64,000 bases of DNA from Bradyrhizobium semiaridum (lineage in GTDB: Bacteria > Pseudomonadota > Alphaproteobacteria > Rhizobiales > Xanthobacteraceae): assembly GCF_020329505.1 (NCBI RefSeq), contig NZ_JAGKJJ010000002.1, forward strand, positions 310,001 through 374,000. The letters run 5' to 3'. The notes below the pieces were generated by a model. That model was not told where the DNA came from, made no database searches, and saw only the letters and a program-made list of their open reading frames with translations. Made by a program: the position numbers and the translations under genes. How positions within the stretch are numbered: position 1 is the stretch's first letter; every line of letters begins with the position of its first letter. Of the stretch, positions 1 to 64,000 are shown piece by piece.

Positions 1-291
1 GACGGCGGTGATCTGGATGGTCTCGCTCGCGATCGTCGCGCCCTGGTTCGGCACCACGGCGGTATCGCCGAGGATCACGACCACACGGGCAAAGGAGACG
101 TCGAGCTCCTCGGCGACGATCTGGCCGAGCGCGGTGCGGATGCCGGTGCCGAGGTCGACATGGCCGTTATAGGCATTGACCGAACCGTCGGCGGTGATGC
201 TGACGAAGGTCTCGAACGCGCCTTCCGCGCCCAGCACCGCGGAGCGGACGACCGACAGCGAGCCGCGCTTGCCTTGCTCCGCATCGGCCAT
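1..291 (-). CDS. Nicotinate dehydrogenase-like molybdopterin subunit (N-terminal part)
   Basis: The gene runs off the left edge; only the first 97 codons are visible. The residues include a GHVDLGTGIRTALGQIVAEE stretch, typical of the molybdopterin-binding subunits of the isoquinoline oxidoreductase/nicotinate dehydrogenase (IorB/NicB) type of the xanthine dehydrogenase family, which begin with this domain. Its ATG overlaps the stop codon of the upstream 2Fe-2S subunit gene as TGATG, so the two are translationally coupled and form one enzyme. The downstream neighbours encode 6-hydroxynicotinate reductase and enamidase, so I infer that the substrate is nicotinate, hydroxylated at C6. Another N-heterocycle remains possible because the substrate pocket is outside the window. 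Confidence 0.8.
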   Translation of the reverse strand, partial: MADAEQGKRGSLSVVRSAVLGAEGAFETFVSITADGSVNAYNGHVDLGTGIRTALGQIVAEELDVSFARVVVILGDTAVVPNQGATIASETIQITAV

Positions 292-758
292 CAATCGCGC
301 GCCTCGAGCGTATGGCCGGCAGCGCGCATCGCGGCGCGGATGATTTCAATGTGCGCGCCGCAGCGGCACAGATTATAGCGCAGCGCTTCCAGCACCTCCT
401 GCTCGGAGGGCGTAGCGTTACGCGCGAGCAGCGCCTTGGTGGTGATGATCATGCCGTTGAGGCAATAGCCGCATTGCGCGGCCTGCTCGCGAATAAAGGC
501 GTCCTGCACGGGATCGGGACACTCGCGCGTGCCGAGTCCTTCGAGCGTCACGATGTCGCGGTTCGCGCAGCCTTCGATCGGGATCACGCAGGATCGCGCG
601 GCGACGCCGTCGATCAGCACCGCGCAGGCGCCGCATTCGCCGAGGCCGCAGCCGTACTTCGGTCCGTTCAATTGGAGATCGTTGCGCAGCACGTAGAGCA
701 ATGCGGTGTCGGGAGCGGCGTCGACGTCATGATTCCTGCCGTTCACGGTCAGGCGCAT
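291..758 (-). CDS. nicA: 2Fe-2S subunit of nicotinate dehydrogenase-like hydroxylase
   Basis: A 155-residue protein with the two-domain arrangement of molybdenum hydroxylase small subunits. The plant-type 2Fe-2S motif is in YGCGLGECGAC with the fourth Cys in RSCVIP. The second, alpha-helical 2Fe-2S domain shows CGYCLNG and LCRCGAH. It passes electrons from the molybdopterin subunit to an acceptor and matches NicA in size and motifs. I start it at the ATG at 758 (MRLTVNG). A longer reading frame to 851 would translate through the operator and promoter and is not supported. The symbol is by family resemblance and context, since small subunits do not reveal the substrate. Confidence 0.85.
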   Translation of the reverse strand: MRLTVNGRNHDVDAAPDTALLYVLRNDLQLNGPKYGCGLGECGACAVLIDGVAARSCVIPIEGCANRDIVTLEGLGTRECPDPVQDAFIREQAAQCGYCLNGMIITTKALLARNATPSEQEVLEALRYNLCRCGAHIEIIRAAMRAAGHTLEARD

Positions 759-813
759 CGCCCTGGTTCTCCCCTCGTGTTTGCGCTGCAATGCGAGCGT
801 CGGATCGCCGGCG

Positions 814-841
814 AGGATAACGTTTGTATACAAACGTGCAA
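814..841 (-). promoter_or_regulatory. Putative promoter of the nicAB-like genes
   Basis: On the minus strand a TTGCAC hexamer (836-841) is separated by 16 bases from TATCCT (814-819). An 18-bp palindrome fills the spacer exactly, an arrangement that would let a bound repressor block RNA polymerase. Start site and activity are inferred. Confidence 0.5.
820..837. promoter_or_regulatory. MarR-type operator, site 1
   Basis: ACGTTTGTATACAAACGT is a perfect 18-bp palindrome lying about 62 bases before the 2Fe-2S subunit ATG. Its 14-bp core (822-835) fits RTTYGTAYACRAAY, shared with the sites at 971-990 and 13202-13233. The MarR-family protein encoded at 8841-9296 is the obvious candidate to bind it; that link is inference. 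Confidence 0.7.
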
Positions 842-943
842 GCGGCGGCATGCCGCGCTGCAGCGCGTGCCCGCTTTATGAACAGGGCGGCTAGGCAAAT
901 GGATTATTATTCGGCAGCAGCAGCTTTTGCTCGCGATGGCCGC

Positions 944-972
944 TTGACAGGTTTCGGGTCCGCGCGCAGGAT
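944..972 (+). promoter_or_regulatory. Putative promoter of the 6-hydroxynicotinate reductase operon
   Basis: A consensus TTGACA (944-949) is followed after 17 bases by CAGGAT (967-972), a weak -10. The palindromic operator begins inside this -10 and would cover the start site. It lies about 75 bases before the hnr ATG. Confidence 0.45.
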
Positions 973-990
973 CATTCGTACACGAATGAT
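971..990. promoter_or_regulatory. MarR-type operator, site 2
   Basis: ATCATTCGTACACGAATGAT has perfect 9-bp arms around a central AC. Its core ATTCGTACACGAAT (974-987) fits RTTYGTAYACRAAY like site 1, though the bases differ, which argues for a conserved protein-binding site rather than a copied repeat. Confidence 0.65.
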
Positions 991-1011
991 ATCGGCGGAG
1001 GGATGCGAAGT

Positions 1012-1056
1012 ATGATCGACCGCCGCCTCAAGTCCAGGCTTGGTCACGATGGCTGA
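1012..1056 (+). CDS. Possible 14-codon leader peptide before hnr
   Basis: An ATG at 1012 stands 9 bases after GGAGGG (997-1002), the best ribosome-binding site in this leader. Its frame ends at TGA 1054-1056 and overlaps the hnr ATG (1049). The hnr ATG itself has only a weak site, so translation of the leader could feed ribosomes onto hnr. This could equally be chance; there is no homology evidence. Confidence 0.2.
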   Translation: MIDRRLKSRLGHDG

Positions 1057-2497
1057 CACAATGACCGTCGCCGCCGGCGACAAGATCCGCTGCGATGCCT
1101 GTCCGGTGATGTGCTACATCAAGCCGGGCGCGGCCGGCGCCTGCGACCGCTACGCCAATCACGATGGCACATTGGTCCGCGTCGATCCGCATGTGGTGCT
1201 GGAGCGCACGGTGTCGCACGGCGGCAAGCTGGTGCCGTTCCAGGTGAGTGGCGATTGGGACGGCAAGATCGTGCGCCAGCCCGACATCTTCGTCACCGCG
1301 ATCGGCGCCGGCACCACCTATCCCGATTACAAGCCGGCACCGTTCATTGTCTCGTCGGAGCTCGACGGCGTCGACATGGTCACCGTGGTGACCGAGGGCA
1401 TTTTCTCCTATTGCGGCGTCAAGGTGAAGATCGACACCGACCGCTATCTCGGCCCGGAGACCGCGACGGTGCGTGCCGACGGCGAGGCCGTCGGACATGT
1501 GACGACCAGCGAATATGGCTCGCAGATGCTGTCGCTCGGCGGCGTGCATCATTTGACCGGCGGCTCGAAGAAGGAAGGCCGCCTCACCTGCGACACGCTG
1601 ATGGACCTCTCCAACTGCAAGGCGGTGGAGTTGACCATCGACGGCGGCGCCACCGTGATCGTGCAGGCCGGCAAGCCGCCGATCGTCAACAACGTGGCCG
1701 AAGAGCGGATGCGGGTCGGCTGCGGCTCGGCGACCATCGGCATGTTCGCAAAGCAGTGGCACGGCAAGGTCGACGAAGTCGTGGTGGTCGACGACCACAT
1801 CACCGGCGTGCTCAGCGAGCACCAGGCCGGCAAGCTGCTCGACATCGCCGACACCGGCATCAAGATGAAGGGCCGGCGCTCGACACCAGGCCGGTATTTC
1901 CAGGTCGCCGAGCCCGGCACCGGCTGGGGCGGCACCAACATCTCCGATCCGCTGTCGATCCTCGGCCCGTTCAACCCGAAGGAGGCGCGGCCGGGGCTGA
2001 CCATGCTGATGGTCTCGACCACCGGCGAGCATGCCTCCTACTACGTGCTCGATGACGCGCTGCGGCCGATCGAGACCGAGATGCCGGCCGATCTCAGATT
2101 CTCGGTCGAGCGCATCCAGGAGAATTGCGAGCCGGCGCTGTGCACGGTGCTGTTCATGGGCGGCGCCGGCGGCTCGCTGCGCGCCGGCGTCACCGACAAT
2201 CCGGTGCGGCTGACGCGCTCGGTGAAGGACGCGCTGACGCGGGTCACCAGCGGCGGCGCGCCGGTCTATGTCTGGCCGGGCGGCGGCATCACCTTCATGG
2301 TCGATGTCACGCAGATGCCGGCCGGCGCGTTCGGCTATGTGCCGACGCCGGCGCTGGTGGCGCCGATCGAGTTCACCATGCGGCTATCCGACTATGCGGC
2401 GCTCGGCGGCCACATGGATTACGTCCGGCCGCTGTCGTCTCTGCGCGACAGCGCCGAGGTCCGGCCGATGCCCTATATCCCGGGGCGGCGCGCATGA
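1049..2497 (+). CDS. hnr: 6-hydroxynicotinate reductase
   Basis: A 482-residue protein that I recognise as the 6-hydroxynicotinate reductase family, the Fe-S flavoenzyme that reduces 6-hydroxynicotinate to 1,4,5,6-tetrahydro-6-oxonicotinate, with ferredoxin as donor in Eubacterium barkeri. Near the N terminus Cys15, Cys18, Cys22 and Cys32 form a C-x2-C-x3-C-x9-C motif suited to an Fe-S cluster. I chose the ATG at 1049; a TTG at 1040 and an ATG at 1061 are alternatives, and the initiation site is weak. The stop overlaps the next start (ATGA), so the UPF0280 gene is coupled. Enamidase, the next pathway enzyme, is encoded at 11933-13129 under a similar operator. Family recognition is by memory of sequence, without a search. 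Confidence 0.82.
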   Translation: MADTMTVAAGDKIRCDACPVMCYIKPGAAGACDRYANHDGTLVRVDPHVVLERTVSHGGKLVPFQVSGDWDGKIVRQPDIFVTAIGAGTTYPDYKPAPFIVSSELDGVDMVTVVTEGIFSYCGVKVKIDTDRYLGPETATVRADGEAVGHVTTSEYGSQMLSLGGVHHLTGGSKKEGRLTCDTLMDLSNCKAVELTIDGGATVIVQAGKPPIVNNVAEERMRVGCGSATIGMFAKQWHGKVDEVVVVDDHITGVLSEHQAGKLLDIADTGIKMKGRRSTPGRYFQVAEPGTGWGGTNISDPLSILGPFNPKEARPGLTMLMVSTTGEHASYYVLDDALRPIETEMPADLRFSVERIQENCEPALCTVLFMGGAGGSLRAGVTDNPVRLTRSVKDALTRVTSGGAPVYVWPGGGITFMVDVTQMPAGAFGYVPTPALVAPIEFTMRLSDYAALGGHMDYVRPLSSLRDSAEVRPMPYIPGRRA

Positions 2498-3402
2498 CGC
2501 GGCTCCCGCAAATCGCGCTTCTTCCCGACGGCAAGCGGCTGCATTTGCAGGACGGTCCCATTGATCTCATCATCGAGGCGAAGGGCAGGGAGGCCGACAT
2601 CCGTTTGGCCTACAAGGCTGCGGCGGAACGTTTCACGGGACTGCTCGATGAACTCTGTGCGGAACTGCCCTTGCTGCGCAGTGCGGCCGACCCCCATCAT
2701 TGTGCGCTGAACGGCGTCGCGGCGCGGCGCATGCACGCGGCGGTCGCACCTTTTGCCGGCGACTGCTTCATCACTCCGATGGCGGCAGTCGCGGGCTCTG
2801 TGGCCGAAGAGATCCTCGGCGCGATGCTGCGGGCGGCCACGCTCGATCGCGCCTATGTCAACAATGGCGGCGATATTGCCCTGCATCTGGCTGGCGGCGA
2901 GCAGTTCAGCATCGGCCTGATGGACCGGCCGGACCGTCATGGCGTGATGCGCACGACGACCGTCGATGCCGACATGCCGGTTCGGGGGATCGCAACCAGC
3001 GGGCGTCACGGCCGCAGTTTTTCGCTCGGGATTGCCGATGCCGTCACCGTGCTGGCGCGTTCTGCGTCGCAGGCGGATGCTGCGGCGACGGTGATCGCCA
3101 ATGCGGTCGATCTGCCCGGCCATCCCGCGATCGTTCGCATTCCGGCCGACGAATTGCAGCCGGACAGCGATCTCGGCATGCGGCTGGTCACCCGCGACGT
3201 CGGTCCGCTGGCGGAACACGAGGTCGAGCAGGCGCTCGACGCCGGCGCGGCGCGGGCGCGCGTGCTTCTGATGTCGGGATTGATCGAGGGCGCGGCATTG
3301 CGTCTATTGGGCGAAACGCGGTTGGTCGGTGCAATTGGCAGCGAAGCGCCGGCACCGCACGCGTTTCACGCAAGAACGATAAACAACATGCTGCAGGCAT
3401 GA
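2494..3402 (+). CDS. UPF0280 family protein (ApbE-like fold)
   Basis: A 302-residue protein of the UPF0280 family, structurally related to ApbE, the FAD:protein FMN transferase. Visible are the family regions around DCFITPMAAVAGSVAEEI (about residues 88-105) and NNGGDIALHL (about 124-133), plus an ATSGRHGRSFSLGIADAVTV stretch. No signal peptide is seen, unlike lipoprotein ApbE. The ATG overlaps the hnr stop by four bases. Members of this family are commonly encoded beside 6-hydroxynicotinate reductases, but the function is not established. A role in flavin handling for Hnr is my inference. A longer in-frame reading upstream is a shadow of hnr. Confidence 0.75.
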   Translation: MTRLPQIALLPDGKRLHLQDGPIDLIIEAKGREADIRLAYKAAAERFTGLLDELCAELPLLRSAADPHHCALNGVAARRMHAAVAPFAGDCFITPMAAVAGSVAEEILGAMLRAATLDRAYVNNGGDIALHLAGGEQFSIGLMDRPDRHGVMRTTTVDADMPVRGIATSGRHGRSFSLGIADAVTVLARSASQADAAATVIANAVDLPGHPAIVRIPADELQPDSDLGMRLVTRDVGPLAEHEVEQALDAGAARARVLLMSGLIEGAALRLLGETRLVGAIGSEAPAPHAFHARTINNMLQA

Positions 3403-3418
3403 TCGGGAGCGAGGCCAG

Positions 3419-4003
3419 ATGAGCGCCGTCATTCGCAAGATCGTCACCGTGGTCGAGGAGACCCATCTGGAGATGGGCAAGACCATTGCGCCGCCGACCC
3501 GCCGGGCGGCCGCCATCGCCGTGATCGAAAATCCGTTCGCGGGCCGCTATGTCGAGGATCTCTCGCCGCTGATCGCGATTGGCGAGGAACTCGGTGAGTT
3601 GCTGTCGAAGCGGGCGGTGGCCGCGCTCGGCATCGACGGTGCCAACGCGCACAGCTATGGCAAGGCCGCCGCGGTCGGCGAGAATGGTGAGCTGGAGCAC
3701 GCGGCCGCGATCCTGCATCCGAAGATGGGCGCGCCGGTGCGCAAGGTGCTCTCCAAGGGCGCCGCGCTGATTCCGTCGTCGAAGAAGCGCTCGGGCCCCG
3801 GCACCACGCTGGACATTCCGCTCGGGCACAAGGATGCGGCCTTCGTGCGGAGCCATTTCGACGGCATGGAGGTGCAGATCAACGACGCGCCGCGGGCCAA
3901 CGAGATCATGGTCGCGGTTGCCGTGACCGACAGCGGCCGGCCGCTGCCGCGGGTCGGCGGGCTGACGGTGGACGAGATCAAGGGCGAAGACGGATTGCGA
4001 TAA
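3419..4003 (+). CDS. DUF1185 (amino acid synthesis family) protein
   Basis: A 194-residue protein recognisable as the DUF1185 or AA_synth family by the sequence AVIENPFAGRYVEDLSPLI (about residues 39-57) and the GTTLDIPLGHKDAAFVRSHF segment. The family name is historical and the catalytic role is unknown. The start at 3419 has a GGGAGCGAGG ribosome-binding region. The gene follows UPF0280 by 16 bases and precedes the importer genes in the same orientation, so it is in the hnr operon. It may act on a product of the pathway, for example 2-formylglutarate, whose further conversion has no other obvious enzyme here. That is a guess. Confidence 0.75.
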   Translation: MSAVIRKIVTVVEETHLEMGKTIAPPTRRAAAIAVIENPFAGRYVEDLSPLIAIGEELGELLSKRAVAALGIDGANAHSYGKAAAVGENGELEHAAAILHPKMGAPVRKVLSKGAALIPSSKKRSGPGTTLDIPLGHKDAAFVRSHFDGMEVQINDAPRANEIMVAVAVTDSGRPLPRVGGLTVDEIKGEDGLR

Positions 4004-4032
4004 TCTCTTTGAAGACGAACTGGAGGTACGGG

Positions 4033-5250
4033 ATGCGTGGCTATTTCGTAGGGGCGGGTTTGGCGATCGCGGTTGCGGCCATGGCGAGCAGCGCCATGAC
4101 AACACCGGCCATGGCGCAAAGCGGCGAGATCAAGATCGGCGAGATCAACAGCTATTCGCTGCTGCCGGCGTTCACCGAGCCCTATCGCAAGGGCTGGCAG
4201 CTCGCGGTGGAGGAGGTCAACGCGGCCGGCGGCATCGGCGGCAAGAAACTCGTCGTCGTCTCCAAGGATGACGGCGGCAAGCCGGCGGATGCGCAGACCG
4301 CGGCGAACGAATTGGTGTCGAGCGAGAAGGTGGCGATGCTGGCGGGCACCTTCCTGTCCAACATCGGCCTTGCCGTCAGCGACTTTGCCAACCAGAAAAA
4401 GGTGTTCTTCCTCGCGGCCGAGCCGCTGACCGACGCCATCACCTGGTCGAAGGGCAACCGCTACACCTTCCGTCTGCGCCCGTCGAACTACATGCAGGCG
4501 GCGATGCTGGTGGAGGAAGCGGCAAAGCTGCCGGCAAGGCGCTGGGCGACGATCGCGCCGAACTATGAATACGGCCAGTCCGCGGTTGCTGTGTTCAAGA
4601 AGCTGATGTCGGAGAAGCGGCCCGACATCCAGTGGGTCGACGAGCAGTGGCCGCCGCAGGGCAAGATCGACGCCGGCCCGGTGGTGCAGGCAGTTGCCGC
4701 GGCGAATCCCGAGGCGATCCTCAACGTCACCTTCGGCGCCGATCTCGTGAAGCTCGTGCGCGAGGGCAACACCCGCGGCCTGTTCAAGGATCGCAAGGTG
4801 GTGAGCTTTCTGACCGGCGAGCCGGAATATCTCGACCCGCTCAAGGACGAGACGCCGGAGGGCTGGATCGTCACGGGCTATCCCTGGTACGCGATCAAGA
4901 CGCCGGAGCATGATGCATTCCTGAAGGCCTACCAGGCCAAGTACAACGATTATCCGCGGCTCGGCTCGATCGTCGGCTACCAGACCATCAAGGCGGCGGC
5001 GGCGATCCTCGCCAAGGCGAATTCGACCGATCCGGAGAAGCTGATCACCGCGGCCGAGGGCATCTCGATGCCGTCGCCGTTCGGCGAGATCACCTTCCGC
5101 AAGATTGATCACCAGTCGACCTTGGGCGCTTTCACCGGCCGGACCGCGCTCAAGGACGGCAAGGGCATCATGGTCGACAGCGCCTATCGCAAGGGTGCGG
5201 ACTATCTGCCTGGTGACGCCGAGATCGAGAAGATGCGGCCGAAGGATTGA
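4033..5250 (+). CDS. Liv-type ABC importer substrate-binding protein
   Basis: A 405-residue periplasmic binding protein of the branched-chain amino acid (LivK/Peripla_BP_6) class. A Sec signal peptide ends near AMAQS, and the mature protein begins with EIKIGEINSYSLLPAFTEPYRKGWQLAVEE, the usual first strand and helix. I start at ATG 4033, six bases after GGAGG, rather than at 4009. Liv-type proteins in this lineage often bind aromatic or heterocyclic acids. Position in the hnr operon suggests nicotinate or a hydroxylated derivative as ligand, which is inferred. It is followed by a hairpin-rich repeat before the permease gene. Confidence 0.88.
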   Translation: MRGYFVGAGLAIAVAAMASSAMTTPAMAQSGEIKIGEINSYSLLPAFTEPYRKGWQLAVEEVNAAGGIGGKKLVVVSKDDGGKPADAQTAANELVSSEKVAMLAGTFLSNIGLAVSDFANQKKVFFLAAEPLTDAITWSKGNRYTFRLRPSNYMQAAMLVEEAAKLPARRWATIAPNYEYGQSAVAVFKKLMSEKRPDIQWVDEQWPPQGKIDAGPVVQAVAAANPEAILNVTFGADLVKLVREGNTRGLFKDRKVVSFLTGEPEYLDPLKDETPEGWIVTGYPWYAIKTPEHDAFLKAYQAKYNDYPRLGSIVGYQTIKAAAAILAKANSTDPEKLITAAEGISMPSPFGEITFRKIDHQSTLGAFTGRTALKDGKGIMVDSAYRKGADYLPGDAEIEKMRPKD

Positions 5251-5253
5251 TAC

Positions 5254-5396
5254 TTCTCCCTCTCCCCGTTCTTACGGGGAGAGGGTCGGGGTGAGAGGCT
5301 CTCTCCACGAGTGCAGCTCGCGGAGAGTCCCCCTCACCCGGATCGCATCTTCGATGCGATCCGACCTCTCCCCGCAAGCGGGGCGAGGTGGAAGAG
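5254..5396. repeat. Intergenic hairpin repeat (CCTCTCCCCG family)
   Basis: Two strong hairpins lie between the binding-protein and permease genes: an 11-bp stem at 5258-5268/5275-5285 with a 6-base loop, and an 11-bp stem at 5339-5349/5353-5363 with a 3-base loop. The CCCTCTCCCC...GGGGAGAGGG sequence resembles dispersed repeats common in Rhizobiales. Without a T-run it is not a classical terminator, but it could stabilise or attenuate the transcript so that binding protein is made in excess over permease. Confidence 0.7.
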
Positions 5397-5444
5397 AGAA
5401 CGCGGCGATCTCGATCGACGCACAAACGCCAACGCGGACCGCCC

Positions 5445-7337
5445 ATGGCTTTTTACGTCGTCCAGTTCCTGACCGGTCTTGCCAGCGCGGCATCGCTGTT
5501 CCTGGTCGCCTCTGGCCTGTCGATCATCTTCGGCGTGACGCGGATCGTGAACTTTGCCCATGGCGCGTTCTACATGCTCGGCGCCTATGTCGCGTTCACG
5601 CTGACCGAGCGTTATTCCGGCGCGCTCGGTTTCTGGGGCGGCATCGTCGCGGCGGCGCTGGCAGTGGCCGTGATCGGCGTGCTCGTCGAGATGCTGCTGC
5701 TCCGCCGCATCTATCATGCGCCGGAGCTGTTCCAACTGCTCGCGACCTTCGGCCTGACCTTGATGGTCGAGGACCTCGTGGTGCTGATCTGGGGCCCTGA
5801 CGATCTGGTCGGCCGCCGCGCGCCCGGCTTCAAAGGCGCAATCGATTTCTTTGGCCAGAACATTCCGAGCTACGACCTGTTCCTGATCGCGCTCGGGCCA
5901 ATCGTGCTCGGCATCCTCTGGCTGCTGTTCCAGCGCACCCGCTGGGGCATCCTGGTGCGCGCGGCGACGCAGGACCGCGACATGGTCGCGGCGCTCGGCG
6001 TCAATCAGAAATGGCTGTTCACCAGCGTGTTCGCACTCGGCGTCTTCCTCGCCGCGCTCGGCGGCGCGCTGCAGATCCCGCGCGACGCCGTCAATCACGC
6101 GATGGACCTGCGCATCATCGTCGAGGTCTTCGTCGTGGTGGTGATCGGCGGCCTCGGCAGCATCATCGGCGCCTTCGTCGCCGCCGTGCTGGTGTCGGAA
6201 CTCAACGCCTTCGGCATCCTGATCTTCCCGAAGATCTCGATCATCCTGGTGTTCCTGGTGATGGCGGTGGTCTTGATCGTCCGTCCTTGGGGCCTGTTCG
6301 GCAAGCCGGAGGCGCCGGCGCGGCGCACGCCCGGCCTGACGGTCAATCCATGGCGGCCGCTGACCACAAATGAGCGCTTCGCCGCGCTCGCGGCGCTGCT
6401 GGTCGCAGCAGCCCTGCCGGTCCTCAACAATCCCTATCTGCTCACGGTCGGCTCGGAGATCGCGATCTTCGTGATCTTCGCCGCCAGCCTGCATTTCTTG
6501 ATGTCGGTCGGCGGGCTGGCGTCATTCGGCCACGCCGCCTATTTCGGGCTCGGTTCCTACGGCGTGGCGCTGCTGGCTACCAAGGCGGGGCTGCCAATGA
6601 TCGTCTGCCTGGTGCTCGGGCCGATCGTCGGGCTGCTCGGCGCGGCGGTGTTCGGCTTCTTCGCCGTGCAGCTCTCGGGCGTCTATTTCGCGATGCTGAC
6701 GCTGGCCTTTGCCCAGATCGTCTGGTCGATCGCATTCCAGTGGGTGTCGGTGACCGGCGGCGACAACGGCATCCTCAGCGTCTGGCCTGCGAACTGGGCG
6801 GCGGGCCCGGCGCATTTCTACTGGCTGTCGCTCGGCATTGCCGCGCTCGCGGTCGTCATCCTCCGTATCATCGTGTTCTCGCCGTTCGGCTTCGCGTTGC
6901 GCGCGACGCGCGACTCGCCGCTGCGCAGCGAAGCCATCGGCATCAACAGCAAGCGTATCCAGTGGACCGCCTTCGTGATCGCAGGCACCGTGGCCGGCGT
7001 CGCCGGCGCGCTGTTCGCTTACCTCAAGGGCAGCGTCTTCCCGGACAATATGGGCATCTCGCTCTCGGTCGATGCGCTGGTCATGGTGCTGCTCGGCGGC
7101 GTCGAGACGGTGTCGGGTGCAGTGATCGGCGCGATCGTCTACAAGGCGCTCAACATCTGGCTGGTCAGCCAGACCGATCTGTCGAAGCTGGTGCTCGGCG
7201 GCTTCGTCGTGCTGATCGTGGTGGCCTTCCCGAAGGGCATCGTCGGCACGCTGGAAGCATTGCTGCATCGCCGCCGCAAGTCCGCGTCATCATCGGCCTC
7301 GCCCTTACTTGCCTCCCGCATCGAGTCCGCCGAATGA
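5445..7337 (+). CDS. Fused LivH-LivM ABC importer permease
   Basis: A 630-residue membrane protein that joins two permeases normally made separately. Residues 1 to about 285 are LivH-like (GLSIIFGVTRIVNFAHGAFYM near the start), and the part after about 300 is LivM-like (SVGGLASFGHAAYFGLGSYGV, and the later RATRDSPLRSEAIGIN loop). Many hydrophobic segments are visible. I start at ATG 5445 (MAFYVVQFL), because a longer frame to 5388 would run into the hairpin repeat. The stop overlaps the livG-like start as ATGA. It works with the binding protein at 4033 and the two ATPases downstream. Confidence 0.9.
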   Translation: MAFYVVQFLTGLASAASLFLVASGLSIIFGVTRIVNFAHGAFYMLGAYVAFTLTERYSGALGFWGGIVAAALAVAVIGVLVEMLLLRRIYHAPELFQLLATFGLTLMVEDLVVLIWGPDDLVGRRAPGFKGAIDFFGQNIPSYDLFLIALGPIVLGILWLLFQRTRWGILVRAATQDRDMVAALGVNQKWLFTSVFALGVFLAALGGALQIPRDAVNHAMDLRIIVEVFVVVVIGGLGSIIGAFVAAVLVSELNAFGILIFPKISIILVFLVMAVVLIVRPWGLFGKPEAPARRTPGLTVNPWRPLTTNERFAALAALLVAAALPVLNNPYLLTVGSEIAIFVIFAASLHFLMSVGGLASFGHAAYFGLGSYGVALLATKAGLPMIVCLVLGPIVGLLGAAVFGFFAVQLSGVYFAMLTLAFAQIVWSIAFQWVSVTGGDNGILSVWPANWAAGPAHFYWLSLGIAALAVVILRIIVFSPFGFALRATRDSPLRSEAIGINSKRIQWTAFVIAGTVAGVAGALFAYLKGSVFPDNMGISLSVDALVMVLLGGVETVSGAVIGAIVYKALNIWLVSQTDLSKLVLGGFVVLIVVAFPKGIVGTLEALLHRRRKSASSSASPLLASRIESAE

Positions 7338-8125
7338 GCATGGTCCCCACATTGCTGTCGGTCGAGAGCCTGACCAAGTCCTATGGCGGCGTGCATGCCA
7401 TGCGCGGCGTCTCGTTCGAGTTGCGCGCCGGCGAGATCCTGGCGCTGATCGGGCCGAACGGCGCCGGAAAAAGCACCTGCTTCAACGCGCTGAACGGTCA
7501 GATCATTCCGGATTCCGGGCGGGTCCGGCTACTTGGTGAGGAGATCACCGGCAAGAAGCCGCGCCTGATCTGGCGGATGGGCGTCGGCCGCACGTTCCAG
7601 ATCACCGCGACGTTCCCGACCATGACGGTGCGCGAGAACGTGCAGGTCGCGTTGGTCTCGCACGGCGGTGAGCTGTTCAATGTGTGGGCCTCGACCGCAA
7701 AGCACGCGCGCGACGAGGCCGGGCGGCTGCTCGATCTGGTCGGCATGGGCGCGTATGCGGAGCGGCCCTGCGGCGAGCTCGCCTATGGTGACCTCAAGCG
7801 GCTGGAGCTTGCGATCGCGCTCGCCAACCAACCAAAACTGCTGCTGATGGACGAGCCGACTGCCGGCATGGCGCCGCGCGAGCGTGTCGAGTTGATGCGG
7901 CTGACGGCGCGGATCGCGCGCGAGCAGGCGATCGGCGTGCTGTTCACCGAGCACGACATGGACGTGGTGTTCGAGCATGCCGACCGCATCCTGGTGCTCA
8001 ATCGCGGCAGCCTGATCGCCGAAGGCTCGCCGGAGGAGGTCCGCGGCAACGCCCAGGTGCGGGCGATCTATCTCGGCGAAGGACTGGTCTACGACGCGCG
8101 GCACCGGGAGGGAGCATCGGCATGA
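7334..8125 (+). CDS. Liv-type ABC importer ATPase (LivG-like)
   Basis: A 263-residue cytoplasmic ATPase. Walker A is GPNGAGKST, Walker B is [11 protein letters not shown], and the switch His is in [10 protein letters not shown]. The signature segment reads [15 protein letters not shown], slightly divergent from LSxGxQ as is usual in LivG proteins. Its start overlaps the permease stop and its stop overlaps the next start, so the four importer genes are tightly coupled. It pairs with the ATPase encoded at 8122. Confidence 0.9.
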
Positions 8126-8826
8126 AGCTCACGGTGAAGGACCTCAACAGCTTCTACGGCCCGGCGCATATCCTGTTCGACATCGCGCTCGAGGTCGGCG
8201 AGGGCGAAGTGGTGGCGCTCCTCGGGCGCAACGGCGCCGGCAAGTCGACCACGTTCCGCTCCATCGTCGGCCTGGTCGAGAACCGCACCGGCCGCATCAT
8301 GTTCGAGGGCAAGGACGTCTCGCGCGAGGCGACGCACGCGATCGTGCGCGGCGGCCTCGGCTACGTGCCGGAGGAGCGCCGCATCTTCACGGATTTGACG
8401 GTCGAGGAAAATCTCGAGGTCGGCCGCCAGCCGAAGCGGGCGGGCGCGCCGCAATGGGATCGCGACAAACTGTTCAAGCTGTTCCCCAATCTCGGCGAGA
8501 TGCGCAACCGGCCCGGCGGCCGTATGAGCGGCGGCGAGCAGCAGATGCTGACGATCGCGCGCACGCTGATGGGCAATCCGTCGCTGGTGCTGCTCGACGA
8601 GCCCTCGGAAGGGCTGTCGCCGAAGATCGTCGAGCAGATGGTCGATGCGATCCTGGCGATGAAGAAAGAGGGCGTCAGCATCGTCGTCTCCGAGCAGAAC
8701 CTGCATTTCGCCCGCCTGATCTCGGATCGCGCCTACATCATCGAGCGCGGCCGCATCTGCTTCGGCGGCACCATGGCTGAACTCGACGCGCGGCCGGACA
8801 TCCGCGACGCGCATCTGTCGCTGTAG
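8122..8826 (+). CDS. Liv-type ABC importer ATPase (LivF-like)
   Basis: A 234-residue ATPase with Walker A GRNGAGKST, the signature MSGGEQQMLTIAR, and Walker B LVLLDEPSEGLSP. The short length and the YVPEERRIFTDLTVEENL segment are typical of LivF. It forms the heterodimeric motor with the preceding ATPase. The ATG overlaps the upstream stop. The MarR regulator gene begins 15 bases after its stop, so the regulator is probably on the same transcript. Confidence 0.9.
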   Translation: MKLTVKDLNSFYGPAHILFDIALEVGEGEVVALLGRNGAGKSTTFRSIVGLVENRTGRIMFEGKDVSREATHAIVRGGLGYVPEERRIFTDLTVEENLEVGRQPKRAGAPQWDRDKLFKLFPNLGEMRNRPGGRMSGGEQQMLTIARTLMGNPSLVLLDEPSEGLSPKIVEQMVDAILAMKKEGVSIVVSEQNLHFARLISDRAYIIERGRICFGGTMAELDARPDIRDAHLSL

Positions 8827-8840
8827 GGCGATGCAGGACC

Positions 8841-9296
8841 ATGGCGAAAGCGGCTGCACAGAAGCGAAACGGCAAGGCGGCGAAGCCGAGTTACGTGCTG
8901 GACGAGCAGATCGGCTTCATCCTGCGCCAGGTGTCGCAGCGCCACGCCATGATCTTCGCCCGCGAGATCGGCATCAACCTGACGCCGACGCAATGGGCCG
9001 CGCTGTCGAAGCTCGCGGAAGTCGGGGCATGCTCGCAGAACCAGCTCGGCCGGCTGACGTCAATGGACGTCGCAACCATCAAGGGCGTGATCGACCGCCT
9101 GACTGCGCGCGGCCTGACCGAGACCTCGCCCGATCCCGACGACGGCCGCCGGCTGCTGGTGAGTCTCACGCGCGCCGGCCAGCAGATGGCGGAGAAGACC
9201 GCGCCGCATGCACACGCGATCTCCAAGGAAACGTTGGCCCCGCTCGACGCCAAGGAGCGCGAGACGCTGATCGCGCTGCTGGGAAAGTTGCGGTGA
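8841..9296 (+). CDS. MarR family transcriptional regulator
   Basis: A 151-residue winged-helix protein of the MarR family. The helix-turn-helix is in CSQNQLGRLTSMDVATIKGVIDRL and the wing in PDPDDGRRLLVSLT. MarR proteins are usually dimeric repressors released by an aromatic ligand. It is the last gene of the hnr-importer operon. Palindromes with the core RTTYGTAYACRAAY stand in the promoters of the hydroxylase, hnr, enamidase and ferredoxin reductase genes, so it is the likely autoregulating repressor of the pathway. In Pseudomonas the MarR protein NicR responds to 6-hydroxynicotinate; the same ligand is plausible here but inferred. Confidence 0.88.
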   Translation: MAKAAAQKRNGKAAKPSYVLDEQIGFILRQVSQRHAMIFAREIGINLTPTQWAALSKLAEVGACSQNQLGRLTSMDVATIKGVIDRLTARGLTETSPDPDDGRRLLVSLTRAGQQMAEKTAPHAHAISKETLAPLDAKERETLIALLGKLR

Positions 9297-9333
9297 CGAT
9301 TTGTTTGCGCACGCTGCGCAACTCCATCCCCTC

Positions 9334-9415
9334 GTCATTCCGGGGTTCGCGAAGCGAGAGCCCGGAATCCATCAGGCCGCATGTTCGGTGGATGAATGGA
9401 TTCCGGCGTCATGAC
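9334..9415. repeat. Intergenic palindromic repeat (GTCATTCCGGGG family)
   Basis: GTCATTCCGGGG, a GCGAAGCGAGAGCCCGGAATCC segment and GGATGAATGGATTCCGG followed by GTCATGAC form a folded element about 80 bases long. A related copy occurs at 21922-22025. Its right end contains the stop codon of the minus-strand membrane protein gene, so it may also terminate both convergent transcripts. Confidence 0.7.
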
Positions 9416-10071
9416 GCGAGCACCAGCGCGACTGCTCCGACCAGCACAAGGCTGGCGGCCCAGACGGTGTCCAAATTGAACCAGCTGCGCGATACGAATT
9501 TGAGGCCGAGATAGCGGTAGACCAGCCACGCCAGGCACCCGCCGGCGAGGATCATCGCGCCGGCGTGGACCACTGAGACCAGCAGCGCCATCGTGAAATT
9601 GGCATTGATCAGCGCACCGGCGGCCTCGTGGCCACGATCGGCATCGGCCTCCCGGCACAGCCCGAGATAGATCGGCAGCAGCATCAGCGCCGCGCCGTGG
9701 GCGATCGCGACGGTGAACGACCACAGTCCCAGTTGGGTCGGCGGGATCCGCGCCAGCGCCCGCGGATGACGGCGGTCGACCAGCCGGTAGATGCCGAAGG
9801 CGATGACGAGCAGGCTGGCCGCGATGCGGATCGGGCGTTGCCATTCGACCAGCGCGATCAGCATCGCGAATGGCAGGATCACCAGCAGCATCGCGAGCAG
9901 GTGCCCGATCGCGAGCGGCCCGAGCGCGCCAAGCAGCGCGCGCGGGGTTCGTTGCATCAAGCCGGCCGACACGGCGAGCGGCCAGCCCATTCCCGGGTTG
10001 ATCCCGTGGTAGAGGCCGCTCGCGATGACAGCCAGCCACAGCCAGGCCGGCGTCCAGTCGGCCGCACTCAC
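9409..10071 (-). CDS. Polytopic membrane protein of unknown function
   Basis: A 220-residue, very hydrophobic protein with about six membrane segments. The first helix carries GLYHGINPGMGWPLAVSAG and the third GHLLAMLLVILPFAML. Histidine-rich helix motifs of this sort occur in nickel/cobalt and UreH/TauE-like transporters, but I cannot place it in a family with certainty. It starts with GTG only two bases after the stop of the SBP56 gene, so the two are one operon. Its stop codon lies in a dispersed repeat, so the last residues may have been replaced by repeat insertion. Export of a sulfur compound or metal supply for the SBP56 protein are both possible. Confidence 0.6.
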   Translation of the reverse strand: MSAADWTPAWLWLAVIASGLYHGINPGMGWPLAVSAGLMQRTPRALLGALGPLAIGHLLAMLLVILPFAMLIALVEWQRPIRIAASLLVIAFGIYRLVDRRHPRALARIPPTQLGLWSFTVAIAHGAALMLLPIYLGLCREADADRGHEAAGALINANFTMALLVSVVHAGAMILAGGCLAWLVYRYLGLKFVSRSWFNLDTVWAASLVLVGAVALVLAS

Positions 10072-10073
10072 AT

Positions 10074-11474
10074 TCAGACCGAGGGATAGCAGAACGAGTC
10101 GGTCGAACAGTCGCCGCCGTCGAGCCGGATCTGATGCGCGCGGTAGCCGTCGGGGAGGCCGACCCAGAAATCCTTCGCCAGTTCGAGGCCGCCGTTCGGG
10201 CCGGCAATTGCCATCACCTCGGCGCCGGGAATGCCTTGCGGATAGAACTGGTCGTCCCAGGTCGAGTACAGCGAGTTGGTCCAGTACACCCGCTTGCCGT
10301 CGCGGCTGATCTCGACCATCTGCGGTCCGCCGGCAAAGGCCTGCCCGTTTGGATGCGGCGCGCGGCTAACGATGCCGCCGATCCGGACCGAGCCGGCAAG
10401 CTTCGGCTTGCGCGGATCGGAGACATCGTACTGGCGCATCTCGCCGGTGCCCCAGCAGGAGACGTAGAGGAAGCGGTCGTCCATCGACAGGTCGATGTCG
10501 GTGACCAGCGGCGGCACCGCGCCAAAGCCCTGCAGCAGCGGCGGCAGCTTGTCCTTCGGCGCGGGCTCGGGCGGGATCGTCGCCGTCTTCTCGATGTGAA
10601 ACTTGCCGCCCTCGCGCCACCAGGTCCAGATCGAGCCCTCGAGGTTCGTGGTATCGACCACGACGCCGACGAAGCCATATTCGCGCACCGGATCATGTGC
10701 CGGCCGCACCTCGAGTGCCATCTGATGGTTGGCGCCGAGATCGATGGTCTGGACGTTGCGGCGGGCGCGCAGATCCCAGAAGTGCAGGCGGTGGCCATAT
10801 TTGTTCGACAGCAGATCCTCCGGCACGATGCCGTTCTCGAACTGCGGCGGCAGCGCCCATTCGCTGCTCACCATGTAGTCGCGCGGCAGGTTCCACCAGA
10901 AGTCATAATGCTTGGTCTGCGAGCCGCGGTCGATCTCCCAGCGGCCGAGCACCTCGAACGTCTCGCAATCCATGATGAAGATGCCGGGCGGTCCGTCGGT
11001 GCCGTCCTTGCCGCCGCCGCCGAGTGTCGAGACATAGATGCCTTCCGGCCCGCAGTGGATCGTGTGCGGCCGCGAGTAGCCGGTCTTCTTGAAGACCTCC
11101 TCCGGCTCGATGATCTTGTGGATCTTGGCCTGCGTCGGATCCGGCTTGGTATCGATGATGTAGATCCGGGAGGACCGCATGCCGGGGATGATGAGGTAGC
11201 GGCGCTCGAGGAAGGCGTGGCCGGCGAGCGGTGACAGCGCCGACGAGCAGGCGTTCCAGCCGAAATGGTGGAACTCGTCGCCCGTGTTGGGCATCGTCAC
11301 GGTGTGGACGATCTTGCTGTAGGTCGGCGAGCCGCGCTTGACGTCGATCACGGCCAGCGCATCCGGCCTGGAATGGTCCGGACTGAGCAACACGGTATAG
11401 GCGAAGTTCTCGGCCGGCGCTTCCATCGCGAGCTTCGGCGAGGCGTGGAACGTGGGATCTGGCCTCATCGTCAT
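10074..11474 (-). CDS. SBP56 family protein, methanethiol oxidase-like
   Basis: A 466-residue protein of the selenium-binding protein 56 family, a beta-propeller. Characterised members oxidise methanethiol to formaldehyde, sulfide and hydrogen peroxide using copper. Family landmarks are HHFGWNACSSA near residue 69, SSRIYIIDT, YDFWWNLPRDYMVSSEWA, and the C-terminal AHQIRLDGGDCSTD. I chose ATG 11474, which has AGGAGG seven bases upstream, instead of 11522. The CSSC motif of animal SELENBP1 is CSSA here (Cys76 kept). No export signal is seen, whereas bacterial MtoX is periplasmic, so methanethiol oxidase activity is not assured. It is transcribed with the membrane protein gene downstream. Confidence 0.85.
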   Translation of the reverse strand: MTMRPDPTFHASPKLAMEAPAENFAYTVLLSPDHSRPDALAVIDVKRGSPTYSKIVHTVTMPNTGDEFHHFGWNACSSALSPLAGHAFLERRYLIIPGMRSSRIYIIDTKPDPTQAKIHKIIEPEEVFKKTGYSRPHTIHCGPEGIYVSTLGGGGKDGTDGPPGIFIMDCETFEVLGRWEIDRGSQTKHYDFWWNLPRDYMVSSEWALPPQFENGIVPEDLLSNKYGHRLHFWDLRARRNVQTIDLGANHQMALEVRPAHDPVREYGFVGVVVDTTNLEGSIWTWWREGGKFHIEKTATIPPEPAPKDKLPPLLQGFGAVPPLVTDIDLSMDDRFLYVSCWGTGEMRQYDVSDPRKPKLAGSVRIGGIVSRAPHPNGQAFAGGPQMVEISRDGKRVYWTNSLYSTWDDQFYPQGIPGAEVMAIAGPNGGLELAKDFWVGLPDGYRAHQIRLDGGDCSTDSFCYPSV

Positions 11475-11761
11475 CGGCTGCCCTCCTGATTGTGTGATGT
11501 GATCAACACGGCACGGCGGCATGCAACGGCAAGAACTTCAAATCCGGATCGAAATGCCTCTTGCGAGTGCTGCCGGTCAAGGTTCGCTCGTGGGCAGATT
11601 ACACCTCAATGGTGACAGCTGAAAACAAGCTTCGGTGACGTCGCCAGCGCGGCATAGCCGCGCGGCGGGGGGCATGTGATCTGGCAGATTTGCTCAAGGG
11701 ATTGAATAAGCACCGATCCTGCAGGTGAATGTATGACTCGCGAGCGGCACCAAACATCTAG

Positions 11762-11883
11762 CGTCGTCCTGGCGAAAGCCAGACCCATTGCCCCAATCGC
11801 TTGTTGTTGCGCGACGCTGGGGCCACTATCCCGTTGCAAATCAAATTCGGTGGTTATGGGTCCTGGCTTTCGCCAGGACGACG
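11762..11883. repeat. Dispersed intergenic repeat (CGTCCTGGCGAAAGCCAG family), copy 1
   Basis: The ends CGTCCTGGCGAAAGCCAG and CTGGCTTTCGCCAGGACG are inverted. A second copy lies in opposite orientation at 62778-62900 and shares internal sequence as well as ends. It occupies the middle of the 458-base gap between the SBP56 and enamidase genes. Nothing else is recognisable in that gap; short reading frames across it are not convincing. Confidence 0.8.
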
Positions 11884-11932
11884 GCGTGGGGAGGCCGCGC
11901 TTCTCAGAGCGACGGTCTCCGGCTTGTTCGCC

Positions 11933-13129
11933 TTACTTCGCCACGATCTCCGGCACCTTGCCCGCGGGCGGCGTGTTGCGGCTGCGCTGGGTGCGGACGA
12001 TGCCGTCGATGATGGTCATGCCGATGCCGGGGAGATCGCCGAGCTGCACGCTGTCGAGGATGTTTTTGCCGGGCGAATGCTGCGCCTTGTCCATCAGGAC
12101 AAAATCGGCGGAGCGGCCGACCTCGATCAGGCCGCAATCGAGCTCGCGCATCCGCGCGGTGTTGCCGGTGGCGAGGCAGAACGCGAGCTCGGCGGGGAGG
12201 TCGCCGAGCGAGGACAGCAGCGAGACCATGCGCAAAATGCCAAGCGGCTGCACGCCGGAACCGGCCGGCGCGTCGGTGCCGAGGATGACGCGGTGCAGGT
12301 CGCCCATCTCGCGCGCGGTGCGCAGCGTGAACAGCGCCGAGCGCTCATTGCCGTTGTGCACCAGCTCAAGCCCGCGCTTGCAGCCCTCGCAGATGCAGCG
12401 GATCTGGTCGTCGGGCAGGGCGGTGTGGCCGCCATTGATGTGGCCGACCACGTCGGTGTCGGCCTCCAGCACCACGTCCTTGTCGATCAGGCCCGAGCCC
12501 GGGATCGAGGGGCCGCCGGTGTGGATCGTGCTTTGAATGCCGTATTTGCGTGCCCAGCCGACCATCTTGCGCGCCGTCGGGCCGTCTTTCACGCCGCCGA
12601 GCCCAACCTCGCCGAGCAGCTTGACGCCGGCGGCGGCCATCTCCTTGAAGTCGTCCTCGACCATCTCGCATTCGATTACCGGCGCGCCGGCATGCACCTT
12701 GACGCCGCCGGGCCGCAGCGTCCAGAACGCGCGCTGCGCGAAGATCGCCATCGCCTTGACGCCGACCACGTCACGCGGACGGCCGGGCATGTGGACCTCG
12801 CCGGCAGAGATCATGGTGGTGACGCCGCCATGCAGGTAGCTGTCGATCCAGTTGATCTGGTTCTGCCGCGGCGTCCAGTCGCCGGCGACCGGATGGACGT
12901 GGCTGTCGATCAGCCCCGGGGCGACGGTGGTGCCGTTGGCGTCGACGATGGTGGTGGCGCCTTCGGTGTCGACGTCCTTGAGGCGGCCGATTGCGGTGAT
13001 CTTGCCGTTCTCGGCGACGATGGTGTCGGCATCCAGGATCGGCTTCTCCAGCGCTCCCGACAAAAGTAGCCCGATATTGCGGATCACCAGCTTGCTGGGG
13101 CCGGTGGCCTGGGGCGCGTCGTGAGCCAT
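11933..13129 (-). CDS. ena: Enamidase (1,4,5,6-tetrahydro-6-oxonicotinate hydrolase)
   Basis: A 398-residue amidohydrolase that resembles Eubacterium barkeri enamidase along its length, including HGGVTTMISAG, PGRPRD, SIPGSG, HINGGHTA and the C-terminal SRNTPPAGK. Enamidase hydrolyses tetrahydro-6-oxonicotinate to 2-formylglutarate and ammonia. Candidate ligands of the binuclear metal site are His77, His79, Glu174, His203, His230 and Asp286. I start at ATG 13129, with an AAGGAA ribosome-binding site, because the longer frame to 13246 crosses the operator. It is divergent from the ferredoxin reductase gene, with a double operator between them. Together with hnr this defines the reductive nicotinate route. 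Confidence 0.88.
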   Translation of the reverse strand: MAHDAPQATGPSKLVIRNIGLLLSGALEKPILDADTIVAENGKITAIGRLKDVDTEGATTIVDANGTTVAPGLIDSHVHPVAGDWTPRQNQINWIDSYLHGGVTTMISAGEVHMPGRPRDVVGVKAMAIFAQRAFWTLRPGGVKVHAGAPVIECEMVEDDFKEMAAAGVKLLGEVGLGGVKDGPTARKMVGWARKYGIQSTIHTGGPSIPGSGLIDKDVVLEADTDVVGHINGGHTALPDDQIRCICEGCKRGLELVHNGNERSALFTLRTAREMGDLHRVILGTDAPAGSGVQPLGILRMVSLLSSLGDLPAELAFCLATGNTARMRELDCGLIEVGRSADFVLMDKAQHSPGKNILDSVQLGDLPGIGMTIIDGIVRTQRSRNTPPAGKVPEIVAK

Positions 13130-13175
13130 GGTGGTTTCCTTCTGTCCTGAAATTGCTCGGGAATTTGAGCCCGGC

Positions 13176-13204
13176 TTGACTTTCGGATCAAGCCGGATTA
13201 TTCG
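13176..13204 (+). promoter_or_regulatory. Putative promoter of the ferredoxin reductase gene
   Basis: TTGACT (13176-13181) is followed after 17 bases by TATTCG (13199-13204), which runs into the left arm of the operator. The -10 is poor, so the exact placement is uncertain. Confidence 0.35.
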
Positions 13205-13233
13205 TTTGTATACGAATGATCGTATACAAACGA
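13202..13233. promoter_or_regulatory. Double MarR-type operator, site 3
   Basis: TCGTTTGTATACGA (13202-13215) is repeated in perfect inversion at 13220-13233 across ATGA. It can be read as two adjacent 14-bp cores: 13204-13217 fits RTTYGTAYACRAAY perfectly and 13218-13231 fits with one mismatch. It lies midway between the divergent ena and ferredoxin reductase genes and could control both. Confidence 0.7.
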
Positions 13234-13246
13234 TCCGGCCGGTCAA
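13219..13246 (-). promoter_or_regulatory. Putative promoter of ena
   Basis: On the minus strand TTGACC (13241-13246) and TACGAT (13219-13224) are 16 bases apart, with the operator covering the spacer and -10. This is the same geometry as the promoter at 814-841. Confidence 0.45.
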
Positions 13247-13293
13247 CAGGGTTCAAGTCCTTATCCGCGCAGCACAAATCAGGGATTGGTGCG

Positions 13294-14067
13294 ATGAGCA
13301 ATTTCAACCAGGAAAGCGTCCTCAGCGTTCATCACTGGACCGACACGCTGTTCTCCTTCAAGACCACCCGCAATCCCACCTTCCGCTTCCGCAACGGCGA
13401 GTTCACCATGATCGGCCTCAAGGTCGGCGAGAAGCCGCTGCTGCGCGCCTACAGCGTCGCCAGCGCGAATTACGAGGACACGCTCGAATTCTTCTCGATC
13501 AAGGTGCCGGACGGTCCGCTGACCTCGCGCCTGCAGCACCTCAAGGAAGGCGACGAGATCATCGTCAGCCGCAAGGCCACGGGCACGCTTGTCATCGACA
13601 ACCTCGAGGACGGCCGCAACCTCTATCTGGTCGGCACCGGCACCGGGCTTGCCCCGTTCCTCAGCGTGATCAAGGATCCCGAGACCTATGACCGCTTCGA
13701 GAAGGTCGTGCTGCTGCACGGCTGCCGCCGCGTCAAGGAGCTCGCCTATGGCGAGATGATCACCGAGAAGCTGCCGAACGACGATCTGATCGGCGAGCTG
13801 GTGCGCGAGCAACTCATCTATTACCCGACCGTGACGCGCGATCCGTTCCGCAACCGCGGCCGCATCACCGACCTCATCACCACGGGAAAACTGTTCGACG
13901 ACATCGGCCTGCCGGCGCTCGACGCCGCGCATGACCGCGTCATGATCTGCGGTTCGCCGGCGCTGGTCGCCGACACCCGCACGCTGCTCAACGGCCGCGG
14001 CTTCGTCGAGGGCAATCACGGCGAGCCGGCGCAGTTCGTGGTCGAGAAGGCGTTCGCCGAGCGCTGA
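13294..14067 (+). CDS. fpr: Ferredoxin-NADP reductase
   Basis: A 257-residue flavoprotein of the bacterial Fpr type. RAYSVAS (residues 51-57) is the FAD-binding motif, GTGTGLAPF (114-122) the nucleotide-binding motif, LLHGCRRVKELAY a family segment, and the C terminus reads VVEKAFAER. It moves electrons between NADPH and ferredoxin or flavodoxin. The start at 13294 has AGGGA upstream. It shares the double operator with the enamidase gene, so it is probably induced with the pathway. I infer that it supplies reduced ferredoxin to Hnr. A housekeeping role in oxidative stress is the alternative, but the operator argues for a dedicated copy. Confidence 0.88.
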   Translation: MSNFNQESVLSVHHWTDTLFSFKTTRNPTFRFRNGEFTMIGLKVGEKPLLRAYSVASANYEDTLEFFSIKVPDGPLTSRLQHLKEGDEIIVSRKATGTLVIDNLEDGRNLYLVGTGTGLAPFLSVIKDPETYDRFEKVVLLHGCRRVKELAYGEMITEKLPNDDLIGELVREQLIYYPTVTRDPFRNRGRITDLITTGKLFDDIGLPALDAAHDRVMICGSPALVADTRTLLNGRGFVEGNHGEPAQFVVEKAFAER

Positions 14068-14090
14068 GGCCCGCTCCGCTCTCCACCACC

Positions 14091-14169
14091 GTCATTGCGA
14101 GCGCAGCGAAGCAATCCATTGTCACCAAGCATGCAGTGAGATGGATTGCTTCGCTGCGCTCGCAATGAC
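14091..14169. repeat. Intergenic palindromic repeat (GTCATTGCGAGCG family), copy 1
   Basis: Two 29-base arms, 14091-14119 and 14141-14169, are perfect reverse complements separated by 21 bases. The element sits between the convergent ends of fpr and soxA, where such a hairpin could end both transcripts. A related copy is at 51999-52079. Confidence 0.85.
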
Positions 14170-14189
14170 GTGGATGGGGCAGTGGGAAT

Positions 14190-14963
14190 TTACGGCCTTA
14201 CCGCAGGCGTCTCCAGCTTCATGCCGCGCGCCCGCGACATCAGATACGCCTCCAGTTCCACCAGCTCGGGCGAACCATATTCGTAGGCCTGCGCGCGGAT
14301 GCCGGTGATGCAGGCGCGCAGCCGCCGCTGCAGCGATCCGAGCGACTGCCATTCCAGCCGGTAGAGCGGATAGCCGGTCGGCTGTCCCTGCGTGATCGGC
14401 GCGCCGGCAAGCTTCCTGTCCCAGTTGTCGTCATGGCAATTGGCGCAGGCGAGATTGAGCTGGCCCTGCCGCCGGGTGAACAGCTCGTGTCCCTTGGCGA
14501 CGAACGGTGCGAGATCGGGATCATTGCCAACCTCGATCGGCATGCCCCTCGATTGCTGCGCGACATAGGCTGTCAGCGCCAGCAATTCGCGGCTTTCGTA
14601 GGCGAGGGGCGGCGCCTGCTGGTGGTTGCTGCGGCAGAGATTGATCCGCCCTTCGAGATCGACCGGCTTGCCGAGGGCCTTGTCGAAGGTCGGATAGCGC
14701 GCCGCGACGCCCTTCATGCTGACGCGCGCGTCGCTGTGGCAATCGCCGCATGCCTTGCCCGCGGTGCCGGCCTTGCGTTTCCACAGCGTCTCGCCGTCGA
14801 GCACCCAGAGCATGCCGGGGTTGGACGTGTCATCATCCTGCATCGCCCTGCTGTCGGGGCCCATGAAACTGTAGCCGGAGCGGCGATCGGCTTGCGGAAT
14901 CTCGGTCGCGAGCGCGGTGCCCGCCAGCGCCGCCAGGATCGCGATGCAGCCGACGAACTTCAT
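14190..14963 (-). CDS. soxA: Sulfur oxidation diheme cytochrome SoxA
   Basis: A 257-residue secreted c-type cytochrome (signal peptide to about residue 19). Two heme motifs are present: CGDCH (72-76) and CANCH (173-177). Cys110 in LCRSNH is not a complete heme motif. Cys218, in RACITGIRAQ, matches the cysteine that in SoxA carries a persulfide and coordinates the active heme. SoxAX attaches thiosulfate to SoxY. The ATG overlaps the soxZ stop (ATGA). It is the last gene of the minus-strand operon and ends next to a strong palindrome. Confidence 0.9.
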   Translation of the reverse strand: MKFVGCIAILAALAGTALATEIPQADRRSGYSFMGPDSRAMQDDDTSNPGMLWVLDGETLWKRKAGTAGKACGDCHSDARVSMKGVAARYPTFDKALGKPVDLEGRINLCRSNHQQAPPLAYESRELLALTAYVAQQSRGMPIEVGNDPDLAPFVAKGHELFTRRQGQLNLACANCHDDNWDRKLAGAPITQGQPTGYPLYRLEWQSLGSLQRRLRACITGIRAQAYEYGSPELVELEAYLMSRARGMKLETPAVRP

Positions 14964-15280
14964 TCGACCGTGATCGAAGCCGATGCGGTCTCCGAAAACC
15001 CCTTGTCGCCGACCCACTCGAATTCGAACTTGCCGCTTTCGGTCACCGTGGTGAAGAAGGTGAGGAATGGATTGGCGGCGATTGCCGGATAAAGATCGGC
15101 ACGGAAAATCTCCGCGCCGTTGAAGCGGCAGGTGAAGCTCGTGATGATGTCGCGCGGCACCACCTCGCCGGAGGCGGTGTGGCGATAGCCGGTTTCCATG
15201 ATGTGCGACATCAGCGTCTTGATCTCGATGACATCGCCGCGCTTCGCTTTCGACGGCACGTTGATCAGCGCGGACGGCAT
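14960..15280 (-). CDS. soxZ: Sulfur carrier complex subunit SoxZ
   Basis: A 106-residue protein that matches SoxZ in length and sequence (KAKRGDVIEIKTLMSHIMETGYR near the N terminus, then CRFNGAEIFRADLYPAIAANPF). It has no signal peptide, as expected, since SoxZ is exported with SoxY by the Tat system. It forms the carrier complex SoxYZ. The start overlaps the soxY stop by one base (TGATG) and the stop overlaps the soxA start. Confidence 0.92.
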   Translation of the reverse strand: MPSALINVPSKAKRGDVIEIKTLMSHIMETGYRHTASGEVVPRDIITSFTCRFNGAEIFRADLYPAIAANPFLTFFTTVTESGKFEFEWVGDKGFSETASASITVE

Positions 15281-15759
15281 CAGATCGCCTCCTCGGTGCA
15301 GGCGGCGAGCGTCACCACGACGTCTGCTGTCGCCGACCAGAACGTATCGTCGGAGAGCCGCGCGATCGCCGTCACCTTCTGGCTGTCAGCGAGGCGGATG
15401 CGGGTCGAGACCTGGGCGCGGCCTGCCCGCGGTCCGAGATAAAAATTGCCGATGTTCGGCTGCGGGTTCTTCTCATTGAAGACGTGGATGCTCTTCACAT
15501 AGTCATCCGTCGTCATCGGGCTGGCGACACTGACGGTCATCGGCACGGTGTTGCCGTTCTCGACCAGCGGCGGGATGTCGAGCTTGACCCTGCCGGTGCG
15601 CACATTGGCTTCGCCGACGACGTTGCGGATCGCTGCCGACAGCATCGCCGGTGTTGCCTCCGCCGGACGCACGATGACGGCCGGAACCGCTCCCAGCACG
15701 GCAGCGCCACCGGCGAGGGTGAGAAACGTTCGGCGCGTGGTGTGATCCGAATTCGGCAT
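15280..15759 (-). CDS. soxY: Sulfur carrier protein SoxY with atypical C terminus
   Basis: A 159-residue protein with a Tat signal (TTRRTFLTLAGG, residues 7-18) and the SoxY core. In characterised SoxY the substrate is bound to a cysteine in a C-terminal GGCGG swinging arm. Here the end reads VTLAACTEEAI: Cys154 is kept but the flanking glycines are not, and three acidic or polar residues follow. I start at ATG 15759, with AAGGA upstream; the ATG directly before it (15762) is also possible. A small dispersed repeat separates soxX from soxY. Confidence 0.88.
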   Translation of the reverse strand: MPNSDHTTRRTFLTLAGGAAVLGAVPAVIVRPAEATPAMLSAAIRNVVGEANVRTGRVKLDIPPLVENGNTVPMTVSVASPMTTDDYVKSIHVFNEKNPQPNIGNFYLGPRAGRAQVSTRIRLADSQKVTAIARLSDDTFWSATADVVVTLAACTEEAI

Positions 15760-15776
15760 CATTGTCCTTTGCTTGC

Positions 15777-15821
15777 GCATGATCTTATCGGCAAACCGGT
15801 TCCCACTTTTCCGGATCATGC
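15777..15821. repeat. Short dispersed palindromic repeat (GCATGATC family), copy 1
   Basis: GCATGATC and GATCATGC bracket an AAACCGGTTCCCACTTTT-like centre. A close copy is at 44091-44138. It lies inside the sox operon between soxX and soxY. Confidence 0.75.
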
Positions 15822-15822
15822 G

Positions 15823-16272
15823 CTAGTCCCGCAGTGTCACCAGATAGGCCACGATATCCTCGATCTGCTCCGCCGACAGGATTGGCTTGTCGCGCCACGC
15901 ATTGCCGACGCGCGTCAGCCCGTCGATGCGATAGTAGGACGGCATGATCGTTGCCGGATCGAAGTGCGACGCATCGACCAGGCGGAGCCGCAGCTGTCCC
16001 TCCGACCAGCGGCTGCCGCTGCCGGACAGGTTCGGCGCGAGATCGCCCTGAAACGCCTGCTCGGGAAATGGGCCGCTGTGACAGAGGATGCAAGTCGAGG
16101 AACGCTCGACGATCAGCGCCCGGCCACGTGTTGCATCGCCTTTGGTTCCCGTGAGCGAGTCGGGAACCGCATCGCCCGCCACGGTGTAGGGAAGCAGGCC
16201 CTCTGCACCCGCAGGCCCGCAAGCTGCGAACGCAGCGGTCGCGAGCAACGCGATGAGGACGGGCCTAGCCAA
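15823..16272 (-). CDS. soxX: Sulfur oxidation cytochrome SoxX
   Basis: A 149-residue monoheme c-type cytochrome with a signal peptide ending near residue 23. The heme motif is CILCH (61-65) and Met110 in ATIMPSYYR is the likely distal ligand, both as in SoxX. It forms the SoxAX complex with SoxA, encoded three genes downstream. The ATG overlaps the end of the flavoprotein gene by eight bases. Confidence 0.9.
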   Translation of the reverse strand: MARPVLIALLATAAFAACGPAGAEGLLPYTVAGDAVPDSLTGTKGDATRGRALIVERSSTCILCHSGPFPEQAFQGDLAPNLSGSGSRWSEGQLRLRLVDASHFDPATIMPSYYRIDGLTRVGNAWRDKPILSAEQIEDIVAYLVTLRD

Positions 16273-17536
16273 AGGCGTCCTCCGTGATTGTCTTGAACCA
16301 GTTCACCGCCTCCTCGGCCTCGCGCTGCCGCATTTCGCGCGGTGCATCGACCGGGCTCGTGGTCACTTCGGCCTCGGCGTATTGATCGTCCTTCGGTTGA
16401 TAGATGCCGCGCAGCGAGAACGCGTAGCCCGGTGCCACCGTGTTGTAGCAGGCACCATCGAGCCGCGGCGTCTCCGGCGGCCTGCCCGCGAGCGCATTCA
16501 CGATCGCCGCCGCGCAGGCGCGGCCCTGCGCCGCGGCGGCAGAGGCGGATTTCGGAATGCCGCCGGCGATCGCGGCATCGCCGATGACGTGGATGTTGGG
16601 CACCAGCTTCGAGGCGAAGGTGATGGGATCGATCGGGCACCAGCCGGTGCGGTCGGCGGCGCCGGCGATCGCGGCGATGCGGCCGGCGCGCTGCGGCGGG
16701 ATCACGTTGGCGACCGCGGCGGTGTAATTGCCGAAATCGGTGACGATCTCATTCGCGGCCGGATTGACCGCGGTGACCCGGCCGCCCTGCGACAGCGCGA
16801 TGCGCTCGATCATGCCGGGATAGAGCTCCTGCCAGGCCTTCTCGAACAGCTTTTGCTGCGAGTAGCCGTCCTTGGCGTCGAGCACCAGGATCTTCGAGCG
16901 CGGCTTGTTCGCCTTCAGATAGTGCGCGATCAGGCCGGCGCGCTCGTAAGGCGCCGGCGGACAGCGCAGCGGGGCCGCGGGCACTGCGATCACGACGAGG
17001 CCGCCGTCGTCCATGGCCTCAAGCTGTCGGCGCAGCAGCAGTGTTTGCGCACCGGCCTTCCAGGCATGCGGCATCTTTTCCGCCGCCGCCTCGTCATAGC
17101 CGGAAAGGGCGTCGAAGCGCATGTCGATGCCGGGCGCGAGCACCAGCTTGTCGTAGGCTAGCGTCGTGCCGTCGGCGAGACCGATCGTACGTCCCTGCGC
17201 GTCGACCTTGCTGGCCGCCTGCGCAGCGATGGTGACGCCGTCGGCTGCAACCCTGTCGTAGCTGAATTGCTGCTGCGGAAGATCGCGCAGGCCGGCAATC
17301 ACCTCGTTGCTGAACGGGCAGGCGGTGAAGGTCTTGTTAGGCTCGATCAGCGTGACCTGCAGTTTCGCATCGAGCCGCCGCAGCGCCCGCGCGCAGACTG
17401 TGCCGCCGAAGCCGCCGCCGATCACGGCAACGCGGGCTGCGCCTTGCGCCAGCGACGGACGCGCCAGCGCCGCCGCCGCGACGGCAGCGGCGCCACCAAT
17501 GACATTCCTGCGCGTCAGGCGACGCGTGACGGCCAT
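16265..17536 (-). CDS. Flavocytochrome c sulfide dehydrogenase-like flavoprotein
   Basis: A 423-residue exported FAD protein with a Tat signal (TRRLTRRNVIGG). AVIGGGFGGT is the dinucleotide-binding motif. Cys73 in FTACPFSNEV corresponds to the flavin-linking region of FccB, and Cys192 (RCPPAPYERA) with Cys300 (GWCPID) fit the redox-active pair of sulfide dehydrogenases. SoxF of Sox clusters is the same family. The usual cytochrome partner FccA/SoxE is missing, but SoxX is encoded immediately downstream. An alternative ATG at 17593 overlaps the stop of the molybdopterin subunit gene; I prefer 17536 because it puts the Tat motif at the N terminus. Confidence 0.85.
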   Translation of the reverse strand: MAVTRRLTRRNVIGGAAAVAAAALARPSLAQGAARVAVIGGGFGGTVCARALRRLDAKLQVTLIEPNKTFTACPFSNEVIAGLRDLPQQQFSYDRVAADGVTIAAQAASKVDAQGRTIGLADGTTLAYDKLVLAPGIDMRFDALSGYDEAAAEKMPHAWKAGAQTLLLRRQLEAMDDGGLVVIAVPAAPLRCPPAPYERAGLIAHYLKANKPRSKILVLDAKDGYSQQKLFEKAWQELYPGMIERIALSQGGRVTAVNPAANEIVTDFGNYTAAVANVIPPQRAGRIAAIAGAADRTGWCPIDPITFASKLVPNIHVIGDAAIAGGIPKSASAAAAQGRACAAAIVNALAGRPPETPRLDGACYNTVAPGYAFSLRGIYQPKDDQYAEAEVTTSPVDAPREMRQREAEEAVNWFKTITEDAFG

Positions 17537-17592
17537 GCACGACAATCCGGAAAGCGAAGCAGCGGCCGAACCGGCCGCTGCTTCTGATTGCA

Positions 17593-19788
17593 TCAGGCGA
17601 AAGTGATGTTCTGGCTGCGCAGCGGGAAGCTGCGGATGCGCTTGCCCGTCGCCGCGAAATAGGCGTTGAGCACCGCCGGCGCCGCGACGCCGATGGTCGG
17701 CTCGCCGACCCCGCCCCAGAACCCGCCGCTCGGCACCATCACCGATTCCACCTTCGGCATTTCGTTGATCCGCATCGAGTTGTAGGTGTCGAAATTGGTC
17801 TGTTCGATGCGGCCGTCCTTCACGGTGCAGCCGCCGTAGAACAGCGCGCTGAGGCCATAGACGAACGAGCCCGCGATCTGGCGCTCCACCTGCGCCGGGT
17901 TGACGATGTAGCCCGGATCGGTGGAGGCGACGATGCGATGCACCTTGATCTTGCTGCCGTCGGTGACCGAGATCTCGGCTGCTCCCGCGACATAGCTGCC
18001 ATAGCCCATCACCTGCGCGATGCCGCGATAGACGCCGTTCGGCGCCGGCGTGCCCCAGCCGATCTTCTCGGCCACGGCATTGAGCACCGCCAGATGCTTC
18101 GGATGCTTGCCCATCAGCTTGCGGCGGAATTCGAGCGGGTCCTGGCCGACGGCGTGGGCCAGCTCGTCCATGAAGCATTCCATGTAGATCGCGTTGTGAT
18201 TGACGTTGACGCCACGCCAGAAGCCGGGCGGGACGTGCGGGTTGCGCATCGAATGCTCGACCAGCAAGTTCGGCACCGAGTAACCGATCGCGGCCTCGCC
18301 GGTCTGTGCGACGCCCTGGAACGCGGCGGGGTCCATGCCGTTCTGCAGCGCTTCGGGACGCACCGAGAACAGGATGGATTGGCCCGAGAGGCGGTAGTGC
18401 AGGGCGATCAGGTTGTTGTCGGCGTCGAACGCGCCGGTCAGCTTGCACTGCGTGATCGGGTGGTACTTGCCATGCTGCATGTCCTCTTCGCGCGACCACA
18501 GCAGCTTGACTGGCGTGCCCGGCATCTGCCTGGCGATCGCCACCGCCTGGCGGACATAGTCGGTCATGCCGCGCCGGCCGAAGCCGCCGCCGAGCAGCAG
18601 CTTGTGCACGTCGACCTTCTCCGGCGGCAGGCCGGAGGCCTCGAGCGCCGCGGCGAACGCCGCCTCGCCATTCTGCGTGCCGCACCACACCTCGCATTTC
18701 TCGGGCGTGTAGAGCACGGTGGCATTCATCGGCTCCATCGTGGCGTGGTTCTGGTAGGGGTAGCTGTAGACAGCTTCGACCTTCTTAGCCGCGCCGGCAA
18801 TCGCAGCCTTGGCGTCGCCGTTCTGGTTGCCGATATAGGCAGGTTGCGCATTGTCGAGGCCCTCGGCCAGCCATTTTGCAATCGTCTCGCTGGAGACCTT
18901 GGCGTTATCGCCTTCGTCCCAGATGATCGGCAGCGCGTCGAGCGCCGTCTTGGCGTGCCACCAGGTGTCGGCGACGACGGCGACCGCGCTGTCGCCGACC
19001 TGCACCACCTTCTTGACACCCTTCATATTGGCGATCTTGGCGGCATCAAAACTCTTCAGCTTGCCGCCGAACACCGGGCAGTCCTTGATCGCGGCGTTCA
19101 GCATGCCCGGCAGCTTGACGTCGGCACCGTAGATCATCTTGCCCGTGACCTTGTCGGCGGTATCGAGCCGCTTCAGGCCCTTGCCGGCGATGGTCCAGTC
19201 CTTCGGGTCCTTCAGCTTGACGTCGGCCGGCGGCTCGAGTTTTGCGGCCGCTTCTGCGACCTTGCCGTAGGTCGTGGTCTTGCCGGACGGCGTATGCGTG
19301 ATCACGCCGCTGGAGACCTTGCATTCGGTGGCCGGCACCTTCCACTCATTGGCGGCGGCCTGGATCAGCATCACGCGCGCGGTGGCGCCGCCCTTGCGGA
19401 CATAATCCTGCGAGGAGCGGATGCCGCGGCTGCCGCCGGTGGAGAAATCACCCCAGGCGCGCTTGCGGGCGACGCTCTGGCCGGGCGTCGGGAATTCGGT
19501 CGTGACCTTCGACCAGTCGCACTCCAGCTCCTCGGCGACGAGCTGGGCGAGGCCGGTCAGCGTGCCCTGGCCCATCTCTGAGCGGGCGATGCGGATCACG
19601 ACGGTCTCGTCGGGCCGGATCACCACCCAAGCGTTGACTTCAGGAGCGTTGATCTCGGGCGAGCCGTCGGCCGCGCGCACCACGGCGGGGCCGCCAAACG
19701 GAAGGTCGAGGCCGATCGCAAGGCCGGCACCCGCGGTTGCTGCGCCGACCACGAAGGAGCGGCGGTTGATCTTGACGTGCTGATTCAT
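17593..19788 (-). CDS. Molybdenum hydroxylase large subunit (isoquinoline oxidoreductase-like)
   Basis: A 731-residue molybdopterin subunit of the xanthine dehydrogenase family with a Tat signal (NRRSFVVG). It has the IorB-like domain order, starting with VNAWVVIRPDETVVIRIARSE. LLGGGFGRRG is a cofactor-binding motif, and Glu in GGVGEPTIGV near the C terminus is the likely catalytic base. It is therefore periplasmic and passes electrons to the 2Fe-2S subunit. The ATG at 19788 has AAGGGGG upstream. Substrate is unknown: relatives oxidise aldehydes or N-heterocycles. Co-transcription with sox genes is the notable feature. Confidence 0.88.
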   Translation of the reverse strand: MNQHVKINRRSFVVGAATAGAGLAIGLDLPFGGPAVVRAADGSPEINAPEVNAWVVIRPDETVVIRIARSEMGQGTLTGLAQLVAEELECDWSKVTTEFPTPGQSVARKRAWGDFSTGGSRGIRSSQDYVRKGGATARVMLIQAAANEWKVPATECKVSSGVITHTPSGKTTTYGKVAEAAAKLEPPADVKLKDPKDWTIAGKGLKRLDTADKVTGKMIYGADVKLPGMLNAAIKDCPVFGGKLKSFDAAKIANMKGVKKVVQVGDSAVAVVADTWWHAKTALDALPIIWDEGDNAKVSSETIAKWLAEGLDNAQPAYIGNQNGDAKAAIAGAAKKVEAVYSYPYQNHATMEPMNATVLYTPEKCEVWCGTQNGEAAFAAALEASGLPPEKVDVHKLLLGGGFGRRGMTDYVRQAVAIARQMPGTPVKLLWSREEDMQHGKYHPITQCKLTGAFDADNNLIALHYRLSGQSILFSVRPEALQNGMDPAAFQGVAQTGEAAIGYSVPNLLVEHSMRNPHVPPGFWRGVNVNHNAIYMECFMDELAHAVGQDPLEFRRKLMGKHPKHLAVLNAVAEKIGWGTPAPNGVYRGIAQVMGYGSYVAGAAEISVTDGSKIKVHRIVASTDPGYIVNPAQVERQIAGSFVYGLSALFYGGCTVKDGRIEQTNFDTYNSMRINEMPKVESVMVPSGGFWGGVGEPTIGVAAPAVLNAYFAATGKRIRSFPLRSQNITFA

Positions 19789-19798
19789 GGCTGCCCCC

Positions 19799-20248
19799 TT
19801 ACGCGTTCGCGGCAGCATGGATCGCCTCGCGCACCTGCTGGAAGGTGCCGCAGCGGCAGATGTTGGTGATGGCGTCGTTGATGTCGTCGTCGGTCGGCTT
19901 GGGATTGTCCTTCAAGAGCGCCGCGACGGCCATGATCATGCCGCTCTGGCAGTAGCCGCATTGCGGCACGTCATTGGCGATCCAGGCCGTCTGCACCTTG
20001 TGCAGCACGCCGTTGACGGCAAGGCCCTCGATCGTGGTGATCTCCTTGCCGGCAGCTTCGCCGACCGTGACGCCGCAGGAGCGCATCGCCACGCCGTCCA
20101 TATGCACCGTGCAGGCGCCGCATTGCGCGATGCCGCAGCCGTATTTCGTTCCGGTCAGTCCGACATTCTCCCTGATCGCCCACAGCAGTGGCGTGTCGTC
20201 CTCGACGTCTACAGTGATTGTCTTGCCATTGATTTTGAGGTTTGCCAT
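19799..20248 (-). CDS. Molybdenum hydroxylase 2Fe-2S small subunit
   Basis: A 149-residue protein with the plant-type 2Fe-2S motif [11 protein letters not shown] plus RSCGV, and the second cluster motifs CGYCQSGM and ICRCGTF. It is the electron-transfer partner of the large subunit encoded 10 bases downstream, and would be exported as a complex with it because it lacks its own signal. I start at ATG 20248, preceded by AGGGGA. It appears to be the first gene of the seven-gene operon that ends with soxA. Confidence 0.9.
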
Positions 20249-20400
20249 CGCGGTCCCCTGATTGGTCCAATCCATCGATTGAACTGCGCGGCAATCTGGC
20301 CTCGAAACTGGAACCGTTCAAATCAAGAAACCGCGTTTGCAACCCGACAAGAATTGACCGCGCGCGGTGTTTGGCCGCGGCTGCGAATATCACATGCCTG

Positions 20401-21801
20401 TCATGCCTTTTTCGGCGAGGCGACGGCCAGCCGCAGGAAGCTCATGACACTGCCGACTGCCGCAAAGCCGGCGCCGAGGGCGAGCGCGACGGTCGCGCCT
20501 TCGCGGTCGGCCAGTGCGAAGCAGAATGCGGCAAGCGCAGCGCCGGTGGTCTGCCCGATCAACCGCGCGGTGGCGACGATGCCGCTGGCGCTGCCGCTGC
20601 GATGCGGCGGCGCACTCGACATGATCGCCTTCATGTTCGGTGTCTGGAAGAAGCCGAAGCCGACGCCGCAGATCATCGTGCGCCAGACGATGTTGGCGAC
20701 GCTCGGCTCGGCCGGCAGGGTCGCCAGCAGCGTCATGCCGAGCCCAAGCAGCAGCATGCCGATGCCGCCGAGGATGCCGGCCGGATAGCGGTCGGACAGC
20801 CGCCCGCCGATCGGCGCCATGAAGGCCACCACCAGCGGCCACGGCGTCATGAAGAAGCCGGTCTCGACCTGCGAGCGGTGCAGGATGTCCTCGAAGTAGA
20901 AAGGCAGCGACACGAAGGCGAGGCCCTGCACGGCGAATGAGCAGACCGCGGTCGCGGCCGACAGCGCGAACACCGGCCGGCGGAACAGGTCGATCGGCAG
21001 CATCGGTGCCGGATGATCGGCATGCCGTCGGGTGAGGATCCAGCCGAACAGCACCGCGCCGATCAGCTCGGCGATCACAAGCGCGGGTGCCGCCCGGTGC
21101 GCGGCGCTGCCGATCCCGGTGATGAACAGGCCGAGACAGGCGGAGGCGAGCGCCGCGCCGGTGAAGTCGAAGCTGTGGGTGGCACGCGGCGTCGGGGGCA
21201 GCGTCTTCAGGCCGATCAGGATCGCAATGATGCCGAAGGGAATGTTGACGGCGAACAGCCAGGGCCATGGACCGAGCGCCAGGATGCCCGAGGCGATCGT
21301 CGGTCCGAGCGTGAAGGCGGTGGCGACGACCAGCGCGTTGTGGCCGAAGCCGCGACCGTGCATCTTGCTCGGATAGACGAAGCGCACCAGCGCGGTGTTG
21401 ACGCTCATCAGGCCGCTGGCGCCCAAGCCTTGCAGGGTGCGCGCCATCAGGAGGCTGGGCAGCGACCACGCCAGCGCACAGCCCAATGACGCCAATGTGA
21501 ACAGCAGGAGGCCGCAGAGATAGATGCGCTGGTGGCCGACGATCTCGCCGAGCGCGCCGAGCGGCAGCAGCGTCGCGACCAGGGCGATCTGGTAGACGTT
21601 GACGACCCAGACCACCTCGGCCGGGCTGACATGGAGATCGGTGGCGATCGCGGGCAGCGCGATGTTGGCGATCGCCGTGTCGAGCGAGGCCATCGCCAGC
21701 GCGGTGAAGATCGCGGCCACCGCCCAGCGCCGCCGTTCCCACGGCAATCCATCGGTGACAGGCGCTGAAACTGCGGCGGCGGTCGGGGTCTTTTCGAGCA
21801 T
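20401..21801 (-). CDS. MFS transporter, DHA2-like
   Basis: A 466-residue membrane protein with about 14 hydrophobic segments. The N terminus has ALAMASLDTAIANIALPAIATDL and the loop motif MARTLQGLGASGLMSVNTALVR, both typical of DHA2 drug-proton antiporters (EmrB/QacA type). The likely role is proton-driven efflux of an amphipathic compound. I chose ATG 21801; the long upstream frame to 22095 is coded by a dispersed repeat and is not protein. It is upstream of the sox operon in the same orientation with about 150 bases between, so co-transcription is uncertain. Confidence 0.85.
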   Translation of the reverse strand: MLEKTPTAAAVSAPVTDGLPWERRRWAVAAIFTALAMASLDTAIANIALPAIATDLHVSPAEVVWVVNVYQIALVATLLPLGALGEIVGHQRIYLCGLLLFTLASLGCALAWSLPSLLMARTLQGLGASGLMSVNTALVRFVYPSKMHGRGFGHNALVVATAFTLGPTIASGILALGPWPWLFAVNIPFGIIAILIGLKTLPPTPRATHSFDFTGAALASACLGLFITGIGSAAHRAAPALVIAELIGAVLFGWILTRRHADHPAPMLPIDLFRRPVFALSAATAVCSFAVQGLAFVSLPFYFEDILHRSQVETGFFMTPWPLVVAFMAPIGGRLSDRYPAGILGGIGMLLLGLGMTLLATLPAEPSVANIVWRTMICGVGFGFFQTPNMKAIMSSAPPHRSGSASGIVATARLIGQTTGAALAAFCFALADREGATVALALGAGFAAVGSVMSFLRLAVASPKKA

Positions 21802-21921
21802 GATCGGGACGGTCTCCAGCGCCGCATGTACTACGCCGGCATCCCGTTCCACAGCCGCGCCGCTGCATGATGCGTATGCGAAGCAGCCTTGCCGGAGGCC
21901 GGAGGGGACAGATCCTGCCCC

Positions 21922-22025
21922 GCCATTCCGGGGCTCGTAAAGCGAGAGCCCGGAATCCATTGCGCCGCAGCGTTGGTGGATGAATGGATTTTCGGGCTCG
22001 GCCCTCCGGGCCGCCCCGGAATGAC
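21922..22025. repeat. Intergenic palindromic repeat (CATTCCGGGG family), copy 2
   Basis: Related to 9334-9415: CATTCCGGGGCTCG, AAGCGAGAGCCCGGAATCC and the inverted CCCCGGAATGACG end are shared. It lies in the 605-base gap between divergent transporter genes. No gene is recognisable in this gap. Confidence 0.75.
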
Positions 22026-22111
22026 GAGTGGGAGAGTCATTCGCAGGATGAGCTCGGCGAAGCGAGTTCGAACGAGTCCTGTCGTGAGAATGCAAGGCTG
22101 CGTCCCCACCA

Positions 22112-22156
22112 CGGTGTCATCGCCCGGCGCGATGTTCAAGCCGGGCGATGACACCG
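22112..22156. repeat. 17-bp perfect inverted repeat
   Basis: CGGTGTCATCGCCCGGC (22112-22128) and its reverse complement (22140-22156) flank an 11-base loop. It is in the same gap as the preceding repeat and resembles the other intergenic palindromes. Not followed by a T-run. Confidence 0.75.
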
Positions 22157-22406
22157 AGCAAGTTGAGCGAACCAACCCGTTATCCCCGCGACAAAGGCGA
22201 AGCCTTTGCGCGCGCATGACGGAACCAATGGCTGCGATTGGGCGACGACAACCCACAGTTCATCCGCGCAAACGCAGTCCCCGTTTCGTCCGTGTGTCAC
22301 ATTATCGCGTGCGGACGACTTTCGGATAGCTTGCGTCATCGGACCGATCGACTACCCTTGGCATACAAGCTGGCCACGATAGAAGCGGCCGCGGAGGGGA
22401 AGCGCA

Positions 22407-24182
22407 TTGCACGGACAGGCGGACCGGCGCAGCGAGGTCACGCGTGGCGCCAGCGACGGGGCCCGCCGCCGTTTGTACACTGGCCTCTGGGTCGGGGCAT
22501 TGCTGGCGATCCTCGCCTTCCTGGTGATCTACCCCGTCATTATGCTGCTGCTCGGTGCGCTCACCGACACCAATCCGGTGGTGGACGGCCTTGCGCGCAG
22601 CCTCAGCCATCTCTCGGTCGCGAATTTCCTCACCGTCCTCGCCAATCCGAATGTGGGCGAGGCGCTGCTCAACACCCTGATCGCCTGCGGCGGCGGCACC
22701 GCGATCGCGGTGGCGATCGGGCTGTTCTTCTCCTGGATCGTGGTGCGCACCAATACCCCGTTCAAGGGCTTCATCGCCGCGGCCAGCATCCTGCCGCTGT
22801 TCGCGCCGCCGCTGGTGGCGGGCGTCGCCTGGGCCATCCTCGGCTCGCCCAAAACGGGGCTGATCAACACGATGTTCAAGTGGATGGGCTCGGACTTCCG
22901 CGTCGATCTCTATTCGATGTGGGGCCTCGTCTTCGTGTTCGGCATCTACTATGCGCCCTACGTCTACATGTTCACCTCGTCGGCGCTGCGCAACATGGAT
23001 CCGAGCCTGGAGGAGGCCGCCGAGATCTCCGGCGCCAGCGCGTTCTCGACGCTGTTCACGGTGACGTTCCCGCTGATCATGCCGGCGATCGTCTCCGGCA
23101 TGCTGCTGTCCTTCATCGTGATGCTCGGCATCTACGGCATTCCCGCGGTACTCGGTGCGCCGACCAACCTCAACGTGCTCACCACCTACATCTTCAAGCT
23201 GACCAACTGGTCGCCGCCGCTCTACAACACCGCGGCCGCGGTCGCGATCATCCTGATGGTGGTGACGGGACTATTGGTCTATCTGCAGCAGCGGGTGCTG
23301 AGCGGGCGTAGCTACACGACGGTCGCCGGCAAGGCGTTCCGGCCGCGCAGCCTCGACCTCGGGCCGTGGCGCTGGCTCACCTTCGCGATCGGCATTCTCT
23401 ATCTCCTCGTCGTCGTGGTGCTGCCGTCGCTGGCGCTGATCGTCGCCGCGTTCCGCAAGTTCATGTTCATCCGCGACGTCGCCAGCCTGTTCGACATGCG
23501 CCAATATTCGCTGACGCATTTCGAGAGTATCTTCGACAATCCGCTGACGATGCGGTCGATCTACAATGCGGTCGAGGTCGGCGTCATCACCGCGGTGGTC
23601 GGCGGCGCGCTCGCCTTTGCGATCGGCTACACCATCCATCGCACCCGGGTCGCCGGCCGCGGCGCCATCGACCTGATCTCGACGCTGCCGGTCGCGATTC
23701 CCGGCCTGGTGGTCGGCGTCGCCTATCTCTGGGCCTGGATCGGCATCCCGGGCGGGCTCTACGGCACAATCTGGATTTTGGCGCTCGCCTTCATCGCGCG
23801 TTTCATGCCCGACACCGTGAAGGCGCTGTCGACCTCGTTCCTGCAGATCCATCGCGAACTCGAGGAGGCGGCCTGGGTCTGCGGCAAGGGCATGCTCGGC
23901 ACCATCAGGACCATCGTGCTGCCGCTGGCGAGCCCGGGCGTGCTGGCGGCGATGACGCTGCTGTTCGTGCTGGCGATCCGCGAGCTCGGCTCGTCGCTGT
24001 TCCTCTACACCAGCAACACCATGGTGATGTCGGTGCTGCTACTCGACTATTACGAGGGCGGCAATATCGGCAAGACCGCCGCCTTCAGCCTGGTACAGAC
24101 GGTGCTGCTTGGCGTGCTGATCGGCGGCGCCAACTGGCTGTCGCGCGGCGCAGCACAGGGCAACGTGGCCCGGACCGGATAA
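22407..24182 (+). CDS. Iron(III)-type ABC importer permease (two-domain)
   Basis: A 591-residue permease of the FbpB/SfuB type: two homologous halves, each with about six membrane segments and an EAA loop (DPSLEEAAEISGAS in the first half, HRELEEAAWVCGKG in the second). It starts with TTG at 22407, supported by GGAGGGG seven bases upstream; no ATG lies near. The binding protein and ATPase genes follow directly. The family imports ferric iron, but close relatives import thiamine, phosphonates or polyols, so the substrate is open. Confidence 0.88.
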   Translation: MHGQADRRSEVTRGASDGARRRLYTGLWVGALLAILAFLVIYPVIMLLLGALTDTNPVVDGLARSLSHLSVANFLTVLANPNVGEALLNTLIACGGGTAIAVAIGLFFSWIVVRTNTPFKGFIAAASILPLFAPPLVAGVAWAILGSPKTGLINTMFKWMGSDFRVDLYSMWGLVFVFGIYYAPYVYMFTSSALRNMDPSLEEAAEISGASAFSTLFTVTFPLIMPAIVSGMLLSFIVMLGIYGIPAVLGAPTNLNVLTTYIFKLTNWSPPLYNTAAAVAIILMVVTGLLVYLQQRVLSGRSYTTVAGKAFRPRSLDLGPWRWLTFAIGILYLLVVVVLPSLALIVAAFRKFMFIRDVASLFDMRQYSLTHFESIFDNPLTMRSIYNAVEVGVITAVVGGALAFAIGYTIHRTRVAGRGAIDLISTLPVAIPGLVVGVAYLWAWIGIPGGLYGTIWILALAFIARFMPDTVKALSTSFLQIHRELEEAAWVCGKGMLGTIRTIVLPLASPGVLAAMTLLFVLAIRELGSSLFLYTSNTMVMSVLLLDYYEGGNIGKTAAFSLVQTVLLGVLIGGANWLSRGAAQGNVARTG

Positions 24183-24206
24183 CAACAAACAACGGGAGGA
24201 TTGGCG

Positions 24207-25244
24207 ATGGATAGACGGAGCTTCACCACGTTGGCCACGACATGGGCCATGGCCGGCGTCGCGGCATTGACGCTGGTGCCTCGCGCGCAGGCGCAGGAGT
24301 TCGGCTCGCCCGAGCTGATCGCGGCGGCCAAGGCCGAAGGCAAGCTGGTCTACTACACCGCGAACTTCGCCGAGATCGAGCAGCAGGTGATCAAGGCCTT
24401 CAACAAGCGCTTTCCTGAGATCAAGATCGAGATGGTGCGCGCGCCGGGCGGCCAGCTCATCACCCGCGTAAAGACCGAGGCCGCAGCCGGCAAGCTGATC
24501 GCCGACGTGGTCGACCATTCCGACCGCGCGCTGATGCAGCCGCTGGAGGACCTATTCCAGGACTACGCGCCGCCGAACGCCGCCGATTACGATACGCACG
24601 CGCTGATCTCGCCAAAACTCTGGCCGCGCGCCACGATCGCCTGGTCGATCGGCTACAACACCGAGCTGGTGAAGGACCCGCCGAGGTCCTGGAAGGACTT
24701 GACCAAGCCGCAATATGACAAGCTGATCGGACAGGTGTTCGCGCAGTCCGGCGGCACCACCTGGACGCGGATCATGTTCGAGCGCCAGGTGCTCGGCGAG
24801 GATTACTGGGCCAAGCAGGCCGCGACCCATCCGGTGCTCTATCCCTCCGGCGCGCCGACGGCGGACGCGCTGGTGCGCGGCGAGATCGCGATCGCGCCGC
24901 TGCTCTACAACGTGATCTACCAGAAGAAGAAGGACGGCGCGCCGATCGAAATCTTCTTCCCGCCGGAGGGTTCGCCCGTCAATCCGTACGCCACCGGCAT
25001 TCCGAAAACCGCCGCGCATCCGAATGCCGCCAAGCTGTTCCTGAACTGGTGCCTGTCCAAGGAGGGCCAGACCTTCATGATCAAGGAGCTCGGCAACCTG
25101 ACGTCGCTGAAGCAGCCGCCGGCCTATCCGGAAGGGTTCGATCCCAAGGTGGTGAAGCTCTGGTATCCGGACTTCGACGAGTACAAGAAGTTGCATTCGG
25201 CGTGGGTCGCGGACTGGGACAAGACCTACGGCTATCGGCAGTAA
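24207..25244 (+). CDS. Iron-type ABC importer substrate-binding protein
   Basis: A 345-residue exported binding protein of the FbpA-like class, with a signal sequence MDRRSFTTLATTWAM ending near AQAQE. Mature residues begin AAAKAEGKLVYYTANFAEIEQQVIKAF, the usual start of this fold. The ATG at 24207 stands six bases after GGGAGGA; a TTG at 24201 is too close. It lies 24 bases after the permease gene. Whether it binds ferric iron cannot be told from the motifs I can see. Confidence 0.88.
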   Translation: MDRRSFTTLATTWAMAGVAALTLVPRAQAQEFGSPELIAAAKAEGKLVYYTANFAEIEQQVIKAFNKRFPEIKIEMVRAPGGQLITRVKTEAAAGKLIADVVDHSDRALMQPLEDLFQDYAPPNAADYDTHALISPKLWPRATIAWSIGYNTELVKDPPRSWKDLTKPQYDKLIGQVFAQSGGTTWTRIMFERQVLGEDYWAKQAATHPVLYPSGAPTADALVRGEIAIAPLLYNVIYQKKKDGAPIEIFFPPEGSPVNPYATGIPKTAAHPNAAKLFLNWCLSKEGQTFMIKELGNLTSLKQPPAYPEGFDPKVVKLWYPDFDEYKKLHSAWVADWDKTYGYRQ

Positions 25245-25259
25245 ATAGCGGGTGAAGCG

Positions 25260-26363
25260 ATGATGGCGACACTCGAGGTCACCGAGCTCCGGAAACAGTT
25301 CGCGATCGGTCGCCCGGCGATCGACGGCGTCAGTTTTTCCGTGCCCGCCGGCGAGATCGTGGTGCTGCTCGGTCCTTCCGGCTGCGGCAAGACCACGACC
25401 TTGCGCTGCGTCGCCGGGCTCGAACATCCGACCGGCGGCGAGATCAGCATCTCAGGCAAGGTGGTGTCGTCGCCCGAACGCGGCGTGCTGGTGCCGCCGC
25501 GCTCGCGCGATCTCGGCATGGTGTTCCAGTCCTATGCGGTGTGGCCGCATATGACGGTGCGGCAGAATGTGGTCTATCCGCTGAAGCACCGCAATATCAG
25601 CCGCGCCGACGCGGGACGCAAGGTCGAGGAGGCATTGGCGCTGGTCGGGCTGTCGGAATATGGCGACCGCCCGGTGGTCGCGCTGTCGGGCGGACAGATG
25701 CAGCGCGTCGCGCTGGCGCGCAGCATGGTCTACCGGCCGCAACTGCTGCTGCTCGACGAGCCGCTGTCGAACCTCGACGCCAAGCTGCGGTTGCGACTCC
25801 GCGATGATCTTCGCGTCATCCTCAAGCAGACCGGGATGACCGCGCTCTACGTCACGCACGACCAGGCCGAAGCGGTGGTGCTCGGCGACCGCATCGGCGT
25901 GATGCGCGACGGCAAGCTGCTGCAGATGGATTCGCCTGACGCGATCTACAATCGCCCCGCTGATCTGTTCGTCGCCAACTTCACCGGCGCCACCAACGAG
26001 CTCGCGGGCACGCTGGTCGCCTGCAACGGCCGGTATGGCGTGGTCGATTTCGGCGACGGCAGGCGAGGCGAGGTCGCGCTATTCCATGCGTTGGCGCCCG
26101 ACGAGAAGGTGCGCGTCGCGCTGCGGCCGGAGAACATCGCGATCGGCCGGCCTGACGGCGCCAACACGTTCTCCGCCAAGGTGCTGGACCGCCGCTATCA
26201 GGGCACCCAGACCGCCTACGGCATCGAGCTGTTCGGCAAGCGGCTGGAGGCGATCGAGCTCGGCACCGCGGCGCGGCACCAGGTCGGCGTCGAAGCGCCG
26301 GTCTCGCTGCCGCGCGAATGCCTGTGGGCCTATCGCGACAGGGGGCCGGTCTCGCATGAATAG
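25260..26363 (+). CDS. Iron/spermidine-type ABC importer ATPase
   Basis: A 367-residue ATPase: Walker A GPSGCGKTT, signature LSGGQMQRVALAR, Walker B LLLLDEPLSNLD, switch His in YVTHDQAEA. A C-terminal TOBE-type domain (VRVALRPENIAIG onwards) fits the FbpC/PotA group, which is regulated through that domain. It is the third gene of the importer operon. Two consecutive ATGs are present at 25260 and 25263. Confidence 0.9.
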   Translation: MMATLEVTELRKQFAIGRPAIDGVSFSVPAGEIVVLLGPSGCGKTTTLRCVAGLEHPTGGEISISGKVVSSPERGVLVPPRSRDLGMVFQSYAVWPHMTVRQNVVYPLKHRNISRADAGRKVEEALALVGLSEYGDRPVVALSGGQMQRVALARSMVYRPQLLLLDEPLSNLDAKLRLRLRDDLRVILKQTGMTALYVTHDQAEAVVLGDRIGVMRDGKLLQMDSPDAIYNRPADLFVANFTGATNELAGTLVACNGRYGVVDFGDGRRGEVALFHALAPDEKVRVALRPENIAIGRPDGANTFSAKVLDRRYQGTQTAYGIELFGKRLEAIELGTAARHQVGVEAPVSLPRECLWAYRDRGPVSHE

Positions 26364-26454
26364 CGGTGCGGCGTCTGCAAGCCGCAAATAGTGTTGACAT
26401 CGGCCCATCCGGCGCGGAACAACCATAAGAAGCCGCGGCTGGAGCGCGCCCCTG

Positions 26455-28275
26455 ATGACGATGACGGACCAATCCCGGGCTGCGCAGCCCGCTGCGATCG
26501 ACAAGGAGCAGCTGCGCCAGAAATATATCGTGGAGCGAAATAAGCGGCTGCGCCCTGATGGCAACGACCAGTATCTGCAGATCAAGGGACAGCTCGCCCA
26601 CTATCTCGACGATCCCTACACGCCGGTCACGGCGCGGGCGCCGAAGACCGACCATGTCACCTTCGCCTTCATCGGCGGTGGCTTCGCTGGCCTTGCGACG
26701 GCGGCGCGGCTGACCGAGGCCGGCATCAGGGATGTCCGCATCGTCGAGAAGGGCGGTGATTTCGGCGGCACCTGGTACTGGAACCGATATCCCGGCGCGC
26801 AATGCGACACGGCCTCGATGGTCTACATGCCGCTGCTCGAAGAGACCGGCCACATGCCGTCGGAAAAATACGCCCATGCGCCGGAGATCCTCGCGCATTG
26901 CCAGCGGATCGGCAAACATTTCGGGCTCTACGACAACGCGCTGTTTCATACCGAGGTGACGAGCCTCGATTGGGACGACGCGCAATCGCGCTGGATGATC
27001 CGCACCGCGCGCGGCGATGCCTTCACCGCGCAATATGTCGGCATCGGCACCGGCCCGCTGCATGTGCCGAAGCTGCCTGGCATTCCGGGCTTGGAAGATT
27101 TCAAGGGCCATTCATTCCACACCAGCCGCTGGGATTACAGCTACACCGGCGGCGATCCCTCGGGCGCGCTGATGGACCGGCTGGCCGACAAGCGCGTCGG
27201 CCTGATCGGCACGGGCGCGACCTCAGTGCAATGCGTGCCGCACCTCGCGCGAGCCTGCAAGGAGCTCTACGTGTTTCAGCGCACGCCGTCGTCGGTCGAC
27301 GTGCGCGCCAACGCGCCGATCGATCCGAAATGGTTCGCGGAGATCGCAACGCCCGGCTGGCAGCAGCGCTGGCTCGAGAATTTCACCGCCAACCAGGCCG
27401 GCGGGTCCGCCGAAGAGGATCTCGTGCAGGACGGCTGGACTGACCTGTCCAAACGTATTCGCGCCAAGGTCATGCTGCTGCCGCGCGAGCAGCGCACGGT
27501 GGCCAACATGCGCGCCGCCTTCGAGGAGTCCGATTTCGAGAAGATGGAGGAGATCCGCAACCGGGTCGACAGCATCGTCACCGATCCCGAGACGGCGAAC
27601 AATCTCAAGGCCTGGTACGGCCAGCTCTGCAAGCGGCCGTGCTTCCACGATTCCTATCTTCAGGCGTTCAACACGCCGGGCACGCATCTGGTCGATACCG
27701 ATGGCAAGGGCGTCGAACGGATCACCGAGCACGGGATCGTCGTCGCGGGCAGGGAGTACCAGCTCGATTGCATCATCTACGCGTCGGGGTTCGAGGTCGG
27801 GACCGAATATCGCCGCCGGGCGGGCTTCGACCTGACCGGCCGCGGCGGCGTCAAGCTGTCGGAGCATTGGGCCGAGGGCATGCGCACCAAGCACGGCATC
27901 CACGTCCACGGCTTTCCGAACGTGTTCTTCGTGCAGCCGACGCAGGGCGCCAATCTGATTTCCAACGTGCCGCACAATCTGACCGACTCGGCGCGCACCA
28001 TTGCCCTGATGGTGAGCCACGCGCGGGACAACGGCTTCAGGCAGATCGAGGTCAGCAAGGAGGCCGAAGACCGCTGGGTCGAGCTGCTGCTGACCGGCGT
28101 CGGCCGGATGATCGGCGGACCGGATTGCACGCCCGGCTACTACAACAATGAGGGGCGTGAACCAGGTCCGGCCGCCAAGCTCAATGTCGGCCATCCCTCG
28201 GGCGCATTGGCCTACTTCAAGTACATCGATGCCTGGCGCAGGAGCGGCCAGTTCGAAGGCGTGCAGTTTCGCTGA
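26455..28275 (+). CDS. Flavin-dependent Baeyer-Villiger-type monooxygenase
   Basis: A 606-residue protein with two Rossmann motifs (IGGGFAGL near residue 73; [10 protein letters not shown] near 250) and, between them, [12 protein letters not shown] (216-227), which matches the type I Baeyer-Villiger fingerprint FxGxxxHxxxW. It binds FAD and NADPH and inserts oxygen beside a carbonyl, making esters or lactones. The roughly 60 residues before the FAD motif form an extension like that of larger family members. Substrate is unknown. The next gene, an alkyl-sulfatase-like hydrolase, lies 44 bases downstream and may be in the same pathway. Confidence 0.88.
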
Positions 28276-28319
28276 GGGGATCGTGCGCAGACTTTTCGTC
28301 GTGTGAGGGAGTAATCGCC

Positions 28320-30254
28320 ATGACAGCCAGCGACACGTCACAGCAAGCTCCGAAGCCTGCATCCGCTTTCGTGATTGCCCAGCATGCGGCGACGCTGAAG
28401 GCGCTGCCGTTCTCCGACACCAGCGATTTCGAAGATGCCGCGCGCGGCTTTCTCGGCACCATCGAGAACGCGAAGATCACCTCCGCGCAGGGCCGGACGG
28501 TCTGGAGCCTGGAGCCGTACGGCTTCCTCTCCGAGGCGGCGGCGCCGCCGACGGTCGATCCCAGCCTGTGGCGGCAGTCGCGGCTCAACATGCATCACGG
28601 CCTGTTCGAGGTGGTGCCCGGCGTCTACCAGGTGCGCGGGCTCGACATTGCCAATATGACGCTGATCGAGGGCGACAGGGGCGTCATCGTCGTCGATACG
28701 CTGACCTCGATCGAGGGCGCACGTGCCGCGATGGAGCTCTACTTCCGACACCGCGGCAAGCGTCCGGTCGCCGCCGTGATCTTCACCCACACCCATACCG
28801 ACCATTGGGGCGGGGCGCGCGGCGTGGTCGATGACGCGATGCTGGCGGCCGGCGTGCCGATCATCGCGCCGAACTTCTTCATGGAGCACGCGGTCTCCGA
28901 GAACATCATTGCGGGACCGGCGATGCTGCGCCGCGCGCAATACCAGTTCGGGCCGTTCCTCGCCAAGGGCGTTCAGGGCCACGTCGATTGCGGGCTCGGC
29001 AAGACCATGGCCGCGGGCGGGGTAGCGCTGCTGCGGCCGACCGACCTGATCATCGCGACCGGCGATACGCGCATCATCGACGGCGTCGAGTTCGAATTCC
29101 AGATGGCGCCGAACAGCGAGGCGCCGGCGGAGATGCATTTCTTCATCCCGCGCTACAAGCTGCTCAACCTCGCGGAAAACTGCACGCACAATTTCCACAA
29201 TCTCTTGCCGTTCCGCGGCGCCGACGTCCGCGATGCGCTGGCGTGGTCGAAATATCTCGGCGAGGCGCTGCAGATGTGGGGTGGCAAGGCCGCGGCGATG
29301 TGCGGCCAGCACCACTGGCCGGTGTGGGGCGCGGCGCGGATCGACACCATGATCCGCCAGCAGCGCGATCTCTACAAATACGCCCACGACCAGACCATCC
29401 GCCTGATGAACCACGGGCTCAACGCTGCCGAGATCGCGGAGACCATCCGCCTGCCGCAGAGCCTCGAAGGCGCCTGGCACGGCCGCGGCTACTACGGCCA
29501 TATCAGGCACAATGTGAAGGCGATCTACCAGAAATATCTCGGCTGGTACGATGCCAACCCGGTCAATCTCGATCCGCTGCCGCCGGTCCAGGCCGGCAAA
29601 AAATATGTCGAGTATATGGGCGGCGCCGACGCGATCCTGAAGCGGGCTGCGGCGGATTTCGCCAAGGGTGAATTCCGTTTCGTGGCACAGGCCGTCAGCC
29701 ATCTCGTGTTCGCCGAGCCGGACAACCAGGCGGCCCGGGCGATGCTCGCCGACACGTTCGAGCAGCTCGGTTATGCCGCGGAAAGCTCGACCTGGCGCAA
29801 CGCCTATCTGTTCGGCGCACAGGAGCTGCGCCAGGGCATGCCGAAGACACCGCCGCGCTCGCCGATGCCGCGCGAGACGCTGGCCGCGCTGCGCACCGAG
29901 CAGCTCTGGGACGTGCTCGGCATCCGTCTCAACGGCCCCAAGGCTGAAGGCAAGCGCATCGTGCTGAACTGGACTTTTACGGACACCGGCGAGAGCTTCG
30001 TGCTCAACCTCGAGAACTCGGCGCTGACCTACGTCAAGGGTGCGCAGGCCTCGGATGCGCAGGCGAGCTTCACCTTGGCCCGCAGCGTGCTGGATGAGGT
30101 GATCGCCAAGCTGACCACATTTCCCGAGGCGGTCGACGCCGGCAGGATCAAGGTCTCGGGCGAGCCGCAGCGGCTCGGCGAGCTGATGTCGCTGATGGAC
30201 GAATTCCCGCGCATGTTCGAGATTGTCGAGCCGAAGCGCACAGTCGTTGTGTGA
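28320..30254 (+). CDS. Alkyl sulfatase-like metallo-beta-lactamase fold hydrolase
   Basis: A 644-residue protein of the SdsA/BDS1 type. The zinc motif is HTHTDHWGG (157-165), and later ENCTHNFHNLLPFRG and CGQHHWPVWG supply further ligands and family landmarks. The C-terminal part (after about 520) fits the SCP2-like domain found in these enzymes. Characterised members hydrolyse primary alkyl sulfates such as dodecyl sulfate to the alcohol and sulfate. No signal peptide is visible, so unlike secreted SdsA it is probably cytoplasmic. Confidence 0.88.
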   Translation: MTASDTSQQAPKPASAFVIAQHAATLKALPFSDTSDFEDAARGFLGTIENAKITSAQGRTVWSLEPYGFLSEAAAPPTVDPSLWRQSRLNMHHGLFEVVPGVYQVRGLDIANMTLIEGDRGVIVVDTLTSIEGARAAMELYFRHRGKRPVAAVIFTHTHTDHWGGARGVVDDAMLAAGVPIIAPNFFMEHAVSENIIAGPAMLRRAQYQFGPFLAKGVQGHVDCGLGKTMAAGGVALLRPTDLIIATGDTRIIDGVEFEFQMAPNSEAPAEMHFFIPRYKLLNLAENCTHNFHNLLPFRGADVRDALAWSKYLGEALQMWGGKAAAMCGQHHWPVWGAARIDTMIRQQRDLYKYAHDQTIRLMNHGLNAAEIAETIRLPQSLEGAWHGRGYYGHIRHNVKAIYQKYLGWYDANPVNLDPLPPVQAGKKYVEYMGGADAILKRAAADFAKGEFRFVAQAVSHLVFAEPDNQAARAMLADTFEQLGYAAESSTWRNAYLFGAQELRQGMPKTPPRSPMPRETLAALRTEQLWDVLGIRLNGPKAEGKRIVLNWTFTDTGESFVLNLENSALTYVKGAQASDAQASFTLARSVLDEVIAKLTTFPEAVDAGRIKVSGEPQRLGELMSLMDEFPRMFEIVEPKRTVVV

Positions 30255-30266
30255 CGAAGGAACAGC

Positions 30267-30971
30267 TCAAATCCCCAGATACGCCGCCTGCACCTGCTTG
30301 TTGTTGGCGAGCTCGGCGCTGGTGCCGTGCATGATGACGTTGCCGCTCTCCAGCACATAGGCGCGCTGTACCAGCGACAGCGCGCGGCTGACGTTCTGCT
30401 CGACCAGCAGGATCGCGGTGCCCATCTTGTGGATCTCGCCGATCTTCTCGAAGGTGACGTCGGTCATCACAGGCGCCAGCCCGAGCGAGGGCTCGTCGAG
30501 CATCAGAAGCCGCGGTTTCAGCATCAAACCGCGGCCGACCGCGAGCATCTGCTGCTCGCCGCCGCTCATGGTGCCGGCGAGCTGCTTCCTGCGGTCGGCG
30601 AGGCGCGGGAAGATGTCGTAGACCAGCTGCATCGTGTGCTGGCGGTCCGGCTTGGCCCTCGGCGTGTAGGCGCCGATCTCGAGATTTTCCTGCACCGTCA
30701 TCTCCGGGAAGACCTGGCGGCCTTCCGGGACGTGGGCGATGCCGAGCTCGGGGATGCGGTAGGGCGGCAGCGCGGCGAGATCGACGCCGTCGAATGTCAC
30801 CTTGCCGCCGAACAGCTTCACCAGGCCGGAGACGGCGCGCAGCGTCGTGCTCTTGCCGGCCCCGTTGGCCCCTAACAGGCCGACGGCTTCGCCCTCGCCG
30901 ATCGAGATGTCGACGTCGGTGATCGCCGGTACCGAGCCGTAGCTGGCGCTGACGCGGGAGAGCTCAAGCAT
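30267..30971 (-). CDS. Liv-type ABC importer ATPase (LivF-like), second system
   Basis: A 234-residue ATPase with Walker A GANGAGKST, signature MSGGEQQMLAVGR and Walker B LLMLDEPSLGLAP. The start at 30971 overlaps the end of the LivG-like gene. It is the last gene of a five-gene minus-strand importer operon that converges on the alkyl sulfatase gene, leaving only 12 bases between stops. Confidence 0.9.
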   Translation of the reverse strand: MLELSRVSASYGSVPAITDVDISIGEGEAVGLLGANGAGKSTTLRAVSGLVKLFGGKVTFDGVDLAALPPYRIPELGIAHVPEGRQVFPEMTVQENLEIGAYTPRAKPDRQHTMQLVYDIFPRLADRRKQLAGTMSGGEQQMLAVGRGLMLKPRLLMLDEPSLGLAPVMTDVTFEKIGEIHKMGTAILLVEQNVSRALSLVQRAYVLESGNVIMHGTSAELANNKQVQAAYLGI

Positions 30972-31713
30972 GGGCGTCCCCCTGCGCGGGCGGATGCACA
31001 TAGGAGCCGAGATAGGCGCGGATCACCTCGGGATTCTCCACGATCTCCTTCGGCGCGCCCTCGGCGATCTTCTGGCCGTGGTCGAGCACCACGATGTGGC
31101 GCGCCACCGCCATGATCGCGCGCATCACATGCTCGACGATCACGATGGTCAGACCGCTGGCGGCCAGCTTCTTCACCAGCGCCACGGCCTGGTCGATCTC
31201 CGACGGATTGAGCCCGGCCATCACCTCGTCGAGCAACAGGATCCTGGGCTGCGTCGCCAGCGCGCGGGCCATCTCGAGGCGGCGCTGGTCGATGGTGGTG
31301 AGGTCCTTGGCCGGCGTCTGCTCCCTGGCACTGAGCCCGACGAACTCGATCGCCTCGAGCGCCTTCCGCTCGGCGGCGGCGACGTGGCGGTCGCGCAGGA
31401 AGGCGCCGGTCATGACATTGGCCAGCACCGTCATCGCGCCAAATGGCTTGGCCACCTGGAAGGTGCGCGCCATCCCGAGCGCGCAGACGTCATGCGGCTT
31501 GAGTCCCACGACCTCCTGGCCGAAGGCGAGCACCGAGCCGGCGTCGGGCCGATGGAAACCCGTGATCAGATGAAAGCTCGTGGTCTTGCCGGCGCCGTTC
31601 GGGCCGATCAGCGCCACCGTCTCGTTCTCCTGCACGGTGAAGCTGACGTCCTGCACCGCGCGCAGGCCGCCGAAGCGCTTGCTGAGGCCCTTGATGACCA
31701 GTGCTTCCGCCAT
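30964..31713 (-). CDS. Liv-type ABC importer ATPase (LivG-like), second system
   Basis: A 249-residue ATPase with Walker A GPNGAGKTT and Walker B ILLLDEVMAGL. The signature segment reads LTTIDQRRLEMAR, divergent at the first positions as in many LivG proteins. I start at ATG 31713 (MAEALVIKG); the frame extends upstream into the livM-like gene. It pairs with the LivF-like ATPase. Confidence 0.9.
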   Translation of the reverse strand: MAEALVIKGLSKRFGGLRAVQDVSFTVQENETVALIGPNGAGKTTSFHLITGFHRPDAGSVLAFGQEVVGLKPHDVCALGMARTFQVAKPFGAMTVLANVMTGAFLRDRHVAAAERKALEAIEFVGLSAREQTPAKDLTTIDQRRLEMARALATQPRILLLDEVMAGLNPSEIDQAVALVKKLAASGLTIVIVEHVMRAIMAVARHIVVLDHGQKIAEGAPKEIVENPEVIRAYLGSYVHPPAQGDAHA

Positions 31714-31723
31714 CGCGATCGCC

Positions 31724-32710
31724 TCAGGCGTGCGCCGGCTTACGCCGGGCATAGCGGTGATAGAGGTCGGTGGCGAAGCCGATCAGTCCGGTCGGCCGCC
31801 ACAGGATCACGGCCATCAGGATCAGGCTGTAGACGGTGAGCTGGATGCCGCCGACCGAGCTGCCGAGCCAGCTCTGCAGCAGCGCCGACGTCGTCTCCAG
31901 CAGCACGGTGCCGATCACCGGCCCCCACAGCGTGCCGATGCCGCCGACGATCGACACCAGCGCGGCCTCGATCGAGACGTTGAAGCTGAACGCGGTCGCG
32001 GGATCGATGAAGTAGATGTACTGGGTGTAGAAGGTGCCGGCGAGCGCGGTCAGGAACGCGCTGAGCATGTAGATGTCGCGCTTGACCTTCGGCGCGTTGA
32101 CGCCGATCGCTTCCGCTGCGTCCTCATCCTCGCCGATCGCGACGAGATAGTAGCCCATCCAGGATTTTTCGATTCTGTGGGTGACCCAGAGCCCGACGGC
32201 GAGCAATCCGAGCACGACGTAGTAATACGACGACTTTTCCTCGAACTGCATCATCAAGGGCGCGCTGCCGAGATTCGGGACCGTGGTGCCCTCGGCGCCC
32301 CAGGCGAAATCACGGAACTTGAGGAAGACCAGCATCAGCACTTGTGCCGTGGCGATGGTGGCGATGGTGAAATAGGGGCCGCGCAGGCGGAAGCAGAGCC
32401 AGCCGATCGGCAGGCTCGCCAGCATCGCGGCCACGCCACCGGCCATCATCCCGATCCAGGGCGAGATACCGTAGTTCACCTGCATGATGGTCGAGGTGTA
32501 GGCGCCGAGCCCGAAATAGGCGGCATGGCCGAGCGAGAGTTGCTTGGCATAGCCGCCCATCAGGTTCCAGGCGACGCCGATGAACGAAAACAGCAGAATG
32601 CGGATGAAGATGTCGATCGCGAATGACGAGGTGACGATCTGGGGCAGGGCGATCATCACCACGATCGCCAGCGCGATCCAGAGCCATTTCATCTTGCCGA
32701 GCGCTTGCAT
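31724..32710 (-). CDS. Liv-type ABC importer permease (LivM-like)
   Basis: A 328-residue membrane protein with the LivM landmark GGYAKQLSLGHAAYFGLGAYTS and a later GEDEDAAEAIGVN loop. Here LivM and LivH are separate proteins, unlike the fused permease in region 1. The ATG at 32710 overlaps the livH-like stop as TGATG. Confidence 0.9.
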   Translation of the reverse strand: MQALGKMKWLWIALAIVVMIALPQIVTSSFAIDIFIRILLFSFIGVAWNLMGGYAKQLSLGHAAYFGLGAYTSTIMQVNYGISPWIGMMAGGVAAMLASLPIGWLCFRLRGPYFTIATIATAQVLMLVFLKFRDFAWGAEGTTVPNLGSAPLMMQFEEKSSYYYVVLGLLAVGLWVTHRIEKSWMGYYLVAIGEDEDAAEAIGVNAPKVKRDIYMLSAFLTALAGTFYTQYIYFIDPATAFSFNVSIEAALVSIVGGIGTLWGPVIGTVLLETTSALLQSWLGSSVGGIQLTVYSLILMAVILWRPTGLIGFATDLYHRYARRKPAHA

Positions 32711-33579
32711 CAGCGGCCCCTCCGTGCACCAAGGCCGCTCGGCTTGAACGCCAGCGTCAGCAGCAGCAGCGCGAACACCACGATCAGGCCGGAGTCGGCG
32801 CCGACGAACTGGATGCCGAGCGATTCGGCGACCCCCATCATCAGGCTCGCGACCAGCGCGCCCGCCACATTCCCGAGCGTGCCCATCACGACGGCGACGA
32901 ACGCCATCAACACGAACACCTGGCCGACGAACGGATAGGCCGAATAGAACGGCATCAGCAGCGAGCCGGCCGCGCCGGCCAGCGCCAGCGCGGTGCCGAA
33001 CGCCACCGCGAACACGCGGTTCGGATTGATTCCCATCAGCATCGCGACGTCGCGGTTCTGCGACGCGGCGCGCATCGCCTTGCCGAGATCGGTGGTGTGC
33101 AGGAACACCCAGAGCAGGCCGCTCAGCCCCATCGCGACCGCAAAGGCGATCAGCTTCGCCACCGGAATGTAGAGCCCGCCGAAATGCAGCGCCTCGTCGG
33201 AATAGGAGGTGTGCACCGTGCGGTAGTTCGCGGTGAAGAACATCAGCGACAGATTCAGCAGCAGCAGCGACAGCGCGAAGGTCAGGAAGATCTGCGGCAT
33301 GTCGTTCGGTCCGAGCACCCTGCGGATCAGGAAGTGCTGGATCAGCACGCCGGCCAGGAACAGCACCGGCATCGAGACCGCCAGCGAGACCAGGGGATCG
33401 ATGCCGAACTGGGTGGCGAGGAAGAACGAGATGTACATCCCGATCATCACGAACTCGCCCTGGGCGAAATTGACGATCTTGACCACGCCGAAGATCAACG
33501 TGACGCCGATGCTGACAAGCGCGTAGATGCCGCCGATGAGCAGACCGTTGATTACGGCCTGGGCCAGTGTCTCCCACAT
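32710..33579 (-). CDS. Liv-type ABC importer permease (LivH-like)
   Basis: A 289-residue membrane protein beginning MWETLAQAVINGLLIGGIYA, with the LivH landmark VTLIFGVVKIVNFAQGEFVM and an RAASQNRDVAMLMGIN loop. It follows the binding-protein gene by 16 bases and is coupled to the LivM-like gene. Confidence 0.9.
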   Translation of the reverse strand: MWETLAQAVINGLLIGGIYALVSIGVTLIFGVVKIVNFAQGEFVMIGMYISFFLATQFGIDPLVSLAVSMPVLFLAGVLIQHFLIRRVLGPNDMPQIFLTFALSLLLLNLSLMFFTANYRTVHTSYSDEALHFGGLYIPVAKLIAFAVAMGLSGLLWVFLHTTDLGKAMRAASQNRDVAMLMGINPNRVFAVAFGTALALAGAAGSLLMPFYSAYPFVGQVFVLMAFVAVVMGTLGNVAGALVASLMMGVAESLGIQFVGADSGLIVVFALLLLTLAFKPSGLGARRGR

Positions 33580-33595
33580 GTGATGTGGCCGATCT

Positions 33596-34849
33596 TCAGG
33601 TCTTCATCAGCGGCGCGCGGGCGTCTTCCTTCGGGAAGACGCTGACGAGGTCGGAGTTCTGCCATTGCACGCCGACCGGCCTGCCGTAGACGTTCTTGCC
33701 GTCCGGCCCGAACTTCACCTTGCCGCCGGGCGCCATCGCCGCATAGCCCGAGGAGACGTCGAGCGTCGAGAGCGCTTCGCGCACCTTCTTCGGATCGGTC
33801 GAGGCCGCGCGTTCCAGCGCGTCGGCCAGCATGAAGGTCTGTGCCACGAGGCCCCCGGCATATTCGAACGCGAACTCGCCGGTGCGCTTTTTGAACTCGA
33901 CGTTGACCTTCTGGGCCTCCTCGCTGACGTCGTGATTCCAGTGCCCGACGCCCTGCAGGCCCTCGGCCAGTTTGCCGACATTCTTGTAGAAGTCCGGCAT
34001 CACGAAGCCGCCGGAGCCGCCATTGATCGCGATGTTGAGCCCGACCTGCTTCACGGTGCGCACGATCAGGATCAGGTCGTTGAGATAGGAGATCGAGAAC
34101 AGGGTGTTGGCGCCGGAGGCCTTGACCTTGTTGATCAGCGGGCTCGCGTCGGTGAAGCCGGCCGAATAGGGCTCGAACATCACGATCTCGACGCCTTCGC
34201 CGGGCGCCAGCTCCTTCAGGCCGTTCGAGGTCGAGGTGCCGAACGCGGTGTTCTCGAAGATCACGGCGACCTTGGCCTGCTCGCTGACGAGCTTGGCCAT
34301 CTGCAACTGCGTTTTGGCGAATTGCGAGGCCCGCGCAAACGGCGTGAAGGTGTAGCTGCGTCCCTTGTTGAGCTGATCCGAGCTCGAGCCGGTGATGATC
34401 GGGATCCGGGCGCGCTCGCAGACTTCGCTCGCGATCAGTGTCAGCGCGCTGGCGTAGCAGCCGTGGATCGCCGACAGCTTGTTGCCTGATATCAGACGGT
34501 CGGTCTCGGTGCGCGTCACCGTGGTGTCGCTCTGCACGTCGGAGACGATCAGGTTGAGCTTGGCGCCGCCGAGCGATTTGATGCCGCCGGCTTCGTTGAC
34601 CATGTCGACCGCGAGCTTGGCGGCGGCAACACAGCCGACGCCGATCTGCGCCATGCTGCCGGTGGTCGGATAGAGCGCGCCGATATTGACGGGGTCTGCG
34701 GCCCAGCCGCGCAGCGGGACGGCGCCGAAGGCGCCAGCAGCCATGATGCCGCCGGTCCGGACCAGGAATTTGCGCCGGTTCAGCTTGGTCTGTGAGACTT
34801 TGCTCGGCGCGACATTATTAATGGCCGAAGGCTTGCGGTCCCCTGTCAT
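33596..34849 (-). CDS. Liv-type ABC importer substrate-binding protein, second system
   Basis: A 417-residue exported protein with a twin-arginine type signal (NRRKFLVRTGG, about residues 24-34), unusual for this family, which mostly uses Sec. The mature part begins DPVNIGALYPTTGSMAQIGV, the standard Peripla_BP_6 start. The ATG at 34849 has AGGGGGA upstream. It is the first gene of the importer operon. The ligand is unknown; the neighbouring monooxygenase and alkyl sulfatase hint at an aliphatic or sulfated compound. The 286 bases upstream to the glycosyltransferase gene show no recognisable gene. Confidence 0.88.
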   Translation of the reverse strand: MTGDRKPSAINNVAPSKVSQTKLNRRKFLVRTGGIMAAGAFGAVPLRGWAADPVNIGALYPTTGSMAQIGVGCVAAAKLAVDMVNEAGGIKSLGGAKLNLIVSDVQSDTTVTRTETDRLISGNKLSAIHGCYASALTLIASEVCERARIPIITGSSSDQLNKGRSYTFTPFARASQFAKTQLQMAKLVSEQAKVAVIFENTAFGTSTSNGLKELAPGEGVEIVMFEPYSAGFTDASPLINKVKASGANTLFSISYLNDLILIVRTVKQVGLNIAINGGSGGFVMPDFYKNVGKLAEGLQGVGHWNHDVSEEAQKVNVEFKKRTGEFAFEYAGGLVAQTFMLADALERAASTDPKKVREALSTLDVSSGYAAMAPGGKVKFGPDGKNVYGRPVGVQWQNSDLVSVFPKEDARAPLMKT

Positions 34850-35135
34850 GGCGTCCCCCTGTGCGATCGCGGTACGGTTGCTCTGTCCGCTCGCTTTTTG
34901 TTTTTAGATCAAGCGGGCGCATAAGAGCACGTAATTCAGCGTTCGCAAAGGCGATATAGCCCCCGCGCTCGCGCAGAGGGGTATGCGAGAGTGCGGCGCA
35001 GCAACCTGCTCATGGGGCCGCTGCAGGCGAGGGACGTTCGCCATCGCCCGAAGTATTATTGACAATCGAATGACCGACAGGCCTCCACGCGATGTGGGCA
35101 GGCCCGCCGGATCATGCGATCGGCCGCTGCAACCG

Positions 35136-36203
35136 CTACTCGGCGCTCGCCACCAGCTTGAAGCGCGGCTTCTCTTCCATCAGGCTGCGATAGGCGGCGA
35201 GATAGTCGAGCGCCATCCGGCGCGCGGTGAAGCGAGTCTCGAACTGCTTTCGGATCGCGCCGCGATTCAGCGTCTCGAGACGGCCGACCGAAGATACCGC
35301 GCTGATCTCGTCCTCGACGATGAAGCCGGTCAAGCCGTCCTCGATGATCTCGGGCACGGAGCCGCGGTTATAGGCGATGACAGGCGTGCCGCAGGCCATC
35401 GCCTCGATCATCACGAGGCCGAACGGCTCCGGCCAGTCGATCGGAACCAGGAGGCCGAGCGCGCCGCTCAGGAAATCCGGCTTTTCGCGGTCGCTGATCT
35501 CGCCGATGAATTCCACCAGCGGATTGTTCGTGATCAGCGGCTTGATCAGCTCGTCGTAATATTCCTGATCGGCGCGGTCGACCTTGGCCGCGATCTTCAG
35601 CGGGATGCCGCAGCGCGTCGCGATCTTGATCGCGCGGTCGACGCCTTTCTCCGGCGCGATGCGCCCGAGCACGGCGAGATAGGACGGCTTGACCGGCTGC
35701 GGTGTCAGCAGGTTCTCGGGCAGGCCGTGGTGGATGGTGCGCACCCAATTCGCCTGCGGCGCCGGCCGACGCTGCGCGTTCGAGATCGAGATCACCGGGA
35801 TCTTGGAGAACGTATTGAAGACGGGCTGATGCTCGGGAAGGTCGAGCCGTCCATGCAGCGTGGTCACGAACGGCGTCGGCTGTCGCGAGAACAGCGACCA
35901 TGGATAGTAGTCGAGATGGAAGTGCAGGAAATCGTACTCGTCGTCGTCGCTTTTCTGCCGCACGCGCTCCAGCATCACCATGTGCAGCGCGTTGGGATCA
36001 CGGACGGAGCCATCGAGGCGCAGTGCCTTGGGCCAGGTCGCATCGAGCTTCGCGGAGGTCTGCGAGTCGCCGCTGGCGAACAGCGTGACGTCGTGTCCGA
36101 GTGTAACGAGTTCTTCGGTCAGCCAGTGCACGACCCGTTCGGTGCCACCGTAGAGTTTGGGGGGAACAGCCTCCGTCAGCGGGGCAACCTGCGCGATGCG
36201 CAT
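35136..36203 (-). CDS. Glycosyltransferase family 4 protein
   Basis: A 355-residue cytoplasmic glycosyltransferase of the GT-B fold. The N terminus reads MRIAQVAPLTEAVPPKLYGGTERVV, with the glycine loop that binds donor, and the C-terminal domain has LGRIAPEKGVDRAI and EPFGLVMIEAMACGTPVIA, the EX7E region of GT4 retaining enzymes. Donor and acceptor sugars cannot be told. It is divergent from an ABC exporter gene and close to alpha-glucan genes, so a role in polysaccharide, glycogen-like or glycolipid synthesis is plausible. Confidence 0.85.
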   Translation of the reverse strand: MRIAQVAPLTEAVPPKLYGGTERVVHWLTEELVTLGHDVTLFASGDSQTSAKLDATWPKALRLDGSVRDPNALHMVMLERVRQKSDDDEYDFLHFHLDYYPWSLFSRQPTPFVTTLHGRLDLPEHQPVFNTFSKIPVISISNAQRRPAPQANWVRTIHHGLPENLLTPQPVKPSYLAVLGRIAPEKGVDRAIKIATRCGIPLKIAAKVDRADQEYYDELIKPLITNNPLVEFIGEISDREKPDFLSGALGLLVPIDWPEPFGLVMIEAMACGTPVIAYNRGSVPEIIEDGLTGFIVEDEISAVSSVGRLETLNRGAIRKQFETRFTARRMALDYLAAYRSLMEEKPRFKLVASAE

Positions 36204-36518
36204 TTCTGTCTCCTGTATGTGATGTGGATGGATTGACCCTCAGCCCTCTGATGGCACCCGGCATGCCGAAGACGGGAACGTTCTCGCACGTGCGTAGTTC
36301 CCTTGGTGCGCGACATCTGTCGGTTCTTTCTTCCATCACACTGTGGTCTTGGTGATGCCATCACGCTCCAACACGTTTTTGCCGATGCGAGCGGAGCGAA
36401 ATTGTTGCGCAGTGGTGGCCACACCAAGGAAACGATCAGCCGCGCTTCACGTCACCGTGCACGGGAAACCGAAATAGACAAATCCCGTTCACTCCCAACA
36501 GGTTTTGCAGGGACGTTC
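36204..36518. other. Intergenic region between divergent genes
   Basis: This 315-base stretch must hold promoters for the glycosyltransferase (minus) and ABC exporter (plus) genes. It is less GC-rich than its surroundings. I see no confident promoter, repeat or RNA. The frame extending the exporter upstream to 36303 lacks a ribosome-binding site and is rejected. Confidence 0.5.
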
Positions 36519-38282
36519 ATGGACCATCTGTCAGGATATGCGCATCGCCCGCTTCCGTTTGTGCTGCGCTATCTGCGTCGGCGCCTGCCTTCGCATGTTG
36601 TAATTTTGTCAGCCGTGGTCGCGGCGGTTGCCTGTTCGGTGGGCACGCAATACGGCGTGAAGAACCTGGTCGACGCACTGGCTGCTGGTCCGTCCTCCGC
36701 GAGCGGCGTATGGCTGGCATTCGCTTTGCTCATGTCGCTGATCGCGGCCGACAACTTCCTGTGGCGGATCGCGAGCTGGACCGCGAGCTACACCTTTGTC
36801 AGCGTCACCGGCGATCTGCGCCGAGACATGTTCCGCCATCTTACCGGACATGCGCCGAGCTACTTCACGGACCGGCTGCCGGGGATGCTGACCAGCCGCA
36901 TCACGGCGACGTCGAATGCGGTGTTCACGGTCGAGAACATGTTCGTCTGGAATGTGTTGCCGCCCTGCATCGCGACATCCGCCGCGATCACGCTGGTTGG
37001 AACCGTCAGCGTAACCATGTCAGCGGTGCTGATCCTGATCGCGGGAATCATGGTGCTGGCGATGTTCCGAATGGCGGCCGCCGGCAGGCCGCTGCATGAC
37101 GATTTCGCCAACAGGGCGGCAGCGGTCGACGGCGAAATGGTCGACGTGATCAACAACTTGCCCCTGGTGCGCGCGTTCTGCGGTCTCGGCTATGAGCATG
37201 ATCGTTTCGATGCGACGGTGAATCGGGAACTCATCGCGCGGGGCCGCTCCCTGCGCTATCTTGAGAAGCTGCGCCTCGTTCACGCCGGCGTGACCGTCAT
37301 CTTGACCATCGCGATGCTGGCCTGGGCCCTCAATCTCTGGCAGCAGGGCGCGGCGACCACCGGCGACGTCGTGCTGGTCTGCACCCTCGGCATCTCTATT
37401 CTCAGCGCAACGCGCGATCTTGCGGTCGCGCTGGTCGACGTCACCCAGCATGTCGCGCGGCTCACCGAGGCGCTTGCGACCCTGCTGCAGCCGCACGAGC
37501 TGAAAGATCATCCGGAGGCTGAGGCGCTGGTGAAGAGCGGCGCGGCGATCGCCTTCAACAATGTCTCGTTCCGCTATCCGGGCGGCCTGCAGGTGTTTGA
37601 GCGCTTCAGCCTGCGCATCCAGCCCGGCCAGCGCGTCGGCCTGGTCGGCCAGTCTGGCGGCGGCAAGTCAACACTGTTTACCCTTCTGCAGCGCTTCTAC
37701 GATGTCGAGAACGGCAATATCACCATCGACGGCCAGGATATCTCTCGCGTCACGCAGCTCAGCCTGCGCGCGGCGATCTCGGTGGTTCCGCAGGACATCT
37801 CGCTGTTCCACCGTTCGATCCTGGAGAACATTCGCTACGGCCGGCCGGATGCCACCGACGACGAGGTGCTGCGCGCGGCGATCGCGGCGCGCTGCGACTT
37901 CATCGAGAGCCTGCCCGAGGGCATGAACACCATCGTCGGCGACCGCGGCGTCAAGGTGTCCGGCGGCCAGCGGCAGCGCATTGCCATTGCGCGCGCCTTC
38001 CTCAAGGACGCGCCGATCCTGCTGCTCGACGAGGCCACCGCCGCGCTCGATGCCGAATCCGAGGAGGCGATCCGCGAGGCGTTGTCGCGGCTGATGCGCG
38101 GGCGTACGGTGGTGGCAATCGCGCATCGCCTCGCGACCCTGCGCAGCTTCGACCGCGTCGTCGTGCTGCAGGGCGGCCGGATCGTCGAGGACGGTCCGCC
38201 CGATATCCTCGTCAAGGGAAGGGGTCCCTACCGCGACCTCGTCGCGCGCGAGATGGGCCGCCTCTCCACCAGCGCGGCCTGA
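36519..38282 (+). CDS. ABC exporter half-transporter
   Basis: A 587-residue protein with an N-terminal six-helix membrane domain (to about residue 310) and a C-terminal ATPase. Walker A is GQSGGGKST (about 377-385), the signature VSGGQRQRIAIAR (about 480) and Walker B ILLLDEATAALD (about 500). It would act as a dimer to export a lipid, glycan precursor or drug (MsbA/MDR family). The ATG at 36519 has AGGGA upstream. A divergent glycosyltransferase and the downstream debranching-like enzyme suggest an envelope carbohydrate, but substrate prediction is not possible from sequence. Confidence 0.87.
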   Translation: MDHLSGYAHRPLPFVLRYLRRRLPSHVVILSAVVAAVACSVGTQYGVKNLVDALAAGPSSASGVWLAFALLMSLIAADNFLWRIASWTASYTFVSVTGDLRRDMFRHLTGHAPSYFTDRLPGMLTSRITATSNAVFTVENMFVWNVLPPCIATSAAITLVGTVSVTMSAVLILIAGIMVLAMFRMAAAGRPLHDDFANRAAAVDGEMVDVINNLPLVRAFCGLGYEHDRFDATVNRELIARGRSLRYLEKLRLVHAGVTVILTIAMLAWALNLWQQGAATTGDVVLVCTLGISILSATRDLAVALVDVTQHVARLTEALATLLQPHELKDHPEAEALVKSGAAIAFNNVSFRYPGGLQVFERFSLRIQPGQRVGLVGQSGGGKSTLFTLLQRFYDVENGNITIDGQDISRVTQLSLRAAISVVPQDISLFHRSILENIRYGRPDATDDEVLRAAIAARCDFIESLPEGMNTIVGDRGVKVSGGQRQRIAIARAFLKDAPILLLDEATAALDAESEEAIREALSRLMRGRTVVAIAHRLATLRSFDRVVVLQGGRIVEDGPPDILVKGRGPYRDLVAREMGRLSTSAA

Positions 38283-38364
38283 TCCCGCGCCAACAAACGT
38301 GTTCAAGTTGCGGTGCGTTCGTTCGAGCCAAAATTCGAGCTAAGAAGAGTCGTCCGAGGTTCCG

Positions 38365-40566
38365 ATGGCAGCCGACGTCGTTACGCAGATCAGCGCCCGC
38401 ATCACTGAACAGATCGTCGTGGAATCCCCGTTCTACATTCCGATGACCGGGCCCGCGGCGCGGCCGCGGCGCTCGCTCAAACATGACGATACCTTCATCG
38501 TACTCGACAGCCATGGCGATATCGGCGCCTCCGCCGGCGGGCCCGATGGGCTGTTCAACGCCGACACGCGCTACCTCGCGCGGCTCGAAATGGTGCTGGA
38601 AGACGTGCAGCCGCTGCTGCTCGGCTCCAATCTGCGCGACGACAACTCGGCGCTGACCGTCGACCTCACCAATTCCGACGTCTACCGGGACGGCCGTCTC
38701 ACCCTGCAGAAGGATACGCTGCACATCGTGCGCTCGATCTTCCTGTGGCGAGGCACGGCCTATCAGCGCATCGGACTGCAGAATCACGGCGACCATCCGG
38801 CAAGCTTCGATCTGACGCTGCTGTTCGACAATGACTTCGCCGATCTGTTCGAGGTGCGCGGCGAGCGGCGGCCGCGCCGCGGCATCGGCGCGAGCAAACT
38901 GTTGGGACCGACCGACGTCGTGCTGGAATATCACGGCCTCGACGAGCAGGCGCGGATCACCGCGCTGCATTTCGATCCACGGCCGACGCGGCTGTCGGTG
39001 AATGCCGCGACCTATCATTTCGACCTCGCACCCGCGCAGGTCACTTCGCTGTTCGTCGCGGTGTCCTGCAACAAGCCGATCATGCAGAAGCCGGTGCCGT
39101 TCTTCCGCGGGCTGCTCGCGCATCGCCGCGAGATGCGGAACTCGTCGGCCGGCGCGGCCTCGATTGAGACCTCGAACAACATCTTCAACGAGGTGTTGTG
39201 CCAGGCGATGGCCGACCTCAACATGCTGATGACCGAGACGCCGCAGGGCCGTTATCCCTATGCCGGCATCCCCTGGTATTCGACGACGTTCGGCCGCGAC
39301 GGCCTGATCACCGCACTGCAGATGCTGTGGGTCGACCCGCGGATCGCCAAGGGCGTGCTAAAGCGGTTGGCGGTCTTCCAGGCCAAGACGATCGACCCGC
39401 TGTCGGATGCCGCGCCGGGCAAGATCCTGCACGAGATGCGCGGCGGCGAGATGGCGGCGCTGCGCGAGGTGCCGTTCGCGCAATATTACGGCAGCGTCGA
39501 TTCGACGCCGCTGTTCGTGCTGCTCGCCGGGCTCTATCTCGAGCGCACCGGTGACGAGGAGACGCTGCGCGAATTGTGGCCCGCCATCGAGGCCGGACTG
39601 CAATGGATCGACGGGCCGGGCGATCCCGACCGTGACGGCTTCCTCGAATATCAGCGCGCGACCGAGGAGGGGCTGCGCAACCAGGGCTGGAAGGATTCGT
39701 TCGACGCGATCTTCCATGCCGACGGTACGCTTGCCGAAGGAAATATCGCGCTCGCCGAAGTGCAGGGCTATGTGTTCATCGGCAAGCGGCTTGCCGCGCG
39801 CGCGGCGCGGCGGCTCGGCATGGCCGAGAAGGCGGCGCAGCTCGAAGCCGAAGCCGAGCGGCTGCGCGAGCAGTTCGAGCAGGCATTCTGGTGCGAGGAG
39901 ATCGGCACTTACGCGGTGGCGCTCGACGGCGCCAAGCGGCAGTGCAAGGTCCGCACCTCCAATGCCGGCCAGTTGCTCTTCACCGGAATCGTGCGGGAAG
40001 ACCGCGCGCGACGGGTCGCGGCCGGGCTGATGAGCCAGCGCTTCTTCTCGGGTTGGGGCATTCGCACCGTCGCGGTCGGCGAGGCGCGCTACAACCCGAT
40101 GTCCTATCATGACGGCTCGATCTGGCCGCACGACAATGCGTTGATCGCGCTCGGCTTCGCACGCTACGGCCTGAAGCATTCGGTGGCGCATTTGTTCAAG
40201 GGACTGTTCGACGCCGCGAGTTACATGGAGCTGCGGCGGCTGCCGGAGCTGTTCTGCGGCTTCCGCCGCGAACGGCGGCGCGGACCCGTGCTCTATCCGG
40301 TCGCCTGCGCGCCGCAGGCGTGGGCGAGCGCGACGCCGTTCACGCTGCTCGAGGCCGCGCTCGGGCTCGAATTCGACGTCGCGCGCGGCGAGATTCGGCT
40401 GCGAGATCCATGCTTGCCGGAATTCCTCAGCGACGTGCTGTTGCGCGACCTCAGGCTCGGCGCCTCCAGCGTCGATCTGAGGCTGCGCCGACATGACAGC
40501 GAAGTGTCGCTCGAAGTGTTGCGCACGCGCGGCCAGATTCAGGTGTCGATCGTGCTGACGCACTGA
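38365..40566 (+). CDS. Glycogen-debranching-like amylo-alpha-1,6-glucosidase
   Basis: A 733-residue protein with an N-terminal debranching-type beta domain (about 35-230, including GLFNADTRYLARLEM) and an alpha/alpha-barrel glucosidase domain with YPYAGIPWYSTTFGRDGLITA and YNPMSYHDGSIWPHDNALIA. This is the GDE_N_bis plus amylo-alpha-1,6-glucosidase layout common in rhizobia. It probably removes alpha-1,6-linked glucose or acts on a storage or compatible glucan. It starts 82 bases after the ABC exporter gene. Confidence 0.83.
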   Translation: MAADVVTQISARITEQIVVESPFYIPMTGPAARPRRSLKHDDTFIVLDSHGDIGASAGGPDGLFNADTRYLARLEMVLEDVQPLLLGSNLRDDNSALTVDLTNSDVYRDGRLTLQKDTLHIVRSIFLWRGTAYQRIGLQNHGDHPASFDLTLLFDNDFADLFEVRGERRPRRGIGASKLLGPTDVVLEYHGLDEQARITALHFDPRPTRLSVNAATYHFDLAPAQVTSLFVAVSCNKPIMQKPVPFFRGLLAHRREMRNSSAGAASIETSNNIFNEVLCQAMADLNMLMTETPQGRYPYAGIPWYSTTFGRDGLITALQMLWVDPRIAKGVLKRLAVFQAKTIDPLSDAAPGKILHEMRGGEMAALREVPFAQYYGSVDSTPLFVLLAGLYLERTGDEETLRELWPAIEAGLQWIDGPGDPDRDGFLEYQRATEEGLRNQGWKDSFDAIFHADGTLAEGNIALAEVQGYVFIGKRLAARAARRLGMAEKAAQLEAEAERLREQFEQAFWCEEIGTYAVALDGAKRQCKVRTSNAGQLLFTGIVREDRARRVAAGLMSQRFFSGWGIRTVAVGEARYNPMSYHDGSIWPHDNALIALGFARYGLKHSVAHLFKGLFDAASYMELRRLPELFCGFRRERRRGPVLYPVACAPQAWASATPFTLLEAALGLEFDVARGEIRLRDPCLPEFLSDVLLRDLRLGASSVDLRLRRHDSEVSLEVLRTRGQIQVSIVLTH

Positions 40567-40617
40567 GCGCCGCCGCTCCGGCTCGCGTGAGGCAAGATCC
40601 ATCGTGGGGAGAGTTTG

Positions 40618-41145
40618 ATGCGTTCGAGGATCATAGTCACGCTCGTTGCGGGGGTGCTGGTCACCGCGGCGGGCGTCCGCGCGGCCGACGATTCGGCGCC
40701 GGCGCCTTCGCCGTCACCGCCGCAGGCGGCCCAGGCCGCGCCGAAGGAGCAGGCCAAAGAACCAGTCAAGGATCCGGCAAAGGAGCCGTCGCCGCCGCCG
40801 TCGGTAACCGTGATCGGCGCCCGCGACGCGCACGGCATTCTCGGGCGCGACGTGCGCAGCTCCGCCAATGAAGACATGGGCCGCATCGTCGACGTCATCG
40901 TCGACCGTGACGGCAAGGTCCGCGCCGCCGTGATCGATTTCGGCGGCTTCCTCGGCGTCGGCAGCCGCAAGATCGTGGTCGATTGGAACGCGCTGCGTTT
41001 TTCTGGCGTTTCCAGCAAGACCGACAGCATCTCGCTTGATCTGAACAAGCAGCAGGTGAGCGCGGCGCCCGAATACAAGGAAGATACGCCGGTGATCGTG
41101 CTGGGTGCGGCCGGCAGCCTCCATCCATGGGATTATGAACATTAG
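40618..41145 (+). CDS. PRC-barrel domain exported protein
   Basis: A 175-residue protein with a Sec signal peptide (to about residue 22), a Pro/Ala/Lys-rich linker (about 25-60), and a PRC-barrel domain beginning GILGRDVRSSANEDMGRIVDVIVD. PRC barrels are small binding domains; exported ones in Bradyrhizobium are of unknown function and often stress-linked. The ATG at 40618 follows GGGGAGAG. Its last codons overlap the next start. Confidence 0.8.
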   Translation: MRSRIIVTLVAGVLVTAAGVRAADDSAPAPSPSPPQAAQAAPKEQAKEPVKDPAKEPSPPPSVTVIGARDAHGILGRDVRSSANEDMGRIVDVIVDRDGKVRAAVIDFGGFLGVGSRKIVVDWNALRFSGVSSKTDSISLDLNKQQVSAAPEYKEDTPVIVLGAAGSLHPWDYEH

Positions 41146-42505
41146 GGGACTGAAGCTGGTCGCGCGTCCGAACGCTCCCTTCGAGACGGTTGGCGACGAT
41201 CGTGACGAGCGATCAGCCGGCGACACCCGTGTTGCGCGACCGACACCCGCACCCGATCAGCGGATGCCTGAGGAGTCGCGGACCCCGTCGCGCGAAAGCC
41301 AGCGCGGGCTTGACTGGTTCATCTTCTTCCTCGCCGACGTGCAGACCGGCTTCGGCCCGTTCATCGCGGTCTATCTGACAACGCAAAAATGGACCCAGGT
41401 CGAGATCGGCTTCGTGCTCTCGATCGGCGGCATCATCGGCCTGCTCGGCCAGATGCCGGGCGGTGCGATCGTCGATGCCGCACGTTCGGAGCGCATCGTC
41501 GCGGGCTTTGCGGTCGCCACCATCGGCATCTGCGCGCTGGCCTATGCGCTCTGGCCAATCCTCCCGGTGGTGACGGTGGCCGCGACGTTCCATGCGCTGG
41601 CGAGTTGCGTGCTAGGACCGGCGATCGCCGCGATCAGCCTCGGCCTGGTTGGGCCGCATGCGATCGGGGAGCGGCTCGGACGCAACGCGCGTTTTGCCTC
41701 GCTCGGCAACGGCTCCGCCGCAGCGCTGATGGGCGCGGTCGGCTATCTATTGTCGAACCGCTCGGTGTTCCTCGTCACTTTCCTGCTCGCGATCCCGACG
41801 CTGCTGTCGCTGGCCCGGATCCGCGAGCGCGAGATCGACATCGCGCAGGCCCATGGCGAGGTGAAGCGCGAGAAGCCCGACAAGAAGGCGACCAGCGTCT
41901 TCAGCCTGGTGCGGCAGCGCTCGCTCTTGATCTTTGCCGGCGCCATGATGCTGTTCCAGCTCGCAAACGCGGCGATGTTGCCGCTGATGGCGGGCGTGGT
42001 CACGACACGGTCGAGCCAATGGGCGCCGGTGCTGATCGCGGCCTGTATCATCGTGCCGCAGGCGATCGTTGCGCTGTCCTCGCCGTCGGTCGGCCGCAAG
42101 GCGCAGGCCTGGGGCCGGCGGCCGCTGCTGCTGATCGCCTTCGCCGCGCTGGCGATCCGCGGCCTGCTGTTCGCGACGGTGCGCGATCCCTACCTGCTCG
42201 TCGCCGTGCAGGTCTTCGACGGCATCACCGCGGCGATCTTCAGCGTGATGGTGCCGCTGGTGGTGGCCGATGTCGCCTTCGGCAGCGGCCATTTCAACCT
42301 GGCGCAGGGCATCGTCGGCACCGCGGTCGGCATCGGCGCCTCGCTCAGCACGGTGCTGGCCGGCTATGTCAGCGACAAGCTCGGCAGCAGCACCGCCTTT
42401 ATCGGGCTCGCCTGTGTCGCGGGGCTGGGCTTGCTGATGATCTGGCTGGTGATGCCCGAGACCCGGCGGACACGTCCCGCCGCTACGCCGCCACCCGCGG
42501 CATGA
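41135..42505 (+). CDS. MFS transporter
   Basis: A membrane protein of up to 456 residues with about 12 hydrophobic segments, beginning in the family region at RGLDWFIFFLADVQTGFGPFIAVYLTTQKW, followed by SIGGIIGLLGQMPGGAIVDA. It belongs to an MFS subgroup common in rhizobia with no known substrate. The start is uncertain: ATG 41135 overlaps the PRC-barrel gene by 11 bases, and ATG 41264 would give a shorter N terminus closer to the first helix. It overlaps the convergent glgA end by 23 bases. Confidence 0.78.
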   Translation: MNIRGLKLVARPNAPFETVGDDRDERSAGDTRVARPTPAPDQRMPEESRTPSRESQRGLDWFIFFLADVQTGFGPFIAVYLTTQKWTQVEIGFVLSIGGIIGLLGQMPGGAIVDAARSERIVAGFAVATIGICALAYALWPILPVVTVAATFHALASCVLGPAIAAISLGLVGPHAIGERLGRNARFASLGNGSAAALMGAVGYLLSNRSVFLVTFLLAIPTLLSLARIREREIDIAQAHGEVKREKPDKKATSVFSLVRQRSLLIFAGAMMLFQLANAAMLPLMAGVVTTRSSQWAPVLIAACIIVPQAIVALSSPSVGRKAQAWGRRPLLLIAFAALAIRGLLFATVRDPYLLVAVQVFDGITAAIFSVMVPLVVADVAFGSGHFNLAQGIVGTAVGIGASLSTVLAGYVSDKLGSSTAFIGLACVAGLGLLMIWLVMPETRRTRPAATPPPAA

Positions 42506-43910
42506 CCAGCCGCTTGTAGAGCGCGCCGTAGCAGGCCGCCGACAAATCCCAACTGTAGGATTTGGCCATCGCGCTGGCGCGCATGGCGTGCAGGCGATCC
42601 TTGGCGTGATAGGCGCCGAAGGCGCGCCTGACGCCGCCGAGGAAGGACTCCGCCGACGGCTGCGGAAACAGGAAGCCGGTCTCGCCGTCGGTGATGGTTT
42701 CCGCGAGGCCGCCGGTCTGGTGGCCGATCGGCAGCGAGCCGAACCGCTGCGCATACATCTGGCTGAGGCCGCAGGGCTCGAAGCGCGACGGCATCAGCGT
42801 GAAATCGCTGCCGGCGAAGATCCGGCGCGCCTGCGCGTCGTTGAAGCCGATCACGACGCCGATCGCGTCCGGCCGGCGGCGGTGCGCCGCCACCAGGGCG
42901 TCCTCGATCTCGGGCTCGCCGGTGCCGATCACGACGATCTGCCCGCCGGTCTCGATGATCTCGTCGGCGGCCGACAACACGAGGTCGACGCCCTTCTGAT
43001 GCACGAGCCGGGCGACGAGGCCGAAGATCGGTCCGCGCGAGATCGCGAGGCCGAACTGCCGGCGCACATAGTCGGCATTGGCCTGCTTGCCCTCCCAGTC
43101 GCCGGCGCCGAACGGTTGTGCCAGCTGCGCGCAGGTGCGCGGGTCCCAGCTCTCGTCGATGCCGTTCAGGATGCCGGTGAGCTGGTCGGCGGCGGAACGG
43201 ACGCGCAGCAGGCCTTCGAGCCCGCAACCGAGCTCCGCGGTGGTGATCTCCCGCGCATAGGTCGCGCTGACCGTGGTCAGGTGCGAGGCGTAGACGAGGC
43301 CGCCCTTGAGGAAGGACAGCTTGTCGTAGAATTCCAGCCCGTCGATGTGGAAGGAGCTTTCCGGTGCGCCGATCCGCCGCAGCGAGCTCCGCGGAAACAG
43401 GCCCTGATAGGCGAGATTGTGGATGGTGAGGATCGACGGAATCCGCAGCCCGCGCCAGGCGAGGTAGGCCGGTGTGAGCGCGGCTTGCCAGTCATTGGCG
43501 TGGACGAGGTCGGCTGCCCAATTCTTGTCCAGCGTACCGGCTGCAAGTTCGGCAGCGGCAGAGGCGAAGCGGCCGAAGCGGATGTCGTTGTCCGGCCAGT
43601 CGCGGCCGGACTCGTCGCCATAGGGATTGCCGGGCCGTTCGTAGAGCTGCGGGCACAGCAGCACATAGACCGGCAGCCCGTCCTTGGTCGCGGCGCGCCC
43701 GAGCGTGCAGGCCGGCATCTCGGCGCGCTCGGTGCATTGCCCGATGATCTCGATGTGGGTGAACTGCTCGACCACGTCCCGGTAGCCGGGAAGCATGATC
43801 CTGACGTCGCTCCAGGGGCGGAGCGCCCGCGGCAATGCCGCCGAAACGGCGGCGAGCCCGCCCACGCGGACGAAATCGTCCATCTCGGTCGTGACGAACA
43901 AGACCTTCAA
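42483..43910 (-). CDS. glgA: Glycogen synthase
   Basis: A 475-residue GT5 glycosyltransferase that adds glucose from ADP-glucose to a growing alpha-1,4-glucan. Visible are KVLFVTTEMDDFVRVGGLAAV (the usual KxGGL donor loop reads RVGGL here), LVHANDWQA, VARLVHQKGVDLV, PSRFEPCGLSQMYAQRFGSLP and TGGLAETI. No ATG lies at the family start; TTG at 43910 (or 43913) follows GAGGG and gives the expected MKVLFVTTE beginning. The ATG at 44036 would add 42 residues without family resemblance. No other glg genes besides the debranching-like enzyme are in the window. Confidence 0.88.
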   Translation of the reverse strand: MKVLFVTTEMDDFVRVGGLAAVSAALPRALRPWSDVRIMLPGYRDVVEQFTHIEIIGQCTERAEMPACTLGRAATKDGLPVYVLLCPQLYERPGNPYGDESGRDWPDNDIRFGRFASAAAELAAGTLDKNWAADLVHANDWQAALTPAYLAWRGLRIPSILTIHNLAYQGLFPRSSLRRIGAPESSFHIDGLEFYDKLSFLKGGLVYASHLTTVSATYAREITTAELGCGLEGLLRVRSAADQLTGILNGIDESWDPRTCAQLAQPFGAGDWEGKQANADYVRRQFGLAISRGPIFGLVARLVHQKGVDLVLSAADEIIETGGQIVVIGTGEPEIEDALVAAHRRRPDAIGVVIGFNDAQARRIFAGSDFTLMPSRFEPCGLSQMYAQRFGSLPIGHQTGGLAETITDGETGFLFPQPSAESFLGGVRRAFGAYHAKDRLHAMRASAMAKSYSWDLSAACYGALYKRLVMPRVAA

Positions 43911-44090
43911 CAAGTGCGCCCTCGTTCCACCCGTTACAGGGCTATGCAAGATCGGGTCCAACCTGCCTTTGAGTAAAATGCAGGGCGGCCCGCGGGCCTG
44001 GTCTGGACGAGGCGCGTTCCTGTCAGCGCGGCTCACTTGAGATCATGATGCGCTTTCGCGGAAGCCCCTCATGATCTCATCTCTCTATCT

Positions 44091-44138
44091 GAGCATGATC
44101 CGCTCGGAAAACCGGTTTCCACTTTTTGGATCATGCTC
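44091..44138. repeat. Short dispersed palindromic repeat (GCATGATC family), copy 2
   Basis: GAGCATGATC and its inverse GATCATGCTC bracket AAAACCGGTTTCCACTTTTT. It matches the element at 15777-15821. It lies in the 260-base gap between the divergent glgA and CoA-transferase genes, where no other feature is clear. Confidence 0.75.
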
Positions 44139-44170
44139 TAGGGTCACGCGGCAAACAATGAAGACGCGCG

Positions 44171-45394
44171 ATGGAGGAAGCCTTGGCGACGACAGTAGCA
44201 GGCATCGATGAGGGGAATTTGACAGGCAGCTTTGCCGGCCTCCGCGTGCTGGATTTCTCGACCACGATCGCCGGACCTCATTGCACGCGCATGCTCGCCG
44301 ATCTCGGCGCCGAGGTGATCAAGATCGAGCCCGCCGAGGGCGAGACCATGCGCACCCGGCCGCCGGTCCGCAACAATTGTTCGGCGGTGTTCGGCCAGCT
44401 CAATGTCGGCAAGCAGAGCGTGGTGCTCGACCTGAAGTCGTCGGCCGGCGTCGAGGCGGTGCGGCGGTTGATCGCCACCGCCGACGTGCTGGTGGAGAAT
44501 TTCCGTCCCGGCGTGATGCGGCGGCTGAAGCTCGACTATGCAGTCGTTAGCGGCATCAATCCGAAGCTGATCTACTGCTCGATCTCCGGCTACGGCCAGA
44601 CCGGACCGTCGGCGGAATTGCCGGCCTACGCCCCGGTGATCCATGCCGCCTCCGGCTACGAGATGGCGCATCTGGCCTATCAGCGCGGCCGCAGCCGGCC
44701 GGATTATTGCGGCATCTACCACGCCGACGTGCTGACCGGCACCTATGCCTTCGGGGCGATCTCGGCCGCGCTCTATCAGCGCAGCACGAGCGGCAAGGGA
44801 CAGCACATCGACGTCTCGATGCTGGAATCGATGCTGAGCCTGACCCTGAACGAGTTGCAGTGGTCGCAGTTCGAGGTGAAGCCGAGCCAGCGCCCGATGT
44901 TCGGGCCGATCGAGACCACCGACGGCTACGTCATGGTGGCAATCGCCAGCGAGAAGACGTTCCAGAACCTGATGCAGGTAATCGGCCGCCCCGAATGGGT
45001 GTCCGATCCGCGCTTCGCCAGGTATTCCGATCGGCGGGAGAACTGGCCGAGCCTGATGGAGGGCGTCGAGGCGTGGTCGCGCGCGATCAGCACGCAGGCC
45101 TGTCTCGCCGCGCTCAACGAGTACGGCGTGCCGTCGTCGGCCTATCGGACCGTGAGCGAAGCGCTGGCCGATCCGCAGATCGCCCATCGCGGCGCGCTGG
45201 CCGAGGTCGCCGATGGTGGCGGCAGCTTCAAGGTGCTCAACCCGCCGTTCCGGATGTCGGGGGCGACGGTCGCCGCGGGCAAGCGGATGTCGACGCTCGG
45301 CGAGCACACGCTCTCTTATCTGAAGGAGATCGGCCTCTCCGAGGATCAGATCGCGGGTTTCGCGGCGCAGCCACCGAAGACGGCGCGCGGTTAA
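44171..45394 (+). CDS. Class III CoA-transferase (CaiB/BaiF family)
   Basis: A 407-residue enzyme of the formyl-CoA transferase family, which moves CoA between carboxylic acids through an aspartyl intermediate. The N-terminal region GLRVLDFSTTIAGPHCTRMLADLGAEVIKIE is characteristic, and Asp186 in GIYHADVLTG aligns with the catalytic aspartate. The substrate acid is unknown. It precedes a peptide-type importer operon in the same direction by about 120 bases, suggesting activation of an imported acid. Confidence 0.88.
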   Translation: MEEALATTVAGIDEGNLTGSFAGLRVLDFSTTIAGPHCTRMLADLGAEVIKIEPAEGETMRTRPPVRNNCSAVFGQLNVGKQSVVLDLKSSAGVEAVRRLIATADVLVENFRPGVMRRLKLDYAVVSGINPKLIYCSISGYGQTGPSAELPAYAPVIHAASGYEMAHLAYQRGRSRPDYCGIYHADVLTGTYAFGAISAALYQRSTSGKGQHIDVSMLESMLSLTLNELQWSQFEVKPSQRPMFGPIETTDGYVMVAIASEKTFQNLMQVIGRPEWVSDPRFARYSDRRENWPSLMEGVEAWSRAISTQACLAALNEYGVPSSAYRTVSEALADPQIAHRGALAEVADGGGSFKVLNPPFRMSGATVAAGKRMSTLGEHTLSYLKEIGLSEDQIAGFAAQPPKTARG

Positions 45395-45515
45395 TCAACC
45401 CGCGACCTTTTCATCCGTCTTACGGTCTTGCCGCGCACGGCGATTCCGGACAATGTTATGCTCCATCACAACGATCCGGAACACCGGACGTTGCGCATCT
45501 CGGGAGGGAGCACGG

Positions 45516-47057
45516 ATGAAGCCGGTCGGCCGCGCGCATGCGCTTGCGCGCTTATTTCTTGTCGCGGGATTTGTTTCAGCGGCGTCAGCAACACCCGCCG
45601 GCGCGCAGAAGTCGGGCGGCACGCTGACTGTCGGCCAGGAACTGGATATCCCGGGCTTCGATCCGCTCAAGGTCGGTGTCTACGACACCTCGGCCAACAC
45701 GGCAGCGGCTGCGATCTTCGATACGCTGGTGACCCTCAACGACAAGGGCGAGCCGCAGCCCAAGCTCGCACTGTCGTGGTCGCATTCGGACGACTTCAAG
45801 ACCTGGACCTTCAAGCTCCGGCCGGGCGTCAAATTCCATGACGGCACGCCGTTCAATGCGCAGGCGGTGAAGGAGAATTTCGATCGCCAGAAGGACCCGG
45901 CCAACAAGTGCCGCTGCGCATTCTACATCTCGAGCATTATCAGCGTGCAGACCACTGACGATCTCACCGTCGTCTACAATTTCAGCGATCCGTCGGTGAA
46001 CTTCCCGGCGACCCAGACTATCCAGAGCTCCAACAACGTGATGCAGTCGCCGACCGCCTGGAAGACCAAGGGCGACGACTACAATCGCAATCCGGTCGGC
46101 ACCGGTCCCTACATCCTGAAGTCCTGGACCGCCGGCGACCGCATGGTGCTGGAGAAGAACCCGGACTATTGGGACAAGGGCAAGCCCTATCTCGACCGCA
46201 TCATCTTAAAGCCGCTGCCGGACGCGCAGTCGCGCTTCGCCTCGCTGCAATCGGGCGAGGCCGACATCATCTGGGACGACGAGGCCGACGCCGACAATAT
46301 TCTGAAGGCGCAGAAGGACTCCAAGCTCACCGTGCACACCTACAAGGGCTCGGGCGCGGCGGTCTATGCGGTCAACACCAAGAACCCGCCGTTCGACGAC
46401 ATCCGGGTGCGGCAGGCGGTGGTGATGGCGCTCGACCGGCCGAAGATGTCGCAGGCGGTCAGCAGCGGCCTGAGCCGGCCGGCGTCGAACCCGTATGGCG
46501 ACGGCTCCTGGGTCAAGTGCAAGGATGACGGCGCGCTGCCGTTCGATATCGAGAAGGCCAAGGCGCTGATTAAGGATTACGGCAAGCCGGTCGAGTTCAA
46601 GATGCTGGTCACGGCGACGCCGCGCGGCCGCACCGTCGGCCAGGTGCTGCAGCAGCTCTGGAAGCGGGCCGGCATCAACATGGAGATCGAGCAGGTCGAT
46701 CAGGCCACCATCGTGCCGCGCGCGTTCATGCGCCAGTTCCAGATGACGCCGTGGCGCATCGTCGATCTCGCCGACCCCGATCCGCAGATGTATGCGAATT
46801 TCCACACCGGCAGCCCGGTCGCGCTTGCCAATTATTCCGATCCGGAGCTGGACCGGCTGCTCGAGCATGCGCGCTCCACCGCCGACATCGACAAGCGCAC
46901 CGAGGATTATTGCGCGATCAGCCGCCTGATCAACAAGCAGGCGATCTGGTTCTGGACCTTCCAGAACACCTACTACGCGATCTCGAATGCGAAGGTGAAG
47001 GGTGTGCCGAAGATGTTCAACGGAGTGCTCGACGTCTCCACCGCCTGGAAGGAATAG
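45516..47057 (+). CDS. Dipeptide-type ABC importer substrate-binding protein
   Basis: A 513-residue binding protein of the SBP_bac_5 (DppA/OppA) family with a Sec signal ending near PAGAQ. Landmarks are WSHSDDFKTWTFKLRPGVKFHDGTPF and GTGPYILKSW. I start at ATG 45516, just after a strong GGGAGGGAG site, rather than 45453. It is the first gene of a five-gene importer operon. In rhizobia such proteins bind many non-peptide ligands, and the flanking CoA-transferase and alcohol dehydrogenase hint that this is one. Confidence 0.88.
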   Translation: MKPVGRAHALARLFLVAGFVSAASATPAGAQKSGGTLTVGQELDIPGFDPLKVGVYDTSANTAAAAIFDTLVTLNDKGEPQPKLALSWSHSDDFKTWTFKLRPGVKFHDGTPFNAQAVKENFDRQKDPANKCRCAFYISSIISVQTTDDLTVVYNFSDPSVNFPATQTIQSSNNVMQSPTAWKTKGDDYNRNPVGTGPYILKSWTAGDRMVLEKNPDYWDKGKPYLDRIILKPLPDAQSRFASLQSGEADIIWDDEADADNILKAQKDSKLTVHTYKGSGAAVYAVNTKNPPFDDIRVRQAVVMALDRPKMSQAVSSGLSRPASNPYGDGSWVKCKDDGALPFDIEKAKALIKDYGKPVEFKMLVTATPRGRTVGQVLQQLWKRAGINMEIEQVDQATIVPRAFMRQFQMTPWRIVDLADPDPQMYANFHTGSPVALANYSDPELDRLLEHARSTADIDKRTEDYCAISRLINKQAIWFWTFQNTYYAISNAKVKGVPKMFNGVLDVSTAWKE

Positions 47058-47063
47058 CTCTGC

Positions 47064-48014
47064 ATGCTGTTCTTCGTTGCGCGGAGGCTGCTGTACCTGG
47101 TGCCGGTGCTGATTGCCGTCTCCGTGCTGACCTTCGTGATCGCCTCGCTGTTGCCGGGCGATCTCGCCTACGTCATCCTCGGTGATCAGGCGACACCGGA
47201 AAATGTCGCCGCGCTGCGCCATGACATGGGGCTCGACCTGCCGATCTGGCAGCGCTATTTCGGCTGGCTCTGGCAGATCCTGCAGGGCGATTTCGGGCGT
47301 TCCTTCCGCACCGGGCAGACCGTGCTGCAGGCGGTCAGCGAGCGGGTGCCGGTCTCGTTCGAACTGATGATCTTCGCCGAGCTGATCGGGCTCGCGATCG
47401 GCGTGCCGCTCGCGATCGCCTGCGCGGCGAAAGCCGGCAGCGCGTTCGACCGCTTAATGACCGGCTCGGCCTTCGGCATGCTGTCGGTGCCGACCTTCCT
47501 GTCCGCGATCCTGCTGATCTATCTGTTCGCGGTCGAGCTGCGCTGGCTGCCGGCGACCGGCTACGTGCCGTTCACCGAAGACCCGATCGCCAATCTGCGC
47601 TTCATGGTGTTGCCGGCGCTGACGCTGGCGCTGGCGGAATGGCCCGGCATCATGCGCGTGCTGCGCTCCGACATGATCGCGGCGCTGCAGGAGGATTACA
47701 TCGCGCTCGCCAAGGCGAAGGGCCTGAAGCCGTCGCGCATCCTGTTCGTGCATGCGCTGAAACCCTCGTCGCTGACGCTGGTCACCATCACCGGCATCAA
47801 TATCGGCCGGCTGATCGGCGGCACCGTGATCGTCGAGACGATCTTCGCACTGCCCGGAATCGGCCGCCTGCTGGTCGGCGCGATCTACACCCGCGACCTC
47901 ATCATCCTGCAGGGCGTGGTGCTGCTGGTCGCCGCCGGTTTCGTGATCATGAACTTCATCGTCGACATGCTTTATGCCGTGCTCGACCCGAGGATCCGCC
48001 ATGGCCACGCTTGA
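47064..48014 (+). CDS. Dipeptide-type ABC importer permease (DppB-like)
   Basis: A 316-residue permease beginning MLFFVARRLLYLVPVLIAVSVLTFVI, typical of DppB. It has the GDFGRSFRTGQTVLQAV segment and an EAA-like loop near DYIALAKAKGLKPSRILFVHAL. It starts 6 bases after the binding-protein gene and overlaps the next gene by 14 bases. Confidence 0.9.
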   Translation: MLFFVARRLLYLVPVLIAVSVLTFVIASLLPGDLAYVILGDQATPENVAALRHDMGLDLPIWQRYFGWLWQILQGDFGRSFRTGQTVLQAVSERVPVSFELMIFAELIGLAIGVPLAIACAAKAGSAFDRLMTGSAFGMLSVPTFLSAILLIYLFAVELRWLPATGYVPFTEDPIANLRFMVLPALTLALAEWPGIMRVLRSDMIAALQEDYIALAKAKGLKPSRILFVHALKPSSLTLVTITGINIGRLIGGTVIVETIFALPGIGRLLVGAIYTRDLIILQGVVLLVAAGFVIMNFIVDMLYAVLDPRIRHGHA

Positions 48015-48870
48015 GCTGAGCCTCGATGAGACCGCCACGGCTCCGCCGAAGCGCGGGCGCCGGCTCGGCACGCTGTTCTGGGTCGCGATCGGCTGGATGC
48101 TGCTGGTGTTTGCGGTCGCGATCTGCGCCGACCTGCTGCCGCTGCCGAGCCCGACCGACATGGATATGCTGGAACGGCGCGCGCCGTTCTCGGCTGAGCA
48201 CTGGCTCGGCACCGACGGCCTCGGCCGCGACGAACTGTCCCGGCTGATCTACGGCGCGCGGATTTCGCTGATCGTCGGCCTCTGCGCGCCGGTGATCGGG
48301 CTGGTGTTCGGCGGCGCGCTCGGCATGCTGGCGGGCTATTTCCGCGGCCGGTTCGAATCGATCGTGGTCGGCAGCATGGACGTGCTGCTGGCGTTCCCGC
48401 CGCTGATCCTGGCGCTGGCGGTGACCGCCTATCTCGGCCAGTCGATCTTCAACCTGACCTGCATCCTCGGCGTACTCGGCATTCCCGCCTTCATGCGGGT
48501 GGCGCGGGCGGCGACGCTGTCGCTGGCGCGGCGCGAATTCGTCATCGCGGCGCAGGCGCTCGGCGCGACCCACGCGCGCATCCTGCTGCGCGAATTGCTG
48601 CCCAACGTGCTGCTGCCGCTGCTCGCCTTCTTCCTGCTCGCGGTCGCCGTCACCATCGTGGTCGAGGGCGCGCTGTCGTTCCTCGGCCTCGGCGTGCCGC
48701 CGCCGATCTCGAGCTGGGGCAGCATGATCGGCGAGGGGCGTGAGAGCCTCGACGTGGCGCCAAGGCTCGCCTTCCTCCCGGCGATCGCGATGTTCCTGAC
48801 CGTGCTCTCGTTCAACCTGATCGGTGACACCATGCGTGCGCTGACCGACCCCAGGCAGGGCGCACTGTGA
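48001..48870 (+). CDS. Dipeptide-type ABC importer permease (DppC-like)
   Basis: A 289-residue permease with the DppC landmark HWLGTDGLGRDELSRLIYGARISL and an EAA loop REFVIAAQALGATHARIL. The ATG at 48001 lies inside the end of the DppB-like gene; the frame continues upstream to 47974 but that adds only nine residues. Its stop overlaps the GTG start of the next gene. Confidence 0.9.
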   Translation: MATLELSLDETATAPPKRGRRLGTLFWVAIGWMLLVFAVAICADLLPLPSPTDMDMLERRAPFSAEHWLGTDGLGRDELSRLIYGARISLIVGLCAPVIGLVFGGALGMLAGYFRGRFESIVVGSMDVLLAFPPLILALAVTAYLGQSIFNLTCILGVLGIPAFMRVARAATLSLARREFVIAAQALGATHARILLRELLPNVLLPLLAFFLLAVAVTIVVEGALSFLGLGVPPPISSWGSMIGEGRESLDVAPRLAFLPAIAMFLTVLSFNLIGDTMRALTDPRQGAL

Positions 48871-49856
48871 GCGGCGCCGCCTTGCTCTCGGTCGAGAACG
48901 CGGTGGTCGACCTGCCGACGCCGCGCGGCAATCTGCGGGCGGTCGATCATGTCGATCTCGCCGTCGGCGCCGGCAAGACGCTCGGCATCGTCGGCGAGTC
49001 CGGCTGCGGCAAGACCATGCTGTCGCGCGCGATCCTGCAGCTGCTACCGAAAAAAGCAAAACTGTCCGGCCGGGTGATGTTCGACGGGCAGGATCTGCCG
49101 GCGCTTCCGGCGGAGAAATTGCGCAGGCTGCGCGGCCGCTCGCTCGCAGTCGTGTTCCAGGATCCGATGACCTCGCTCAATCCGGTGCTGACCATCGGCA
49201 CCCAGCTGACCGAGACCATGCAGGAGCACCTCGAGCTCGATCTTGGCAAGGCGAGGCAGCGGGCCATCGAACTGCTGGCTGCCGTCGGCATTCCCGCGCC
49301 CGAGCAGCGGCTGTCGCAATATCCGCACCAGCTTTCCGGCGGCATGCGCCAGCGCGTCGCGATCGCAGTGGCGCTGTCCTGCGAGCCGAAGCTCCTGATC
49401 GCGGACGAGCCGACCACCGCGCTCGATGTCACGATCCAGGCGCAAATCCTCGATCTCCTGGCGCGCGAGCAGCAGCGTCGCCACATGGCAATGATCATCA
49501 TCACGCATGACCTCGGCGTCGTCGCAGGGCGCACCGACGAGGTCGCGGTGATGTATGCCGGGCGCGTGGTCGAGCGCGCGCCGACGCCGTCGCTGTTCAA
49601 GCAGATGCGGATGCCCTACACCGAGGCGCTGCTCGCCGCCTTGCCGAAACTCGATGCCGCGCCGCATACGCCGCTGCCGGCGATCTCCGGCCGTCCGCCG
49701 GATCCGACCCGGCCGCTCAAGGGCTGCTCGTTCTCGCCGCGCTGCCGCTATTCCGCCGGCCGCTGCGGCACCGAGAAGCCGCACCTCAGCGCGGCCGAGG
49801 CGCCGGACCATCTCTATGCCTGCTTCCATCCGATCACGGCAGGGGCGGACGCATGA
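48867..49856 (+). CDS. Dipeptide-type ABC importer ATPase (DppD-like)
   Basis: A 329-residue ATPase with Walker A GESGCGKTM, signature LSGGMRQRVAIAV, Walker B LLIADEPTTALDV, and the C-terminal oligopeptide-transporter extension with the Cys-containing CSFSPRCRYSAGRCG segment that may hold an Fe-S cluster. The usual Walker A ends in T or S; Met here (KTM) is atypical at the final position, but the preceding Thr is kept. It starts with GTG at 48867, overlapping the DppC-like stop as GTGA. Confidence 0.9.
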   Translation: MSGAALLSVENAVVDLPTPRGNLRAVDHVDLAVGAGKTLGIVGESGCGKTMLSRAILQLLPKKAKLSGRVMFDGQDLPALPAEKLRRLRGRSLAVVFQDPMTSLNPVLTIGTQLTETMQEHLELDLGKARQRAIELLAAVGIPAPEQRLSQYPHQLSGGMRQRVAIAVALSCEPKLLIADEPTTALDVTIQAQILDLLAREQQRRHMAMIIITHDLGVVAGRTDEVAVMYAGRVVERAPTPSLFKQMRMPYTEALLAALPKLDAAPHTPLPAISGRPPDPTRPLKGCSFSPRCRYSAGRCGTEKPHLSAAEAPDHLYACFHPITAGADA

Positions 49857-50821
49857 TGTTGCAGGCGGCATCCGATCCGCTCCTGAAGGTGGAAAACCTC
49901 GTCGTCGAATATTCGGTGGGCGGCAAGACCATCCATGCGGTGTCCGATGTCAGCCTCGACATCGCCCGCGGCGAGACGCTGGGCCTGGTCGGTGAATCCG
50001 GCTGCGGCAAATCCACGCTCGGCCGCGCGGTGCTGCAATTGCGCCAGGCCGTCTCCGGCAAGGTGTTGTTCGACGGCCACGATCTCACCGCGCTGCGCGG
50101 CGAGACGCTGCGCCAGATGCGCCGGCGCGCGCAGCTGATCTTCCAGGATCCGATCGCTTCGCTCAATCCGCGGCGGCGGATCGGCGACATCGTCGCCGAG
50201 CCGCTGGTGATCGCCGGTGTCAGGGATCCCGAGGAACGCCGGCGGCGCGTCAACGAGGTGCTGTCGGCGGTCGGCCTCGATCCCGCGCTGGTGAGCGGAC
50301 GCCTGCCGCATGAATTCTCCGGCGGGCAGTGCCAGCGCATCTGCATCGCCCGTGCGCTGGTGCTCAATCCGGAATTCGTGATCTGTGACGAGCCGGTCTC
50401 GGCGCTCGACGTCTCGATCCGCGCGCAGATCCTCAATCTCCTGGAGGAGATGAAGGCGCGCTACGGCCTGACCCTGCTGTTCATCGCGCACGACCTTGCG
50501 GTCGTGAAGGCAGTGAGCGACCGCGTCGCCGTGATGTATCTCGGACGGCTCTGCGAGGTCGGCCCATCCGAGCAGTTGTTCGCGCGGCCGGCGCATCCGT
50601 ATACCGCGCTGCTGATCGAGGCGATCCCGGTGCCCGACCCGGATGTCCGCCCGACCCAGAGCGTCCCGGTCGGCGAGCCGCCGTCGCCGATCGCGCCGCC
50701 CTCGGGCTGCCGCTTCCGCACCCGTTGTCCGCGGGCCGATGCGCGCTGCGCCGCCGAGGTGCCGGAACTGCGCCTGGTCGCGCCCGGCCAGCTCGCGGCT
50801 TGCCATCATTCCCTGATTTGA
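49853..50821 (+). CDS. Dipeptide-type ABC importer ATPase (DppF-like)
   Basis: A 322-residue ATPase with Walker A GESGCGKST, signature FSGGQCQRICIARA, Walker B FVICDEPVSALDV and the C-terminal CRFRTRCPRADARC cysteine segment. It forms the motor with the DppD-like ATPase. The start overlaps that gene by four bases; ATG 49856 directly follows and is also possible. It ends the importer operon. Confidence 0.9.
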   Translation: MMLQAASDPLLKVENLVVEYSVGGKTIHAVSDVSLDIARGETLGLVGESGCGKSTLGRAVLQLRQAVSGKVLFDGHDLTALRGETLRQMRRRAQLIFQDPIASLNPRRRIGDIVAEPLVIAGVRDPEERRRRVNEVLSAVGLDPALVSGRLPHEFSGGQCQRICIARALVLNPEFVICDEPVSALDVSIRAQILNLLEEMKARYGLTLLFIAHDLAVVKAVSDRVAVMYLGRLCEVGPSEQLFARPAHPYTALLIEAIPVPDPDVRPTQSVPVGEPPSPIAPPSGCRFRTRCPRADARCAAEVPELRLVAPGQLAACHHSLI

Positions 50822-50908
50822 ACTACCCCGTTTGTCCTGAACGGACGGGCGTGGCAGGGTCGCCCGCAAGAATGTCGCCTGCAAGAACAAGATTCCGGGA
50901 GAACAGCG

Positions 50909-51979
50909 ATGAAGAGCTTCCAGGTCGTCGATTTCAACGCGCCGCTGAAGGAGGTCGATCAGCCGACGCCGCAGCCGTCGGGCACGCAGGTGCTGATCAA
51001 GGTCAAGGCGGCCGGCGTCTGCCACTCTGACCTGCACATCTGGGAAGGCGGCTATGATCTCGGCCACGGCCGCAAGCCGCTGTCGCTGAAGGATCGCGGC
51101 GTCTCGCTGCCCCGCACGATGGGCCACGAGACGGTCGGCGAGGTGGTTGCGTTCGGGCCCGACGTCAAGGAGGCCGACAAGGGCGGTCTTGCGATCGGCG
51201 ACGTCGCGCTGGCCTATCCCTGGCTCGGCTGCGGCAAGTGCCCGACCTGTCTCGGCGGCGACGAGAACATGTGCGCGATCAAGCCGAATGCGCTCGGCGT
51301 CTATTGCGACGGCGGCTATGCCGATCACATGACCGTGCCGCATCCGAAATATCTGCTCAACCTTAAGGGGCTCGATCCGGTCACCGCCGCGCCCTACGCC
51401 TGCTCGGGCGTCACCACCTACAGCGCGCTGAAGAAGGTCGAGAAGGACCTCGACACCCCGATCGTGATCTTCGGCGCCGGCGGTCTCGGCCTGATGGCGC
51501 TGTCGCTGTTGAAGGCGATGGGCGGCAAGGGCGCCATCGTGGTCGATATCGATGCCAGGAAGCGCGAGGCGGCGGAAGCGGCCGGCGCGCTCGCGACCGT
51601 CGACGGCAAGGCGCCGGACGCGCTGGAGCAACTGATGAAGAAGGCGGGCCAGCCGATCCGCGCCGCGATCGACCTGGTCGGCAACGCGCAGACCTCGCAG
51701 CTCGGCTTCGACTGCCTGACCAAGGGCGGCAAGCTCGTGATCGTCGGCCTGTTCGGCGGCGGCGCGACCTGGGCGCTGCCGCTGATCCCGATCAAGGCGG
51801 TGACCATCCAGGGCAGCTATGTCGGCAATCTGCGTGAGACGCAGGAGCTGCTCGACCTCGTCCGCACCAAGAAGATCCCGGCGATACCGGTCACGCCGAT
51901 GCCGCTCGCCAAGGCCAACGAGGCGCTGACCAATCTGCAGAAGGGCCAGCTCGTCGGCCGTGCCGTGCTGACGCCGTAA
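50909..51979 (+). CDS. Zinc-dependent alcohol dehydrogenase
   Basis: A 356-residue medium-chain dehydrogenase. The catalytic zinc ligands are Cys38 (GVCHSDLH) and His73/Glu74 (MGHETVGE), structural zinc is held by Cys108, Cys111, Cys114 and Cys122, and FGAGGLGLMAL is the NAD-binding motif. It oxidises an alcohol or reduces an aldehyde. It lies 87 bases after the importer operon with its own GGGAG ribosome-binding site, so it may serve catabolism of the imported compound. Confidence 0.9.
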   Translation: MKSFQVVDFNAPLKEVDQPTPQPSGTQVLIKVKAAGVCHSDLHIWEGGYDLGHGRKPLSLKDRGVSLPRTMGHETVGEVVAFGPDVKEADKGGLAIGDVALAYPWLGCGKCPTCLGGDENMCAIKPNALGVYCDGGYADHMTVPHPKYLLNLKGLDPVTAAPYACSGVTTYSALKKVEKDLDTPIVIFGAGGLGLMALSLLKAMGGKGAIVVDIDARKREAAEAAGALATVDGKAPDALEQLMKKAGQPIRAAIDLVGNAQTSQLGFDCLTKGGKLVIVGLFGGGATWALPLIPIKAVTIQGSYVGNLRETQELLDLVRTKKIPAIPVTPMPLAKANEALTNLQKGQLVGRAVLTP

Positions 51980-51998
51980 CTGCCATGACGCCCGCCGC

Positions 51999-52079
51999 GT
52001 CATTGCGAGCGAAGCGAAGCAATCCATACCGCCGCGCCGGAAGGATGGATTGCTTTGTCGCTTCGCTCCTCGCAATGAC
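51999..52079. repeat. Intergenic palindromic repeat (GTCATTGCGAGCG family), copy 2
   Basis: GTCATTGCGAGCGAAGCGAAGCAATCCAT is inverted imperfectly at the right end (ATGGATTGCTTTGTCGCTTCG...GCAATGAC). Related to 14091-14169. It lies between the alcohol dehydrogenase gene and the next gene in the same orientation. Confidence 0.82.
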
Positions 52080-52120
52080 GATCGGGTGAACGTTGGCATT
52101 CCAATCGAGGTAATCCCCCC

Positions 52121-53203
52121 ATGTCCGCCAACAACGCATTCCACATCGCCGTGCTCGGCGGCGACGGCATCGGTCCGGAGGTGATGGCGCCTGCGCTCGA
52201 GGTGCTGCGCAAGATCGAGCAGTCGACCGATCTCCGATTCCGCTTCACCGAGGCGCCGGCCGGCGCCAACAATTACAAGGAGACCGGCAAGTCGATGCCG
52301 GACTCCACGGTGCGGCTGTGCGAGGAGGCCGACGCGATTCTGTTGGGGGCCTGCGGGCTGCCGTCGGTGCGCTACCCTGACAACACCGAGATCATGCCGC
52401 AGGTCGAGCTGCGCTTTCATTTCGATCTCTATGCCGGCGTGCGGCCGGCGCGGCTCATCCCGGGCGTGCCGAGCCCGATCGTCGGCGCCGATCAGAAGGG
52501 CATCGATCTCGTCGTCATAAGGGAGTCGACCGAAGGCCTGTTCGCCTCGATGGGCAAGGGCGTCGTCACCGACGGCGAGGCGCGCGAGACGCTGGTGATC
52601 ACGCGCAAGACCTCGGAGCGGCTGTTCGAATTCTCGTTCCGCCTCGCCGAGCGGCGCAAGGCGCGCGGCCGCGTCGGTGGCGGGCTGACCTGCGTCGACA
52701 AGGCGAATGTGTTCAAGGCATTCGCGTTCTTCCGCGACATGTTCGACGAAGCCGCCAAGCGCCATCCCGACGTCAAGACCGACCGCCTCTATGTCGACGC
52801 CTGCTCCGCGCTGCTGGTCAAGCGGCCCTGGGATTTCGACGTCATGGTGATGGAGAACATGTTCGGCGACATTCTGTCCGATCTCACCGCCGGCCTGATC
52901 GGCGGCATGGGTATGGCGCCGTCGGCGGATATCGGCGATCGTCACGCCGTGTTCCAGCCGTGCCACGGCACCGCGCCCGACATCATGGGGCAGGGCAAGG
53001 CCAACCCGACTGCGATGATCCTCTCGGCGGCAATGATGCTGGACTGGCTCGCCGACAAGCATGGCGTCGAGGGCGCCGCCGAGGCCGGTGAGCGGATCGA
53101 GCGTGCGGTCGACAAGGCCTATGCCGGCGGCATCAAGCCGATGGAGTTCGGCGGCAGTAACGGCACCGCTGATGTCGCCAAGGCCGTGCTGGCGGCGCTT
53201 TAG
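52121..53203 (+). CDS. Isocitrate/isopropylmalate-type dehydrogenase
   Basis: A 360-residue beta-decarboxylating dehydrogenase of the IMDH/tartrate dehydrogenase family. HIAVLGGDGIGPEVMAPALEVL is the N-terminal family motif, VVIRESTEGLFASMGKG carries substrate-loop residues, and NMFGDILSDLTAGLIGGMGMAPSADIG is the metal- and cofactor-binding signature. It acts on a 2- or 3-hydroxy acid such as a malate or tartrate derivative. It is unlikely to be the biosynthetic LeuB because it sits alone near a catabolic-looking cluster, but that is inference. Confidence 0.85.
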   Translation: MSANNAFHIAVLGGDGIGPEVMAPALEVLRKIEQSTDLRFRFTEAPAGANNYKETGKSMPDSTVRLCEEADAILLGACGLPSVRYPDNTEIMPQVELRFHFDLYAGVRPARLIPGVPSPIVGADQKGIDLVVIRESTEGLFASMGKGVVTDGEARETLVITRKTSERLFEFSFRLAERRKARGRVGGGLTCVDKANVFKAFAFFRDMFDEAAKRHPDVKTDRLYVDACSALLVKRPWDFDVMVMENMFGDILSDLTAGLIGGMGMAPSADIGDRHAVFQPCHGTAPDIMGQGKANPTAMILSAAMMLDWLADKHGVEGAAEAGERIERAVDKAYAGGIKPMEFGGSNGTADVAKAVLAAL

Positions 53204-53257
53204 CGCGCAAGAACGATTCCCCTGAGCCATGGCAGAAAATGAGGGGACGCTGAAAAT

Positions 53258-53277
53258 GAGGGGGCCGAAGCCCCCTC
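53258..53277 (-). terminator. Hairpin terminator, probably serving the minus strand
   Basis: GAGGGGGC (53258-53265) pairs with GCCCCCTC (53270-53277) around CGAA; on the minus strand the loop reads TTCG, a very stable tetraloop, and ATTTTC follows. It lies about 90 bases after the stop of the His-rich protein gene and about 55 bases after the plus-strand dehydrogenase gene. Confidence 0.7.
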
Positions 53278-53365
53278 GCTGATCACGAAAACTTGCGCAG
53301 GATCTCCGCGCAACAGCTACGCTTTGTCGCGGCGGAAAACGCTCAAGCTTGCTGGGACGGCTGCC

Positions 53366-53671
53366 CTAGCGCCGATGCCCGCCGTGGTGGCCGCCATGAT
53401 GGCGGTGCCGGTGATGATGGTAGTGGTGGTGACGGTAGTGCGGCCGATGATGCCAACCGTGATGGCGCGGTCCGTAGTAGCCGTAGGGGCCCGGCCTCCA
53501 GGTGCAGCGGCCCCAGCGATCGCAGACCTGACGGACGTGATCGACGTTGGACGTTTCGCCTGCGATGTGGCCGGCCTGCGGAAGCCCGTTCGGCATCGCC
53601 GATGCCGAACCCGACATCAGGGCAACGCCGCCGAGCGCGGCCAGTCCAATAACAGCAAGCTTGATGTTCAT
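53366..53671 (-). CDS. Small histidine-rich exported protein
   Basis: A 101-residue protein. A Sec signal peptide ends near GSASA (residue 25). A short middle part contains two cysteines (VRQVCDRWGRCTWRPG), and 17 of the last 34 residues are histidine, with Arg, Gly and Tyr making up most of the rest. Such a tail could bind nickel, copper or zinc in the periplasm. Small exported proteins with an RxxCDRWGRC-like segment are frequent in Bradyrhizobium, without known function. The ATG at 53671 has AAGGAG six bases upstream. Confidence 0.8.
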   Translation of the reverse strand: MNIKLAVIGLAALGGVALMSGSASAMPNGLPQAGHIAGETSNVDHVRQVCDRWGRCTWRPGPYGYYGPRHHGWHHRPHYRHHHYHHHRHRHHGGHHGGHRR

Positions 53672-53912
53672 TGAGGTCTCCTTGGTTGAAGCCTGAAAAC
53701 GTCGGGCGTGGCGGCTTGGTTGCTGCGACAAAAAGCCGAGTCGCGCGCACGTCGCTTCAGCGACGCCGGTTCAACGCAGGAAATGCGGGTGTTGTGAGAT
53801 GGCTCCGCTTGCGGGCGACAATTGGCCGCGCGGCAGAATGGCGGCGTACGGCGCGTATCACGCCGGATGCACGCGCAAGCTCAGGAGGGGAGAGAATGGA
53901 AGAGGACCTAAG

Positions 53913-53951
53913 AAAAAAGCGCTGCCATCACGGATAGCAGCGCTTCAAAAA
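53913..53951 (-). terminator. Rho-independent terminator of the XRE gene
   Basis: On the minus strand a 9-bp stem (53937-53945 with 53917-53925) and an 11-base loop are followed by a run of six T. It lies about 110 bases after the XRE regulator stop. An A-run on the other side means that on the plus strand it also ends in a hairpin but with a poor tail. It is the only clear feature in the gap 53672-54057. Confidence 0.8.
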
Positions 53952-54057
53952 ATCATGCAGCCCGAGGGCAATTGGCCGTCGCGGTGACCGGCCAGCGGCC
54001 GGTCCGTTCGCATTGTCAATCGCGTTCGCGCCGCGGCGAACGGACCTTCGACGCCGC

Positions 54058-54453
54058 TCAGTCTTCGTTGGCGGCGATCGATTCCATCAGCGAAACCAGC
54101 TGGCGCTGCACGGTTTGGTCCTTGATCTTGCTGTAGGCGCGCAGCAACCGCAGGCTGAAGGCGCTGTCCAGGAAGAGCAGGCTTTCGACTTCGCGCGCCT
54201 TGTTGTCGCCGTCGTAGAAGAAGGTCACCGGCACATCGAGTGCGGATGCGATCTGCTGCAGACGGGCTGCGCCGACGCGGTTGACGCCCTTCTCATACTT
54301 CTGAACCTGCTGGAAGCTGACGCCGAGCTTGTCGCCGAGTTCGGCCTGCGAGATCTTCTGCTCGACACGGCGCAGGCGAATCCGCTTGCCCAACTCAATG
54401 TCCGGCTTGCCGGCACTGCGCTGTTTCATCTTCTTTGCTGCTGATCTGTTCAT
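54058..54453 (-). CDS. XRE family helix-turn-helix regulator
   Basis: A 131-residue protein with an XRE helix-turn-helix: GKRIRLRRVEQKISQAELGDKLGVSFQQVQKYEKGVNRVGAARLQQIASAL (about residues 22-72). The C-terminal part, with LLRAYSKIKDQTVQRQLVSLMESIA, probably dimerises. Proteins of this size and plan are common in alphaproteobacteria and control development, quorum sensing or symbiosis genes; the target here is unknown. An internal ATG at 54429 is an alternative start. A clear terminator follows. Confidence 0.85.
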   Translation of the reverse strand: MNRSAAKKMKQRSAGKPDIELGKRIRLRRVEQKISQAELGDKLGVSFQQVQKYEKGVNRVGAARLQQIASALDVPVTFFYDGDNKAREVESLLFLDSAFSLRLLRAYSKIKDQTVQRQLVSLMESIAANED

Positions 54454-55023
54454 CCTTGTGACCCGTCCTTCAAATCGGGAATCCCTGGCCCGGTGGGGTC
54501 AGAGACTCGGCCATGATGTACCGCGTTATGCTCGTATGGACCGTCAGTTCATCGTTGAGAACTACGAAAATCCAAGAAGACCGCGGGATGGTATCCAAAC
54601 GCTCGCGCGCTGGAAGCACCCATTTACCGACACGGCCGACTACCTGAAGTCGATCGCGCCAAGGTGTCTACCCGACACCCCGCCCTCAACATTTGGCAAA
54701 ATCTTGACCAAACTACAACTAGCGCGAGTTTGATCGTCACAGATTTTGCGTGCATGCTTACTGGGCGGCACAGACACGCGTTCCGTATTTCTACGGGCGA
54801 TCCGTATATTACGGGCACCTTATTTGAGATGCAACCCCTGCTAGTGCATCCAGAGGTCGTGACGGCTGGCGTTCATGACATGAACCGGGCGGCTCGTCCC
54901 GCCAAAAGTTTGCGATAAGTCCAAGTCAGGCTTTCGGAATGTTGCTGGACAATTGCCCAAAAGTTCTGAATCATTCCGCCCAAGTCTGTGCCTACCACCG
55001 GCGAACTCTGGCGGGAGAGGCCA
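54454..55023. other. 570-base intergenic region with lower GC
   Basis: The stretch between the XRE gene and the small unknown gene is visibly richer in A and T than the genes around it. Reading frames in it (for example 54664-54918) lack ribosome-binding sites and family resemblance. It must contain divergent promoters. I see no repeat or RNA that I can name. Confidence 0.5.
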
Positions 55024-55338
55024 ATGAAGCGAAAGAGCGGAACGCGTCGATCCGACCTCGCGGCTCCGGGAGTAGAAACTATGCCGGTCGCAAGCATGGA
55101 AGAACGGTTGCTGTCGCTGCTCGCGACGCTGGAGGAATGTCAGGCATTTCTGCTCGATAGAGGAAGCGCCGAGACCGCGCGACTGCTGTCCCTTGCGATC
55201 CTCGAGCTTCGGATGGAGCTCCACAAGGTGACGGACTCCGAGCTCAAGGCCTTGTGCGACATGATGGCGTCGAACGAGCAGGCCCAGGTGCAGGCGGCAG
55301 CCAGCCGCTTCCCGCCCTATCTGAAGCTCGTCAAGTAG
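55024..55338 (+). CDS. Small protein of unknown function
   Basis: A 104-residue protein, mostly helical in character: a basic N terminus (MKRKSGTRRSD) and then MEERLLSLLATLEECQAFLLDRGSAETARLLSLAILELRMELHKV, which could form an antiparallel helical pair. I start at ATG 55024, preceded by GGGAGAGG. I do not recognise a family. It is convergent with dctA, 57 bases apart. Confidence 0.6.
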   Translation: MKRKSGTRRSDLAAPGVETMPVASMEERLLSLLATLEECQAFLLDRGSAETARLLSLAILELRMELHKVTDSELKALCDMMASNEQAQVQAAASRFPPYLKLVK

Positions 55339-55395
55339 ACCGCCGCCGATCGTGGACCATGCGCCCTGCACCGCGGCGCGCGGTGCGTGGGCGCC

Positions 55396-56715
55396 TCAGC
55401 CCGTCGTCACATCCACCGTTTCGGCGCCGTCGAGCACGCGGCGTGCCTGCTCGCGGTCGAGATCGCCTTCCCATGCCGCGACCACCACGGTGGCGACGCA
55501 GTTGCCGATCAGATTGCCGACCGCGCGCGCCATGCCGATGAACCAGTCGACCGAGAGCACCAGCACGAGGCCGATGGCAGGGATGCTCGGCACCGCGTTG
55601 AGCGTCGCCGCCAGGATCACGATCGCCGAGCCCGGCACGCCGTGTGCGCCCTTCGATGTGATCAGCGAGACGCCGAGCACCAGCAGCAGGTCGCCGAACG
55701 ACAGCGGCGTGTTGGTCGCCTGCGCGATGAACACGACTGCCAGCGTCAGGTAGATCGAGAAGGCGTCGAGATTGAAGGAATAGCCGGTCGGAATCACGAG
55801 GCCGACCACGGAATCCTTGACGCCGAACCGCTCCAGCTTGCGCATCACTTGCGGCAGCACCGCGTCCGAAGACGCGGTCGCCAGCACGATCATCAGCTCC
55901 TCGCGCAGGTAGCCGAGGAACTTGAGGATGTTCACGCCGGCGAGCGCCATCACCGCGCCGAGCACGCCGAGCACGAAGATCGCGACCGAGACATAGAACA
56001 GCGCCACCAGCGACAGCAGCTGCTTCAGCGAGCCGACGCCGTATTTTCCGACGGTGTAGGCGACGGCGCCGAGCACGCCGATCGGCGCGAAGCGCACGAT
56101 CAGGCCCATGGCGCGGAACAGCACGGTCGAGATCGCCTCGATCATGGAGGTGACCTTCTCGCCCTTCTCGCCGCCGACCAATGCGAGGCTGACGCCGAAG
56201 ATGATGGCGAAAAACAGCACTTGCAGCACATCGTTGCGCGACAACGCATCGAACGAGGTGATCGGGATGATGTTGAGCAGGAAGCTGCCGACGCCGTCGC
56301 CCTTCAGCTTCTGCGCATTGCCGGCATAGTTGCCGAGCGCCTTGGGATCCAGCGTCGCGGTGTCGATGTTCATGCCGTGGCCGGGCCCGAACCAGTAGGC
56401 GAGCAAGAGGCCGACCACCAGCGCGATCGTCGTCATCACCTCGAAATAGACCAACGCCTTGACGCCGACGCGTCCGACCTTCTTCAGATCGCCGGCGCCC
56501 GCGATGCCGTGCACCACGACGCAGAACACGATCGGCGCTACGATCATCGAGATCAGCTTGAGGAAGGCGTCGCTGAAGATCTTCAACCCGACGGCGAAGT
56601 CGGGCGCGGCCATGCCGATCACGATGCCGAGCAGCAGCGCCACCAGCACCTGAACGAACAGCGACGTGTAAAGCGGCTTGCGCGTCTCGGCGGCTACCGC
56701 TGCGATGGTCGACAT
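55396..56715 (-). CDS. dctA: C4-dicarboxylate transporter DctA
   Basis: A 439-residue membrane protein of the dicarboxylate/amino acid:cation symporter family. Landmarks are VQVLVALLLGIVIG at the start, LATASSDAVLPQVMRKLE (hairpin loop with the serine-rich motif), GYSFNLDAFSIYLTLA and SKGAHGVPGSAIVILAATL. DctA takes up succinate, malate and fumarate, the carbon supply of root nodule bacteria. The start at 56715 follows GGGGGAAG. The dctBD regulators are not adjacent, so this could be one of several copies. Confidence 0.9.
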   Translation of the reverse strand: MSTIAAVAAETRKPLYTSLFVQVLVALLLGIVIGMAAPDFAVGLKIFSDAFLKLISMIVAPIVFCVVVHGIAGAGDLKKVGRVGVKALVYFEVMTTIALVVGLLLAYWFGPGHGMNIDTATLDPKALGNYAGNAQKLKGDGVGSFLLNIIPITSFDALSRNDVLQVLFFAIIFGVSLALVGGEKGEKVTSMIEAISTVLFRAMGLIVRFAPIGVLGAVAYTVGKYGVGSLKQLLSLVALFYVSVAIFVLGVLGAVMALAGVNILKFLGYLREELMIVLATASSDAVLPQVMRKLERFGVKDSVVGLVIPTGYSFNLDAFSIYLTLAVVFIAQATNTPLSFGDLLLVLGVSLITSKGAHGVPGSAIVILAATLNAVPSIPAIGLVLVLSVDWFIGMARAVGNLIGNCVATVVVAAWEGDLDREQARRVLDGAETVDVTTG

Positions 56716-56864
56716 GACTTCCCCCTGACCTGTGGCCGGCCGCCAACCGCTCCGACCCAACCGTTCTACCTTAGCAACTTGCGTGCCAAAATGTCGCGGG
56801 TGAGGCAGGGGCCGGTCAGGGAGAGTGTCGCGGCGCCCGGTGTGCCCCGCGACATGGGGGCGGG

Positions 56865-58139
56865 TCAGAGATTGCTGTCGGTGATCGCGGCATAGACCAT
56901 GGTGCGCAGCTCGCGCCGCAGCGGGTAGGCGCTCGACGGCAGGACCTGGGTCATGAAGATCGTGATCAGCTCCTCGGCCGGGTCGATGAAAAACGACGTC
57001 GTCGCCGCGCCGCCCCAGTTGAATTCGCCCGGGCTGCCGGCAATCAGCGTCTGCGACGGGTGCATGGTGACGGCGAAGCCGAGGCCGAAGCCGATGCCGT
57101 TATAGGCGGCCTCGCTGAACAGCGAACGCGACATCGCCGGCAGGTCGACGCCACCGGGCAGATGGTTCGAGGTCATCAGCTTCAGCGTCTTCGGCCCCAG
57201 CAGCCGCACGCCGCCGAGCTCGCCGCCATTGAGCAGCGCGCGGCAGAACGTGAGGTAGTCGGAAGCGGTCGAGCACAGCCCGCCGCCGCCGGAGATCAGC
57301 GAGGGCGGCGACAGGAACGAGCTGGTGGCCGGGTCGTCCTGCAGGGTCAGCGTGCCCTTGCGATCGGCGGCGAGCGGATTGAAGCCGCCCTGCGGGTCGG
57401 CCGAATAGCAGGCGGCGAAGCGGTGCGCCTTCTCCGCCGGCACGAAGAAGTCGGTGTCGTTCATGCCAAGCGGCTTGAAGATGCGCTCCTTGAGAAACTG
57501 TTCGAACGGTATGCGCGAGATCTTGCCGACGAGATAGCCGAGCACGTCGGTCGCGACCGAATAATTCCAGCCCTCGCCCGGCGAGAATTCCAGCGGGATC
57601 TTGGCGAGGTCCTCGATCATACTGTCGAGCGTCCCGGCCTTTTCAACCTCGCCGATCTTCTTCGCGCGATAGGCCGCATCGACATTGGAGCGCTGCTGGA
57701 AGCCGTAGGTGAGGCCCGAGGTGTGACGCAAGAGGTCGACGATCAGCATCGGCCGGGTCGGCGGGCGGGTCAGGAAGGCGGGCGCGTTGCCTGCGACGAA
57801 CACGCCGAGATTCTTCCACTCGGGAATATATTTGGCGACCGGCTCGTCGATCGCGACGCGGCCTTCCTCGACCAGCATCATGAAGGCGACCGAGGTGATC
57901 GGCTTGGTCATCGAATAGATGCGGAAGATGGTGTCGTCCTTCACCGGCACCTTGCGCTCGAGATCGGCAAAGCCCTGCACCGCCGAGTGCACCACCTTGC
58001 CGCGGCGATAGATCAGAAGTTGAGTACCGGGAAACCGGCCTGCGTCGATGTAGCGGGTCTTCAGATGCGCCTCGAGGCGGTTCAGCGCTGCGGTCGACAT
58101 GCCCGCGGATTCGGGTGAGGCAGAGGTGGGGGCTAGCAT
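56865..58139 (-). CDS. Serine hydrolase, beta-lactamase/esterase family
   Basis: A 424-residue class C beta-lactamase-like protein. Ser76-Met-Thr-Lys79 (YSMTKP) is the SxxK nucleophile motif and Tyr193-Ser-Val in GWNYSVATD is the second motif. Many such proteins are esterases rather than beta-lactamases (EstB type). No signal peptide is seen at the chosen start (ATG 58139, with GGAGAAG upstream), so it is probably cytoplasmic. It is divergent from the dioxygenase gene, with about 150 bases between. Confidence 0.85.
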   Translation of the reverse strand: MLAPTSASPESAGMSTAALNRLEAHLKTRYIDAGRFPGTQLLIYRRGKVVHSAVQGFADLERKVPVKDDTIFRIYSMTKPITSVAFMMLVEEGRVAIDEPVAKYIPEWKNLGVFVAGNAPAFLTRPPTRPMLIVDLLRHTSGLTYGFQQRSNVDAAYRAKKIGEVEKAGTLDSMIEDLAKIPLEFSPGEGWNYSVATDVLGYLVGKISRIPFEQFLKERIFKPLGMNDTDFFVPAEKAHRFAACYSADPQGGFNPLAADRKGTLTLQDDPATSSFLSPPSLISGGGGLCSTASDYLTFCRALLNGGELGGVRLLGPKTLKLMTSNHLPGGVDLPAMSRSLFSEAAYNGIGFGLGFAVTMHPSQTLIAGSPGEFNWGGAATTSFFIDPAEELITIFMTQVLPSSAYPLRRELRTMVYAAITDSNL

Positions 58140-58293
58140 CGGGCTCTTCTCCGGCTGACGAGGAGGGTTTGATAGCCGAAAAGTGTCTACCGCACCATTC
58201 TGTCGGCGCTTACCTGCATACGGTTGGTAGTGTACGCTCCGACCCGCAATCGCGCTCTCAGGGGCCGGGAATACGTCAAGGGAAACGCCACAG

Positions 58294-59211
58294 ATGACCC
58301 AGTTCAACGACGCCGAACTCACCGCCGCCGTCATCAAGAGCTTTGACCAGACGCCCAGTCCGCGGGCCAAGTTCCTGCTGCAGGAACTGGTGAAGTCGCT
58401 GCACGACTACGTCCGCAAGACCGATCTCACCTTCGAGGAATGGGACTACGCGATCGATTTCCTGACTCGCACCGGGCAGAAGTGCACCGACATCCGCCAG
58501 GAGTTCATCCTGCTGTCCGACGTGCTCGGCGTCTCGATGCTGGTCGATGCGGTCAACCACAGGGATCGCGACGGCGCCACCGAGACCACCGTGCTCGGCC
58601 CGTTCTATGTCGGCGAGCACAAGGTCACGCCGCACGGCACCGACATCTCGGCAAGCCTGCCCGGCGAGCGCATGTTCGTGCAGAGCCGCGTCACCGACCT
58701 CAAGGGCAAGCCGCTGGCGGGTGTGCCGGTCGATGTCTGGCACGCGGATGAGGACGGCTTCTACGACTCGCAGAAGGCGAACTATGCCGCCGAGGGCGCC
58801 TCGTCGCGGGCGCGCTTCATCACCGACGCCGACGGCCGCTTTTATTTCCGCACCATCCTGCCATGCAGCTATCCGATCCCGACCGACGGTCCGGTGGGCC
58901 AGATGATCACACAGACCAACCGCCATCCGATGCGGCCCGCGCATGTGCACTTCCTGGTCAATGCCAAGGGTTACGAGCCCTTGATCACGCATGTCTTCAT
59001 CGATGGCGACAAGTACATCGATTCCGACGTCGTGTTCGGCGTGAAGAATGATCTGATCGCCAAGGTCGAGAAGCGCGGCGGCGATGCGGTGATGCCCGAC
59101 GGCAAGACGTCGGATGGTCCGTGGCACCTGATGACCTACGAATTCCGCGTGAAGCCCGGCGGCGGCATGGCGCCGGCGCCGCTCGGAACCAAGGTGCCGG
59201 AGCACGCCTGA
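58294..59211 (+). CDS. Intradiol ring-cleavage dioxygenase (hydroxyquinol/catechol type)
   Basis: A 305-residue non-heme iron(III) dioxygenase that splits an aromatic ring between two hydroxyl groups. Ligands are visible: Tyr157 (DGFYDS), Tyr193 (CSYPIPTDGPVG), His217 and His219 (RPAHVHF). An N-terminal helical dimer domain (about 1-100) is typical of the catechol and hydroxyquinol 1,2-dioxygenases. The overall pattern looks nearer the hydroxyquinol group, but this is weak. No other ring-degradation gene is adjacent. Confidence 0.87.
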   Translation: MTQFNDAELTAAVIKSFDQTPSPRAKFLLQELVKSLHDYVRKTDLTFEEWDYAIDFLTRTGQKCTDIRQEFILLSDVLGVSMLVDAVNHRDRDGATETTVLGPFYVGEHKVTPHGTDISASLPGERMFVQSRVTDLKGKPLAGVPVDVWHADEDGFYDSQKANYAAEGASSRARFITDADGRFYFRTILPCSYPIPTDGPVGQMITQTNRHPMRPAHVHFLVNAKGYEPLITHVFIDGDKYIDSDVVFGVKNDLIAKVEKRGGDAVMPDGKTSDGPWHLMTYEFRVKPGGGMAPAPLGTKVPEHA

Positions 59212-59230
59212 TCAATCGCTGAACGCTCTG

Positions 59231-59261
59231 CTCAATTCTTGTGCGACGCACAAGAATTGAG
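59231..59261. promoter_or_regulatory. 31-base perfect palindrome after the dioxygenase gene
   Basis: CTCAATTCTTGTGC (59231-59244) and GCACAAGAATTGAG (59248-59261) are perfect reverse complements around GAC. It starts 19 bases after the dioxygenase stop. No T-run follows, so a classical terminator is unlikely; a transcript-end hairpin or an operator are both possible. Confidence 0.5.
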
Positions 59262-59358
59262 CGGCGCGCCAAATTTGGATGCGCGCGACGTGGCCGCCGT
59301 GTCCTGCGACATTGTTCGCAACTCTTTCTCACCGATCACATTTTTGCGCTGCAACGAT

Positions 59359-59375
59359 TTGGCACGCGGCTTGAA
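59359..59375 (+). promoter_or_regulatory. Sigma-54-like promoter before nrtA
   Basis: TTGGCACGCGGCTTGAA has the -24 part (TGGCAC) and the right spacing, but the -12 has GA where GC is expected. It is about 160 bases before nrtA, suitable for nitrogen control of nitrate uptake. The faulty -12 makes this tentative. Confidence 0.3.
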
Positions 59376-59534
59376 TAGTAGTCGCCGACGCCATCGACGC
59401 CGTCCCTTGAGACCAATTGATCCGAATTGTGCTGCCGCAACCGGGCCACGCCCGAACGCGCCCTCATGCGTGGACAGCGGCGACGCCAGACGGACGGCCA
59501 TCCTCAGCACAGACGCAAAAGGACGAGACTGTTC

Positions 59535-60845
59535 ATGACCAAGCGCATTGACCGTAATTCAGGCCGCGGACCGAGCCGTCGCCAACTCCTCAAGGCCGCC
59601 GGCGGCACCGCGGCGCTGCTTGCCGCCGCGAAGCTGAACTTCCCCGCCGGCGCATTCGCGCAGGGCGCGGGCCCCGAGGTGAAGGGCGCCAAGCTCGGCT
59701 TCATCGCGCTGACCGACGCCTCGCCGCTGTTCGTCGCCAAGGAGAAGGGCATCTTCGCCAAATACGGTATGCCCGATGTCGAGGTGCAGAAGCAGGCCTC
59801 GTGGGGCACGACGCGCGACAACCTCGTGCTCGGCTCCGAAGGCAACGGCATCGACGGCGCGCATATCCTGACCCCGATGCCGTATCTGATCTCGGCCGGC
59901 AAGGTGACGCAGAACAATCAGCCGACGCCGATGTACATCATGGCGCGGCTCAATCTGAACGGCCAGTGCATCTCGGTCGCCAAGGAATATGCCGATCTCA
60001 AGCTCGGCATCGACACCGCGCCGTTCAAGGTGGCGCTGGAGAAGAAGAAGGCGTCCGGCAAGGCGGTGAAGGCCGCGATGACCTTCCCCGGTGGCACGCA
60101 TGATCTATGGATCCGCTACTGGCTCGCCGCCGGCGGCATCGATCCCGACAAGGACATCGAGACCATCGTGGTGCCGCCGCCGCAGATGGTGGCCAACATG
60201 AAGGTCGGCACGATGGACTGCTTCTGCGTCTGCGAGCCGTGGAATCTGCAGCTGATCCACCAGGACATCGGCTACACCGCTGTTACCACCGGCGAACTCT
60301 GGGACAAGCATCCGGAGAAATCGTTCGGCCTGCGCGCCGCCTGGGTCGACAAGAACCCGAAGGCGGCGAAGGCGCTGCTGATGGCGGTGATGGAAGCGCA
60401 GCAGTGGTGCGAGAAGGCCGAGAACCGCGAGGAGACCGCGGCGATCTGCGCCAAGCGGCAGTGGATCAATTGCCCGGTCGAGGACATCACCGACCGCATG
60501 AAGGGCAAGTTCGACTACGGCACCGGCCGCGTGGTCGAGAACTCGCCGCAGCAGATGCGGTTCTGGAAGGACAACGCGTCCTACCCCTATCAGAGCCACG
60601 ACCTCTGGTTCCTGACCGAAGACATCCGCTGGGGCAAATACGAGGCTAGCTTCGACACCAAGGCGCTGATCGCCAAGGTCAACCGCGAGGATCTGTGGAA
60701 GGAGGCCGCCAAGGAGCTCGGCGTGTCGGACATTCCAACTTCGACCTCGCGCGGCAAGGAGACCTTCTTCGACGGCAAGGTGTTCGATCCGGAGAATCCG
60801 GCCGCTTACCTGAAGTCGCTGTCGATCAAGCGTGTCGATGTCTGA
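59535..60845 (+). CDS. nrtA: Nitrate-type ABC importer substrate-binding protein
   Basis: A 436-residue exported protein with a Tat signal (PSRRQLLKAAGG, about residues 13-24) and the NrtA/CmpA fold: KLGFIALTDASPLFVAKEKGIFAKYG, GTHDLWIRYWLAAGGIDPDKD and CVCEPWNLQ. The His in GGTHDLWIRYW corresponds to a nitrate ligand in NrtA. The ATG at 59535 follows AAGGACGAG. A permease and an ATPase gene follow. Nitrate or nitrite is the most probable ligand; bicarbonate or cyanate binders of the same family are alternatives. Confidence 0.85.
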   Translation: MTKRIDRNSGRGPSRRQLLKAAGGTAALLAAAKLNFPAGAFAQGAGPEVKGAKLGFIALTDASPLFVAKEKGIFAKYGMPDVEVQKQASWGTTRDNLVLGSEGNGIDGAHILTPMPYLISAGKVTQNNQPTPMYIMARLNLNGQCISVAKEYADLKLGIDTAPFKVALEKKKASGKAVKAAMTFPGGTHDLWIRYWLAAGGIDPDKDIETIVVPPPQMVANMKVGTMDCFCVCEPWNLQLIHQDIGYTAVTTGELWDKHPEKSFGLRAAWVDKNPKAAKALLMAVMEAQQWCEKAENREETAAICAKRQWINCPVEDITDRMKGKFDYGTGRVVENSPQQMRFWKDNASYPYQSHDLWFLTEDIRWGKYEASFDTKALIAKVNREDLWKEAAKELGVSDIPTSTSRGKETFFDGKVFDPENPAAYLKSLSIKRVDV

Positions 60846-60907
60846 TTTGGCCATGTTGGCCGCGCGCTGTCGCGGCCCCGCCTTTTGATCACGGAGATTT
60901 ATTGTCG

Positions 60908-61813
60908 ATGTCGATGCCTGCCATGAAGACCGAAGTCACCGCGGTCGCGCCGCCGCCGGCTGCTCAGGCGGCGCCGGTCGTGACGACCATAATGCCGAAG
61001 CGGACGCCGCGCGCCGAAACCTATGCCAGGATTGCGAAGGACGCTGCGGTGCGCATCGTGCCGCCGCTGATCGTGGTCGCGCTTTTGCTGCTGGTGTGGG
61101 AACTGGTCTGCCGTCGTGCCGGCTCCAGCCTGCCGCCGCCCTCGAAGGTGTTCAAGGATACCAAGGAGCTGATCCTCGATCCGTTCTTCGACAATGGCGG
61201 CATCGACAAGGGCCTGTTCTGGCATCTGTCCGCCAGCCTGCAGCGCGTCGCCTACGGCTATTCGCTGGCGGCGATCGCCGGCATCGCGCTCGGCACGCTG
61301 GTCGGGCAATCGGTCTGGGCGATGCGCGGGCTCGATCCGCTGTTCCAGGTCCTGCGCACGATCCCGCCGCTGGCCTGGCTGCCGCTTTCGCTCGCCGCGT
61401 TCCGCGACGGCCAGCCTTCGGCGATCTTCGTGATCTTCATCACCTCGATCTGGCCGATCATCATCAACACCGCGGTCGGCATCCGCAACATCCCGCAGGA
61501 CTATCGCAACGTCGCCGCCGTGGTGCAGCTCAATCCGCTGGAGTTCTTCACCAAGATCATGATCCCGGCCGCCGCGCCCTACATGTTCACCGGCCTGCGC
61601 ATCGGCATCGGCCTGTCGTGGCTTGCGATCGTCGCCGCCGAGATGCTGATCGGCGGCGTCGGCATCGGCTTCTTCATCTGGGATGCGTGGAATTCCTCGC
61701 ACATCAGCGAGATCATCCTGGCGCTGTTCTATGTCGGCATCATCGGCTTCGTGCTCGACCGTCTGATCGCAGGTCTTGGCAAGGTCGTGACCCGCGGCAC
61801 GGCCGCGAACTGA
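60908..61813 (+). CDS. nrtB: Nitrate-type ABC importer permease
   Basis: A 301-residue membrane protein with a cytoplasmic N-terminal extension rich in Ala and Pro (to about 45) and about six helices. The EAA-type loop is near DYRNVAAVVQLNPLEFFTKIMIPAAAPYMFTGLRIGIGLSW, as in NrtB and SsuC. ATG 60908 has GGAGA ten bases upstream. It lies 62 bases after nrtA and 11 before the ATPase gene. Confidence 0.87.
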   Translation: MSMPAMKTEVTAVAPPPAAQAAPVVTTIMPKRTPRAETYARIAKDAAVRIVPPLIVVALLLLVWELVCRRAGSSLPPPSKVFKDTKELILDPFFDNGGIDKGLFWHLSASLQRVAYGYSLAAIAGIALGTLVGQSVWAMRGLDPLFQVLRTIPPLAWLPLSLAAFRDGQPSAIFVIFITSIWPIIINTAVGIRNIPQDYRNVAAVVQLNPLEFFTKIMIPAAAPYMFTGLRIGIGLSWLAIVAAEMLIGGVGIGFFIWDAWNSSHISEIILALFYVGIIGFVLDRLIAGLGKVVTRGTAAN

Positions 61814-61824
61814 GGAGGCAAGTC

Positions 61825-62619
61825 ATGCAGGCCTATCTGAAGCTCGATCACATCGACAAGACCTTTTCCCGCGGCAACGCCACGACCGAGGTGCTGAAGG
61901 AGATCAACCTCACCATTGATAAAGGCGAATACGTCTCGATCATCGGCCACTCCGGCTGCGGCAAGTCGACCTTGCTCAACATCGTCGCCGGCCTCACCGG
62001 CACCACCAATGGCTGCGTGCTGCTGGAGAACCGCGAGGTCAATTCACCGGGGCCGGATCGCGCCGTCGTGTTCCAGAACCACAGCCTGCTGCCGTGGCTG
62101 ACCGTCTACGAGAACGTCAAGCTCGGCGTCGACAAGGTGTTCGCCAAGACCAAGACCCGGGCCGAGCGCGACGCCTGGGTGATGCACAATCTCAGCCTGG
62201 TGCAGATGGCGCATGCCAGGGACAAGCGCCCGAGCGAGATTTCCGGCGGGATGAAGCAGCGCGTCGGCATCGCGCGGGCGCTGGCGATGGAGCCGAAGGT
62301 GCTGCTCCTCGACGAGCCATTCGGCGCGCTCGATGCGCTGACCCGGGCGCATCTGCAGGATTCGGTGATGGCGCTGCATCAGAAGCTCGGCAACACCATC
62401 CTGATGATCACCCACGACGTCGACGAGGCCGTGCTGCTGTCGGACCGCATCGTGATGATGACCAACGGCCCGAGCGCGCGGATCGGCGAGGTGCTCGAGG
62501 TGCCGCTGGCACGCCCGCGCAAACGGCTCGAACTCGCGACCAACCCGGCCTATCTGAAATGCCGGCAGCGCGTGCTCGAATTCCTCTACGAGCGCCACAG
62601 CTTTGTCGAGGCGGCGTAG
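61825..62619 (+). CDS. nrtD: Nitrate-type ABC importer ATPase
   Basis: A 264-residue ATPase: Walker A GHSGCGKST, Q-loop VFQNHSLLPWLTVYENV, signature ISGGMKQRVGIARA, Walker B VLLLDEPFGALDA, switch His in MITHDVDEA. The N-terminal DKTFSRG and the PWLTVYEN sequence are typical of NrtD. It lacks the NrtC-type regulatory binding domain. It begins after GAGGAGG and ends the nrt operon. Confidence 0.88.
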   Translation: MQAYLKLDHIDKTFSRGNATTEVLKEINLTIDKGEYVSIIGHSGCGKSTLLNIVAGLTGTTNGCVLLENREVNSPGPDRAVVFQNHSLLPWLTVYENVKLGVDKVFAKTKTRAERDAWVMHNLSLVQMAHARDKRPSEISGGMKQRVGIARALAMEPKVLLLDEPFGALDALTRAHLQDSVMALHQKLGNTILMITHDVDEAVLLSDRIVMMTNGPSARIGEVLEVPLARPRKRLELATNPAYLKCRQRVLEFLYERHSFVEAA

Positions 62620-62777
62620 CTCCGCCGCCGCAGGGCCGCGTGCACGGAGGCGTACGGGATCGCCTGGTCCATGTGCGCAATTGCGCACAAGCCCGGCGAT
62701 GACGGCGCTGGGTGACAAAGCTTCAAAGCCCTCTCAGGGTCATGGTGATGGACATTCTGGCGAGCGGCCTCCTCACG

Positions 62778-62900
62778 CGTCGTCCTGGCGAAAGCCAGGA
62801 CCCATAGCCACCGAACTTGATTGGGAGCGGGATCGAGGCTCCAGCGTCGTGCAACAACGAGCGGCTGGGGGAATGGGTCCTGGCTTTCGCCAGGACGACG
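62778..62900. repeat. Dispersed intergenic repeat (CGTCCTGGCGAAAGCCAG family), copy 2
   Basis: The same element as 11762-11883 in opposite orientation, with matching ends and internal segments such as GTTGTTGC/GCAACAAC. It lies between the convergent nrtD and response regulator genes, where it may help to end transcription. Nothing else is seen in the 338-base gap. Confidence 0.8.
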
Positions 62901-62957
62901 CTGAGTCTGCTCGTCATGCATTCAGATTCTCGCAGCATGACCGGGAGGGATCAGCGT

Positions 62958-63884
62958 TCACCCCCTCCTGTTCCTCGCATTGACCGCAATGGCCGCGGCG
63001 GCGGTGCGGTTTTCGACGCCGAGCTTGGAATAGATCTGCTCCAGATGCTTGTCGACGGTGCGCGGGCTGAGGCCGAGGATCTGCGCGATGTCGCGGTTGG
63101 TCTTGCCCTTGGCGAGCCAGGACAGCACCTCGCCCTCACGCGTGGTCAGGCCGAGCTCGCTGGAGAATTCGGCGGGCAGGTCGCCGGAAGTGTCCTTGGC
63201 GAGACGCAGCAGGAATTCGTTGGGGCCGAGCTTGCCCATATATTGCAGGCGAAGCTGATCGTTGCCTGGAAACGATGCCATGGTCGCGGTCTTGGCGCCG
63301 GACTTGCCCTTTTGCGCCTGGTCGAGCCATTGCGGCATCGGATCGGGCAGCACGAAATCCTCGCCGTCGCCCGCCAGCGTGTCGGACAACAGCCGCTGCG
63401 CCTGCGGCGTCGCCCAGAGCAGCTTGCCGGCGCTGTTGACCGCGAGCAGATAGCGGCCGGAGACGTCGAGTGCGGCGCGGGCGCTCTGGGTCATCCGCGC
63501 ATTGGCGAGGTGGACGCGGATGCGCGCCAGCATCTCCTCGACCACGATCGGCTTGGTCACGTAGTCGACGCCGCCGGCCTCCAGCCCGCGCACGATGTGC
63601 TCGGTCTCGGCGAGTCCGGTCATGAAGATGATCGGCACGCCGTCGAGCCCGGCATCGCGCTTCATCCGCCGGCAGGTCTCGAACCCGTCGATGCCGGGCA
63701 TCACGGCGTCGAGCAGCACGATGTCGGGCGTGATCTGCTCGGCGATCCGCATCGCGGAGGCGCCGTCGAGCGCCACCATCACGGTCATGCCGGCGCCGTC
63801 GAGTGCGTCGGTGAGCAGGCGCAGCGTTTCGGGCGAGTCGTCGACGACGAGGGCGACGTCGCGCTTCTTGGGGTCAATGGTCAT
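62958..63884 (-). CDS. LuxR/NarL-type response regulator with middle sensor domain
   Basis: A 308-residue regulator in three parts. A receiver domain (about 10-125) has Asp59 in VLLDAVMPG as the phosphorylation site and KPI as the conserved Lys. A middle region (about 135-230) with YLLAVNSAGKLLWATPQAQRLL looks PAS-like. A C-terminal helix-turn-helix has LTTREGEVLSWLAKGKTNRDIAQILGLSPRTVDKHLEQIYSKLGV. The start overlaps the upstream gene by 11 bases, so sensor and regulator may be co-made. It is convergent with the nrt genes; regulation of them is a possibility only. Confidence 0.87.
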   Translation of the reverse strand: MTIDPKKRDVALVVDDSPETLRLLTDALDGAGMTVMVALDGASAMRIAEQITPDIVLLDAVMPGIDGFETCRRMKRDAGLDGVPIIFMTGLAETEHIVRGLEAGGVDYVTKPIVVEEMLARIRVHLANARMTQSARAALDVSGRYLLAVNSAGKLLWATPQAQRLLSDTLAGDGEDFVLPDPMPQWLDQAQKGKSGAKTATMASFPGNDQLRLQYMGKLGPNEFLLRLAKDTSGDLPAEFSSELGLTTREGEVLSWLAKGKTNRDIAQILGLSPRTVDKHLEQIYSKLGVENRTAAAAIAVNARNRRG

Positions 63885-64000
63885 AGCTGTGCAATATCTT
63901 TAACGTCGCCATGTACTGGTCGAGATCGAAACGGTCGACCAGCGTGCGCATCTGGGCGACGAAACCGGCGTGTTCGGGAGATTCGTTGCCGATCTCGTCG
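63874..64000 (-). CDS. C-terminal end of an unidentified protein, possibly a histidine kinase
   Basis: Only the last 41 codons are present; the gene continues beyond the right edge. They read MRTLVDRFDLDQYMATLKIL and end HSYDH. The frame ends at TGA 63874-63876 and overlaps the start of the response regulator gene. I do not recognise a domain in this tail. Overlap with a response regulator makes a sensor kinase or hybrid kinase the likely identity. Confidence 0.5.
   Translation of the reverse strand, partial: DEIGNESPEHAGFVAQMRTLVDRFDLDQYMATLKILHSYDH

What the first reader, a model, noticed from the sequence alone, without database searches (positions are those of the whole stretch)
14190..20248. 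Sox operon lacking soxB and soxCD but joined to a periplasmic molybdenum hydroxylase
Seven genes with overlapping or close ends code for a Tat-exported molybdopterin hydroxylase, its 2Fe-2S subunit, a sulfide dehydrogenase-like flavoprotein and SoxXYZA. Classical Sox uses SoxB to release sulfate and SoxCD, itself a molybdenum enzyme, to oxidise the sulfane sulfur. Here another type of molybdenum enzyme occupies the operon. It might feed electrons or a sulfur compound into SoxYZ, for example by oxidising an organosulfur or aldehyde substrate.
Basis: partly seen in the sequence, partly recalled or inferred. Interest (0 to 1): 0.62.

Follow-up and report, generated by a model that had tools for sequence, protein, structure and literature searches.

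The report
Sox operon built around molybdenum hydroxylase
Seven bacterial genes form a conserved but uncharacterised unit that pairs part of a sulfur-oxidising machine with an aldehyde-oxidase-like molybdenum enzyme, and in some bacteria it is the only such sulfur machine found, which suggests an untested sulfur or organosulfur pathway.

Summary
A minus-strand operon encodes a 2Fe-2S protein, a Tat-type xanthine-oxidase-family Mo subunit (MoL), an FCSD flavoprotein and SoxXYZA, without soxB or soxCD. It is not a local accident: of 80 loci found by MoL, 61 carry the same gene order, in alpha-, beta- and gammaproteobacteria. Starting instead from this SoxY, 93 of 96 genus genomes have MoL within 6 kb, the other three being split over contigs or cut at a contig end, and so do 15 of 15 genomes over cut-off in a phylum sample. 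The SoxY is the AAC-arm paralogue (NCBIfam TIGR04487), not the GGCGG thiosulfate carrier: 61 of 61 complete operons have [AGPS]AC tails. The window's own genome has soxXYZAB and soxCD elsewhere, but 21 other operon-bearing genomes have no SoxB, SoxC or true SoxY over cut-off. So this is a separate Sox type, not a broken one awaiting SoxB. The Mo pair sometimes occurs without these Sox genes. Best reading: the Mo enzyme oxidises a free, probably carbon-sulfur or aldehyde, substrate and the modified Sox part takes the sulfur. Substrate and mechanism are inferred. Ten searches of the held papers found no description.

The parts
19799..20248 (-). 2Fe-2S subunit (FeS, Fer2/Fer2_2); open frame reaches 20275, likely start ATG at 20248; no signal peptide seen by eye
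17593..19818 (-). Mo-cofactor subunit (MoL), xanthine-oxidase family, Tat signal (TIGR01409 over cut-off); likely start at 19788; GGVGEP glutamate motif, GGGFGRR loop
16265..17536 (-). flavocytochrome c sulfide dehydrogenase-type flavoprotein (FCSD); twin-arginine N-terminus by eye; Cys regions CPPAPYER and CPID
15823..16272 (-). SoxX, one CxxCH haem motif
15280..15819 (-). SoxY paralogue with AAC arm (tail VVTLAACTEEAI), TIGR04487; twin-arginine N-terminus by eye; one Cys
14960..15280 (-). SoxZ
14190..15017 (-). SoxA, two CxxCH motifs and the RLRAC cysteine motif; likely start ATG at 14963, overlapping the soxZ stop

Best explanation
This is a self-contained periplasmic 'Mo-Sox' module, separate from thiosulfate-oxidising Sox. 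SHOWN by sequence: a two-subunit xanthine-oxidase-family hydroxylase (FeS + MoL), SoxXA and a SoxYZ carrier with an AAC arm form one conserved unit; FCSD, with or without a small cytochrome c, is an optional part; SoxB, SoxCD and true SoxY need not be in the same genome. INFERRED: MoL, folded like acetic-acid-bacterial aldehyde dehydrogenase, hydroxylates a carbon of a free periplasmic substrate with water-derived oxygen and passes electrons through FeS to a c-type cytochrome (the small cytochrome c, or SoxXA). The substrate is most likely a carbon-sulfur compound, or an aldehyde made from one: hydroxylation next to sulfur breaks the C-S bond. The released thiol, sulfide or sulfane is joined by SoxXA to the AAC-arm cysteine of SoxY, or oxidised by FCSD where present. 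The carrier is unloaded by something other than SoxB/SoxCD, not identified here.
For: Order FeS-MoL-(cytc)-(FCSD)-SoxX-Y-Z-A in 61 of 80 loci: 44 alpha, 10 beta, 5 gamma, 2 unassigned. These loci were found by MoL, so MoL's presence in them proves nothing; the independent test starts from TIGR04487: of 96 genus genomes, 93 have MoL within 6 kb, two have it on another contig, one has its contig end inside FCSD; of 15 phylum-sample genomes over cut-off, 15 have it adjacent. SoxB under cut-off or absent in 17 of 30 and in 4 of 11 genomes; the same 21 lack SoxC and true SoxY over cut-off, and all 21 carry the operon (20 at one locus, Inquilinus split over two contigs). Arm: 61 of 61 complete operons end [AGPS]AC-x(2-6); 6 of 6 canonical loci end GGCGG. 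FCSD is absent between MoL and SoxX in 17 of 61 (three of these have an FCSD-like gene after soxA). SoxA cysteine motif in 59 of 59 readable copies. Mo-cofactor genes beside Hyphomonadaceae copies. Best fold match 8gy3_C, TM 0.83.
Against: No substrate, expression or biochemistry. The Mo pair occurs without a TIGR04487 SoxY over cut-off in four genus genomes (G052, G057, G088, G096), in L089's genome and in a gammaproteobacterial group, so MoL need not act on sulfur. The best-matching solved enzyme is a plain aldehyde dehydrogenase, and the XdhC-like gene after MoL in L107 is nearest an aldehyde oxidoreductase maturation factor (187 vs cut-off 350). FCSD is not universal. By eye I recognised no organosulfur enzyme or transporter among the 25 largest neighbour clusters printed. 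13 of 30 tested genomes do have SoxB. A crude twin-arginine pattern was found in 42 of 66 MoL, 36 of 61 SoxY and 27 of 47 FCSD frames read, so export is not shown for all.
Confidence: 0.45

Rival explanations
1. The SoxXYZA proteins were recruited into carbon oxidation: MoL is an aldehyde dehydrogenase, and AAC SoxYZ/SoxXA act as electron carrier, thiol trap or protector, with no sulfur substrate, like the SoxYZ-like carriers beside PQQ alcohol dehydrogenases.
For: Sequence and fold nearest a membrane-bound aldehyde dehydrogenase; Mo pair without these Sox genes in some genomes; published precedent for SoxYZ variants beside alcohol, methanol and formate dehydrogenases (PMC11237559, section 24 part 1 of 2).
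Against: SoxA keeps the cysteine motif in 59 of 59 readable copies and SoxY an arm Cys in 61 of 61 complete operons, as needed for S-S bond chemistry (recalled); FCSD sits between MoL and SoxX in 44 of 61, its first Cys motif kept in 47 of 47 frames, the second by strict pattern in 32 of 47, with a Cys at that site in the six others looked at by eye.
Confidence: 0.27
2. MoL replaces SoxB and/or SoxCD: it acts directly on sulfur bound to the SoxY arm, so the module oxidises thiosulfate or sulfide by a new chemistry.
For: The 21 genomes without SoxB also lack SoxC over cut-off; the arm is changed, as expected if the partner enzymes changed.
Against: MoL occurs without this SoxY; MoL keeps the ordinary hydroxylase Mo loop in 65 of 65 frames read and the Glu motif in 62 of 65; the nearest structures are aldehyde and heterocycle oxidases; attack of this enzyme family on sulfane sulfur has no precedent that I recall.
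Confidence: 0.13
3. An ordinary accessory sulfide/thiosulfate Sox set that borrows SoxB and SoxCD from elsewhere in the genome; the Mo genes are a coincidental neighbour.
For: The window's genome has soxXYZAB and soxCD on other contigs; 13 of 30 genomes tested have SoxB.
Against: 21 genomes have no SoxB, SoxC or true SoxY over cut-off; fixed order across three classes; a different SoxY arm.
Confidence: 0.1

Closest known systems
Thiosulfate-oxidising Sox system (SoxXYZABCD)
   Same: SoxX, SoxY, SoxZ and SoxA homologues in the order X-Y-Z-A; SoxA cysteine motif and SoxY arm cysteine kept.
   Different: No SoxB or SoxCD in the operon, nor over cut-off in 21 operon-bearing genomes; AAC instead of GGCGG arm; a xanthine-oxidase-family Mo enzyme instead of the sulfite-oxidase-type SoxC.
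NCBIfam TIGR04487, SoxY-related AACIE arm protein (SoxY_para_1)
   Same: The SoxY here is a member, 232.3 bits against a cut-off of 172.
   Different: The library line seen here only names the family; the operon, its Mo partner and the genomes without SoxB/SoxC are added here. Five related copies with the same gene neighbours score just below the cut-off.
Membrane-bound aldehyde dehydrogenase of Gluconobacter oxydans (8gy3)
   Same: Best solved sequence relative (E 1.8e-74) and best fold match of MoL (TM 0.83).
   Different: Only 27% identical in the fold alignment; its cytochrome c subunit and lack of a Sox link are recalled, not tested.
SoxYZ-like carriers beside quinoprotein/methanol dehydrogenases (TIGR04557; SoxYZ-S2/S4 of PMC11237559)
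   Same: SoxYZ variants paired with a non-sulfur dehydrogenase; proposed there to serve carbon metabolism.
   Different: Those are SoxYZ fusions beside PQQ or XoxF enzymes; here SoxY and SoxZ are separate, SoxXA is present, and TIGR04557 is missed (62.5 vs 140).
FCSD with SoxYZ in SAR324 plume genomes (PMC4782131, passages only)
   Same: FCSD flanked by divergent SoxY and SoxZ with no further sox subunits recovered, suggested as a novel mechanism.
   Different: The passages seen make no Mo hydroxylase link; isoquinoline 1-oxidoreductase genes are mentioned separately.

Membership tests
Thiosulfate-oxidising Sox system | SoxX, SoxA and SoxZ homologues over curated cut-offs | tested here: met
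   TIGR04485 70.7/61, TIGR04484 237.1/110, TIGR04490 88.8/76
Thiosulfate-oxidising Sox system | SoxY of the GGCGG-arm equivalog TIGR04488 | tested here: not met
   110.6 vs cut-off 125; tail VVTLAACTEEAI
Thiosulfate-oxidising Sox system | SoxB thiosulfohydrolase working with the set | tested here: not met
   None in the operon; present on another contig of this genome; not over cut-off in 17 of 30 and 4 of 11 genomes. Whether the distant SoxB serves this set here is not testable
Thiosulfate-oxidising Sox system | SoxCD sulfane dehydrogenase | tested here: not met
   Not in the operon; soxCD on contig C32 of this genome; SoxC not over cut-off in the 21 genomes without SoxB. Truncated Sox systems without SoxCD are known, so this alone is not exclusive
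Thiosulfate-oxidising Sox system | oxidises thiosulfate | not testable with these tools
   In B. diazoefficiens only soxY1 of locus I is essential, of two soxY homologues named (PMC5748708 passages); which SoxY is soxY2 could not be settled
TIGR04487 SoxY-related AACIE arm protein | score over cut-off 172 and AAC arm | tested here: met
   232.3 bits, VTLAAC tail
Xanthine-oxidase-family Mo hydroxylase | MoCoBD_1/2 domains, Glu motif, paired 2Fe-2S subunit | tested here: met
Xanthine-oxidase-family Mo hydroxylase | substrate and hydroxylase activity | not testable with these tools
   no NCBIfam equivalog over cut-off for MoL or FeS
Flavocytochrome c sulfide dehydrogenase | FCSD central and flavin-binding domains, Cys regions | tested here: met
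Flavocytochrome c sulfide dehydrogenase | cytochrome c subunit gene beside it | tested here: not met
   56 bases separate MoL and FCSD in the window (starts); a small cytochrome c was detected there in 28 of 61 relatives
Quinoprotein-associated SoxYZ-like carrier TIGR04557 | fused SoxYZ over cut-off 140 | tested here: not met
   62.5 bits, unfused
Methanethiol oxidase MtoX (nearby SBP56 gene) | NF052453 over cut-off 650 | tested here: not met
   97.6 bits

The most novel reading that the evidence does not exclude
A distinct class of Sox system exists in which a xanthine-oxidase-family molybdenum hydroxylase, SoxXA and an AAC-arm SoxYZ carrier together oxidise an organosulfur (or related carbon) substrate in the periplasm with no SoxB or SoxCD, and it is the sole Sox system of a range of soil, freshwater and marine proteobacteria.
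Probability: 0.5. Interest if true: 0.82.

Novelty: new variant of a known kind. Interest (0 to 1): 0.66.

Why it matters
Surveys that score sox genes as thiosulfate oxidation (general knowledge) would count this operon although SoxB, SoxCD and true SoxY can all be missing; the SoxY phylogeny I saw passages of removed sequences without a GGC motif (PMC11237559), which would drop these AAC-arm sequences. If the module handles organosulfur or aldehyde substrates, members of Bradyrhizobium, Mesorhizobium, Microvirga, Duganella and Hyphomonadaceae have an unrecognised route into the sulfur cycle, and the Sox carrier's chemistry is broader than thought. Hosts without SoxB make it testable with one or two deletions.

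Tried and rejected
Methanethiol pathway via the nearby SBP56 gene (10074-11522): rejected as a conserved part; 97.6 against a 650 cut-off for MtoX, no tblastn hit in L062-L069, and among the 80 loci found only in L147 and L149.

CO dehydrogenase: rejected; the CODH models score 58 and 48 against cut-offs of 950 and 991.

'SoxY without Mo pair': G087 looked like one and is cut at a contig end. Inquilinus (operon split over two short contigs), Reyranella and a Rokubacteriota MAG looked Sox-less at the first Mo locus but carry the AAC SoxY set elsewhere.

Hidden SoxB: the five strongest matches below cut-off in genomes counted as SoxB-less (129-173 bits) each score higher against 5'-nucleotidase models than against SoxB and carry 5'-nucleotidase domains; weaker ones were not read.

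Which locus is soxY2 of B. diazoefficiens: tried, not resolved; the four Bradyrhizobium-genus genomes searched carry three to five SoxY genes. The paper that I recall as making the soxY2 mutant is not held.

Neighbourhood clustering (60 of 80 loci, Bradyrhizobium left out, 25 largest clusters printed, named by eye): XdhC-like genes in 12 loci, moa/mog-like genes in 6 Hyphomonadaceae loci, a two-component pair in 6; no substrate clue. Domain searches confirmed XdhC and MoaA for one Hyphomonadaceae locus (L067) and XdhC plus a MobA-like gene for L107. The other names are by eye.

The MoL tree is FastTree only, two long-branch rows flagged; 14 of 20 Bradyrhizobium loci were left out. One search was a wrongly guessed family accession; only its genome size and completeness are used.

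Not in print: listings of searches; passages of PMC5748708, PMC4782131, PMC11237559, and section 24 part 1 of the last. Most subscription papers are not held.
Full report
WHAT IS THERE. SoxX, SoxZ and SoxA pass NCBIfam cut-offs. The SoxY does not pass the true-SoxY model (TIGR04488, 110.6 vs 125) but passes TIGR04487, 'SoxY-related AACIE arm protein' (232.3 vs 172). Its tail is VVTLAACTEEAI with a single cysteine. MoL has the GGGFGRR loop and GGVGEP motif (translation); SoxA has two CxxCH motifs and RLRAC; FCSD has CPPAPYER and CPID. That these motifs are functional is recalled knowledge of the families.

THE GENOME AROUND IT. The window lies in a 6.7 Mb genome estimated 99.99% complete; the nearest named MoL in the tree is from B. 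pachyrhizi, 94%, so I take it as Bradyrhizobium. That genome has soxB (825 bits) in a soxX-Y-Z-A-B set on contig C50, with a GGCGG SoxY, and a soxCD pair on C32. So 'lacking soxB and soxCD' is true of the operon, not of the genome.

CONSERVATION IN THE GENUS. TIGR04487 passes cut-off in 96 of 117 genus genomes. MoL orthologues at 81% identity or more occur in 99 of 117; the next group lies near 43% (a second, 74% copy in G046 was not counted). 95 genomes have both, 93 of them within 6 kb on one contig; in the other two the genes sit on separate contigs. One genome (G087) has the SoxY and no MoL, and its contig ends inside FCSD. Four (G052, G057, G088, G096) have MoL and no SoxY over cut-off (G088 has an 80-bit match beside a SoxZ, without MoL in the stretch fetched).

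CONSERVATION BEYOND. In a 398-genome phylum sample TIGR04487 passes cut-off in 15; MoL is adjacent in 15 of 15: five, two, two, and six that are in the genus count. Five further matches lie just below cut-off, four in family f33 and one in G508, and all five carry the operon. FCSD is lacking in G508 and in four 1.7-2.1 Mb genomes of family f81. Six canonical loci (L027, L070-L073, L077) have no MoL in the stretch fetched. 61 of 80 carry the full set in the same order: 28 with cytochrome c and FCSD, 16 with FCSD only, 16 with neither between MoL and SoxX, and 1 (also without FCSD there) whose held sequence begins just before MoL. Three of these last 17 have an FCSD-like gene after soxA (L121, L135, L139). 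By class: 44 alpha, 10 beta, 5 gamma, 2 unassigned. Of the 19 others, L118, L133 and L152 carry the Sox part elsewhere in the genome; L090, L091, L101, L137, L144, L157 end within about 4 kb after MoL; L096, L097, L099, L102, L107, L108, L110, L112 and L122 form a gammaproteobacterial group in the tree, six of them with an XdhC-like gene after MoL. TIGR04487 in those nine genomes: none in one, 31-51 bits in seven, and 129 bits in L108's, whose SoxY lies 3.4 kb after MoL but has a different tail. L089's genome has no match at E 1e-5.

THE ARM. All 61 complete-operon SoxYs end in AAC (55), PAC (3), SAC (2) or GAC (1) followed by 2-6 residues; none has GGC. The window and seven further fetched module loci (L062-L065, L067-L069) end AAC or SAC. 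The six canonical loci all end GGCGG. Left out of the 61: L108 (different tail, not the full order) and L133 (spurious weak hit).

NO SOXB, SOXC OR TRUE SOXY NEEDED. I tested 30 genomes for SoxB: the window's own and 29 chosen by hand from the 80 loci, mainly named isolates. 13 pass cut-off; 17 do not: Henriciella algicola, H. mobilis, Hyphomonas CY54-11-8, a Ponticaulis MAG, Microvirga makkahensis, Microvirga BSC39, M. massiliensis, Skermanella aerolata, Mesorhizobium RMAD-H1, M. muleiense, Inquilinus limosus, Noviherbaspirillum aerium, Ancylobacter aquaticus, Duganella radicis, D. rivi, Siccirubricoccus deserti, Belnapia mucosa. Eleven of these have matches below cut-off (at most 172 bits against 550); the five strongest score higher against 5'-nucleotidase models than against SoxB, and the SoxB model also rings below cut-off in 10 of 14 control genomes. 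In a second set of 11, seven pass and the four f33 genomes, rated 100% complete, have no match; the operon was read in all four. All 21 also lack SoxC over cut-off (15 of 38 tested pass) and true SoxY over cut-off (only the own genome and Thiohalophilus of 23 pass; the model rings in 23 of 23, below cut-off where the match is the AAC SoxY). No completeness is given for the 17 named genomes, and drafts can miss genes. Some have a sulfite-dehydrogenase-like match (150-188 bits) or a second weak SoxY-like match, not followed up.

WHAT THE MO ENZYME IS. MoL matches no NCBIfam equivalog over cut-off. Its best solved relative is the large subunit of Gluconobacter membrane-bound aldehyde dehydrogenase by sequence (1.8e-74) and by fold (AlphaFold2 model, mean pLDDT 82.3, TM 0.83). 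In the tree the MoL family, Sox-linked or not, is separated from two Bradyrhizobium paralogues by a fully supported branch, with Sox linkage in 55 of 78 rows (L108 among them), 8 rows undecidable at sequence ends, and scattered absences (FastTree). XdhC- and MoaA-type cofactor genes lie beside Hyphomonadaceae copies, confirmed by domain search in L067.

HOW IT PROBABLY WORKS. Two asymmetries guide the reading. First, FCSD is optional while, starting from the AAC SoxY, MoL was always there save at contig breaks. Second, the Mo pair can occur without the AAC SoxY. That fits MoL acting on a free substrate, with the Sox part downstream. Because SoxA and SoxY keep the cysteines for sulfur bonding while SoxB and SoxCD are dispensable, I favour a carbon-sulfur (or derived aldehyde) substrate whose sulfur goes to the AAC carrier or FCSD. 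The linkage is shown; substrate, electron route and unloading step are inferred. A purely carbon role remains a serious rival, with precedent in SoxYZ variants beside alcohol dehydrogenases (PMC11237559).

NOVELTY. The AAC SoxY family is named in NCBIfam, and a SAR324 paper noted FCSD beside divergent SoxYZ. In ten searches of the held papers I found no description of the Mo hydroxylase link or of such a SoxB-free set. I rate it a new variant of a known kind: homologous to Sox, failing its defining tests.

Noticed in passing
window 10074-11522 (-) and 9409-10071 (-): SBP56 selenium-binding protein, distant from curated methanethiol oxidase (97.6 vs 650 bits), followed by a hydrophobic protein with no Pfam or NCBIfam match; SBP56 seen beside the operon only in L074, L147 and L149 among the loci read.
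   Followed up: partly
window 11933-14067: Amidohydrolase (-) and a FAD/NAD-binding reductase-like gene (+) flank soxA and are about 91-97% conserved beside the operon in several, not all, Bradyrhizobium loci.
   Followed up: partly
L162, L163, L164 (genomes G052, G088, G096): FeS-MoL kept without SoxXYZA; in L162 and L163 followed by a 390-aa protein (no Pfam hit, L162 copy tested) and a second, 925-aa Mo hydroxylase.
   Followed up: partly
L138 (Hyphomicrobiales MAG): Three tandem Mo-subunit genes (two preceded by FeS genes in the held stretch) ahead of cytc-FCSD-SoxXYZA; the third is a deep branch in the MoL tree.
   Followed up: no
L097, L099, L107, L110, L112: Gammaproteobacterial loci with FeS-MoL followed by XdhC-like and MobA/MocA-like cofactor genes (domains confirmed in L107) and no Sox genes nearby; the related Thiohalophilus thiocyanatoxydans copy (L096) lacks them.
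   Followed up: partly
L027 10883-11923 (+): In this genome's soxXYZAB cluster a metallo-beta-lactamase/rhodanese-like fusion, weakly similar to a sulfur transferase/dioxygenase model (97.7 vs 625), lies just after soxB.
   Followed up: no
L114, L115, L123, L145, L152, L161: A response regulator and histidine kinase pair (named by eye) recurs within a few kb of the operon or Mo pair in several alphaproteobacterial families; possible regulator.
   Followed up: no
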